Below, piece by piece: positions 1 through 38,140 of a DNA stretch of 38,140 bases. Both the position numbers and the translations under genes were made by a program. Below the pieces are notes generated by a model. It saw nothing but the letters and a program-made list of their open reading frames with translations. It was not told the origin of the DNA and did no database searches. The DNA lies in the IMG/VR virus record IMGVR_UViG_3300025435_000046, positions 1-38,140 of that record; one strand, 5' to 3'. The stretch is from a virus. Numbering within the stretch: the first letter of the stretch is position 1; every line of letters begins with the position of its first letter.

Positions 1-1
1 T

Positions 2-85
2 GCCAAGACCCTGCGCACTTCAAAGACGACCAATGTCAACACCCCGCCTGCGAGTTTTCGCAAACTTGCACCGAGTATCTTGTAG
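2..85 (+). CDS. 3' end of an upstream gene (partial)
   Basis: A frame open from the left edge ends with TAG at 83-85, just before the ribosome binding site of the holin gene, so it is probably the tail of the preceding gene (about 27 residues seen, ending KLAPSIL). A Cys-rich frame starting at base 1 also stays open to 165 but runs deep into the holin gene. Third-base composition does not separate the two. No function can be assigned. Confidence 0.35.
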   Translation, partial: AKTLRTSKTTNVNTPPASFRKLAPSIL

Positions 86-106
86 CCCCCACCTTGGAGA
101 AGAAAA

Positions 107-580
107 TTGAAGGAAATCCTGCTCAAGTTCCTGTCCAGCAGCAATGCACGTCTCAGTGCCGATGAAATAGACGTCCGAGTTCGGGCGTTTGTCGTCATCA
201 TGGTGACGCTCATTTTTGCGTTCATCACCTTCGCCTTGCTGTACTCCGTGACCTTCGTCACCCAGCCCATCAAACAGATGGCTCCAATTGATCAGGCCTA
301 CACCAAGATGCTCAACGACATCGTGCTGCTCATCGTGGGCGGCATCGGCGGCATCTTGACCAAAGGCGTCAGCAATGAGGCCAAAGACATGATGAACGCG
401 GCCAAGGCCAATACAGCGGCCTACGTCGCCCCGCCGCCACCTCCGCCTGCCCCAGTCGTGATGATGGCTTCTACGGCTGGCTGGACGCCTCCACCACCCC
501 CCATGACGCCTCCGCACCACCTTGAGTCCGACGATGAGCGTGCAGCCATGGCCGCAGCCCGACAAAGCGTGAAGGGCTGA
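107..580 (+). CDS. Putative holin
   Basis: 157-residue small membrane protein at the head of a lysis cassette. Two hydrophobic segments are visible at about residues 27-50 (AFVVIMVTLIFAFITFALLY) and 68-84 (MLNDIVLLIVGGIGGILT). A Pro-rich stretch and a charged C-terminus follow. The start is TTG, supported by GGAG about 7 bases upstream; no ATG start fits. It is followed after one base by the Rz gene and then the endolysin, the usual holin-spanin-endolysin order. Holins form timed pores in the inner membrane. The call rests on topology and position, because holins share little sequence. Confidence 0.65.
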   Translation: MKEILLKFLSSSNARLSADEIDVRVRAFVVIMVTLIFAFITFALLYSVTFVTQPIKQMAPIDQAYTKMLNDIVLLIVGGIGGILTKGVSNEAKDMMNAAKANTAAYVAPPPPPPAPVVMMASTAGWTPPPPPMTPPHHLESDDERAAMAAARQSVKG

Positions 581-581
581 C

Positions 582-1046
582 ATGTTTAGCTTGCTCAATC
601 CCTACATCTTGATTGGCATCGTTGCCTTGGTGGCGGCTTCTTTTTTTGAGGGGCATCACATTGCCTATCTCGAACAAGAGGCTGAGATTGCCAAGCTCAA
701 CGAGAAGGCGCGTGGGCTTGAGCAAGAAGCCGCCCAGCGCGTCACCGACCTATCAACCAAACTTGTGAAGGCCAACCAAGATGCCAAATCTCAAATTCAA
801 AAGCGTGATGCTGACATTGCCTCTGGCAAGTTGCGGCTTTCTATCGCCACCAGCGCCGTACCAGCCGCCTCAGATGCCTCCCCTTCCTGCGGAAATAGCG
901 TTCAAGCAAGAGCCGAACTTGACCCAGCGGCTGCTCAATCTCTTGTCGCCATCACCGACCAAGGAGACGCCAACACCCGACAGCTCAACGCCTGCATCGA
1001 TGCCTACAACACCGTCTTCAAAGTGATCAATGGGGGCAAGAAATGA
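582..1046 (+). CDS. Rz: Rz-like i-spanin
   Basis: 154 residues with an N-terminal membrane anchor (about 5-21, LNPYILIGIVALVAASF) and a long charged helical, coiled-coil-like region (about 30-85). The C-terminal half ends LNACIDAYNTVFKVI, a pattern typical of Rz proteins of betaproteobacterial phages. It would span the periplasm and with Rz1 fuse inner and outer membranes in the last lysis step. The o-spanin gene is nested in another frame. The stop overlaps the endolysin start (ATGA at 1043-1046). Confidence 0.85.
   Translation: MFSLLNPYILIGIVALVAASFFEGHHIAYLEQEAEIAKLNEKARGLEQEAAQRVTDLSTKLVKANQDAKSQIQKRDADIASGKLRLSIATSAVPAASDASPSCGNSVQARAELDPAAAQSLVAITDQGDANTRQLNACIDAYNTVFKVINGGKK
781..1026 (+). 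CDS. Rz1: Rz1-like o-spanin lipoprotein, nested inside Rz
   Basis: 81-residue ORF wholly inside Rz in a different frame, the classic Rz/Rz1 architecture. It starts with a basic and hydrophobic signal peptide ending in the lipobox L-A-S-C, with Cys18 as the expected lipidation site. A Pro-rich chain follows (APYQPPQMPPLPAE), as in other o-spanins. It would sit in the outer membrane inner leaflet and pair with the i-spanin. The lipobox, Pro content and nested position make this more than a chance ORF. Confidence 0.82.
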   Translation: MPNLKFKSVMLTLPLASCGFLSPPAPYQPPQMPPLPAEIAFKQEPNLTQRLLNLLSPSPTKETPTPDSSTPASMPTTPSSK

Positions 1047-1642
1047 TTAATGCACTCCAACTGCAACAACTGGGCATTGGCATTGAGTGGGTTGGCCCAC
1101 TGAACGAGACGTTTGCCAAGTTTGGCGTTGCCACCGTGGATCAGCAGGCAGCCTTCATCGGCCAGTGCAGCCATGAGTGCAACCATTTCAAGACGCTGGA
1201 AGAGAACTTAAACTACCGGGCTGAGACGTTGCACCAATTGTGGCCGCAGCGTTTTCCCACAATGGAGATTGCAAATGCCTACGCCCACCAACCCAGTCGC
1301 ATCGCCAACAAAGTTTACGGCGGACGCATGGGCAACAGAGATGAGCAAAGCGGTGATGGTTTTCGTTTTCATGGTCGCGGCCTTATTCAGCTTACTGGTC
1401 ACGATAGTTATTACCACTGCGGTCAGGCACTTGGGGTGGACCTTGTTGCTAATCCTGATCTGGTGGCAACTCCCAAATATGCGGCTTTGAGCGCTGGGTG
1501 GTTTTGGAGCACGCACAACTTGAATGCTGCGGCTGCGGCGGAAGATTGGGTAAAAGTCACCAAGATCATCAACGGCGGCACGTTCGGGCTGGACGAGCGG
1601 GTAGCATTGACAAAACATGCTATTGCTGTCCTAAGCGCTTAA
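1043..1642 (+). CDS. Endolysin, glycoside hydrolase family 19 (chitinase-like lysozyme)
   Basis: 199 residues, a single GH19 catalytic domain as in many phage lysozymes, cleaving the glycan chains of peptidoglycan. Visible motifs are the catalytic region CSHECNHFKTLEENLNY (about 42-58, Glu45 the likely acid), YGGRMGN (92-98) and GRGLIQLTGHDSY (111-123). The C-terminus contains VTKIINGG, typical of the family. There is no signal peptide, so release would need the holin. Translation is coupled to Rz through an ATGA overlap. Confidence 0.92.
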   Translation: MINALQLQQLGIGIEWVGPLNETFAKFGVATVDQQAAFIGQCSHECNHFKTLEENLNYRAETLHQLWPQRFPTMEIANAYAHQPSRIANKVYGGRMGNRDEQSGDGFRFHGRGLIQLTGHDSYYHCGQALGVDLVANPDLVATPKYAALSAGWFWSTHNLNAAAAAEDWVKVTKIINGGTFGLDERVALTKHAIAVLSA

Positions 1643-1673
1643 TGGGACAATCACGCAACCATAAAGGACTCAC

Positions 1674-2333
1674 ATGGCGACCGTTACACCAGCCACAATA
1701 ACTCCGTCATGGGTCATGACTTATGACAACCTGACGACGATGGTGCTCCAGTATTTGGAGCGCACTGATCAAGCCACCATCAACGCCATTCCCACCTTCA
1801 TCACTTTGGCTGAGTTTGAGATTGCCCAAGAAATCAAAACCTTGGGTCAAATGGCCGTTGCCACGGCAACCATGTCGGCCAACAACCCGGTGCTTGCCAA
1901 ACCCGCGCGCTGGCGCAAAACAGTGTCCATGACGATCACCAAGCTCGACGGCACGCAGCAGCCCGTGTTGTTGCGCAAGCTGGAATACCTTGAAAACTAC
2001 TGGCCGAACGCCACTCAAGTCTCTACGCCGTTGTTCTATGCCGACTCAGATTACCAACATTGGTACTTGGCTCCAACACCAGATCAAGCCTACAGCTTTG
2101 AAGTGCTCTACTACGAGCGCATCCAGCCGCTGAGTTCGGTCAACCAAACCAACTGGCTGACCCAGTACGCACCCAACGCCATGCTGTATGGCACTCTGTT
2201 GCAGGCCATGTTGTTTTTGAAGAACGACAATCGAGCCGTTTTCCAACAAAAATACACCGAAGCAATCAACGCGCTCAAAACCGAGGACGTTGCAAGAGTT
2301 GGTGATCGTCAGGCCGTGGCCGTGGACTCCTAA
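1674..2333 (+). CDS. Head-to-tail adaptor (SU10-adaptor/gp4-like)
   Basis: 219 residues. The N-terminal pattern YDNLTTMVLQYLER, then IPTFITLAEFEIAQEI, with a later LPLF-like YADSDYQHWYLAP and a helical C-terminus, matches the phage adaptor family found in podoviruses. The protein would form a ring beneath the portal and dock the tail hub. SD AAGGA sits about 5 bases before the ATG. The hub-like and fibre-like genes next to it support the call. Family assignment is from memory of the pattern. Confidence 0.7.
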   Translation: MATVTPATITPSWVMTYDNLTTMVLQYLERTDQATINAIPTFITLAEFEIAQEIKTLGQMAVATATMSANNPVLAKPARWRKTVSMTITKLDGTQQPVLLRKLEYLENYWPNATQVSTPLFYADSDYQHWYLAPTPDQAYSFEVLYYERIQPLSSVNQTNWLTQYAPNAMLYGTLLQAMLFLKNDNRAVFQQKYTEAINALKTEDVARVGDRQAVAVDS

Positions 2334-2335
2334 TC

Positions 2336-3574
2336 ATGACAACATACATCGACGCCTTCACAGGTTTAACCATCAACCCATCAACGGTGGGTTACGAGAA
2401 TTTATCCATCAGCAGCAACACCGTGTTGCAATGGCCGATCAATGGCAACACCTCAAATGTTGCGGCCAACATCATTGAAGTCACGGCCACCACGACTGGC
2501 CTGAATTTGTTCATGCCGCCAGCCACGCAAGTATCAAGCGGCCAAAACGTCATTGTGCGCAACATTGGCTCCAACACCTTCACGGTGACGGACACCAGCG
2601 GCAACACCATCGCCAGCATTGCGTCTGGCTTGGCTGACTTCATCTACTTGACCGATAACACCACAACGAATGGTACGTGGGCGGTGGTGACGTTTGGTGC
2701 AGGCACATCGTCTGCCAATGCGGCCACGCTGGCTGGGTACGGCCTAACCGCCATCGGCGCGACGCTGAATCAGTCCTACACCGTCAACAACGTGACGGCT
2801 GGGTACACCTTCTTGGCGTCTGATCGCTCATCGTTTTATGTGTGGGGCGGCGGCGCTGGCACGCTGACCATGCCTACTTCGGCAAGCGTGGGCAACAACT
2901 GGTTTGTGATGATCCGCAACAACGGCACGGGCATCTTGAACTTGGTTCCCCAAGGCACAGACACCATTGATGGCAACCCAAGCGCTCAATTGCAGCCCAC
3001 CGAGTCGCTGGTGATCGTCTCCAACGGCACGGGCTTCAACACCTTTGCCTATGGCCGCTCAAACACGTTTTTCTACACCCAGTTGCAAGTGACCGTGACG
3101 GGCGGCACAACCACGCTCACGTCTGCTCAGGCCTCAAATACGATTCAAGAGTATCTTGGCACGCTGACGTCCAACCAAATTGTGATCTTGCCCCAAACCG
3201 TCCAGTTGTACTCGCTGCAAAACAAAACGTCTGGCTCGTTCACATTGACGTTCAAGACGGCGGCATCGGGTGGCACAACCGTCACACTGCCACAAGGCCA
3301 AACGATCATTGCGATCTGCGATGGCACGAACGTCTACAACGCTCAAACCGCCGCAGCATCTTCGCTCACGTCTATAACTTTGGCAAACGGCTCCGCCGCC
3401 GCGCCATCGGTCAACTTCTCTGGCGACACATCGACTGGCGTCTACTTGGTTGCCAGCGGCCAGCTTGGTTTTGCTGTCAGCGGCGCAAACGGCATGACAT
3501 TGAACGCCTCAACAGGCTTGACGGTGCAAAACCAAGTCACGGCTTTGGGCGGCATTCTTGGCGGGGGCTTCTAA
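2336..3574 (+). CDS. Tail fibre-like virion protein with tandem beta domains
   Basis: 412 residues, rich in Thr, Ser, Gly and Asn. At least three diverged modules of roughly 85 residues recur, each with a stretch like VIVRNIGSNTFTV, MIRNNGTGILNLV or YSLQNKTSGSFTLTF followed by a 'dgtn' turn. The C-terminus (STGVYLVASGQLGFAVSG) resembles the lead-in of fibre and tailspike tips. A role in host attachment is inferred from composition and its place between the adaptor and hub genes. It lies 2 bases after the adaptor gene and directly abuts the hub gene (TAAATG). Confidence 0.6.
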   Translation: MTTYIDAFTGLTINPSTVGYENLSISSNTVLQWPINGNTSNVAANIIEVTATTTGLNLFMPPATQVSSGQNVIVRNIGSNTFTVTDTSGNTIASIASGLADFIYLTDNTTTNGTWAVVTFGAGTSSANAATLAGYGLTAIGATLNQSYTVNNVTAGYTFLASDRSSFYVWGGGAGTLTMPTSASVGNNWFVMIRNNGTGILNLVPQGTDTIDGNPSAQLQPTESLVIVSNGTGFNTFAYGRSNTFFYTQLQVTVTGGTTTLTSAQASNTIQEYLGTLTSNQIVILPQTVQLYSLQNKTSGSFTLTFKTAASGGTTVTLPQGQTIIAICDGTNVYNAQTAAASSLTSITLANGSAAAPSVNFSGDTSTGVYLVASGQLGFAVSGANGMTLNASTGLTVQNQVTALGGILGGGF

Positions 3575-5587
3575 ATGACCGCAAAGGTTGCCGTACTCCA
3601 AGTCAAGCCGGGCATCCAACGTGATGGCACGAGATTCATGTCTGCCTCCTACGTAGACGGCCAGTGGGTGCGCTTCCAAAATGGTTTGCCTCGCAAGATT
3701 GGCGGCTACAACAGCATGTTCTTGAATGCCTCGGGCATCTCTCGCGGCATGATCATGCAGTCCAACAACGGCTCAAACTACGTCATTTCAGGCTACTCCA
3801 ACGGCCTAGAGCAATGGGTGACGGCCAACTATGCTGGCGTGGGAACTGGTCCGCTGGAATACACCTTCTCCAGTGGGTTCACGGCCAATGCCAACAACTT
3901 GTGGCAGCTAGACATTGGCTACGACTCCACTGGCGGCGCAAACTTGAATTTGATTGCGCACCCCGGCCAGAACTTGGCGGACATCTCAAGCACGGTCAAC
4001 ACCCGCCCATTGTTTGGGCCATTGACTGGCACAACGCTTGCGCCCGTGGGCGTCTTCACGGCTTCGGCCACAATCTCCACTGGCACGGCCACCATGACGT
4101 TCCCAGCAACCAATTTGGGCGTGGGCGCGGGTGTGTCGGTGACTGGCACGGGCATCCCTGCAAACACCACGGTGCTGTCGGCCATCATCACGGGCGGCGT
4201 TTACACGGCGACTTTGAGCAATAACGCAACAGCATCAGGCACTTACACCTTCACCTTCGACAACAACATCAGTGTTTCGGGTGGTGTGGTGATGCTTTAC
4301 CCGTACCTCTTTGTGTACGGCAACAATGGCCTGATTCAAAATTGTGCAGCAGGTGACTTCACCAACTGGACAAGCTCTGACGCCAACTCCAACAACGTCG
4401 CGGCCACCAAGGTGGTCAAAGGCCTGCCCGTGCGCGGCGGCACAACAGTGCCAAGCGGTTTGTTTTGGACGCTGGACTCGTTGATTCGCGTGAGCTACGC
4501 GCCGCAGACCGTGGGCAACCTGACTTATTACTGGCGCTATGATTTGGTGACGCAACAGTCGTCCATCATGTCGAGCCAGTGCGTCATTGAGTATGACGGC
4601 ATCTACTACTGGGTCGGAACTGACCGCTTCTTGATGTACAACGGCGTGGTGCAAGAAGTCCCAAATAGTCAAAACCAAAACTGGTTCTTTGACAACTTGA
4701 ACTATCAGCAACGCCAAAAGGTGTGGGCAAGCAAAGTGCCGCGCTGGGGCGAGATTTGGTTCTTCTACCCCCGTGGTGACGCCACCGAATGCACGGATGC
4801 CATCATCTACAACGTGCGCGAAAAAACTTGGTATGACGCAGGCCAATCACTTGGTGCGCAGCGCTCGGCTGGGGCATTCAGCGAAGTGTTCCGCTACCCC
4901 GTGTGGGGCGGCAACACCGCATCGGGATATGAGGCCACTGGCGCGACTGTTGTCAGCGGTGGTGCATCGTATGCCGTGGGCGACATCGTGACCGTCTTGG
5001 GCGGCTCTGGTGCACCTGCATCGCTCAAAGTCACCACCGTGTCTGGCAGTGCCGTCACGGGATTGACCGTGGTGGCCGCTGGCTCGTACAACCCAGCTCC
5101 ATCTGGCACGTACACCACATCGGCGCGGTCGCCTTCAACTGGCACTGGCCTGACAGTGAGTTTGACCACCGCTCAGTTCTACACCTTGTGGCAGCACGAG
5201 ATTGGCACAGACCAAATTTACACCGACCAAGTCACGGCCATCAACTCGTACTTTGAAACCCCTGCGCTTGGCGTGCTGGGTGGACTTGTGGGCGCGGTTC
5301 AACAGCCGGGCGACAACTTGTGGACGCGCTGCGAACGGATTGAACCTGATTTTGTCCAGTCTGGCACGATGAGCGTCACCGTGACTGGTAAGGGCTACGC
5401 CGACGACAGTGACATCACATCCAACCCGTACAACTTTGACCCCACCACGCTGAAGGTGGACATGCGCGAACAACGCCGCGAGATGCGTTTGCGCTTCACT
5501 TCCAATACCACTGGCGGCAATTATTTCATGGGCAAAGTGCTCTTGAGTCTTGACGTTGGTGACAGCCGCTCGACGGGCAATCCGTGA
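3575..5587 (+). CDS. Tail hub / DNA-stabilisation protein (P22 gp10-like, putative)
   Basis: 670 residues. The N-terminus (KPGIQRDGTRFMSASYVDGQWVRF, given in parts: KPGIQRDGT and YVDGQWVRF, then PRKIGGY) and the late block LWQHEIGTDQIYTDQ and YFETPALG match large hub-like proteins of environmental podoviruses. These are often compared to P22 gp10, a beta-propeller below the adaptor. Two Ser/Thr/Gly-rich insertions break the core, at about residues 155-230 (Ig-like) and 445-525. The C-terminus ends MRLRF and SLDVGDSRSTG. The exact fold cannot be proven by eye. Confidence 0.55.
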   Translation: MTAKVAVLQVKPGIQRDGTRFMSASYVDGQWVRFQNGLPRKIGGYNSMFLNASGISRGMIMQSNNGSNYVISGYSNGLEQWVTANYAGVGTGPLEYTFSSGFTANANNLWQLDIGYDSTGGANLNLIAHPGQNLADISSTVNTRPLFGPLTGTTLAPVGVFTASATISTGTATMTFPATNLGVGAGVSVTGTGIPANTTVLSAIITGGVYTATLSNNATASGTYTFTFDNNISVSGGVVMLYPYLFVYGNNGLIQNCAAGDFTNWTSSDANSNNVAATKVVKGLPVRGGTTVPSGLFWTLDSLIRVSYAPQTVGNLTYYWRYDLVTQQSSIMSSQCVIEYDGIYYWVGTDRFLMYNGVVQEVPNSQNQNWFFDNLNYQQRQKVWASKVPRWGEIWFFYPRGDATECTDAIIYNVREKTWYDAGQSLGAQRSAGAFSEVFRYPVWGGNTASGYEATGATVVSGGASYAVGDIVTVLGGSGAPASLKVTTVSGSAVTGLTVVAAGSYNPAPSGTYTTSARSPSTGTGLTVSLTTAQFYTLWQHEIGTDQIYTDQVTAINSYFETPALGVLGGLVGAVQQPGDNLWTRCERIEPDFVQSGTMSVTVTGKGYADDSDITSNPYNFDPTTLKVDMREQRREMRLRFTSNTTGGNYFMGKVLLSLDVGDSRSTGNP

Positions 5588-5820
5588 TCACATACGACCC
5601 TCGCGGCATGACATGGGATCAGTATTGCAAGCTGATGGAAGAGCTATTTGCACCGCAGCAGCTTGGTCATGTGCCAGAGGAAGAGTGGCGCACATGGGTG
5701 GACGGCATGAACGGCATTGGGTATTTTGTGAATTCAGCAGTACCTGATCAAAGACAGTTTGCGACTTGGCAAGAATGGGCTGAGAGCATGGTAGGGATAA
5801 TGAACTTGGAATACAAATGA
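5584..5820 (+). CDS. Small conserved-type phage protein
   Basis: 78 residues; GTG start overlapping the hub stop (GTGA). It is rich in Trp and acidic residues (MTWDQYCKLMEELF, EEEWRTWVDGMNGIGYF), suggesting a compact helical protein. No family is recognised. It ends in an ATGA overlap with the next gene, so it is translated as part of the tail/ejection operon. An internal ATG at 5608 could also serve as start. Confidence 0.6.
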   Translation: MITYDPRGMTWDQYCKLMEELFAPQQLGHVPEEEWRTWVDGMNGIGYFVNSAVPDQRQFATWQEWAESMVGIMNLEYK

Positions 5821-6179
5821 CACCTTCAGAAATCATCACAGCGGATGCGCAACAGCACGGGATTGATCCTCAAAAAGTGCTGGCGTTTGTGCACGACCAC
5901 ATTGTCAAAGGCCATGCCAATTTGACCCAAGCAAACAACACGCTTTTATTCATCATTCATTTGGGGCAAAGCGCCGCAGAGGTGCACCTTTACACCGTGG
6001 ACAACTCGGTGACAGTCGCCAAATCAATCATTCACTTCATCAAGATTCTTAAACAGTCTCCAATCAAAGTTCTTTATGGCAAAGCCGACAACCCCGGCAT
6101 TATTGTCATGATGCAAAAACTTGGCCTTGATGTTCAACACTCAAACATGCCCCAGTACAACTGGATGGCAACTCTGTGA
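5817..6179 (+). CDS. Small virion-region protein, function unknown
   Basis: 120 residues, alternating helix and strand pattern (VLAFVHDHIVKGHANLTQ, then EVHLYTVDN and IKVLYGKADNPGIIVMMQKLGL). The size, position before the ejection genes and strand-helix pattern recall the small acetyltransferase-fold proteins next to internal virion proteins in T7-like phages, but no catalytic motif is visible. Coupled to the previous gene by ATGA. Confidence 0.6.
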   Translation: MTPSEIITADAQQHGIDPQKVLAFVHDHIVKGHANLTQANNTLLFIIHLGQSAAEVHLYTVDNSVTVAKSIIHFIKILKQSPIKVLYGKADNPGIIVMMQKLGLDVQHSNMPQYNWMATL

Positions 6180-6187
6180 GGTAAAAC

Positions 6188-7810
6188 ATGGGAGTCGTAA
6201 ATTCAGTTCTAAACACGGTTTCAAATGTCGTGGGCGATGTTGGAAAGGTCATTGACAACACTGTCAGCAACGCCATTCACAACCCAATCCAAACCATTGC
6301 AGACATCGCCGCCGTGGCGACTGGCAATGCCGCTATGCTGCCCTACATCAATGGCGCAATTGGCGTGGCGCAAGGTCAAGACCCGACCAAGATCGCAGAA
6401 AACATGGCCGCTGGCTATTTGGCTGGGCAAGCAACATCTGGACTTAGCGGTGACATTGCGGACACCACGGGAAGCCAAACGCTTGGAACCATCGGCGCGA
6501 ACGCTGCGAAAAGCGGTTTGTCTGCTGGCCTGACGGGTGGAAACATTGGCAACGCCATTGAGAACTCGGCGATCAACACCGCAGGCAACATGGGTGTGCA
6601 AGACATTACTGGCACGTCAAGTTTGCCCAAGCTGGACTTTTCCAGCGTTGTGAACCCTCAAACTGGTCAAACTCAGAGCGCGCCCACGCAGTTTGCAACG
6701 CCTTCGGCTGTGGCGTCTAACGCTACAAACCAAAACGGCATCGGCATTGCGCCGCTGACTTTGGGCAACCTTGACATGGGCAAGCTGCAACTCAACAACA
6801 TCGGCCAACAAGGCTCAAGCCAATCCGCGCCCAAGTCATCAATCGCCTACCAAGCCGCCCAAGGCAACCTGCCAAGCGTGAACACGGCGTCTATCGTGCC
6901 AAGCAACACCGCCACGCTGAAAGACGGCGGACTGGCGCACCTTGCCAGCGGCGGAGCAATGTCGGGCTATGACGATTACACCCAGCTTTACAACACCATT
7001 GACCCCGTGGAAGACTTGATTGTCAATGGCCGCTTGGTCACGCCACAGCAAGCTGGTTTACTGGGTGCGCAACCCGTGGTCTATTCTGCTGACGGTGGCG
7101 AGATTGAAAGCAGAATTTCTTCTGGCGTGCCAAATGTGGGCGGTGCTTTTGACAAGCAGATTGCGCCCAACTTTGCGCACGTCTATCAGCCCCATACCTT
7201 GCATGTTGAAGGCCACCCAAGTTCGGAGGCGGCACGAAAACTGCCTCAACTGGCGGAAGGCCCATTGGGCGACCCTCACATGTTCGATGTGCACACGCGC
7301 CACCCATTTGATGCTCAGTTGGCGCACGCCAAGGGCGGGGCGCTGCACAAGCTGCATGAGGCCATTCCCGAAGGCCACAAGCCTGAATTTGTCACTGGCC
7401 TGACTGGCAACTATGCCAGCGGCGGCGGCACGGGGCAGTCCGATGACATTCCGGCCATGCTGCGCGACGGCGACTATGTGATTGACGCTGACGCCGTGGC
7501 CGCGCTGGGCGATGGCTCAAGCAAGGCTGGCTACCAATCCTTGATGCACTTCAAAAACCAATTCCCGCACCACGACCACCACGAAGGTGAGTTTGTGCCA
7601 GCACAGATCGCTGACGGCGAGGTGGTGCTTGACGCCCCGCTCGTCACGGCAATTGGCGGCGGCGACAACAAACGTGGGGCAAAAATGCTTGATGCCATGC
7701 GCGAAGAACTGCGCGCGCACAAAAGATCGGCTCCAGACACGAAGATACCCCCAAAAGCTAAGTCGCCTTTACAATACCTACAAGCTGCTCAATTGAGTAA
7801 AAAATTATGA
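6188..7810 (+). CDS. Internal virion / ejection-type protein with repeated modules
   Basis: 540 residues with SD GAGG. The N-terminal third is Ala/Gly/Asn-rich with small hydrophobic helices (IADIAAVATGNAAML, MAAGYLAGQATSG). Glycine-pair motifs follow (GGLAHLASGGAMSG, GGEIES, GGALHK). Near the C-terminus two related modules occur: DDIPAMLRDGDYVIDADAVAALGDG (about 418-440, split here as DDIPAMLRDGDYVI and DADAVAALGDG) and VPAQIADGEVVLDAPLV with AIGGG. The last residues KAKSPLQYLQAA are repeated beyond the HNH gene that overlaps its stop, suggesting the original C-terminus was displaced. Confidence 0.65.
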   Translation: MGVVNSVLNTVSNVVGDVGKVIDNTVSNAIHNPIQTIADIAAVATGNAAMLPYINGAIGVAQGQDPTKIAENMAAGYLAGQATSGLSGDIADTTGSQTLGTIGANAAKSGLSAGLTGGNIGNAIENSAINTAGNMGVQDITGTSSLPKLDFSSVVNPQTGQTQSAPTQFATPSAVASNATNQNGIGIAPLTLGNLDMGKLQLNNIGQQGSSQSAPKSSIAYQAAQGNLPSVNTASIVPSNTATLKDGGLAHLASGGAMSGYDDYTQLYNTIDPVEDLIVNGRLVTPQQAGLLGAQPVVYSADGGEIESRISSGVPNVGGAFDKQIAPNFAHVYQPHTLHVEGHPSSEAARKLPQLAEGPLGDPHMFDVHTRHPFDAQLAHAKGGALHKLHEAIPEGHKPEFVTGLTGNYASGGGTGQSDDIPAMLRDGDYVIDADAVAALGDGSSKAGYQSLMHFKNQFPHHDHHEGEFVPAQIADGEVVLDAPLVTAIGGGDNKRGAKMLDAMREELRAHKRSAPDTKIPPKAKSPLQYLQAAQLSKKL

Positions 7811-8307
7811 CATTTGAAGTTGGACATAAATCTGGCATGACTGGCAAGTCTCATACAGAAGAGACTCGTCAAAAAATGGCGGAATCAAAAGGCAAGGAAA
7901 ATTATCTTGCTCGTCAACTTGGCTTGCGTTTTTACTTTACTGGTGTTCCGTGCAAAAATGGACATATTGCTCAACGCTATTCCTCAAGCGGAACTTGCAC
8001 TGAATGCGTCAAAGAAAAAGCGCAAAAATGGCAAAAATCAAACAAACCAAAAATGTCTGCCAAGATCATGAAGCGTCACGCAATTAAACTTCAAAGAACG
8101 CCAAATTGGTTGAATGCGGGGCATTTTTTTGAAATTGAATGCGTTTACCAGTATTGTGGTGCATTGCGGTCAATTGGTCTTGATTACCACGTTGATCATA
8201 TTGTCCCACTTCGTGGAAAAAATGTTTCTGGTTTTCATGTGCCTTGGAATTTGCAAGTTCTTACGGCTAAAGAAAACATAATCAAAGGCAATCATTATGT
8301 TCAATAA
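7807..8307 (+). CDS. HNH homing-type endonuclease with NUMOD3-like N-terminus
   Basis: 166 residues. The N-terminus TGKSHTEETRQKMAESKGK (12-30) matches the NUMOD3 DNA-binding motif of homing endonucleases. A Cys/His zinc-binding-like stretch follows (PCKNGH at 48-53, CTEC at 64-67). The HNH core is YHVDHIVPLRGKNVSG (127-142) with HVPWNLQ (144-150) and N-x-x-x-GN (157-162). It overlaps the previous stop (ATGA) and is clearly richer in A/T than the flanking virion genes, a sign of transfer. It lies between two virion genes with no structural role expected, so it is best seen as a selfish insertion. Confidence 0.88.
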   Translation: MTFEVGHKSGMTGKSHTEETRQKMAESKGKENYLARQLGLRFYFTGVPCKNGHIAQRYSSSGTCTECVKEKAQKWQKSNKPKMSAKIMKRHAIKLQRTPNWLNAGHFFEIECVYQYCGALRSIGLDYHVDHIVPLRGKNVSGFHVPWNLQVLTAKENIIKGNHYVQ

Positions 8308-8353
8308 AACAAAGTCTCCGCTTGAATACCTCAAGATGGCGATGAAAGGTTAA
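8297..8353 (+). pseudogene. Displaced C-terminal fragment of the 6188-7810 gene
   Basis: Eighteen codons in another frame overlap the end of the HNH gene and read MFNKTKSPLEYLKMAMKG. The segment KTKSPLEYLKMA corresponds to KAKSPLQYLQAA at the end of the upstream virion gene. Codons differ at most synonymous sites, so this is not a recent copy. The simplest reading is that this is the original 3' end of the virion gene, cut off when the HNH gene and a substitute 3' end were inserted. Confidence 0.6.
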
Positions 8354-8355
8354 AC

Positions 8356-9474
8356 ATGTCAAATTTGCTTACCAGCACCCAAACCACGGCAACCACCGCG
8401 CCGTCGTTCTACACCAACTATTTGCAGAACCAAGCAAATGCGGCAACGTCAGCGGCCAACACCGCAGCAGCCAACTACGTTGCCCCTACAGCGCTCCAAA
8501 CGGGCGCGTGGCAAGAGGCTGGCAATGTGGCAGGGTCATACCAGCCACAACTGACAAACGCGGCCAATACGCTCAATAACGCCACCACGGCGACAAACCC
8601 ACTTGCGGCCGCATCGCCTTACCTGAGTTCGGCCATGCAAGACCCCTCACAGGCGGCGCAGGGCTACGTCAGCCAGTACTTGATGCCAGCGGCTCAAAGT
8701 CTGTCCGACATCAACCAAAACAACATCAACACCAACTTGGCTCCCATGGCAAACGCAGGCGCTATTGGTTCCGGCCAATACGGTTCTCAGCGCAATGCTC
8801 AAGTGCTTGGGCAGACAGAGGCTTTGGCGAACCAACAGACCAACAGCCAGATTGCCAACATGCTCAACACGGGCTACCAGTCTGCGCTCCAAACCGCCGA
8901 ACAACAAAATGCTCTGGCTGGGCAGGCTGGCGCGACCGCCGCGAACGCCGCTGGCACGGGTCAAAGCAACCTCATCAACGCTGGCACAGCGCAATCCAAT
9001 GCTGGCGTGCAAAGCGAAAACGCAAGGCTGGCCGACATCAACGCGCAGGCCACTTTGGGTGCACAGCAACAAACGGCGCTGCAAAACCAATACCTATACC
9101 CATTGAGCGTGTACAACACCGCAGCAGGCGCACTGTCTGGCGCAAACATTCCAACCACCACCAACACCTCATTGACCGCCTCTCCGCTGTCTGGTGCTGC
9201 TGCACTTGGTGCTGGCGCAATGGCGATCCCATCAGTAAACAGTTTTGTAAGCAGTAGTCTTGGAAAATTGTTGGGTGGATCAAGTGGCCCATCTCAAGTG
9301 GCAACAGATACTGCAAACAATATAAACGGAAGTTACGACACTCAAGCAACCCAAGCTGCAACAGCACAAGGGTACACAGCCGATCCAAGTGGGAATGGAA
9401 CATTCACAAATAGCAGTGGAAATACATTTGTTTATGACCCTCAATCTGACGCATTTATTCCACAAGGAACGTAA
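8356..9474 (+). CDS. Ala/Gln/Asn-rich ejection-type virion protein
   Basis: 372 residues of low-complexity helical sequence rich in Ala, Gln, Asn and Thr (for example NAANTLNNATTATNPLAAAS and NAAGTGQSNLINAGTAQSN). A hydrophobic segment lies near 277-296 (GAAALGAGAMAIPSV). Such proteins are usually stored in the head and released with DNA in podoviruses. Base use changes sharply at about 9230: before it third positions are mostly G/C, after it A/T. This marks a recombination joint inside the gene. Position between other ejection-type genes supports the call. Confidence 0.6.
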   Translation: MSNLLTSTQTTATTAPSFYTNYLQNQANAATSAANTAAANYVAPTALQTGAWQEAGNVAGSYQPQLTNAANTLNNATTATNPLAAASPYLSSAMQDPSQAAQGYVSQYLMPAAQSLSDINQNNINTNLAPMANAGAIGSGQYGSQRNAQVLGQTEALANQQTNSQIANMLNTGYQSALQTAEQQNALAGQAGATAANAAGTGQSNLINAGTAQSNAGVQSENARLADINAQATLGAQQQTALQNQYLYPLSVYNTAAGALSGANIPTTTNTSLTASPLSGAAALGAGAMAIPSVNSFVSSSLGKLLGGSSGPSQVATDTANNINGSYDTQATQAATAQGYTADPSGNGTFTNSSGNTFVYDPQSDAFIPQGT

Positions 9475-9485
9475 GGAGATAAATC

Positions 9486-10973
9486 ATGGCTGATACACCC
9501 ACACTGATTACCGATCCATCAAAGATCAATCCTGCTGGCGCTGAACCATCCGATCTTCAAGAGTATCAAAAATCTCTTGAAGAGCAGATCAATGCGCTTC
9601 AACACCGCTATGACCAACCCAATTGGTTCAAAATTGCCGCAGGTTTTGCCAAGCCTCAATTGGGCGGTTTCATTGCGTCTTTAGGTTCTGCCGCTGAAGC
9701 TGCTGGTGAAAACGTGGAGAACCAACGCGCATCAATGCTGCCCATCGCTCAGATGCGCACACAGTTGGCTCAATCCAAAATTGCAATGGGTCAAAACCAA
9801 AAGGCTGCTGATTTATTGGCAAGTCACAAAGGCCCCGTCGATGACGAGTTGGTCAAGGAGTTGATGCGTATTGCACCAGATGCACCGTCAACCAAAGCTG
9901 CCGCTGCTCAATTGAAAACCAGCATGGACACACAAGCTCAAGCTCGTCAAGTCTTGCATGATCAATATGAATCTGGCGCAATCACAAAAGCTCAATGGGC
10001 AAATGAACTGGCTCAATTGAAGCAAAACACTTCTTTAAAGAATCCAGCAATTGATATTTCCAATAAACCTCAAATTCAAACCGCTCAAAATGAGAGAGCG
10101 CAAGCAGATTTGGCTGGATTGAATCGTGAAATTTCAAATTTGCAAGCCAATCATTCAAGCTATTCACCACAAGCCTATCAAGGGGCTATGGCAACATTGC
10201 AAGCTGAAAAAGCAAAAATTGAGTCATCTTTTGGTGGTTCGCCTGTTGCTCAAGAAAAACCTTCGGCAACATACGAAAGTCTTGGCGCAACTGGTTCTGC
10301 TGCAAATGAATTGACAAAAGAACAATTGGCAAAGCTAAATGCAAACTATGCGCCGATTGAACAAAAGATCATGCAATTTGATCCTCAGTCAACATCTGCT
10401 GCTCACGTTCGCCACAATAGACTTGCTGAACTATTGGCAACACCCGGAGTTCAAAAAGGCACGGGCTTGCTGTACAAAGATAAGGGCATCTTGTCTGCCA
10501 TCACAAGTTCTTTGTCTGAAGGTGCTCACGCAAGCATAAGCACGCCGGGCGGTGGCGCTGGTTTCAATTTGTCATTCCCAGTTGAAAACGCTATGACAAA
10601 AACTCAGTTGTATCCAGAAGAGCAAAAACAATTGCGTGAATTCCAAATGTTGTTGCGAGATGAAGCAAGTGACGATTTGAGAAAAGGCGTGGCTTCTATC
10701 GGCGGCGGTCATTTGAATCAAGCTGAATTTTCATCTGTGATGAATCAAATTGCCACAGGTTCTGATCCCTTTGGAATTTTGAAGGGCTTGGTTGGAACTC
10801 GCTCGTTAGAAAATGAAAAAAACGAAAAACTTTACGAAGTTTATGGCGATTGGATCAACAACCCCCAAAATGCTGGAAAACCAATTTCCATTTTCTTTCA
10901 CAGCAAACCATACAAAGATTTGATCAAATCTTATGAGCCTAAATTGATGAAGGCAAAACGTCTTGCTGACTAA
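9486..10973 (+). CDS. Large helical internal virion protein, putative
   Basis: 495 residues with strong SD AAGGAG. Mostly charged helix with Gln/Ala repeats and coiled-coil-like stretches (ADLAGLNREISNLQANHS and LQAEKAKIESS). A more ordered C-terminal part includes TPGVQKGTGLLYKDKG, FNLSFPVENAMTKTQL and GGGHLNQAEFSSVMNQI. No enzyme motif is seen. It is A/T-rich at third positions like its downstream neighbour, suggesting both share an origin different from the tail genes. An ejection or scaffolding role is inferred from position. Confidence 0.55.
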   Translation: MADTPTLITDPSKINPAGAEPSDLQEYQKSLEEQINALQHRYDQPNWFKIAAGFAKPQLGGFIASLGSAAEAAGENVENQRASMLPIAQMRTQLAQSKIAMGQNQKAADLLASHKGPVDDELVKELMRIAPDAPSTKAAAAQLKTSMDTQAQARQVLHDQYESGAITKAQWANELAQLKQNTSLKNPAIDISNKPQIQTAQNERAQADLAGLNREISNLQANHSSYSPQAYQGAMATLQAEKAKIESSFGGSPVAQEKPSATYESLGATGSAANELTKEQLAKLNANYAPIEQKIMQFDPQSTSAAHVRHNRLAELLATPGVQKGTGLLYKDKGILSAITSSLSEGAHASISTPGGGAGFNLSFPVENAMTKTQLYPEEQKQLREFQMLLRDEASDDLRKGVASIGGGHLNQAEFSSVMNQIATGSDPFGILKGLVGTRSLENEKNEKLYEVYGDWINNPQNAGKPISIFFHSKPYKDLIKSYEPKLMKAKRLAD

Positions 10974-10983
10974 GGAGTAAAAA

Positions 10984-11913
10984 ATGCCTGATGAATTAAA
11001 TGACAACTCCGATAGATTGAAAAGCGCCGATGAAATTCTGGCACACCTTCAATCACTCCCAAACCCTTCTGAGGCAGCATCTGCACCAGCGCCTTCAAAT
11101 CAACCAAATGCAGCCCCTCAAGGACAATCTGGTACATCGCCATTGATTCCTGCTGGCGGTGCGGCCTTGGGCGCTTACGGCAGCTTCAAAGGTGTTGGAA
11201 CCAATGCCGTGAACAATATGTTTAGACCCGGCCAAGGTGTCTTCTCTGCACCTCGCGCAAGCACACCCGCACCAACTCCAGCTCCCGCTCCTGCATCTAT
11301 GCAGCCTTCCGAATCTGAAATTGATCAGATGATGCAAAGCATGAGAGGTCAAAATCAGTTGACTGGCCGCCAAATTGAAAATACTCACAATCAAGAGAGC
11401 AACCGCTTGCGCTTGGCACAAGAGGAAAGTCTTGCTAAACCCGGCGCGGCTCGTGAATTAGTCAAAACTGGCCCGATGGTAACAACTCGATATGGTCTTG
11501 CAGTCCCAGTAGCTTTTGCACGCCAAGAAGAAGATCGTTTGTTGCGAGAAGCGGCCAAGCAAAAAGTGATGGATGAAAAAGCTAAAGTTGCAAAAGAAGC
11601 AGAAGAACTTGCGCTTAAACATGCTGAACAAAAAGCGATTGAAGATGCAGCACGCGCAAAAGCATTGAAGTCTGGTTTGACGAAAATTGGGATTGGTGCG
11701 CTTGGCGGGGGACTTGGCGCTTACGATTTGTACAACGCTGGCAAAGACATTTATGCGCACGGCGCAAATGAAGAAAACATGACCCAACTTGTTGGCGGTT
11801 TGGGTGGCGCAATGATGGCTGTCCCAACTCCTTTGACTGAAGGTCTTGGCGCTGCTCTTCAGGCTGGTTCAATTGCCTATCCATACGCCAAAAAATATTT
11901 TGCAAATCCATGA
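10984..11913 (+). CDS. Last ejection-type gene: coiled coil plus hydrophobic C-terminus
   Basis: 309 residues, SD AAGGAG. The N-terminal half is Pro/Ala/Gln-rich and disordered-looking. A basic-acidic helix spans about 180-222 (EEDRLLREAAKQKVMDEKAK then EAEELALKHAEQKAIEDAAR). The C-terminal 80 residues contain Gly-rich hydrophobic segments (IGIGALGGGLGAYDLY, LVGGLGGAMMAVPTP) that could insert in a membrane. It ends the rightward virion operon, followed at once by a terminator. Function unknown; a channel or ejection component would fit. Confidence 0.55.
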   Translation: MPDELNDNSDRLKSADEILAHLQSLPNPSEAASAPAPSNQPNAAPQGQSGTSPLIPAGGAALGAYGSFKGVGTNAVNNMFRPGQGVFSAPRASTPAPTPAPAPASMQPSESEIDQMMQSMRGQNQLTGRQIENTHNQESNRLRLAQEESLAKPGAARELVKTGPMVTTRYGLAVPVAFARQEEDRLLREAAKQKVMDEKAKVAKEAEELALKHAEQKAIEDAARAKALKSGLTKIGIGALGGGLGAYDLYNAGKDIYAHGANEENMTQLVGGLGGAMMAVPTPLTEGLGAALQAGSIAYPYAKKYFANP

Positions 11914-11961
11914 TCACGTTGGTTGTCTCCCTGACGTGAAGGCAAGCAGTTGCCTTATTTG

Positions 11962-11993
11962 CCCCCCAGCCGTTTTGGTTGGGGGGACTTTTT
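11962..11993 (+). terminator. Rho-independent terminator of the virion operon
   Basis: A 10-bp stem joins CCCCCCAGCC (11962-11971) with GGTTGGGGGG (11977-11986), one G-T pair included, and the loop is GTTTT. It is followed by ACTTTTT. The strand-specific T run shows it acts on rightward transcripts. A smaller GGCAA/TTGCC hairpin lies just before it (11941-11954). The intergenic stretch 11914-12063 holds nothing else that I can support. Confidence 0.88.
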
Positions 11994-12063
11994 GGTTAGC
12001 TGCAACTTGCAATAACCACGGTGAAGACTAAACCCCAAAACATAAAAGTAATAAGGGTTGCCA

Positions 12064-12270
12064 TCACTTGCTCCTCACCTGAGCCAGCTTCTCGCCGACC
12101 ACGCGGTTGAGGCTGGTGGCGACCTTCACGCATTCAGCCAATTCTTTTTTTGCGCCAGCGTCCGCAAAGACGTTTGCCAGCTTCACCAAGTCATCTTCAA
12201 GAAAGTTGTAGTTCTCTTCAAGGTTGACCGCATGGAACAGCTTGTTGACTTCGGTTTTGTTGAGGATCAT
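12064..12270 (-). CDS. Small phage protein, function unknown
   Basis: 68 residues, acidic and helical (LFHAVNLEENYNFLEDDLVK), last gene of the leftward operon. Its ATG overlaps the stop of the gene before it (ATGA on the minus strand), so translation is likely coupled. No motif is recognised. Confidence 0.65.
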   Translation of the reverse strand: MILNKTEVNKLFHAVNLEENYNFLEDDLVKLANVFADAGAKKELAECVKVATSLNRVVGEKLAQVRSK

Positions 12271-12647
12271 TTTTTTGCTTTCTTGCGTGCTGCCAAGATT
12301 TTTTTGCCTTTGGCGGTTTGAGTCCAGTGCGGCTTCTTGGGTTTTTGAACTTCTTCAGGCTCAACTTTTTTCCAAGCGTAGTACTGCTCATCAAAATCAT
12401 CATCAACTTGCTTACGCAATTGGGCATTGCGATATTTTTGAATGATTTCCAAGCGTTTGATTGGGTCATCCCAAACACCAGCATCTTTCATGGCTTGAAC
12501 TTGTTGTGCATTCAAAGAAAATGCAGGAGCTGTGTCGTGCTCTTCCTCGGCGTCGTCCAACTCTTCCATCCAAGAATTGAATTTTTCGCTCATTGCTTCA
12601 CGCATGAAGAGAAGCTCTGCTTTTGTTAATGTGATATCAATTGTCAT
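12267..12647 (-). CDS. Small acidic/basic phage protein, function unknown
   Basis: 126 residues. An acidic middle (EELDDAEEEHDTAP) and a Lys-rich C-terminus (KGKKILAARKKAKK) suggest nucleic-acid contact, but no domain is recognised. AGGAG lies 6 bases before the chosen ATG; a second ATG 5 bases upstream is out of frame. It belongs to the leftward DNA-metabolism operon. Confidence 0.65.
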   Translation of the reverse strand: MTIDITLTKAELLFMREAMSEKFNSWMEELDDAEEEHDTAPAFSLNAQQVQAMKDAGVWDDPIKRLEIIQKYRNAQLRKQVDDDFDEQYYAWKKVEPEEVQKPKKPHWTQTAKGKKILAARKKAKK

Positions 12648-12648
12648 G

Positions 12649-12855
12649 TCATTCTCCTAAGTCAAGTTCCATGTTGGCGGGTTTGTATTGCTCCACGGTC
12701 AAGCCCTTGGTCAAGAGGTCAACCAAGTCTTCTTGGCTGGCGACGTGGGCTTTAATGGTGGTGTTTGCCACATGCGCGATGGCTTGTGAGCGGGTGGTCG
12801 CTTTGACCAAGCGGATGCCTTGTGGTCCGCCGACAACGTAGATGCGTGATGCCAT
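12649..12855 (-). CDS. Small phage protein, function unknown
   Basis: 68 residues: RIYVVGGPQGIRLVKATTRSQAI suggests a beta-alpha start, then helices and an acidic C-terminus (MELDLGE). GGAG lies about 9 bases before the ATG. It sits between the exonuclease and the next small gene in the leftward operon, so it may accompany recombination functions. This is inference from position only. Confidence 0.65.
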   Translation of the reverse strand: MASRIYVVGGPQGIRLVKATTRSQAIAHVANTTIKAHVASQEDLVDLLTKGLTVEQYKPANMELDLGE

Positions 12856-12858
12856 GAT

Positions 12859-13644
12859 TTAAGCTCCAAATTTGTTTTTAACGATCCAGAAATTGAAGAG
12901 TGACTGGAACATCAGCCACCCACGTAGCAAGTCTTCCTCGCTGTGCTCCACGACTTTGATCAAGCCGGGGTTGGTCACAGAGACAAAGACGTTTGCACAT
13001 CGAGCATTTGGCAAGCCCACCCCTTGGCGGTATGCGGCCAATTGCATGAGATGTTCGTCATAGACGTCGATCTTGTCGTCCACGTCGAACTCCTTGGTTT
13101 TTGCGTCAAGCATGATGCCCAGCGGCGCAGCCTCGTCGGGGCGAGTGAACAAGTCGGTCTTGCCACCAAAGCCCGATGGGTGCGTAAAGCAAGTCTCGGT
13201 TTCCCACTTTTGGAATGGGTGAGTCTTGAAATGCTCAAACACGGCTTCCTCGAACGCTTTAACGATCACTGGGTGCTCAGTCTCTTCACCACGGTAGTGG
13301 CGCTCAATGGACTCGTGGATCAGCGTGCCACGCTCGGCGGCGCGTTTGCCCGTCTCTTTGGAGTCGGCCACCACACGAGCAATGAAAGCCTTTTCGGTTT
13401 CACCGTCAACCTTGGGCAAGGTCAGCGCGGCCAAGAGCAGTTGTTCGCTCTTCCAAACGTCCAAACCGGGCTTTGCAGCCACGCGCATGATGGTTGACAC
13501 CGAAGGCACAAGATTCAATTTTCGTGCGTCCCTGAGCGTTGTAGGACGATCTGAGCCATCTTTGGCCTTGACCGTGTATTGGGGTGATCCGTCTTGGTTG
13601 TACCAATGAACAGATTCAGCAGATCGTGCGATCAATGTTGTCAT
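12859..13644 (-). CDS. PD-(D/E)XK family exonuclease (RecB/Cas4-like)
   Basis: 261 residues with the full nuclease signature: RGTLIHESIERH (105-116, His110 as in RecB-like enzymes), GGKTDLF (160-166, metal-binding Asp164), MLDAKTKEF (178-186, Asp180 and Lys182) and the following Q-x3-Y (Gln201, Tyr205). Such phage enzymes process DNA ends for recombination or replication. The single-strand binding gene two steps upstream in the same operon fits that role. Its start overlaps the previous stop (ATGA). No annealing protein of recognised family is seen nearby. Confidence 0.88.
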   Translation of the reverse strand: MTTLIARSAESVHWYNQDGSPQYTVKAKDGSDRPTTLRDARKLNLVPSVSTIMRVAAKPGLDVWKSEQLLLAALTLPKVDGETEKAFIARVVADSKETGKRAAERGTLIHESIERHYRGEETEHPVIVKAFEEAVFEHFKTHPFQKWETETCFTHPSGFGGKTDLFTRPDEAAPLGIMLDAKTKEFDVDDKIDVYDEHLMQLAAYRQGVGLPNARCANVFVSVTNPGLIKVVEHSEEDLLRGWLMFQSLFNFWIVKNKFGA

Positions 13645-14090
13645 GCCAGCGCTTCCTTTGCAGTAATTGGTGCGTCTTCTTCGTTGTTAACCCACTCGTT
13701 GTTGTCGAGAGATTCCCAGTCAATCCCATATTCCACGCAAACGGCGTGCAAGCAGGGTTTGCCGTAATACTGATAGAGGTCGTCCATTTTTTTGACAAGC
13801 TCTTCTTTGCCGTCCAGCCACATCCAAGCCTTCATGTGCTCAACAGAGCGGCCAGCAGACAGGCCGCGGCAATTGTTTGCCTTGTCCCATGCAAATGGCA
13901 TGTAATCTTTGATGATCTTGACTGGATCGGTTTGTTGCTCCCATTCGCCTTTGGCAACAAAGTCGGCCAAAAATGGTTTTGCATTTTCAAAAGTCAAAAA
14001 CTGAACCAAGTCGGATGTTTGAAATCCAAAAAAGTCATTTTTTTCAATCTCTTTGATGCGATTCAAAATTTGTTCTTGTGTGCGCTGCAT
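13641..14090 (-). CDS. Phage protein of unknown function in the SSB-exonuclease operon
   Basis: 149 residues from ATG 14090. GTG-ATG occur in tandem at 14093-14088, and GGAAA spacing favours the ATG. It is acidic, rich in Trp and aromatic residues (KAWMWLDGKEELVKKMDDLY), with a Cys pair (KPCLHAVCVEYGIDW). Located between the SSB and the exonuclease, so a DNA-metabolism accessory role is plausible. No domain is recognised. Confidence 0.65.
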   Translation of the reverse strand: MQRTQEQILNRIKEIEKNDFFGFQTSDLVQFLTFENAKPFLADFVAKGEWEQQTDPVKIIKDYMPFAWDKANNCRGLSAGRSVEHMKAWMWLDGKEELVKKMDDLYQYYGKPCLHAVCVEYGIDWESLDNNEWVNNEEDAPITAKEALA

Positions 14091-14139
14091 CACATGTTTC
14101 CTTTAAAAATATTTGAAAGTGAGACGGTGTATTCCATGA

Positions 14140-14790
14140 TCAAAATGGGATGTCGTCGTCCATGTCGTCAAAGTAGGAGTTGTTTTTGGGCTGTGTCGGC
14201 GCGGCGGGTGTTTTACCTTGCAGCTTCTGCCATTCGGGTGACGATTGGATTTTTGCTTTGAGGTTGTCGCTGAACTTTTCAAACATAGCCATGTCTGGAT
14301 CATCCAGATTGAACACCTCGCTGTCGTTGACCGGACTAGGCAGGCCAGCCTGCTTCATCATGGCAGGCACGGGGCTGATGTTGGCTACGTTGATGTAGGT
14401 CTTGCCGTTCTCGCCAGCCTTCTCGACCATGTTCAACATGCACCATGCGCCCAAGATTGTCTTGAGGTCAAAGCGGCGCAGTTCTTCTGCGGAAAATGGT
14501 CTGCCGCGCCAAGACTGCAAATCAATGCGCAGGGTCGCTTTGTCAGACCAACTGAGGGTGTAGTTCTTGAAGGCAGCGAATGGTCGTCCGTCCTTCATCA
14601 AAAGGGGTGTGCCATCGTCTTTGACGCCGTGCAGTTCCCAGCCAAGCATCACTTTGCGCAGGTACTTGACTTGGCCTTTGAACTCGGATTTTTGCGTGCC
14701 AAGATCAACGATGCGGTAGCAACGCGCAAGGTGCATACCGGGTGGCGTGGCTTCAAAGTCACCGCCTTTGTTTTCAACATAAAAGGACAT
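14140..14790 (-). CDS. Single-stranded DNA-binding protein with SSB-type acidic tip
   Basis: 216 residues from the ATG at 14790, preceded by GGAGAATTTA. The open frame continues upstream to 14904, but the SD and a coupled small gene fix this start. The body (VKYLRKVMLGWELHGVKDDG, then FKNYTLSWSDKATLRIDLQS) is compatible with a beta-rich OB-like fold. The end is YFDDMDDDIPF, almost identical to the protein-recruiting tip of bacterial SSB. It would coat ssDNA and could recruit host replication and recombination partners. Overall sequence is unlike E. coli SSB. Confidence 0.8.
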   Translation of the reverse strand: MSFYVENKGGDFEATPPGMHLARCYRIVDLGTQKSEFKGQVKYLRKVMLGWELHGVKDDGTPLLMKDGRPFAAFKNYTLSWSDKATLRIDLQSWRGRPFSAEELRRFDLKTILGAWCMLNMVEKAGENGKTYINVANISPVPAMMKQAGLPSPVNDSEVFNLDDPDMAMFEKFSDNLKAKIQSSPEWQKLQGKTPAAPTQPKNNSYFDDMDDDIPF

Positions 14791-14879
14791 TAAATTCTCC
14801 AAAAAAATACGTCCATGAGGACAACAAGGATTGAGAGGATGTAGACGCAGAACAGCGCCTGATGGGGTTTGAGAGACAC
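14790..14879 (-). CDS. 29-residue membrane peptide leading the SSB operon
   Basis: A GTG-started ORF with GGAG 5 bases upstream encodes a short basic-polar head (SLKPHQ) and one strong transmembrane segment (ALFCVYILSILVVLMDVFFW), ending WRI. Its TAA overlaps the SSB ATG (TAATG), a typical coupling. It is the first gene after the leftward promoter. Function unknown. The SD, the hydrophobic pattern and the coupling argue that it is real. Confidence 0.55.
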   Translation of the reverse strand: MSLKPHQALFCVYILSILVVLMDVFFWRI

Positions 14880-14894
14880 TTGTGCTCCAGTGAA

Positions 14895-14935
14895 CCGACA
14901 ACATTGTCGTGCCGCTACTATAACACGAAATTAAA
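14895..14935 (-). promoter_or_regulatory. Leftward promoter and 5'-terminal hairpin (shared cassette, copy 1)
   Basis: On the minus strand TTTAATTTCGTG (14935-14924) is followed by T and TATAGT (14922-14917), an extended -10 of the TGnTATAGT type. The predicted start is the A at 14910. From the next base a hairpin forms, CGACA-ATGT-TGTCG (14909-14896). The same spacing and design recur at 20254-20293 and 25215-25254. It should drive the SSB/exonuclease operon. Confidence 0.65.
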
Positions 14936-14951
14936 GTTGCTCTTAAACTTT
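14933..14951. promoter_or_regulatory. Inverted-repeat operator candidate between divergent promoters
   Basis: AAAGTT (14933-14938) and AACTTT (14946-14951) form a 6-bp inverted repeat with a 7-base spacer. It overlaps the upstream element of the leftward promoter and the spacer of the rightward promoter. The Cro/YdaS-like regulator gene lies 366 bases downstream, so this is the natural candidate binding site. Binding is inferred, not shown. Confidence 0.45.
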
Positions 14952-14966
14952 GTGTTGTTGTAGAAT
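14937..14966 (+). promoter_or_regulatory. Rightward promoter of the regulator transcript
   Basis: A weak -35 TTGCTC (14937-14942), an 18-base spacer and TAGAAT (14961-14966) predict a start at about 14973. Transcription would run through the tandem structured RNA units before reaching the Cro-like gene at 15318. Confidence 0.55.
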
Positions 14967-14971
14967 CTGTG

Positions 14972-15145
14972 CAACACCAAGACGCATGAGGATTGGCTAG
15001 TCAGGGATGCCCAAGCAGATACATACAACTGGTCTGCCCAAACAGGAATACCCACCAGTCCTCAGTCGTGTTGGTGGACAAGTGCATGGTTTTCCTTGTA
15101 AGTTACTGGGCGCTTGAACGGGGTGGTTCCCGGTTGCCACCAACA
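14972..15145 (+). ncRNA. Structured leader RNA unit 1: long hairpin plus cloverleaf-like module
   Basis: First of two tandem units. The first part is a hairpin whose arms are GAGGATTGG (14988-14996) and CCAGTCCTC (15055-15063), extended outward by mismatched pairs including ACACCAA with TTGGTG. The second part (15069-15145) is closed by 9 bp, TGTTGGTGG with CCACCAACA. It holds three small hairpins: ACAAG/CTTGT, AAGT/GCTT and CGGG/CCCG. TTGGTG can join either part, so the folds may compete. No convincing protein is encoded here. Confidence 0.55.
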
Positions 15146-15303
15146 ACTAACACGCATGAGGATTGGCGGCGAGTGAGGACTCAGCCTTAATGATGGGCCA
15201 ATCTGAGCCACACCAGTCCTCAGTCGTGTTGGTGTGAGGGCCGGTTTGATTCCGGTGTGATCTAGGTGACTAGGTGGGTTCGACTCCTACAACACCAACA
15301 ACT
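15146..15303 (+). ncRNA. Structured leader RNA unit 2: long hairpin plus tRNA-like cloverleaf
   Basis: Second tandem unit. CGCATGAGGATTGG (15153-15166) repeats the 14983-14996 sequence exactly, and CACCAGTCCTCAGTCGTG with TTGGTG (15211-15234) repeats 15053-15076. The module 15227-15300 is closed by TGTTGGTGT with ACACCAACA; the ninth pair changes from G-C in unit 1 to T-A, a compensatory change. Inside are CCGG/CCGG, CTAG-GTGA-CTAG and a T-arm-like GTGGG-TTCGACT-CCTAC (15274-15290). It resembles a tRNA but lacks a normal D-loop and anticodon arm. Confidence 0.55.
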
Positions 15304-15317
15304 TATTGGAGAAAAAT

Positions 15318-15524
15318 GTGACTTTAGAAGAGTATTTCAAAGACGAACCACGGGGGGCAAAGGTGGAGATGGCTCAGTATTTGGGCATCTCTGATGTTTG
15401 GCTGTCCATGCTGATTCGCGGCAAGCGCCGTGCGTCCGCAGACCTGTGTGTGCGCATTGAAAAAGCAACTCAAAAATTGGTCAAGCGCAAAGATTTGCGT
15501 CCTGATTTGTTCAGCAAGGTGTGA
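15318..15524 (+). CDS. Cro-like regulator, YdaS family
   Basis: 68 residues from GTG 15318, which has GGAG 6 bases upstream; the ATG at 15316 is followed at once by a stop. It is a single helix-turn-helix domain (AKVEMAQYLGISDVWLSMLI, with RGKRRAS next), ending KDLRPDLFSKV, the C-terminal signature of YdaS/Cro-like proteins of lambdoid phages. It probably represses one or both divergent promoters at 14.9 kb. No CI-type partner repressor is visible in the window. Its stop codon forms part of the next promoter. Confidence 0.8.
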   Translation: MTLEEYFKDEPRGAKVEMAQYLGISDVWLSMLIRGKRRASADLCVRIEKATQKLVKRKDLRPDLFSKV

Positions 15525-15530
15525 TATAGT
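15522..15530 (+). promoter_or_regulatory. Extended -10 promoter at the end of the regulator gene
   Basis: TGATATAGT (15522-15530) is an extended -10 that includes the regulator's stop codon. No good -35 is seen. The predicted start near 15537 is where the folded RNA at 15537-15635 begins, which supports the prediction. Confidence 0.45.
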
Positions 15531-15536
15531 TTTTTA

Positions 15537-15635
15537 ACGCTTGGCGGCGTTTGGGTAGATCGAGGCCGGGATTCTGACAGTACCCACTGTTCCGCCAACG
15601 CCGAAAGGTGAGAATCCCGACCTCGATTTTTTTTT
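15537..15635 (+). ncRNA. Pseudoknot-forming small RNA or attenuator ending in a terminator
   Basis: A 17-bp stem with one mismatch joins 15559-15575 (ATCGAGG then CCGGGATTCT) to 15611-15627 and is followed by nine T residues (15627-15635), a typical terminator. Upstream TTGGCGG (15541-15547) can pair with CCGCCAA (15592-15598), and TGGGTA (15552-15557) with TACCCA (15581-15586). The loop of that hairpin contains the 5' arm of the terminator, so the two folds interlock as a pseudoknot. ACAGT/ACTGT (15577-15590) competes. The ParB gene's SD follows the T run directly, so this could be a terminated small RNA or a read-through switch. Confidence 0.6.
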
Positions 15636-15645
15636 GGAGAAAACA

Positions 15646-16473
15646 ATGACGACAAGAGAAGTGAGACTGGAAGAATTAGGCATCGACGGCGACACTCAGT
15701 TCCGCGAAGAGCAACTGAATATGGCGCAGGTCAAGAACCTAATGAGTTTGATGGAAGACGACATTGAACTTGACCCGATTGAGGCGCGTTTTGATGGGAC
15801 GACATACTGGGTGTCAAACGGGTTCCACCGCATTGAGGCGGCGACAAGGCTTCAACTTGAAACCATCAAGGTGAACTACAAACCCGGCACGCTTGAAGAC
15901 GCCCAAGTCGATGCCATGGCGGCCAACAAAAGCAACGGCCTGCCCCGATCCAACGAGACGCGCCGCAACCAAATCATGGCCGCCTTCAAGCACGAAGAAA
16001 CCAAAGAATGGAGCAATTCACGCATTGCCAAGCACATTGGCGTGGCCGTGAGCACCGTGTCGGCCATGCGCGACCCCAAAGTGCGTGAGAAACAACGCAT
16101 TAATATGGAGAAAAGCATTGTCAAGAAAGCAAAACAAATTTCTGACAATCGTAGTATTACTACGGCTGCACCCACTGATGTTGTTCCTGAGCAACAACTC
16201 AAAGAACCCAATCCTTCGCTGATGCACTACGAGCCTAGCGCTGAAGAATTGGAGGCCAATGATCGAGCCATGCAGGCCGATATTGAGGCTATGCAAAAGC
16301 TGCTGGACTCTAACGATCCCCTGAAGGAAGCGCACGCCGAAATCAAGCGCTTGAACCTTGCCTATGCCCAGCTTGATCTGCGCTTCAAAGGCCTGATGAA
16401 CGAGAAGGATCATGCCGTCACCTTGCTGAAAAAAGCGCAAAAAGAACTTGACAAATTGAAAGCCAAAAAATGA
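15646..16473 (+). CDS. ParB-like protein with helix-turn-helix and coiled-coil tail
   Basis: 275 residues from ATG 15646 (GGAG 6 bases upstream). The N-terminal ParB/sulfiredoxin-like domain has DGTTYWVSNGFHRIEAATRL (50-69), in which NGFHR is the family's GxHR-type motif. A helix-turn-helix follows (WSNSRIAKHIGVAVSTVSAM, 122-141), and the last 60 residues are a coiled coil. Phage ParB-like proteins may bind DNA, act as nucleases or regulate transcription; which applies here is not visible. Its stop overlaps the helicase start. Confidence 0.8.
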   Translation: MTTREVRLEELGIDGDTQFREEQLNMAQVKNLMSLMEDDIELDPIEARFDGTTYWVSNGFHRIEAATRLQLETIKVNYKPGTLEDAQVDAMAANKSNGLPRSNETRRNQIMAAFKHEETKEWSNSRIAKHIGVAVSTVSAMRDPKVREKQRINMEKSIVKKAKQISDNRSITTAAPTDVVPEQQLKEPNPSLMHYEPSAEELEANDRAMQADIEAMQKLLDSNDPLKEAHAEIKRLNLAYAQLDLRFKGLMNEKDHAVTLLKKAQKELDKLKAKK

Positions 16474-17996
16474 ACCAACTAGTCCTAGCACCAAGTGAGT
16501 GTGATGATGGAACGACATTCCCCGAGCCTCGCGCCTTCCAGTTGGATGCGCACAATGCTCTACGCCAAGGGTTTCGTGAGGGTCACAAGCGTCAAATGAT
16601 CATGGCTCCCACGGGGGCTGGCAAGACCTACCTCGGGCTGCGCATCTGCAACGAGGCGATGCAAAAGGGCAAGCGTGCGGTGTTCTTGTGCGACCGCACC
16701 ACCTTGATCAACCAAACCTCTGACGTGGCCGACAAATACGGTCTGCGCCAGCACGGCATCATTCAAGCCCAACATTGGCGGCACGACGACAACGCGCTGC
16801 TGCAAATTGCCTCAACGCAAACCATTGCGCGCCGCGACTTCTGGCCGAAGCTGGACGTGCTCGTGGTGGACGAGGCGCACACCCAGTACAAGACGTGGGT
16901 GGACTATGCCATGCAAACCAATGCCGCTGTGATTGGGCTGTCGGCCACGCCATTCAGCGCTGGGCTGGGCAAGATATTCACCAACCTCATCAATGCCACC
17001 ACGATGGACGAATTGACACGGGCGGGGGTGTTAGTACCCATGCGCGTCTTTAGCTGCACCAAGCCCGATATGCGCGGCGCGGCGACCGCTGGTGGTGAGT
17101 GGACGGACACGGCGGCCGCCGAGCGCGGCATGGCGATTGTGGGCGACGTGGTGGCGGAGTGGCAGAAGTTTGCCGAAGGCCGCAAGACCATTGTTTTTGG
17201 CGCAACGATCAAGCACTGCGAAGAGTTGTGCTCACAGTTTGTCAACTCTGGCGTGATGGCCGCAGTGTTCACTTCGGAAACCACAGCGGTGGAGCGCGAA
17301 TTGCTGCTCAAAGAGTATCGCAAGGAAGATGGCCTGCTGCGGGTGTTGATCAGCGTTGAGGCTCTTGCCAAGGGCTTTGACGTGCCAGACGTTGGTTGCG
17401 TGTGCGATGCGCGGCCACTGCGCAAGTCGTTGAGCACCGCCATCCAAATGTGGGGGCGTGGCCTGCGCTCCAGCCCCGGCAAGACCGACTGTTACTTATT
17501 GGACTTCTCGGGCAACATCATTCGTTTTGCCGAAGACTTCACCGATGTTTATTTCAACGGCTTAGAGAAGTTGGACGATGGCGAGAAGCTGGACAAGAAG
17601 ATTCGCAAAGACGAAGATCACGAAGCCAAGGGATGCCCACGGTGCGGCTACACGCCCTATTCCAAGCGCTGCATGGCGTGTGGGTATGAGCACGTATCCA
17701 AAGACGTCAGCAGCGCCAAGGGCGGCGATATGGAGGAGATTTTTATTGGCAGCGGCAAGACCAAAAAGAAGTTGGCGAACAACGCCGAACACCTTTGGCA
17801 TCAATGCGTCTCATACGCCCGTCACCACAGCAAGCCTGAGAACCAGCAAGGCCGTGCTTATCACCTCTACAAGAAGATCACAGGGCAAGACCCGACATGG
17901 CGCTTCACCACCGCGCCCACGGTTGAGATTACTCGCAATGTTTACAACAAGATCACGCAAATGAATATGGCATGGAAAAAAGGAGCAGGCAAATGA
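16470..17996 (+). CDS. Superfamily 2 DEAH-box helicase with zinc ribbon
   Basis: 508 residues. Motifs in order: Walker A APTGAGKT (46-53), DEAH (134-137), SAT in GLSATPF (156-162), a second RecA-like domain with ISVEALAKGFDVPDV (294-308) and motif VI QMWGRGLRSS (326-335). A four-Cys zinc ribbon (CPRCG at 389, CMACG at 401) follows. The arrangement matches phage RAD25/UvsW-type DNA helicases. It would remodel DNA during replication or recombination together with the primase two genes on. ATGA overlaps link it to both neighbours. Confidence 0.9.
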   Translation: MNQLVLAPSECDDGTTFPEPRAFQLDAHNALRQGFREGHKRQMIMAPTGAGKTYLGLRICNEAMQKGKRAVFLCDRTTLINQTSDVADKYGLRQHGIIQAQHWRHDDNALLQIASTQTIARRDFWPKLDVLVVDEAHTQYKTWVDYAMQTNAAVIGLSATPFSAGLGKIFTNLINATTMDELTRAGVLVPMRVFSCTKPDMRGAATAGGEWTDTAAAERGMAIVGDVVAEWQKFAEGRKTIVFGATIKHCEELCSQFVNSGVMAAVFTSETTAVERELLLKEYRKEDGLLRVLISVEALAKGFDVPDVGCVCDARPLRKSLSTAIQMWGRGLRSSPGKTDCYLLDFSGNIIRFAEDFTDVYFNGLEKLDDGEKLDKKIRKDEDHEAKGCPRCGYTPYSKRCMACGYEHVSKDVSSAKGGDMEEIFIGSGKTKKKLANNAEHLWHQCVSYARHHSKPENQQGRAYHLYKKITGQDPTWRFTTAPTVEITRNVYNKITQMNMAWKKGAGK

Positions 17997-18256
17997 CACA
18001 AGATGAAATCAAAGAAATGATTGCCAAAATTTATGGCGTTGTATGGACTAAAAACGCACAACTAAGAGCTTTTGCCAAACTGGTAGCAGCAAAAGAGCGT
18101 GAGGCGTGTGCAAAGCTGTGTGAAGAAAATGCAAAAAAATCTTTAAGCGCACAAAAAGTGACTGATGGTAATGATTTGTCTGATGTTTTTTTAAGGCATC
18201 ACGCATCTGCACATTTTCAAAATGCACAAGACATCCGAGCAAGGGGACAAGCATGA
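17993..18256 (+). CDS. Small early protein of the MTQDEI family (paralogue of 21918-22145)
   Basis: 87 residues from ATG 17993, overlapping the helicase stop; the frame extends further upstream but only this ATG has an SD (AGGAG). It begins MTQDEIKEMI, contains AAKEREACAKLCEE and ends IRARGQA, a pattern common in small phage proteins. The gene at 21918 shares the start, the KEREACAK core and the end. Function unknown. The gene ends in a conserved junction sequence that also starts the next gene. Confidence 0.7.
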   Translation: MTQDEIKEMIAKIYGVVWTKNAQLRAFAKLVAAKEREACAKLCEENAKKSLSAQKVTDGNDLSDVFLRHHASAHFQNAQDIRARGQA

Positions 18257-18540
18257 CCCCAAGATCATTTGACATTGATACATGCAAAGAAATCATTGGT
18301 GATGCAGGAACAAGGGTCATAGAAGCCAATGCACGAGAAGATGCTGAATCATGTAAATTTAATTTGATCAATATTCCCAACCAAGTTTCATATTGGGAAA
18401 AAATCCGACTTCAAATGCAACGGGTCATTTATGCCACAGCGCACTTGAAAAGACTTGAGCGCATCAAGCGCATGAAACAAAGAGAGTTGGAAGTTTGGGC
18501 GCAAAAACAATGCAAGCAAGGGGACAAGCATGAACTATGA
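18253..18540 (+). CDS. Small early protein, function unknown
   Basis: 95 residues, basic and helical (LKRLERIKRMKQRELEVWAQ), starting in an ATGA overlap and ending in a second copy of the junction sequence AGCAAGGGGACAAGCATGA. No domain is recognised. Confidence 0.65.
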   Translation: MTPRSFDIDTCKEIIGDAGTRVIEANAREDAESCKFNLINIPNQVSYWEKIRLQMQRVIYATAHLKRLERIKRMKQRELEVWAQKQCKQGDKHEL

Positions 18541-18727
18541 AGCATGGATTGCCGAGAAGGTGAATAGCGGCAAAGAGGCGACCATCAGTTTGTGTTTGCT
18601 TGAAAAATTAATGTACGAGCCTGCGATCAAGCACTGGATTGAGAGCACAGCCAAGAAGTTTGGCTGCAAAGCCACTATTCATTGGAAAGACGATGTAGTG
18701 ACCTTTTACCCAGTGAGTGCAATATGA
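18530..18727 (+). CDS. Small early protein, function unknown
   Basis: 65 residues (start MNYEAWIAEKVNSGKEATIS), mixed alpha-beta. SD AAGGGG is part of the duplicated junction. It overlaps the previous gene by 11 bases and the primase by ATGA. No family is recognised. Confidence 0.65.
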   Translation: MNYEAWIAEKVNSGKEATISLCLLEKLMYEPAIKHWIESTAKKFGCKATIHWKDDVVTFYPVSAI

Positions 18728-19641
18728 GTTTCATTGCTTTTGCACGCGCTCATGGCATCGACATTGATCCGTCGAAACTTTATTCGTCGGACAAGATTCG
18801 TCGCACTGGCACGGTGGACAAGCCCCGCTCAACCAATGGCGCATTTTTTTGGGACGGCCAGCGTGGCTGGGTGATGGATTGGAGCGGCGAGGCTAGGGTG
18901 ATGTGGTACGAAGACCCCAATGCCAAGCCTTGGACAGATCAGGAAAAGCGCGAGTGGGCGCTCAAACGCCAGACAGCCAACGCCGACAAAGATCGGTCGT
19001 ATGAGTTGGCCGCCGAACGCGCCATGATCACTTTGCGAAATGCCAAGCCCAGCACACACCCCTACCTTCAGATCAAGGGCTTCCCTGACGAGAAGATGTT
19101 GGTTTTAGACAACAAGCTGTTGATTCCCATGCGCAACGTGGTGAACAACAAGATTCAAGGCTACCAGTCAATCTACTGGGACGCCCCGAACATGAAGTAC
19201 GAAAAGAAGATGCTGCCCGGCATGAGAGCCAAGAACGCTGTGTTCTACATGGGCAACAAAGACGCTTTAGAGACTTGGTTGGTCGAAGGGTATGCCACAG
19301 GCCTATCCGTGCGCGATGCGCTGCGCAGCATGGGTTCTAAGGCTTCTGTGGTGGTGTGCTTCTCAGCATCAAACATGGTGCAGGTGGCGGATCAGATCAA
19401 AGGCCAGCGCTACGTCTTTGCGGACAACGACCCAAGTAAAAGTCATCCCGATACTGGCGCAGAGGTTGGTAAGACGGGCGAGAAGGCGGCAATTCAGACT
19501 GGCCTGCCTTGGACGATGGCCGACACCGAGGGCTGGGACGCCAACGACCTGCACAAAAAGCTAGGTTTGTGGCTGGTTGCAAAAAAAATCATGGATTTAC
19601 GCAAAAAGGTGTTGACAGGGGGCGTTGCGACCGCTCTATAA
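18724..19641 (+). CDS. Toprim-domain DNA primase-like protein
   Basis: 305 residues from ATG 18724 (ATGA overlap). An N-terminal region with GAFFWDGQRGWVMDWSGEA (39-57) resembles the start of phage and TraC-type primases, but there is no Cys zinc ribbon. The Toprim core shows the catalytic Glu in TWLVEGYATGLSVRDAL (Glu188) and the Asp pair in YVFADNDPS (Asp234, Asp236). A C-terminal WDANDLH follows, as in related proteins. It would make RNA primers or act with the helicase encoded upstream. Its stop codon lies inside a consensus -10 box. Confidence 0.82.
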   Translation: MSFIAFARAHGIDIDPSKLYSSDKIRRTGTVDKPRSTNGAFFWDGQRGWVMDWSGEARVMWYEDPNAKPWTDQEKREWALKRQTANADKDRSYELAAERAMITLRNAKPSTHPYLQIKGFPDEKMLVLDNKLLIPMRNVVNNKIQGYQSIYWDAPNMKYEKKMLPGMRAKNAVFYMGNKDALETWLVEGYATGLSVRDALRSMGSKASVVVCFSASNMVQVADQIKGQRYVFADNDPSKSHPDTGAEVGKTGEKAAIQTGLPWTMADTEGWDANDLHKKLGLWLVAKKIMDLRKKVLTGGVATAL

Positions 19642-19642
19642 T
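19612..19642 (+). promoter_or_regulatory. Consensus sigma70-type promoter at the end of the primase gene
   Basis: Perfect TTGACA (19612-19617) and perfect TATAAT (19637-19642) are separated by 19 bases, slightly longer than optimal. The -10 overlaps the primase stop. The predicted start is at about 19649, immediately before a non-coding folded region. Confidence 0.6.
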
Positions 19643-19648
19643 TCAAAC

Positions 19649-19776
19649 CGTTGTCGTCGAAAGCAACAAAAAAATTAGGCCGCTTACACATGCGATTCCG
19701 CCTTACCAAATAACCTCTGTGGGAGGGATATTTGTTAAGGTTTCGACCGGAATTGCAGTTGTAAGCGGCTTTTTTA
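19649..19776 (+). ncRNA. Small RNA: long nested hairpin with terminator tail
   Basis: Four nested stems form one rod: GCCGCTTACA with TGTAAGCGGC (19679-19688 / 19760-19769), TGCGATTCCG with CGGAATTGCA (19691-19700 / 19748-19757), CCTTACCAAAT with ATTTGTTAAGG (19701-19711 / 19730-19740), and CCTC with GAGG. A 7-base bulge TTTCGAC lies between the middle stems. Six T residues follow at once. A7 before the stem means it may also stop leftward transcripts. With its own promoter it looks like an independent phage small RNA; terminator of the primase operon is the minimal reading. Confidence 0.6.
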
Positions 19777-19860
19777 TTGCCCTCGACGCCAGCCGTACTC
19801 CGCACGATAGCAAGCACCCCAGTCGTGGTGGCGCGGAAGGAAAGCGTACACGGTATGCAA

Positions 19861-20022
19861 CCGTGTGATTGATGATGGTGAATGCGCAGGCTGATGCGCA
19901 ATTTGCTTTGGTAAGGGTGAGGTTGTTTTCGGTCCACCACCGTTTAGGGTAGCGTCGGGAAACTGGACGTACCGAAACCTCAAGCTGGAGATCAGTACCA
20001 GCCACCATCATCAATCGCATGG
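19861..20022 (+). ncRNA. Multi-branched RNA domain closed by a 20-bp stem
   Basis: CCGTGTGATTGATGATGGTG (19861-19880) pairs along its full length with CACCATCATCAATCGCATGG (20003-20022), two of the 20 pairs being G-T. Inside are a TGCGCA/TGCGCA hairpin (19883-19900), a long arm GAGGTT/AACCTC continued by CGGT/ACCG and CCA/TGG, and GCTGG/CCAGC (19984-20002). No SD-preceded ORF is present. It may be a structural RNA, part of a larger RNA spanning 19777-20180, or a replication origin. Class unknown. Confidence 0.5.
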
Positions 20023-20120
20023 GCTAGGGGGCAGTTCCCGAACAATCCGTGCGGCTGGTCGAATCATCACGCCGGGGGGTCAACGCAAGTTGCCATGATG
20101 ATGCTCACTGAGCGGTGAAG

Positions 20121-20177
20121 CACCCAACCTCCTCCCTTACCCCCATCCTCGTGGGGTAGGGGGGGTCTTTGGGTGAA
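20121..20177. other. GC-rich hairpin at the end of the non-coding region
   Basis: CACCCAA (20121-20127) pairs with TTGGGTG (20169-20175), and the inner TACCCC pairs with GGGGTA around CATCCTCGT, giving a very stable stem. Only TCTTT occurs on its 3' side, so termination is possible but not clear. A GNRA-type CAAC-GCAA-GTTG hairpin lies at 20081-20092. The rest of 20023-20253 shows only an A7T5 stretch at 20225-20236. Confidence 0.4.
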
Positions 20178-20253
20178 ATCAAGGGAGAGGGGGGAAAACC
20201 TCATCCAGCGCCAAAAACCCCTGCAAAAAAATTTTTGCGCAAACTCCATTTCC

Positions 20254-20305
20254 TTAAATTTCATGTTATAGTTTCTCCACCACAACGATGTGGGGTAAAC
20301 AGGAG
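20254..20305 (+). promoter_or_regulatory. Promoter and 5'-terminal hairpin (shared cassette, copy 2)
   Basis: TTAAATTTCATG (20254-20265), T, then TATAGT (20267-20272) give an extended -10. The predicted start is A20279, and the hairpin CCACA-ACGA-TGTGG (20280-20293) begins at +2. AACAGGAGA supplies the SD for the first gene. The layout is base-for-base equivalent to the cassettes at 14.9 kb (minus) and 25.2 kb. Confidence 0.65.
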
Positions 20306-20312
20306 AATGAAA

Positions 20313-20600
20313 ATGCAACACACACCCGGACCTTGGTCGCTTTCAAATGTTGGATGGTTGAAGGCAGGCTACATTTCAGTTGACGCTCCCAGCCACGGCG
20401 GCTTGGCTCAAGTTGTTTGGAAAATGGAAGACGACGAGCGAAGCCCCGAGTGCGAAGCCAATGCGCACCTGATCGCCGCCGCGCCCGATCTGTTGGCGGC
20501 ATTGAAGACCGCTCGACGTTTTGTTGCGTCCTCGCATGAACCCTCAAGCGTGGAACTTAATGAAATTGATGCGGCCATCGCCAAGGCACAGGGAGAATAA
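20313..20600 (+). CDS. HTPGPW-type small phage protein
   Basis: 95 residues from ATG 20313; AGGAG is 7 bases upstream, while the in-frame ATG at 20307 is only 1 base away. It starts MQHTPGPWSLSN and contains ANAHLIAAAPDLLAALKTAR, the two hallmarks of a very widespread phage and prophage family of unknown function. It heads the first rightward operon of small early genes. Confidence 0.8.
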   Translation: MQHTPGPWSLSNVGWLKAGYISVDAPSHGGLAQVVWKMEDDERSPECEANAHLIAAAPDLLAALKTARRFVASSHEPSSVELNEIDAAIAKAQGE

Positions 20601-20602
20601 AA

Positions 20603-20848
20603 ATGACACGATTTGCATCTACTCAAGCAGTTCGTGAATTTGCACTGCGTGCGGCACGCGATGACATCCGCCGCCACATTGCGGACGGCAACGACCTCAA
20701 CCCATTCTCTACCGATGGCGCACGCCATTGTTGGAAACTTGGCTTTGACAACTCACCCACCAACGGCTACGACACCGACCCAGCGTGGGACAGCATCTAT
20801 CAACGTGGCCGCGCTTGCGCAGAATTATTGAAGGGGAGCACATCATGA
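20603..20848 (+). CDS. Small early phage protein, function unknown
   Basis: 81 residues with SD GGGAGA. It contains ADGNDLNPFSTDGARHCWKL and DPAWDSIYQRGRACAEL, a layout resembling small phage proteins with a 'NPF...W' core. Overlaps the next start by ATGA. Confidence 0.65.
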   Translation: MTRFASTQAVREFALRAARDDIRRHIADGNDLNPFSTDGARHCWKLGFDNSPTNGYDTDPAWDSIYQRGRACAELLKGSTS

Positions 20849-21051
20849 ATAAAGAAACAGGTGGACCAGCGTTTCCATTTATTGACAGCGCATCGCCGCT
20901 TGAACATCCGGGCATGACCTTGCGTGATTACTTTGCTGCTCAAGCAGTGGAAGGAATTTGCACAAATTCTGCACTTGGTAATTGGAGTGCAAAAATAATA
21001 GCGAGAGAAGCGTATGAAATAGCAGACGCAATGATGGAGGCACGCAAATGA
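20845..21051 (+). CDS. Small phage protein of the GPAFPF/GMTLRDYFAAQA family
   Basis: 68 residues from ATG 20845 (GGGGAG upstream, ATGA overlap). It contains GGPAFPF, GMTLRDYFAAQAVEG and AYEIADAMMEAR, a common phage and prophage family of unknown role. The longer frame from 20785 lacks an SD. Confidence 0.78.
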   Translation: MNKETGGPAFPFIDSASPLEHPGMTLRDYFAAQAVEGICTNSALGNWSAKIIAREAYEIADAMMEARK

Positions 21052-21269
21052 AAAAAATAATTGCATTGATGTTGGTGGTGTTGCTCACTGGCTGCACATC
21101 AAACACAGAGTTTGGGCCATGCGTTGGAATTGGAGAAGACAAGAACCCTAACTTAGTCTACAAAGTCAGCGCATGGAATGTGGTTCTTGGAATTTTATTT
21201 TTTGAATTGGTTTTGCCGCCCGTATTTGTTGCGGTAGATGAGTTCTATTGCCCAGTGAGTGTTAAATGA
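21048..21269 (+). CDS. Small phage lipoprotein
   Basis: 73 residues. A signal peptide (MKKIIALMLVVLLTGC) ends in the lipobox L-T-G-C with Cys16 as lipid site. A second hydrophobic stretch (VVLGILFFELVLPPVFVAV) lies near 44-62. Expressed early and away from the lysis genes, so a role at the host envelope such as exclusion of other phages is possible but unproven. Confidence 0.75.
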   Translation: MKKIIALMLVVLLTGCTSNTEFGPCVGIGEDKNPNLVYKVSAWNVVLGILFFELVLPPVFVAVDEFYCPVSVK

Positions 21270-21733
21270 AATACCACCACACCTACAGCTTGATGGACGT
21301 CATGATGGCTGACCCCATCAAGCCCATGCCCGATCACAAGCGTGAGCACCAGATCAACAAGATGAAGGATGGCTTGCTGGCTCTGGAGCGTGCGGCCAAC
21401 CCAAGCATTGACGATTGGGAAATTGTTACCGATGCCCTAAACATGATGGAGACATTGATTGAGATGGGCTGGGCGCAAGACCCTGATGGATTGATTGAAG
21501 ACGCTGTGAAGGCGCTGGCGATTGCAGGGCAGCGATCAATCACAAAGAACGTGCCAATCCGCTTGGACGGCGTGGGCATCAAAGCAGTCCGTGGGCTTTT
21601 GGAAGACTACGAGACAGCCCTTAAAGAAATGCCCGAGCGCACCATGATGCACTGCCACCGCAAGACTGAAAAGCGTGTGCAAGACATCTTGGCGGGTCGT
21701 TGCGAAACACATGATGTACAGGTGATCAAATGA
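21266..21733 (+). CDS. Conserved-type phage protein, function unknown
   Basis: 155 residues, all helical. It contains PSIDDWEIVTDALNMMETLI, then IRLDGVGIKAVRGLLEDYET and a basic end with KTEKRVQDILAGR. This resembles a family frequent in betaproteobacterial phages and prophages, without known activity. ATGA overlaps on both sides. Confidence 0.7.
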   Translation: MKYHHTYSLMDVMMADPIKPMPDHKREHQINKMKDGLLALERAANPSIDDWEIVTDALNMMETLIEMGWAQDPDGLIEDAVKALAIAGQRSITKNVPIRLDGVGIKAVRGLLEDYETALKEMPERTMMHCHRKTEKRVQDILAGRCETHDVQVIK

Positions 21734-21921
21734 CAGACGAAGAATGTGAAGCACGTGGCCGCGCATATGCGTTGGCATTGGGCAAGTCGTTCAAAGAAAT
21801 TTTTGACGAAGTGTTTGCAAAGAATGAAAACTTTCAAAAAGAAGAGCCTGTTGTTCAAGAGATGATTAAAGCCATTGTTTTGAACAATGTAGCCCGTCAC
21901 TATGGAAGGTTTGAAAAATGA
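21730..21921 (+). CDS. Small early protein, function unknown
   Basis: 63 residues, acidic start (MTDEECEARGRAYALALGKS) and helical body. Linked by ATGA overlaps to both neighbours. No family is recognised. Confidence 0.65.
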   Translation: MTDEECEARGRAYALALGKSFKEIFDEVFAKNENFQKEEPVVQEMIKAIVLNNVARHYGRFEK

Positions 21922-22145
21922 CACAAGATGAAATCATTGAGATGGCTAGGCAGGCTGGACTTCATGTGGCAACGGATGTGAACTGGATGCCAGTTATTGG
22001 GCTTGACTATGCTAAAAAGCTAATTGAATTGGCAGCAAACAAAGAACGCGAGGCGTGTGCAAAGATAGCTGACGAATGGGCGGTAGGTTGGCCTCATCCT
22101 TCAAAAGTTATTGCAGAAGAAATTCGAGCAAGGGGGCAAAAATGA
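21918..22145 (+). CDS. Small early protein of the MTQDEI family (paralogue of 17993-18256)
   Basis: 75 residues starting MTQDEIIEMARQAGLHV, with ANKEREACAKIADEWA and the end EEIRARGQK. Start, core and end match the 17993 gene, and the 3' junction sequence is also related, so the two are likely products of gene duplication or cassette exchange. Function unknown. Confidence 0.72.
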   Translation: MTQDEIIEMARQAGLHVATDVNWMPVIGLDYAKKLIELAANKEREACAKIADEWAVGWPHPSKVIAEEIRARGQK

Positions 22146-22273
22146 AATTTACACCACACCCATTCAAGAGTGACATCGTTGAATTTACTTGGTTTGACTT
22201 GTTGCGTTTAGCATTTGGCAAAGAATTGCGTGACAGCGCATTAATTGCACGTCGAGCAAGGCAACAAGCATGA
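22142..22273 (+). CDS. 43-residue early protein
   Basis: Starts at ATG 22142 with AAGGGGG upstream and an ATGA overlap, and reads MKFTPHPFKSDIVEFTWFDL then LRLAFGKELRDSALIARRAR. It ends in the junction sequence shared with other early genes. The longer upstream frame is a shadow of the previous gene. A short peptide of this type often accompanies phage early operons; function unknown. Confidence 0.6.
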   Translation: MKFTPHPFKSDIVEFTWFDLLRLAFGKELRDSALIARRARQQA

Positions 22274-22536
22274 CCGAACAAGAAGACCAAATAGTCATGC
22301 GTCGCATGGCAAGGTTTATGGCTGATGGTCTGACCCACGCTCAAGCAGAAGATTTGGCAGGCCGCATGTTTGACCGTGACCGTGACCCAATGGACGACCG
22401 CCGTGTGTGCTTTGAGTGCACGGGTTACAAAGACAAGCTGTGCCACCGCATCTTGGACAAATTCAAAAGACCAACACCGCAACTGCGATTTGTTTTGCAA
22501 CGCTGCGACCACTTTGACCTGAAAGGCAAAAAATGA
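22270..22536 (+). CDS. Small Cys-rich (zinc-binding-like) phage protein
   Basis: 88 residues. A helical N-terminus (ARFMADGLTHAQAEDLAGRM) is followed by Cys residues in RVCFECTGYKDKLC and a final LQRCDHFDL, a four-Cys pattern seen in small phage proteins beside replication genes. A DNA-binding role is possible. Coupled to the RuvC-like gene by ATGA. Confidence 0.7.
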   Translation: MTEQEDQIVMRRMARFMADGLTHAQAEDLAGRMFDRDRDPMDDRRVCFECTGYKDKLCHRILDKFKRPTPQLRFVLQRCDHFDLKGKK

Positions 22537-22985
22537 TTTACGTAGGCGTTGACCCCGGTTTCTCGGGCGCGTGGGGGATGGTTGATCACCACGGCAAGTA
22601 TGTATCGTGTGGCGATATGCTCCACGACGACAAGTACATTGACAGCCGCATGGTGCACGCAGAGATGGCTCAGGCGCTGGATAAGCAAGACGCTGAGTTC
22701 GTCATTGAGTTTGTCCACGCCATGCCCCAACAGGGCGTCTCCAGCACGTTCAAGTTCGGCATGGCCTATGGAGCTGCCATCGCCATCTTGCAGCGCTTTA
22801 AAAGCCCTTTCCATGCCGTGCCACCACGAGTCTGGAAGAAGGCCATGGGGCTGGACAGCGACAAAGCGAAAAGCCTCGACATGGCGCGTGAACTTTGGCC
22901 TCTCGCGCCGCTGTTGCGCAAGAAGGACAATGGCCGCGCAGAAGCCCTCCTAATGGCCGAATGGCTGCGTCGGGAGAACGTATGA
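22533..22985 (+). CDS. RuvC-like Holliday junction resolvase
   Basis: 150 residues with an RNase H fold signature: Asp7 in YVGVDPGFSGAWG, Glu59 in FVIEFVHAMPQQGVSS and the C-terminal DNGRAEALLMAEW (Asp132, Glu137). The block STFKFGMAYGAAIAIL with VPPRVWKK is typical of phage RuvC-like resolvases. It would resolve branched DNA before packaging or during recombination. Length is normal for the family. Start and stop overlap both neighbours. Confidence 0.88.
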   Translation: MIYVGVDPGFSGAWGMVDHHGKYVSCGDMLHDDKYIDSRMVHAEMAQALDKQDAEFVIEFVHAMPQQGVSSTFKFGMAYGAAIAILQRFKSPFHAVPPRVWKKAMGLDSDKAKSLDMARELWPLAPLLRKKDNGRAEALLMAEWLRRENV

Positions 22986-24232
22986 AGTACCTATCCGTTT
23001 GCTCTGGCATTGAAGCCGCCTCGGTTGCATGGAAGCCGCTGGGCTGGGAAGCCGTGGGCTTTTCAGAGATTGAAAAGTTCCCCAGCCAAGTGCTGGCTCA
23101 TCACTATCCAGACGTCCCCAACTTTGGTGACATGACGAAATACAAGGAGTGGAATCTTGACACAGTTAACCTTTTGGTCGGTGGAACACCTTGCCAATCA
23201 TTTTCCGTTGCCGGACTCCGCAAAGGACTCGAAGACCCCCGAGGCAACCTCATGCTCACCTATTGTGGACTTCTTGATTGGTTTAGACCCCAGTGGTTCG
23301 TTTGGGAAAACGTGCCGGGTGTCCTCAGTTCAAACGGTGGACGGGACTTTGGTTCCTTCCTCGGGGCGCTGGCTGAACTCGGGTATGGGTTCGCCTACCG
23401 AGTGCTTGACGCTCAATACTTCGGAGTGGCACAGCGCCGCCGCCGTGTGTTTGTTGTCGGACATTTTGGAGACTGGCGACCTGCCGCCCGAGCTTTATTT
23501 GAGTCCGAAAGCCTGCGCGGGGATTCTCCGCCGAGCCGAGAAGCGCGGCAAGAAACTTCCGTCTTTACTCCAAGCAGCATTGGAGGATATCGCTCAGGGG
23601 CAGGAACACTCCGAGCAAGCGGAGGAGACCTCGGAGGGGGAAGCGAACATTTGATCGCGCAACCCGTGTACGAGGTGCACCACCAAGATGCCCGTGTCAA
23701 AGAGGCAAATGGTGTGTGCCAAACCATGACAAGCCGCTGGGGAACAGGGCGCGGTAATGTGCCTCTGACTTATGGCATACCCGGCAACTGGATTGGCCGC
23801 AAACCCGAAAACGGTGGCAATGCGGTTGAGCCTATGAACAACATCGCCCCATGCTTGACCAAGGCAGACCAACATGGAGTGGCACATCCAATTGCTATGC
23901 GTGAAAGCGGTCAAGGGTATTGGATGGAAGATGACAAAGCTGGAACCCTTCGTGCAGAAGGTGAAAACAGACCTAGTCGTCCTAGCCATGTAATAGCACA
24001 ACCAATCGCATTGGCAGAGAACACCATCGGTCGCCAACACATGGCCGTGCGCAGACTTTCGCCAGTGGAATGCGAACGCCTGCAAGGGTTCCCCGACCAC
24101 TACACCGACATCAAACCCAACGGCAAGGCCACACCCCACTCGCCCCGCTACAAAGCCTTGGGCAACTCAATGGCCGTGCCAGTGATGGCATGGATCGGAC
24201 AAAGAATTCAACAAGTGGAGAACGAAAAATGA
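22982..24232 (+). CDS. dcm: C5 cytosine DNA methyltransferase (Dcm-like)
   Basis: 416 residues from ATG 22982 (ATGA overlap). Motif I is LSVCSGIEAASVAW, motif IV GGTPCQSFSVAG with catalytic Cys71, motif VI WENVPGVL (108-115), motif VIII QRRRRVFVVG (151-160) and motif X GNSMAVPVM near the end. Between VIII and X lie Gly-rich target-recognition stretches, including three echoes of 'AGTLRA' or 'APCLTKA' type. It would methylate phage DNA, probably against host restriction. No cognate nuclease is seen. A second gene is encoded inside it in another frame. Confidence 0.92.
   Translation: MKYLSVCSGIEAASVAWKPLGWEAVGFSEIEKFPSQVLAHHYPDVPNFGDMTKYKEWNLDTVNLLVGGTPCQSFSVAGLRKGLEDPRGNLMLTYCGLLDWFRPQWFVWENVPGVLSSNGGRDFGSFLGALAELGYGFAYRVLDAQYFGVAQRRRRVFVVGHFGDWRPAARALFESESLRGDSPPSREARQETSVFTPSSIGGYRSGAGTLRASGGDLGGGSEHLIAQPVYEVHHQDARVKEANGVCQTMTSRWGTGRGNVPLTYGIPGNWIGRKPENGGNAVEPMNNIAPCLTKADQHGVAHPIAMRESGQGYWMEDDKAGTLRAEGENRPSRPSHVIAQPIALAENTIGRQHMAVRRLSPVECERLQGFPDHYTDIKPNGKATPHSPRYKALGNSMAVPVMAWIGQRIQQVENEK
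23157..23654 (+). CDS. Overprinted gene inside the methyltransferase
   Basis: 165 residues, fully nested in dcm in another frame. TTG start with a perfect AAGGAG 7 bases upstream. The sequence (SGSFGKTCRVSSVQTVDG, SGMGSPTECLTLNTSEW, SLL/LLSDILETGDLPPELYLS, ACAGILRRAEKRGKKLP) matches a small-protein family I know from many phages, often beside or overlapping a cytosine methylase. Family resemblance along the whole length plus the SD argue for real expression. Function unknown. Confidence 0.7.
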   Translation: MTQLTFWSVEHLANHFPLPDSAKDSKTPEATSCSPIVDFLIGLDPSGSFGKTCRVSSVQTVDGTLVPSSGRWLNSGMGSPTECLTLNTSEWHSAAAVCLLSDILETGDLPPELYLSPKACAGILRRAEKRGKKLPSLLQAALEDIAQGQEHSEQAEETSEGEANI

Positions 24233-24522
24233 CCAAAGAAGAATTGACGGCACTTTTGCGAAGCGTGGGCTGCAACGAGAACACCGTTGCCGCAATGGAA
24301 AACGCTTTTGAAATGGGCGCAGAGGATGAGCGAAAAAAAAGAAAAGATACTGAAACTTTTGGCTTTGATGCTGGTGTATATGTTTGGCTTGGAGAATCCA
24401 AGGTGACAAAATTTGTGAGTAAGCAAGAAATTTTGTCTGAAGAAATCAGCGGGATGGCTCTCACTAATGCTGCACAAGAATGCCTTGCAATTCTCTACTC
24501 AAACAAAACAGGAAAAGTATGA
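24229..24522 (+). CDS. Small early protein, function unknown
   Basis: 97 residues from ATG 24229 (ATGA overlap with dcm); the longer upstream frame is a shadow. Starts MTKEELTALLRSVGCNENTV and is followed by a charged stretch and a mixed alpha-beta end. The first 35 residues resemble other small phage proteins. No activity can be assigned. Confidence 0.68.
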   Translation: MTKEELTALLRSVGCNENTVAAMENAFEMGAEDERKKRKDTETFGFDAGVYVWLGESKVTKFVSKQEILSEEISGMALTNAAQECLAILYSNKTGKV

Positions 24523-24857
24523 ACCAAGAAGACATCAACAAGTCGGTGGACTACATCTACACCCAAGGCAGGAAGTACGCCGAGGCCAAGGCCAACCTCT
24601 CCTACATGCAGGAATACCGCAAGACCATCAAAGCAGAGTTGATGCACCTAGCCACTGAGTTGGGCGCAAAGTCAGCCGTGGCCGCAGAGACTGAAGCCTA
24701 CCGCGACCAAAGATACAAAGAGCACCTGCAAGCTATCAAAGAGGCCGAGAAGATCGCCGAATCACTTCGCTGGGGGTTGGTGTCAGCACAGGCTCGAATT
24801 GAGGTCTTCAGGACGATTGAAGCATCCAACAGGGCATTGGATCGCTCACTCTCATGA
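24519..24857 (+). CDS. Helical phage protein, function unknown
   Basis: 112 residues from ATG 24519 (ATGA overlap). Long helix rich in Ala, Glu and Lys, ending SLRWGLVSAQARIEVFRTIE, the signature of a phage family usually located beside recombination or Ref-like genes. It directly precedes the Ref-like nuclease and overlaps it. Function unknown. Confidence 0.72.
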   Translation: MNQEDINKSVDYIYTQGRKYAEAKANLSYMQEYRKTIKAELMHLATELGAKSAVAAETEAYRDQRYKEHLQAIKEAEKIAESLRWGLVSAQARIEVFRTIEASNRALDRSLS

Positions 24858-25129
24858 ACAACACGCTCAACAAAAAAGAAAGAGCATGGGTTGGCTTGGT
24901 CAAAGAGCTACCCTGCTCCGTGTGTGACGCGCCCCCGCCCAGCGATGCGCACCACGTCAAGCAGCACCGCCAGTATGTGTGCGCGGCGCTGTGCAAAGAC
25001 TGCCACCAAGGCAGCCGCAACGGGTGGCACGGCCAGCGCCAGATGTGGAAACTCAAAAAGATGGAAGAGATTGATGCGCTCAACATCACAATTGAACGCG
25101 CCGTTGACCTGCTGATGTCAAATCGCTAG
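24854..25129 (+). CDS. Ref-like HNH nuclease (RecA-dependent nuclease family)
   Basis: 91 residues. Cys21 and Cys24 (PCSVCDAP), HH in DAHHVKQHRQ, then CAALCKDCHQGSRNGWHG (43-60) give the Cys/His and HxxH pattern of phage P1 Ref-type enzymes, which cut DNA at RecA-made displacement loops. At 91 residues it contains only the nuclease domain. The SSB, exonuclease and RuvC-like genes elsewhere make a recombination role plausible. Last gene of this operon; a promoter follows. Confidence 0.75.
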   Translation: MNNTLNKKERAWVGLVKELPCSVCDAPPPSDAHHVKQHRQYVCAALCKDCHQGSRNGWHGQRQMWKLKKMEEIDALNITIERAVDLLMSNR

Positions 25130-25173
25130 AAACACAAGTATTCAGTGTTGCTTAAAAGACACGCAAAACATAG

Positions 25174-25265
25174 GGTTTGTCCCTAAAAAATTGTGCAATA
25201 AATACGGTTTGTCCTTTAACTTGGAGTTATACTATCTCCACTGCAACGATGCAGGTTAACAGGAG
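25174..25265 (+). promoter_or_regulatory. Promoter and 5'-terminal hairpin (shared cassette, copy 3), with upstream direct repeats
   Basis: TTTAACTTGGAG (25215-25226), T, then TATACT (25228-25233) predict a start at A25240. The hairpin CTGCA-ACGA-TGCAG (25241-25254) begins at +2. AACAGGAGAA provides the SD. Upstream, GGTTTGTCC occurs at 25174-25182 and 25206-25214, 32 bases apart, a possible regulator site. The rest of 25130-25272 is non-coding. Confidence 0.65.
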
Positions 25266-25272
25266 AAACCAA

Positions 25273-25560
25273 ATGACAGTTATCACGACCACCACATCTT
25301 CCGCTGACGAACTCGGCACGCTCTTGGCTCAAATCGCTACGCTCACAAAGCAAGCCGACAAGATCAAAGATGCCATGAAGAACATTGCCAGCGCAGGCGG
25401 CTCAAAAGTGTTTGAGGGTTCGTTGTTCAAGTGCACCTACACCGAATGTGATCGCACCATCTTTGACAAAGAAGCATTCGTGAAAAAGTATGGCGAAGAC
25501 GCCTACGAAGCTATGACCAAAACCACCGCTGTATTCAGCATCAAAACAACCGCACGTTGA
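25273..25560 (+). CDS. Small phage protein, function unknown
   Basis: 95 residues from ATG 25273 (AGGAG upstream). A helical start (LLAQIATLTKQADKIKDAMK) followed by a strand-rich end (FEGSLFKCTYTECDRTIFD, TAVFSIKTTAR) resembles a common family of small phage proteins. First gene of the second rightward operon. Role unknown. Confidence 0.72.
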   Translation: MTVITTTTSSADELGTLLAQIATLTKQADKIKDAMKNIASAGGSKVFEGSLFKCTYTECDRTIFDKEAFVKKYGEDAYEAMTKTTAVFSIKTTAR

Positions 25561-25572
25561 TTGGAGAACATC

Positions 25573-25908
25573 ATGGGTCAATATCACATGGTCTACAACT
25601 TAGACAAAAAAGAATTTATTCATCCTCATCATATTGAAAATGGCCTCAAACAATATGAACAAGTTGGCGCTATTAATAGCACGAGCACCGCATTGTTTGC
25701 CTTGCTTTCAAACAGCAACAACCGTGGCGGTGGCGATTTTCCAAGGCACCACATGCTTGGACGTTGGGCGGGTGATCGCGTTGTGATCCAAGGAGACTAC
25801 GCTAAACCCGAAGATAGCGGCTACCAAACCCCCGAGCAACTTGAACAATACACAGACATTTCAAAAGAAGTGTTTGACATGATTAACACGATTGCAAAAC
25901 AGTACTAA
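25573..25908 (+). CDS. MGQYH-type phage protein, function unknown
   Basis: 111 residues from ATG 25573 (GGAG 6 bases upstream). The pattern MGQYHMVYNLDKKEFIHPH, then NRGGGDFPRHHMLGRWAGDR and VIQGDYA marks a small conserved phage family without known function. Conserved His, Gly and Trp residues suggest a compact enzyme-like or binding fold, but this is not proven. Confidence 0.75.
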   Translation: MGQYHMVYNLDKKEFIHPHHIENGLKQYEQVGAINSTSTALFALLSNSNNRGGGDFPRHHMLGRWAGDRVVIQGDYAKPEDSGYQTPEQLEQYTDISKEVFDMINTIAKQY

Positions 25909-25918
25909 GGAGAACACC

Positions 25919-26335
25919 ATGGACAAAAACATCGCCGCCATCTTGCGTGAAGACGCAAAAACAATTTCAGTTCAATTCTTGAATGACGAGGGCATGAATG
26001 TTGGCAACAGCTACACCTACATCACGCACATTGAAGTTGAAGTGGGTAACTTCGTTGTTGTGCCTTCTGGCTCATACGAGTGTTTGAAAATTTGCCAAGT
26101 CGTTGAAGTGCATGATGACTTGAACATTGAACCCAATGCAGACATCAAGTACAAGTGGGTGGCGGATGTCATTGACCTCAATGCTTACCAAGAAAACCAA
26201 CGTCGCAACAAAGAGATTGAAGGTATGTTGGCCGCATCGTATCGAGTAAATGCTCGTGCTGCCTACGCCAATCAATTCTTGGCTAATGCTGATCCCAAAG
26301 TCTTGGAACTGGTGAAAGGAAAAAATGCTGCCTGA
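25919..26335 (+). CDS. Beta-rich phage protein, function unknown
   Basis: 138 residues from ATG 25919 (AAGGAG upstream). N-terminal strands (KTISVQFLNDEGMNVGNSYT, VGNFVVVPSG) and KYKWVADVIDLNAYQENQ form a pattern seen in small phage proteins. A helical C-terminus follows. Overlaps the next gene by 11 bases. Confidence 0.7.
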   Translation: MDKNIAAILREDAKTISVQFLNDEGMNVGNSYTYITHIEVEVGNFVVVPSGSYECLKICQVVEVHDDLNIEPNADIKYKWVADVIDLNAYQENQRRNKEIEGMLAASYRVNARAAYANQFLANADPKVLELVKGKNAA

Positions 26336-26513
26336 TCGCAACCCTACTACGAGGTGCTACCCACGCACCTTGCAAGAGGCCTTCCCCAACTCCATTGACC
26401 AAGCAGAGTGGTTCTATCCACCCGAGCAAAACAATGGCTGGCGCAATGTACTCATGGGCTACGTTGCGCTGGTGATGTGGGTCGGCTTGGCCTATTACTT
26501 TTCAAAGAACTGA
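26325..26513 (+). CDS. Small membrane protein
   Basis: 62 residues. TRCYPRTLQEAFPNSIDQAE is a known small-phage-protein opening. One C-terminal transmembrane helix (VLMGYVALVMWVGLAYYF) ends in SKN. Likely an inner-membrane protein of unknown purpose. Confidence 0.68.
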   Translation: MLPDRNPTTRCYPRTLQEAFPNSIDQAEWFYPPEQNNGWRNVLMGYVALVMWVGLAYYFSKN

Positions 26514-26520
26514 GGACATC

Positions 26521-26796
26521 ATGAAAGAAATTAGCGACCTGCAAAAACAAATCTTGGGCAATGCTGGGCATGTCAAGTTTTTCACTCAACAAGAGTTTGA
26601 CGAAGCCATGGCTGTTGCTCAAGCTGAAATCATGACCGTGGCGATTGAGACAACCAAACGCGCCATCTTCATTGAGCGCCAAGCCTGCGCAGACCTCGTG
26701 CGCGATGTCGCCAACAAAGAAGGAAAAGAACACGCCATAGTTCTTGAAAGCATTGCAGAGGCCATTCTCAACCGCATCCCCAGCCAAAGGCAATAA
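26521..26796 (+). CDS. Small helical early protein, function unknown
   Basis: 91 residues with SD GAGG. It contains QQEFDEAMAVAQAEIMTVAI and IERQACADLVRDVANKEGKE. The RQACADLVRD stretch recalls the EREACAK core of the MTQDEI-type proteins in this window, but the match is short. No activity is assigned. Confidence 0.65.
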   Translation: MKEISDLQKQILGNAGHVKFFTQQEFDEAMAVAQAEIMTVAIETTKRAIFIERQACADLVRDVANKEGKEHAIVLESIAEAILNRIPSQRQ

Positions 26797-26798
26797 CC

Positions 26799-27002
26799 AT
26801 GAAACGCTACTTCTCAATCATTGGGTTCTTTATGACGCCGTTCATCATTAGTTATGCGTTCTGGTACGTAATCGGCGCTGGAATCTCGGCAAGCTGGGAT
26901 TTGGCTAACTGGACGCTGCAATTGAAATTTGTTTTGTCTATATGGGCGGGTGGATTTGGAGTTATGTTGCTTTTCAAACTTGAGCACGAAAGAAACACAT
27001 GA
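26799..27002 (+). CDS. Small two-helix membrane protein
   Basis: 67 residues with two hydrophobic segments, IIGFFMTPFIISYAFWYVIG (about 7-26) and LKFVLSIWAGGFGVMLLF (about 43-60). The C-terminus is charged. Expressed with early genes, so not an obvious holin. Overlaps the next start by ATGA. Confidence 0.65.
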   Translation: MKRYFSIIGFFMTPFIISYAFWYVIGAGISASWDLANWTLQLKFVLSIWAGGFGVMLLFKLEHERNT

Positions 27003-27277
27003 CATTAGAAGAACACTACGCAATCACCGTGAAAAAAACGGAAAGCATCTTGGACTACATGCGAACACGGATTGACCAAATCAGCGAAGAACATGGAAGC
27101 CAAATTGCCATTGGGGTGGCAGCCAACGTGGGAACTGAACTCATAGCCATCGTCTTGGCTTCAACGGGTGAAGAAAGTTTGCTGCAAGCCCTCAACCAAA
27201 TTACTTTGATCAAGTCCAAAGGACACATTGTTGCCACCACAGCAAGTGAAGCCATTGAAAAAGCAAAGAAGTCATGA
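26999..27277 (+). CDS. Small early protein, function unknown
   Basis: 92 residues, helical (EEHYAITVKKTESILDYMRT) with a central Ala/Val-rich stretch (IAIGVAANVGTELIAIVLA). No family is recognised. ATGA overlaps at both ends, the last leading into a 34-codon ORF. Confidence 0.62.
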   Translation: MTLEEHYAITVKKTESILDYMRTRIDQISEEHGSQIAIGVAANVGTELIAIVLASTGEESLLQALNQITLIKSKGHIVATTASEAIEKAKKS

Positions 27278-27378
27278 ACATTGCCAAAGGATGGCGCAAG
27301 CGTCGCAAACCGAAAGACACAAATGATTTACCTAAAACAAAAAACACTTGGCGGCAATATTGTTGTTGCGCGTTTTGA
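27274..27378 (+). CDS. Possible 34-residue basic peptide
   Basis: Starts in an ATGA overlap with the previous stop. The first half is strongly basic (MNIAKGWRKRRKPKDTND) and the end is unusual (QYCCCAF). It overlaps the next ORF in another frame for its second half. Coupling supports it, but the ending looks like out-of-frame sequence. Confidence 0.35.
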   Translation: MNIAKGWRKRRKPKDTNDLPKTKNTWRQYCCCAF

Positions 27379-27484
27379 CAATGACGAAATGTTTAAAGCC
27401 ACATACAGTTTGGTGCAGATTCGCAAAAGAAGCCCAAACCTCAAACACACATATTTCTTGATCAAAGAACGTGGAGGCAAATGA
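27323..27484 (+). CDS. Small early protein, function unknown
   Basis: 53 residues from ATG 27323; the SD is weak (GAAAG). The sequence LGGNIVVARFDNDEMFKATY and a basic end LKHTYFLIKERGGK look like a small beta-alpha protein. The longer TTG-started version from 27281 is less likely. It overlaps the next small ORF. Confidence 0.55.
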   Translation: MIYLKQKTLGGNIVVARFDNDEMFKATYSLVQIRKRSPNLKHTYFLIKERGGK

Positions 27485-27597
27485 TGGACTGGATTGACAT
27501 TGTTGTTGGCGGCATTATTGCTATTTTTATTGTCGGGGGTTGCTTGGCGTTGTACGCTGATGCCGTGAACCATCCTTGGGAGGATAGTGATGATTGA
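27481..27597 (+). CDS. 38-residue membrane peptide
   Basis: ATG overlaps the previous stop; GGAGG lies about 5 bases upstream. One transmembrane helix (IVVGGIIAIFIVGGCLALYA) is followed by an acidic tail (HPWEDSDD). The end overlaps the next gene. Too short for most gene finders, but SD, coupling and hydrophobic pattern all agree. Confidence 0.6.
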   Translation: MMDWIDIVVGGIIAIFIVGGCLALYADAVNHPWEDSDD

Positions 27598-27961
27598 AGC
27601 AATGAAGCTGGCGCTTGAGGCGTTGATAATCGTTAGATTTTGCGTTCCACCAGCGCAAAGAAAAACAGTTAATGAAGCCATCAAAGCCCTAGAAGAAGCA
27701 CTAGCCAAGCAAGAGCAGGGTGAGCCTATGGCGGTGGTTACTGGAATGTACGGTGGACGGTTCGTTGTTGAGCCAACAAACCCAGCGATGGTGCTGCCCG
27801 TCAACATGGCGCTCTACACCCACCCACAACCCCGCAAGCCGCTGACGGATGAACAAATAGATGCTTATCTTGAATCGGAATGGACTGGGTATAGCAGTTA
27901 TCACGATTGTTTCAAGGAAATAGTTAGATGGACAGAAGCTAAACACGACATAAAGGAGTGA
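27590..27961 (+). CDS. Phage protein with 'QEQGEP / KPLTDEQI' pattern
   Basis: 123 residues from ATG 27590 (a GTG precedes it; GGGAGG spacing favours the ATG). It contains ALEALIIV, NEAIKALEEALAKQEQGEPM, YTHPQPRKPLTDEQIDAYL. This composite pattern is very common in small proteins of betaproteobacterial phages; function unknown. Confidence 0.75.
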   Translation: MIEAMKLALEALIIVRFCVPPAQRKTVNEAIKALEEALAKQEQGEPMAVVTGMYGGRFVVEPTNPAMVLPVNMALYTHPQPRKPLTDEQIDAYLESEWTGYSSYHDCFKEIVRWTEAKHDIKE

Positions 27962-27964
27962 GAC

Positions 27965-28261
27965 ATGAAAGATTTAAAACTTGGCTATAACCTCATTAAC
28001 GAGTACGGCCTTGGCGTGCAAGTGGTCTGCAAAGAGGACATGAGTTCAATTGAATTCAAAGCTGGAGACGCCATACGAAGAACATTGCTGAACCAATCAA
28101 AAATTGACGATGGCCGCACTGTGGGTCAAGCCAACCATGATTTTTTGCATAAGTGCTTAGATAGTTTTCTTGATGACAAAACTTTTCGAGAAGGCTTACA
28201 CAAAGCACTTGACATTTTTATGGCGACAAACACTGTTCATATTCAACGGAAAACAAAATGA
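27965..28261 (+). CDS. Small early protein, function unknown
   Basis: 98 residues, AAGGAG upstream of ATG. Mixed alpha-beta (LGYNLINEYGLGVQVVCKED). No family is recognised. Coupled by ATGA to the next gene. Confidence 0.65.
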   Translation: MKDLKLGYNLINEYGLGVQVVCKEDMSSIEFKAGDAIRRTLLNQSKIDDGRTVGQANHDFLHKCLDSFLDDKTFREGLHKALDIFMATNTVHIQRKTK

Positions 28262-28578
28262 TCTACAAAACCATTGAAGAGTGGAATGAGCACAACCCCA
28301 ATCACATTGGTGTACTTCCAATTGAAGTGTGTCGCCAAATATGGGGTGAAAAATCAGACGGCGCTTATGAGCGTGGATTCGTTGACGGTATGCAAATGCA
28401 AGTGCAAAGATGCGTAGAAAGAAACGTACTTGGCACATCATGTAAAAGGTCAGAGCATTGGGTTGGGCTAATGCGTGGTGTGCGCGTTGAAGGCGACACC
28501 GTGATCATCAGCGTCAAAGGTGGTAACGCTGCCGCACGAGAACTGTGTGGCGTATTGATTGAGGAGATGAACAAATGA
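28258..28578 (+). CDS. Small early protein, function unknown
   Basis: 106 residues. It contains SDGAYERGFVDGMQMQVQRC in the middle and a hydrophobic-strand end (VRVEGDTVIISVKGGNAAAR). The 'AYERGFVDGMQ' stretch is common in small phage proteins. Coupled to both neighbours. Confidence 0.66.
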   Translation: MIYKTIEEWNEHNPNHIGVLPIEVCRQIWGEKSDGAYERGFVDGMQMQVQRCVERNVLGTSCKRSEHWVGLMRGVRVEGDTVIISVKGGNAAARELCGVLIEEMNK

Positions 28579-28769
28579 TCGGAGCATTCATACTCGTGGT
28601 GTTGCAAAACACCAGCAACAACGGTTTGGGCTGGGAACGCCTCGGCGAATTCAAAACCAAAGCGCTGTGCGAAAAAGCCAGAGTTCAACTCATTGTTGAG
28701 CAAGGCAAAGCAGACACTTTCAGAAACATCCCAAAGTCGTTCGTTTGTTTGGCAAAGGATATGGACTAA
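28575..28769 (+). CDS. Small early protein, function unknown
   Basis: 64 residues, hydrophobic N-terminus (MIGAFILVVLQNTSNNGLGW) then a charged helix. It resembles small phage proteins that open with a short strand and a Cys-containing helix (KTKALCEKARVQL). ATGA start; TAATG end. Confidence 0.64.
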   Translation: MIGAFILVVLQNTSNNGLGWERLGEFKTKALCEKARVQLIVEQGKADTFRNIPKSFVCLAKDMD

Positions 28770-28996
28770 TGACACACGAAGCAAAAACAAGATTGCCGTT
28801 GCAAATCAGGGGAGGGTGGACAAATCAAGATGTGCAAGACGTTGAAAATGGAAAAAACATGGAGCGCTTTCACATGACCGAGACAACCATAAGCGTGAAG
28901 TACAGAAGCCCTAATGACAAAAGCGGCTGGTACAAGCACCCATTAGGAGACACGTTAAAAATTACTGCGCCGATCAAGGAGACAAACAATGAATGA
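28769..28996 (+). CDS. Small early protein, function unknown
   Basis: 75 residues from ATG 28769 (TAATG overlap). Basic and polar, with a strand-rich end (TTISVKYRSPNDKSGWYKHP). The longer frame from 28745 lacks support. It overlaps the next gene by 8 bases. Confidence 0.6.
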   Translation: MTHEAKTRLPLQIRGGWTNQDVQDVENGKNMERFHMTETTISVKYRSPNDKSGWYKHPLGDTLKITAPIKETNNE

Positions 28997-29171
28997 AGCA
29001 GGTAAAGGCGACAAACGCCGTCCAGAAGACTCCACAGCCTTCATGGAGGGCTTTGATCGGATATTCCGACCACAGGCCTCAACTCAAGAAAAAATGCGCC
29101 AAAACGCCGAAATTGAAGAGTTGAAGCAGATCACCCGCAACTTAGACCGCGTTACAGGAGCAAACAAATGA
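28989..29171 (+). CDS. GKGDKRRP-type small phage protein
   Basis: 60 residues beginning MNEAGKGDKRRPEDSTAFME with GFDRIFRP, matching a widespread small phage family of unknown function. SD AAGGAG. ATGA overlap with the alpha-CTD-like gene. Confidence 0.75.
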   Translation: MNEAGKGDKRRPEDSTAFMEGFDRIFRPQASTQEKMRQNAEIEELKQITRNLDRVTGANK

Positions 29172-29503
29172 ACGACAAACTCACCCAAGCCGTGGAAACC
29201 GCCTTAGAACTTCTCCATGGAGTGCGTGGCAAGGACATTGAAGACCAGACCAAGATCAATGGCGCGCGCCAGATCATTGAGTTGGCTTTGACGCGCAAGC
29301 CTCAGCCGCCCACGATCACGAGCATTGAGATACTAGACCTCACCCCGCGCTCGTCCAACGCCCTGAAGGCGGCTGGCATTGACACCGTGGAGAAGCTGGT
29401 CAAGAACCGCAGCACCGACTTGCTCAGAATTGCAAACTTTGGCAGGTTCTCCCTCAACGATGTAACGGCAGCGTTACGCAAAATCAACCTCACTTTGCTC
29501 TAA
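29168..29503 (+). CDS. RNA polymerase alpha C-terminal-domain-like protein
   Basis: 111 residues. Residues 52-110 follow the bacterial alpha-CTD: IEILDLTPRSSNALKAAGID, TVEKLVKNRSTDLLRIANFG, then RFSLNDVTAALRKINLTL. Arg61, Asn64, Gly92 and Ser95 line up with E. coli alpha Arg265, Asn268, Gly296 and Ser299, which contact DNA; the equivalent of Lys298 is Phe. Residues 1-45 form a separate helix-rich head. It could bind UP elements, recruit host polymerase or compete with it. It sits late in the early operon. Confidence 0.75.
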   Translation: MNDKLTQAVETALELLHGVRGKDIEDQTKINGARQIIELALTRKPQPPTITSIEILDLTPRSSNALKAAGIDTVEKLVKNRSTDLLRIANFGRFSLNDVTAALRKINLTLL

Positions 29504-29512
29504 GGACTCATC

Positions 29513-29764
29513 ATGGCAACCAAAACCCAAGCCCCCAAAACCGTAGTAAAACTACGAAAAATTGAAAAAGGTTCTAAATCAGAAGTCGGGGCTGAACCAA
29601 AAATGTTTAATATGCCCAAAGAAGTTTCTGAGTGGATTGAGCAGGCCAACAGCCGCATGATGCACATGCAGACCAAGATCAGCCGTTTGGAAGCCGACAA
29701 CAAAGCCCTGCGCGCGGCCAACAAGGTGATGGAGCAGCGCGTGATGGGCATGAGTGTGGAGTGA
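29513..29764 (+). CDS. Small coiled-coil protein
   Basis: 83 residues: a basic start (KTVVKLRKIEKGSK) and a coiled coil (QTKISRLEADNKALRAANKV, MEQRV). Follows the alpha-CTD-like gene after 9 bases with its own SD (AAGGA). It may be a dimeric accessory protein; no family is recognised. Confidence 0.65.
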   Translation: MATKTQAPKTVVKLRKIEKGSKSEVGAEPKMFNMPKEVSEWIEQANSRMMHMQTKISRLEADNKALRAANKVMEQRVMGMSVE

Positions 29765-29766
29765 CC

Positions 29767-29964
29767 ATGAACATCATCATGTACAACGATGGGACAGCCC
29801 TGCTTGCGGCGCGGTTCGCCGATCACTTGTCTAAAGCAATGGGCGAGACGCCGGGTCTGGTGCGCCAAGTCATCAAGGAGGTGAGCCACATGATGGTTTG
29901 GTACACGCCAGCCGTGTTGCCCAAACGCCGAGGAGTTCGTGGCCTCGCAATAGCACTCAAATAG
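29767..29964 (+). CDS. Small early protein, function unknown
   Basis: 65 residues from ATG 29767 (GGAG 6 bases upstream; an in-frame GTG at 29761 overlaps the previous stop). It contains NIIMYNDGTALLAARFADHL and a basic C-terminus. No family is recognised. Confidence 0.62.
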   Translation: MNIIMYNDGTALLAARFADHLSKAMGETPGLVRQVIKEVSHMMVWYTPAVLPKRRGVRGLAIALK

Positions 29965-29972
29965 AGAAAGCA

Positions 29973-30164
29973 ATGACACAAGACAAAACACCCCCACGGT
30001 TCATTGAACTGGTATTTGGCAACCAATACTTAATCCGCCTATACAAAACAGACGACAACATGGGCGGAGAACCCGTCTATCGAATGCAAGGCACGCAGCA
30101 AGGACTAAAGGCCATGCAAGCCGACATTGATAGCGTCTTCCCACGAACCACAACTTCAGGTTAA
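29973..30164 (+). CDS. Small early protein, function unknown
   Basis: 63 residues from ATG 29973; the SD is weak (GAGAAAG). Strand-rich (PRFIELVFGNQYLIRLYKTD). The longer upstream frame is a shadow. Last gene before the packaging module. Confidence 0.6.
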   Translation: MTQDKTPPRFIELVFGNQYLIRLYKTDDNMGGEPVYRMQGTQQGLKAMQADIDSVFPRTTTSG

Positions 30165-30211
30165 ACTCCAATCCGTAATGCACTGAAACGAATGTGCGAA
30201 AGGACTGAAAT

Positions 30212-30292
30212 ATGACCGAAGACAAAATCAAGTTAGCAGCCACTCACAAAGAATCTAAAGTAGAAAAGTTTAGAGGAGAGAATCATGGCTGA
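30212..30292 (+). CDS. Possible 26-residue peptide before the terminase genes
   Basis: ATG with AAAGGA about 9 bases upstream; reads MTEDKIKLAATHKESKVEKF and ends overlapping the terminase small-subunit start. It is the only candidate in the 30165-30284 gap. Short and unrecognised, so it may be chance. Confidence 0.3.
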   Translation: MTEDKIKLAATHKESKVEKFRGENHG

Positions 30293-30662
30293 AGGTAAGA
30301 AGACGGGCGGCAGACAGGCTGGAACGCCCAACAAGGCGACAGCGGAGGCTCGGCAGGCCATAGCTTCATTTATTGATGGAAACGCTCACAGGCTCACTGA
30401 GTGGCTTGATAAGGTAGCTGATGGTGTGAAGATTGAAGTGGAAGACCCAAAAAGTGGAGAGGTCAAATCCGAGTACATCGTCCCACCAAACCCAGCCAAG
30501 GCGTTTGACATGTTCCAGAGCGTGATTGAGTATCACGTACCCAAGCTGGCGCGTATGGAGCACTCGGGCGATCCAGCCAACCCCTTGGAAGTGGATGTGC
30601 ACGTCAACGTCTTTGGTGAACTGCTCAAGTCCATGAAGATGCAACGACAGTCGGAGGCGTGA
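30285..30662 (+). CDS. terS: Terminase small subunit, putative
   Basis: 125 residues. GGRQAGTPNKATAEARQAI at the N-terminus is a pattern frequent in phage terminase small subunits and related packaging proteins, followed by a helical core (AFDMFQSVIEYHVPKLARME). It lies three genes before the large subunit, as expected. SD GGAGAG. It would recognise the packaging site. Moderately sure, because small subunits are diverse. Confidence 0.6.
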   Translation: MAEGKKTGGRQAGTPNKATAEARQAIASFIDGNAHRLTEWLDKVADGVKIEVEDPKSGEVKSEYIVPPNPAKAFDMFQSVIEYHVPKLARMEHSGDPANPLEVDVHVNVFGELLKSMKMQRQSEA

Positions 30663-30886
30663 TGGCACAGTACCGCAAGAAGCCCGTGGTGATCGAAGCC
30701 ACCCAATGGTTTAAGATGGGCGACCATGCTGCCGTGTTGAATAACGCTTGGCACAATAGACCATACATTAAAACGTTTGAAGGTCATCATCTTGTTACCT
30801 CTGGCGAATGGATCATTACAGAAGAGAATGGTAATGTTTATGCTTGCGAACCTGACATCTTTGAGATGACTTACGAGGCGGCGTGA
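30662..30886 (+). CDS. YRKKPVVIEA-type small phage protein
   Basis: 74 residues from ATG 30662; GGAG is 5 bases away, and the GTG at 30659 is too close. AQYRKKPVVIEATQWFK and the end ACEPDIFEMTYEAA are hallmarks of a very widespread small phage family of unknown function. Its position between terminase genes is not unusual. Confidence 0.78.
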   Translation: MAQYRKKPVVIEATQWFKMGDHAAVLNNAWHNRPYIKTFEGHHLVTSGEWIITEENGNVYACEPDIFEMTYEAA

Positions 30887-31248
30887 TGATCCACTACACA
30901 CCAGAGGGCGGCATTCCCGGCATTGGCCTCAACATCACCATTGGCACATGGCGAAAACCATATGTGACCTTCCGCTGGGTTTGGTATGACATCCCGACGC
31001 GGATGCTTGCAAGCCGACGACTCCGCATCCGTCTGTATCAATGGCCTGCATTTATTTGGGGCAGAGACGAGAGCAATGTTGTCAATGGATGGCTGTGGGA
31101 TAACGACTATGTGGCCGTGCCGAAAACTCTGCTGGAGGATGAAGCGCCACGCATCCTTGCTCTCATGGTTATCTACAAACAGCACGACTATCCCAAAGAG
31201 GGTGAAGAGATCGTATTGACCAAAGAAGAGACTCTCAGCATCTTATGA
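30886..31248 (+). CDS. Small phage protein between terminase genes, function unknown
   Basis: 120 residues from ATG 30886 (GAGG 7 bases upstream). Aromatic-rich strands (YVTFRWVWYDIPTRM, LYQWPAFIWGRD) and an acidic C-terminus. Coupled to the large terminase gene by ATGA. No family is recognised. Confidence 0.65.
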   Translation: MIHYTPEGGIPGIGLNITIGTWRKPYVTFRWVWYDIPTRMLASRRLRIRLYQWPAFIWGRDESNVVNGWLWDNDYVAVPKTLLEDEAPRILALMVIYKQHDYPKEGEEIVLTKEETLSIL

Positions 31249-32681
31249 GCGCTGTCGAAGAAATCCTCGCCGACGAAGACTACCTAACCGAAACATTCGC
31301 CAAGCTGACACCCGTGCAACAAGCCGTGGTGACTTGGCGCATGAAGTGGTACAAGCAAGCCTTCAAGCATCAGATTGAGCCAGTGGGTGACTGGTGGAAT
31401 ATCTGGCTGATGCTGGCTGGGCGCGGCGCGGGTAAGACTCGTGCGGCCGCAGAGACTCTGGCCGAGTGGGCATGGGAGACGCCCAACACTCGATGGCTGG
31501 TGTCCGCCCCGACGAGCGGCGACATCCGTGGCACATGCTTTGAGGGTGACTCAGGCCTGCTCAACGTCATCCCCAAAGAACTCATTGCTGACTACAACAA
31601 GAGCCTGCACGAGCTAAAGCTGATCAATGGCTCGTTCATCAAGGGCATTGCGGCGTCCGAGCCTGAGCGCTTCCGCGGTGGTCAATGGCATGGCGCGTGG
31701 CTGGATGAGTTGGCCGCATGGGACTACCTGCAAGACGCATGGGACATGATCATGTTCGCGGTGCGGCTTGGCTCGAAGACCAAGATCATTGCCTCCACTA
31801 CGCCCAAGCCCAAGCCACTGATCATGGACTTGCTGGACAGAGAAGGTAAAGACGTCACGGTGACATCGGCGTCAACTTACGTCAACCTTGCAAACCTTGC
31901 GCCCAGCTTCCAACAGCAGATTCTCCAGTACGAAGGCACAAAGCTGGGACGTCAGGAGATTCACGCCGAAATCATCGACCCCGAAGAAGGTGGCATCGTC
32001 AAGCGCGACTGGTTCAGGCTCTGGCCGCACGGCAAGCCCTTCCCCAAGCTGGAGTACATCATCCAGAGCTACGACTGCGCGACCAGCGAGAAGACGCACA
32101 ATGACCCCACGGGTTGCATCACCTTCGGAGTGTTCAAGCCTTTGGACGGCGGCATGTGCGTTCTCGTCTTGGATTGTTGGCAAGAGCACCTTCAGTACCC
32201 ACAACTGCGGCCAAAGGTCATCGATGAGTATGAGGTGGTGTATGGCGAGGGCAAGGACAAGAAGCGCGTGGACTTGCTGCTGGTGGAGGACAAGAGCGCA
32301 GGCATCAGCTTGATCCAAGACTTGCACCAAGCGCACCTGCCCGTCCATGCCTACAACCCGGGTCGAGCCGACAAGATACAACGGCTGTCTATCGTCGCCA
32401 ACATCATCAGGGCTGGGCGCGTATGGATTCCAGAGTCTGGCGTCAAGAAGGGCTACGTGCGCGACTGGGCGGAGGGCATGGTTAGCCAGATATGCTCCTT
32501 CCCCGAAGGCACGCTGCACGACGAGTTTGTGGACTGCACCAGCCAAGCCCTGCGGTACTTGCGCGATGCTGGGTGGATCAGCATTGACGCGCCGCCTCGT
32601 GACGACTACGATGAGAACGATGTGATCGACGCCGAAGAGTTCAACAAGCGCCACGGACGCACCAACCCTTATGCGGTGTAG
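31245..32681 (+). CDS. terL: Terminase large subunit
   Basis: 478 residues. Packaging ATPase: Walker A LAGRGAGKT (57-65), Walker B GAWLDELAAW (150-159) and coupling motif IASTTPKPK (182-190). Nuclease domain: YDCATSEKTHNDPTG with the first metal-binding Asp, LLLVEDKSAGISL and a final HDEFVDCTSQALRYL. This is the standard two-domain TerL that pumps and cuts DNA at the portal. Length is normal. Confidence 0.93.
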   Translation: MSAVEEILADEDYLTETFAKLTPVQQAVVTWRMKWYKQAFKHQIEPVGDWWNIWLMLAGRGAGKTRAAAETLAEWAWETPNTRWLVSAPTSGDIRGTCFEGDSGLLNVIPKELIADYNKSLHELKLINGSFIKGIAASEPERFRGGQWHGAWLDELAAWDYLQDAWDMIMFAVRLGSKTKIIASTTPKPKPLIMDLLDREGKDVTVTSASTYVNLANLAPSFQQQILQYEGTKLGRQEIHAEIIDPEEGGIVKRDWFRLWPHGKPFPKLEYIIQSYDCATSEKTHNDPTGCITFGVFKPLDGGMCVLVLDCWQEHLQYPQLRPKVIDEYEVVYGEGKDKKRVDLLLVEDKSAGISLIQDLHQAHLPVHAYNPGRADKIQRLSIVANIIRAGRVWIPESGVKKGYVRDWAEGMVSQICSFPEGTLHDEFVDCTSQALRYLRDAGWISIDAPPRDDYDENDVIDAEEFNKRHGRTNPYAV

Positions 32682-32707
32682 ACGCAAATGGGGTGGCAGG
32701 GCATAAT
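32679..32707 (+). promoter_or_regulatory. Candidate promoter after terL
   Basis: TAGACG (32679-32684), a 17-base spacer and CATAAT (32702-32707) match sigma70 boxes at 4/6 and 5/6 positions. The predicted start near 32714 lies just before the next two overlapping ORFs. It would separate the terminase from the polyvalent-protein genes. Confidence 0.4.
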
Positions 32708-32735
32708 TGGGGGAATCCGTCCCTGAAGGCAACCA

Positions 32736-35660
32736 ATGACAGGAAACAAATATGAAACAGCACAAGAAGGCGCATTCTGGCGCATCCGTCCACGACGCCT
32801 TGAAAAGGGCGCGGCAAAGTTACAAGGACTTCTCGAAGAAAGTGGGCAATATCCCCAAACTGTCAGGGGATCATCACGAAACCCAACTGCGCAACCACTT
32901 ACGGATGAGCAAATCTCGGGGTTGATCAAGTCTGAAAAGAACTTTGTTCATGAAGCGGCGCACGAGTATTCCCGCAAGCACTTAGGTAAAGACTACGCGC
33001 CAATCTTTAACAGCCCTAGTTCATTGGTTAAGCAAGCTCCTATTGCGCGCATATTTGCATTGGCTGCTTCGGATCATCCAGAGTACAAGAAGAGAGTTTA
33101 CGAAGCCTACAAGAAGCGTATGCCCAAGCATGTCGGCAAGGCAAAGGATTATGACGAGTTGGTCAACCATGCTTACCAACAGTTAATCAAAGAGACAAAA
33201 GAACAGTTTCACTCGCTGCCGATCAACATGAGTTTTCACAAGAACGGTGAAGGCAATTACTCCAGCAGCAAGCAGATGTTGAACGACATCTACAACAACC
33301 GTCACTTGTACGTCTACCAAGGTGGCGAACCTCATCAGCACCTTCATGAAGTTGATCCAGAGACTGGACTGAGCGCTAATGACATGTTCAGGGCGGTGCA
33401 TGACTTCTATGGTCATGGTGTGCATGGCTCGCAGTTTGGCCCTAAAGGTGAGGAGCAAGCATGGGCAGCGCACAGCGGCATGTTCTCTCCATTGGCACGC
33501 ATGGCGATGACATCGGAGACCAGAGGACAAAACAGTTATGTCAACTACTCTCCCCTGAATGCAGAGCTAAAAGCTGAAGTGGCAAAGCAGGAAGAGGCAG
33601 CGTATGAAGCGCGTCGGCGCGGCATGTTGGAGGACGAAGCACGTCACCTTGCGCACAAACGTGAGTTGATGTCGCACTTTCAGTTTGCACCTCAGAAGTC
33701 TTTGCTGCTGCCACCAGAGATGCTGCATGGATCGTATGAAGGCGGCGTGAGTATGCCTACTACAGCGTTGCAGTCCAACCCGAATTGGATTCCCAAGAAA
33801 GCAGACGGCGGCTCAATGGCTCCATTGACTCAGTTGTCAGCAACCGACCCAATGCTCCAAGGTGATGTGCAGCCCACATCAAATGCAATCTCCTTAACAC
33901 CAGCCGAGGAGAAGTTGGCGCAACAAGCCGCTTTGGCTGCCACGCAAGCTGATTTACTTCAGGGTGGCAACAGCAACGCCACAACAAGCACAGCGACAAA
34001 TGGTTCACCGACTGGTTCGGTAGTGGGTGATATTGGTTACAGCCTATCCGCAATGGCTCCTTTTTCCGTTATGGGTTTGGTTGCCCAAAGCATGATGGAC
34101 TCAATGTCCCCCATTAGCCCAACTTCTGTAAATGCCGTTAACGGGTTAGATGCGCAATCAGATGAAGCCACGGCAAACGGGCAAGCGCCCACTGGATCGG
34201 TCAATAGCGGCGTCTCAACTGCGCCCGGTAATGATGGAGTAGGCGTGAGCGATGGCTCGGCTGGAGATGCTACAAGCGGTGACTCTGCGGCTCATGGTGG
34301 AAGCATCCACGCGACCAAAGACATGGACACCATGCGTTTGGCGTTGTTCAAAAAGGGTAGCCGAGTCAGCGCAGACACGCACCACATCAAGCACACGACC
34401 AAGCCCAGCATCTTCATTGGACCCGAAGCAGCCACATGGGACGCCAATCACGCTTTCATGGCCGCAAAACTTGAAAAGCAAAAACACACGCCCGAAGAGA
34501 TTTGGCGCAAGACTGGCACATTTAGAAGCCCAAGCGGCGGCTGGAAGCAGGAAATCAGCGACAAGGCATCCAAGTTCAGGACTCACGCCGACATTGCGGA
34601 GATGGCTATGGCCAACGCAGAAAAGCAAGGCGAACTGAAAATGGGCATTGAAAGATCATTGCAGCACGAGAAGGAGGCCAAGGACTTGTTCCCCAAGCAC
34701 GCCGTGGCCGCACGCAAAGAAGTCAAAGCCAAACTTGCCAAGCTCAAAGAAGAGGCAGGCGGCTACCACGGCATCAACGCCAGCCCAAATCTGACTGGCA
34801 ATCGATTGGACATTGCGCTGGAGCACCCCGAGCTATACAAGGCCTATCCGCAACTCAGAGAAACCATTCTCAAGCAAGGCAACAACGGTCTTGCGGGACC
34901 TTTGGGTTCACAGCAAGGCAAATTGATCAACGTCAATGGCCGCGCATTTTTGGAAGAGCCGCGCAGCACCGCCCTGCATGAAGTCCAGCACGCCGTGCAA
35001 GACATTGAGAACTGGCCTCGTGGCGGCAACGTCGATATGTTCACCGAGCAAAGGCTGAGAGAGCGCAAAAAATACATGAACATCGTAGGCACGATAAACG
35101 GCCTATTGACACATGCAACGGGTACGCCAGAGTATGAAGAATTGCTCAAAAAACGTCAGGATTTGGTCAACATCATGCAAAAACAAGGCCTGATGGACGA
35201 AAGAGACATCCTCAAGAACGCCTTCAGGGACTATCAGCACCTTGGTGGCGAGGCCGAAGCGCGCGCAGTGCAGGCTCGTAGAAACATGAGTGACGCAGAG
35301 CGCCGCGAGAACTTCCCGCTGAATTCGTATGACGTTAACCCCAAGCAAGTCATCAACACCAACCAGTATGGTGAACCCATGCAAATGCAGATGCCATTGG
35401 CTCGTGGTGGCATTGTTGGCAAGTTGCGCAAACATGGGCAAGGCGTGCCAAACGAACTTGAGGCCATGAAGCGCATGAGCCAAGGCCACAGAGTATTCGT
35501 GGTGCACGAGCAAGACGAGCACCCACGAGAAGTCACATCAGTGCGAGAGTTGGCTGGGTATGCGCCCGACCAGATGTACACGCTTGCACCGCACCACGAA
35601 GCCCATGGCGGCCGCATAACGCACGCCCACCACCTTGAAATGGAAGAACGACCACTATGA
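32736..35660 (+). CDS. Large polyvalent virion-type protein with HEVQH metallopeptidase-like domain
   Basis: 974 residues if ATG 32736 is used; base use suggests the true start may be TTG 32922. Residues about 65-290 form a polyvalent domain (FRAVHDFYGHGVHGSQFGPK, SPLARMAMTSETRGQNSYV). A Ser/Thr/Ala-rich linker follows. Next come a domain with SIFIGPEAATWD and WRKTGTFRSPSGGW, then RSTALHEVQHAVQDIE (HEVQH zinc-peptidase-like, about residue 750), then GGEAEARAVQARRNMS. GG motifs recur (GGSMAP, GGSIHA, GGIVGK, GGRITH). Such proteins are thought to be injected with DNA to act on the host. Confidence 0.65.
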   Translation: MTGNKYETAQEGAFWRIRPRRLEKGAAKLQGLLEESGQYPQTVRGSSRNPTAQPLTDEQISGLIKSEKNFVHEAAHEYSRKHLGKDYAPIFNSPSSLVKQAPIARIFALAASDHPEYKKRVYEAYKKRMPKHVGKAKDYDELVNHAYQQLIKETKEQFHSLPINMSFHKNGEGNYSSSKQMLNDIYNNRHLYVYQGGEPHQHLHEVDPETGLSANDMFRAVHDFYGHGVHGSQFGPKGEEQAWAAHSGMFSPLARMAMTSETRGQNSYVNYSPLNAELKAEVAKQEEAAYEARRRGMLEDEARHLAHKRELMSHFQFAPQKSLLLPPEMLHGSYEGGVSMPTTALQSNPNWIPKKADGGSMAPLTQLSATDPMLQGDVQPTSNAISLTPAEEKLAQQAALAATQADLLQGGNSNATTSTATNGSPTGSVVGDIGYSLSAMAPFSVMGLVAQSMMDSMSPISPTSVNAVNGLDAQSDEATANGQAPTGSVNSGVSTAPGNDGVGVSDGSAGDATSGDSAAHGGSIHATKDMDTMRLALFKKGSRVSADTHHIKHTTKPSIFIGPEAATWDANHAFMAAKLEKQKHTPEEIWRKTGTFRSPSGGWKQEISDKASKFRTHADIAEMAMANAEKQGELKMGIERSLQHEKEAKDLFPKHAVAARKEVKAKLAKLKEEAGGYHGINASPNLTGNRLDIALEHPELYKAYPQLRETILKQGNNGLAGPLGSQQGKLINVNGRAFLEEPRSTALHEVQHAVQDIENWPRGGNVDMFTEQRLRERKKYMNIVGTINGLLTHATGTPEYEELLKKRQDLVNIMQKQGLMDERDILKNAFRDYQHLGGEAEARAVQARRNMSDAERRENFPLNSYDVNPKQVINTNQYGEPMQMQMPLARGGIVGKLRKHGQGVPNELEAMKRMSQGHRVFVVHEQDEHPREVTSVRELAGYAPDQMYTLAPHHEAHGGRITHAHHLEMEERPL
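32752..32925 (+). CDS. 57-residue basic protein overlapping the start of the next large ORF
   Basis: AGGA lies 7 bases before the ATG. It reads MKQHKKAHSGASVHDALKRA, then RQSYKDFSKKVGN, basic and helical. Its third codon positions are mostly G/C, like neighbouring real genes, whereas the large ORF in the same stretch is A/T at third positions and Arg-rich. The TGA overlaps a TTG of the large frame (TTGA at 32922-32925). It is probably the real gene here, with the large ORF starting at its end. Confidence 0.55.
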   Translation: MKQHKKAHSGASVHDALKRARQSYKDFSKKVGNIPKLSGDHHETQLRNHLRMSKSRG

Positions 35661-38140
35661 AACAACTCGTTGGACAAGGCAAGCCGTTCTATTCGGCAAT
35701 GGACATGGCCGCCAAGGCGCTCAAGCGCAAGGTCGGCACTGGTTCGGAGTTTCTGAAGGAGATGATGGCATTGCCCGGCGTCAAGCCCACGGAACTAAAA
35801 GAGCGTGGCCTTGAAGACCTGATGAACGCTCCCCGCATGACGCATGAAGAGTTCTTGAAGCACCTTAACAAGAAGCCAGCGCCAGCCGTGCGCGAGAAGG
35901 TGCTGGAGAACCCAAAGCTGTCGGACATCAAAGAACGCGCCCACGAGATTGCATACGAAGAAGCCTTTGACCAGTTGCGCAGAGAAGGTGTATCACGGCA
36001 CGAGGCCGAAGACATCGCTCAAGAGATGGCCGAAGATGCGGTTGACTCTTCTCACAACCATGACCTGATGCGTGCAGCCGAAGAGCAAATGGAGATGGAA
36101 GGCCCAGCTCATGGCGACTGGACACTGCCCGGCGGCGAGAACTACCGCGAGATGCTGATCAAAGCGCCACAGGGCGGAGACAAGTTCAAAGGCGTGGTCG
36201 GTCACTTCAATGGTGAGCCTGACATCTTGGCGTCCATGCGCCTCAAAGATCGCATGACACCCGAGGGCAAGAAGCTGTTGCACCTTGAAGAGTTGCAATC
36301 CGACTGGCATCAGCAAGGGCGCGAGAAGGGCTACAACAACATCAAAGACATGCCCTTGATGAGCGCTGATGAATTGCGTGCCAAACATGAATCCGAACTG
36401 TCATTGCCGCAAAGAGAGTATTTGCAAAAATTCCAAAATGATTGGGACAAAGCGCAAGATGCTGGCAATGAAAAAGCCATTGAGCACCTGACTAACGAAT
36501 ATCAAAATTGGGTAAAAACTCAACAAATGAATGGCGTACCCAATGCCCCATTCAAAAAGAACTGGGAAGAGATGGCGCTCAAGCGTCTGATCCACCATGC
36601 GGCTGAGAAGGGCTACCACGGCATTGTGGTGACGCCCGGCCAAGAGCAGGCTGACCGCTACAGCTTGTCTAAGCACATTGATTCGTTGTCCTACGAGAAA
36701 AAAGGCGACAAATATCACCTGCGATATGTTCCTAAAGGCGGCGGAACTTTTGAGACGCTTCATCATGGAGTTGCTCCTGAAGATTTGGCATCTCATGTTG
36801 GCAAAGAGATGGCCGAAAAAATCACGAACAAAGAAGGCAACCGCGCGGGATCGACTGGCGTCTACACCTTCCCCAATGTTGACCTGCAAGTTGGCGGTGA
36901 AGGCATGAAGGCGTTCTACGACAAGAAGGTTCCCAACATCTTAAACGCCATTGGCAAGAAGCACGGCGTGAAGACCGAGTTGCATGGCCATCACATTGAG
37001 ACCCATCCAGAGCGAGTTGAGGAACAAATCGCCGCACCGGGCATTGGGCACTTCCCTGAGCCGATTGTTCATCCAGCCAAAACAGTAGCAGTGCATCACT
37101 TCCCTATCACCGAGCCAATGCGTCAAGACATTCTCAAAAACGGCTTGCCGCTGTACAAATCAGGCGGGATGATCCACAAAGCCATGGGCGGCACGGTGCA
37201 GCCCTCGGTCAATCAAATGCGCACAGCGCTGATGCAAAACAAGTTGGCAATCCCGTCAAGTGAATTGCAATCAGTGGGCGCGGACGAAGCGCCAAACTTG
37301 GACACCAAGGCGTACATCAACGAAGGCGGACAAGACGGCATGGGCGGCGTGGACATGAACACCATGCAGCCCGGTATGCAACTGATGCAAGCCCAGCCCA
37401 ACCTCGACCCAACCAAGAACCAGCAAGGTCAACCTCAAGGCCAGCCTCAAGGTGGAATGCCGCCCAGCGCAGGCGCATCCAGCCCCGCGCAGCAGCCGCC
37501 CAGCAACATCTTGCAGATGACGCGCCAAGGCCAAGCCTTGAACGCCATGCGGCCGCCCCAGCCCCAAGGCTTGAAGGTTGGTGGACAGCCCTCGGTGGAA
37601 GATATGCGCAGAGAGATGTCGGCCAAGTACAAGCCCGAGGCAAAGAAGGCCTCCGAGGTGCTGGGCAAGCATGAAGGCAAACACCTAAAGGTGACGCAAT
37701 CCGACCGCACCAAGGTGGGTGAGGGCTTCTTAGGAGGTCCGGGCTTCTCGTCCTTGCAGCACGTTGACCCAAACTACAAGGGCGTGGCATGGGGTGTGAA
37801 CTCGCCAATGGCCGCATCCAAAATGGTCAACGCAACTAGAGCGCATCCTGAAGGCAATGTGCTCTGGTCAACCCTGCTTGGCGCGCCAGAGCAGCACACA
37901 TCAAACCAAATGGTGTTTGATTTGCTGCTCAAGCAATTTAAGGCGGCGATCAAGGCTGGCAAGATGACGCCCGAACTGCGCGACGCCATCAACGCCAAGC
38001 TGGCATCGTTAGCCAACAACATGGGCGAAAGATACTTTGAGGGCAATGACAACATCGCCAACAAAAACTTTTTCAAGAACCTCAACACCTTTGACCAGCG
38101 CCGCGAGATGGCAAACTTAATGGGTGGGCTTGGGGTGGGC
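35657..38140 (+). CDS. Second large polyvalent protein (3' end outside the window)
   Basis: 828 residues visible, open to the edge; ATGA overlap with the previous gene. A charged helical start precedes a domain with ENYREMLIKAP, LLHLEELQSDWHQQG, then GYHGIVVTPGQEQADRYSLS and FYDKKVPNILNAIGKKHG, the arrangement of a known polyvalent-protein domain. GGMIHK, GGTVQP and GGQPSV motifs and a Gln/Pro-rich linker follow. Another domain then begins (SEVLGKHEGKHLKVTQSDR, GFSSLQHVDPNYKGVAWG). No catalytic motif is certain. Probably packaged and delivered to the host cell. Confidence 0.65.
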   Translation, partial: MKQLVGQGKPFYSAMDMAAKALKRKVGTGSEFLKEMMALPGVKPTELKERGLEDLMNAPRMTHEEFLKHLNKKPAPAVREKVLENPKLSDIKERAHEIAYEEAFDQLRREGVSRHEAEDIAQEMAEDAVDSSHNHDLMRAAEEQMEMEGPAHGDWTLPGGENYREMLIKAPQGGDKFKGVVGHFNGEPDILASMRLKDRMTPEGKKLLHLEELQSDWHQQGREKGYNNIKDMPLMSADELRAKHESELSLPQREYLQKFQNDWDKAQDAGNEKAIEHLTNEYQNWVKTQQMNGVPNAPFKKNWEEMALKRLIHHAAEKGYHGIVVTPGQEQADRYSLSKHIDSLSYEKKGDKYHLRYVPKGGGTFETLHHGVAPEDLASHVGKEMAEKITNKEGNRAGSTGVYTFPNVDLQVGGEGMKAFYDKKVPNILNAIGKKHGVKTELHGHHIETHPERVEEQIAAPGIGHFPEPIVHPAKTVAVHHFPITEPMRQDILKNGLPLYKSGGMIHKAMGGTVQPSVNQMRTALMQNKLAIPSSELQSVGADEAPNLDTKAYINEGGQDGMGGVDMNTMQPGMQLMQAQPNLDPTKNQQGQPQGQPQGGMPPSAGASSPAQQPPSNILQMTRQGQALNAMRPPQPQGLKVGGQPSVEDMRREMSAKYKPEAKKASEVLGKHEGKHLKVTQSDRTKVGEGFLGGPGFSSLQHVDPNYKGVAWGVNSPMAASKMVNATRAHPEGNVLWSTLLGAPEQHTSNQMVFDLLLKQFKAAIKAGKMTPELRDAINAKLASLANNMGERYFEGNDNIANKNFFKNLNTFDQRREMANLMGGLGVG

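Follow-up and report, generated by a model that had tools for sequence, protein, structure and literature searches.

Tandem units of a putative modular phage noncoding RNA class with exchangeable domains on conserved scaffolds

In the viral DNA stretch analyzed here (38,140 nt, IMG/VR record IMGVR_UViG_3300025435_000046; referred to as the window), a widespread kind of phage noncoding RNA that had not been labelled before is present in two copies. They form an array of two tandem units at positions 14972-15303, between a promoter-like site and a YdaS/Cro-like regulator gene. In each unit, a hairpin, H, is followed by a domain, T, which is closed by GTTGG..CCAAC; between the units, the outer arms of H are nearly the same and its interior differs. 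While RNA families are usually defined by a conserved core, in this case conservation lies in the scaffold, and it is the payload that is swapped across unrelated phages. The favored reading, which is put at a little less than an even chance, is that of a modular array of phage noncoding RNAs, the exchangeable domains of which would act in trans on host targets, either as decoys or as inhibitors. The components of the array and its flanks are the following:

14937-14966, plus strand: sigma-70-like promoter, TTGCTC (14937-14942), 18-nt spacer, TAGAAT (14961-14966)
14977-15074, plus strand: scaffold hairpin H1, arms CCAAGACGCATGAGGATTG / CAGTCCTCAGTCGTGTTGG, exchangeable insert at 14996-15055
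15070-15144, plus strand: 3' domain T1, closing stem GTTGGTGG/CCACCAAC and an outer T-A pair, inner fold uncertain
15147-15232, plus strand: second scaffold hairpin H2, arms CTAACACGCATGAGGATTG / CAGTCCTCAGTCGTGTTGG, insert unlike that of H1
15228-15299, plus strand: 3' domain T2, closing stem GTTGGTGT/ACACCAAC and an outer T-A pair, tRNA-like
15318-15524, plus strand: YdaS/Cro-like regulator gene (PF15943), directly 3' of the array

Two tandem structured units had been proposed in the initial annotation of this DNA, and they are borne out by the repeats as well as by the folds. The 24-nt 3' arm CACCAGTCCTCAGTCGTGTTGGTG is repeated with 100% identity at 15053 and 15211, and the two copies of the 22-nt 5' arm at 14976 and 15146 are 91% identical, in agreement with the description of near-identical outer arms around different insides. 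The predicted folds are better than those of shuffled sequences, with z values of -3.6 for H1, -4.3 for H2, and -4.5 for the full 332-nt array. The ninth closing pair of T is, as described, G-C in one unit and T-A in the other. The three-arm module that had been assigned to both units is well predicted in T2 (z -2.8), but not in T1, where the three inner arms reach a z value of only -1.2 and a different fold is preferred; because of this poor prediction, the three-arm description is firm for unit 2 only. Transcription is predicted to start around 14973, at the 5' boundary of unit 1. The TAGAAT box scores well in the scan designed for this analysis, while a stricter consensus scan did not list the promoter. 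At its 3' end, the array stops about 10 nt ahead of the ribosome site of the YdaS/Cro-like gene. The regulator transcript probably has the array at its 5' end, and the predicted start agrees with the leader originally envisaged, which would extend for about 345 nt to the gene at 15318.

The H-scaffold is described by the consensus arms YYAASACGCATGnnnATTG and CAGTnnnCAGYCGTGTTGG, which enclose a variable insert and are followed by the 3' domain closed by GTTGG..CCAAC; both units of the window are exact examples of it. A search for further copies in other phages, as had been recommended, was successful. Both H arms together are found as an exact pattern in 6 IMG/VR contigs and the 3' arm alone in at least 120, and for 178 of 181 fuzzy matches of the 3' arm in the fetched loci the 5' arm lies upstream. 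The pairings are kept in these relatives, with compensatory changes, so that the objection raised in advance by the initial annotation, namely that relatives might fail to preserve them, does not apply. Among 174 distinct arm pairs, nearly all stem positions are standard-paired to 94-100%, S opposite G being the exception with 55%, and the three central pairs of the stem undergo free compensatory change. G·T is found 129 times in these stems and A·C 4 times; this excess of the former points to an RNA of the transcribed strand. In an alignment of 28 divergent units, 11 of the 17 arm pairs show double changes, 56 cells are changed on both sides compared with 15.2 expected from shuffling, and sliding the partner by a single base abolishes the covariation signal. 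Since most rows were fetched through exact arm patterns, the search itself accounts in part for the invariance of the arm that was searched for; no such constraint applied to the opposite arm or the tandem neighbors. Coding function of the H units was rejected, the insert lengths spanning all three frames with no frame kept, and matches in three further genomes (L180, L182, and L184) were judged from their sequences to be due to chance. A third recurrent scaffold with exchangeable inserts, GGAAAGCGGATGCTG...CAGCGAGTAC, is seen in L001, L002, L146, L149, and other loci.

Also the TTGGTG motif was said to be able to pair with more than one partner, which was taken to suggest switching. For its TTGG, two partners are indeed kept. 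One is the 5' YYAA, each position of which is paired in 94-99% of 174 units, with changes at both Y positions being mostly from C to T. The other, the 3' CCAA in the closing stem of T, occurs in 42 of 44 internal units and has a covarying extension (19 with the own partner versus 9.8 with swapped ones). Since both partners are retained, a folding switch may exist.

The inserts, in turn, differ widely. Clustering of 180 distinct H units yields at least 86 unrelated insert classes, 42 of which are singletons, and the Chao1 estimate is 128. Of the multi-member classes, 43 out of 44 are each seen with more than one T domain, and some inserts recur in different slots or on different scaffolds. For the four inserts of the window, no convincing relatives were detected among the loci compared with them. 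Replacement at a given locus is seen upon comparison with two relatives of this phage, L085 and L181 (the latter from a Burkholderiales MAG), both of which possess the same YdaS/Cro-like gene as the window with other units in front of it, one in L085 and two in L181, and with inserts differing from those of the window. The array promoter is conserved in L085. In BLAST alignments, homology between the window and L085 is lost within the 5' arm, at 14995, and restarts at 15295. On the 3' side of the YdaS gene, at 15525-15632, a further structured element is located, which is built from a 20-bp inverted repeat with T9 behind it; its long-stem sequence differs in L085 and L181, and the surrounding short motifs GGCGGCGTT, CCGCCAAC, and CCGAAAGGTGAG are kept.

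In many T slots, a second scaffold is found, termed M module, which is composed of a closing stem, the hairpin AATGCGCAGGCTGATGCGC, an insert, and the hairpin GCCGGAGATCAGCACCGGC. The two hairpins have complementary loops, GCTGAT and ATCAGC. Across 53 aligned M frames, 96.5% of the cells are paired, covariation is observed at 8 of 8 pairs of the closing helix, and double changes occur in 165 cells versus 38. The loop-loop helix is 97% paired; its first pair shows the double change from GC to AU in 7 frames and G·U in 11. One M module is present in the window itself:

19612-19642, plus strand: second noncoding locus, promoter-like site TTGACA..TATAAT, 19-nt spacer
19868-20015, plus strand: M module, closing stem ATTGATGATGGTG/CACCATCATCAAT, 84-nt insert
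19881-19899 and 19984-20002, plus strand: hairpins of this module with the loops GCTGAT and ATCAGT, respectively, predicted to kiss

With its closing stem and two hairpins with complementary loops, the module at 19868-20015 is a regular representative of M. The spacer of the promoter-like site exceeds the limit of the consensus scan, which did not list it. The surrounding second noncoding locus (19612-20180) is gene-poor and contains a terminator-like inverted repeat at 20121-20175.

M is a far commoner scaffold than H. Its first hairpin is found in at least 120 viral contigs, in 224 sequenced phage records, and in 1014 of 5426 complete E. coli genomes, and no RNA annotation covers the M copies among the matches listed. 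An intrinsic terminator follows within 250 nt on the 3' side in 18 of 98 modules, in 17 of these at a distance of 6-60 nt, compared with 27 of 490 control stretches, and in an O157 prophage M stands directly behind a TTGACA/TACATT promoter-like site. M copies placed in this way look like free-standing RNAs. As for the H units, -10 boxes (score of at least 6, located 6-20 nt 5' of ACGC) precede 14% of the first units and 2% of the internal ones. A noncoding multi-module array of about 1.5 kb that ends at tRNA-Gly is found in the cultured isolate Polynucleobacter sp. UK-Kesae-W10 (L183, 400-1900). Among the sampled genomes of the class of this isolate, only 2 of 369 contain M, and the element therefore appears to be mostly phage-borne.

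Several copies reside in well-known phages. In phage P1 (L312), an M module lies right behind tRNA-Asn and tRNA-Thr, and the P1-like plasmid p1303_95 has an H and M array of about 0.9 kb after the same two tRNA genes (L307, 1410-2310). One M RNA is common to P1, the lambdoid phage mEp460, and Klebsiella phage IME207 with 97-99% identity and recurs in the O157 prophage; near-identical M RNAs are distributed over P1, lambdoid, and lytic phages. Further units are present in BASEL coliphages, and in the O157 prophage and mEp460 M is located between the repressor and the early genes. A protein-only reading of the P1 region, in which a lipoprotein (Plp) CDS overlaps the RNA in the P1-like RCS47 and JL22, was rejected; as the structure covaries, the conservation of the region is better explained by RNA than by Plp. 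In coliphage Bas80 (L303, 1216-1339), a weak match to permuted tmRNA (27.9 bits, cut-off 47) is seen 5' of an H-M unit. Taken across phages, H and M units are found alone with their own terminator, inside tRNA clusters (P1, KP591P1, ST4, and SOVA965), or before unrelated genes. With this distribution, a leader specific to a Cro-like gene finds no support as the chief explanation of such units.

The vicinity to tRNA genes is strand-biased. A tRNA gene lies within 2 kb in 29 of 243 loci, and of the 77 unit-tRNA pairs at this distance 75 are on the same strand and 2 on opposite strands. In L053 and L112, the T slot is occupied by a real tRNA-Gly and tRNA-Asn, respectively. A T-arm with a TTCRANY loop is found in 15 of 421 inserts, compared with 0.12 in shuffled sequences and none on the reverse complement; being present in about 4% of the inserts, it leaves most classes unexplained by tRNA mimicry. 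Mimicry of a CAU anticodon arm, hinted at by the inserts of P1 and O157, was dismissed (1 versus 0.2, not significant). The M insert of L080 is a truncated tRNA with D-arm and T-arm, a shortened middle, and no proper anticodon arm. T2 of the window carries the T-arm GGGTTCGACTCC (GTGGG-TTCGACT-CCTAC), to which its weak match to the tRNA-Sec model (22.4 bits, E 0.087) is ascribed, and is not classified as a tRNA. ARAGORN detects no tRNAs in the window, and comparison of the window region with sequenced phages returns tRNA T-arms only (E 0.04-0.5).

In line with the statement that the units match no known RNA class, the search of the window against Rfam gave no family at the gathering score, with sub-threshold matches only, and the window was not hit by the covariance models of GOLLD and ROOL. 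These two RNAs form cages via kissing loops and have variable linkers that sometimes hold tRNAs (PMC12286853); they share with the present arrays the origin from phages or prophages, the position near tRNA islands, the kissing loops, and the tRNA-holding variable regions. In contrast to them, the class in the window is made of short units in repetition, the constant scaffolds of which carry exchangeable inserts drawn from an open set. The prophage sRNA STnc100 (RF02076) has a sub-threshold match in the P1 array, in its last unit (33.9 bits with a gathering score of 47, E 9e-4), and reaches 39.1 bits near the array of ST4; it has no match in the window, the units of which are not assigned to it. 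Proteo-phage-1 (RF03044) matches with 63.7 bits directly 5' of the H-M unit of Pseudomonas phage PS-1 (L305, 1264-1343) and weakly in SOVA965. This separate 82-nt motif does not occur in the window, whose units do not belong to it, and is probably a neighbor or a further module of the arrays. Judging from these placements, both small Rfam families are probably neighbors or relatives of the arrays. The stable RNAs rnaC and rnaD of T4 are likewise encoded beside a phage tRNA cluster, and rnaC has a tRNA-like T-arm GGGTTCGAATCCC; inspection by eye revealed neither an H nor an M scaffold, and they were not accepted as members. An anti-hemB match in L013 was discarded as being 5' of the array, sub-threshold, and terminator-driven. 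No description of the modular system was found in the literature searched, with bioRxiv and most subscription journals lying outside this search.

According to the preferred model, the window region would be an array of two cassettes belonging to a modular class of phage noncoding RNAs, in which the constant helices, that is, the H arms, the GTTGG..CCAAC stem, and the M kissing frame, would serve as structural sockets presenting exchangeable RNA domains. The array would be transcribed early, from its own promoter. Phages would recombine and replace the displayed domains, each of which would bind a different host RNA-binding target in trans as a decoy or inhibitor, with tRNA- or translation-related factors and RNA-sensing or RNA-cleaving defences being candidate targets. 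The turnover of cassettes would then track changing host targets. Of this model, the covarying structure, the strand, the modularity, the swap at the locus, and the distribution are demonstrated, and the start of transcription, the action in trans, and the type of target are inferred. Trans action is suggested by the promoters at unit edges in a subset of arrays, the free-standing copies, the identical modules in unrelated contexts, and the exchange of payloads; decoy or inhibitor action on host RNA-binding factors would be the most economical reason for the large insert repertoire. A more far-reaching version, possible and held with greater reserve, is a combinatorial RNA display, in which well over a hundred interchangeable domains on common scaffolds would constitute an arsenal directed at host factors or defences and evolving via cassette exchange, not via protein-coding genes.

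Among the other explanations, a cis-acting leader, in which the units would govern how the early transcript is elongated, terminated, stabilized, or translated, with TTGG swapping partners, comparable to the put RNAs of HK022 or to a tandem riboswitch, would suit the array of the window, which lies between promoter and YdaS/Cro-like gene and runs directly into the latter. The same position in L085 and L181, that of M ahead of the early genes in the O157 prophage and mEp460, and the two mutually exclusive partners of TTGG are consistent with it. This explanation is nevertheless unlikely, as units are also found before terminators and within clusters of tRNA genes, contexts without any relation share identical RNAs, and a cis device does not need 86 or more insert classes. 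About equally improbable is an RNA-only assembly after the manner of GOLLD and ROOL, with kissing loops and strand exchange oligomerizing the units into particles and the inserts as cargo or lining. The covariation of the M kissing loops would fit this idea, as would the shared niche near phage tRNAs and the kissing-loop cages (PMC12286853); it is opposed by the failure of the GOLLD and ROOL models to match at the gathering score, by the small size and varying number of units, and by the ability of the kissing partners to pair inside one molecule.

The real tRNAs in the T slots of L053 and L112 and the strand shared in 75 of 77 pairs would also be expected of a spacer or processing module of tRNA operons, the scaffold stems of which separate and mature stable RNAs. 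With tRNAs within 2 kb of only 29 of 243 loci, and none in the window, such a role is very unlikely. A selfish DNA cassette that uses the arms as recombination sites and has no RNA function would explain why the outer arms are near-invariant and swapping is frequent. It is rated a slim chance, since G·U pairs are found without A·C pairs, compensatory changes are double-sided, units share the strand of neighboring tRNAs, and promoters are placed at the unit edge.

Returning to the modular array with trans-acting domains, near-identical unlabelled M RNAs are carried by P1 and mEp460 as well as by many prophages of E. coli, which makes their function testable in laboratory phages. The role of the noncoding RNAs beside phage tRNA clusters, a question dating from the first phage stable RNAs, thereby now becomes testable.
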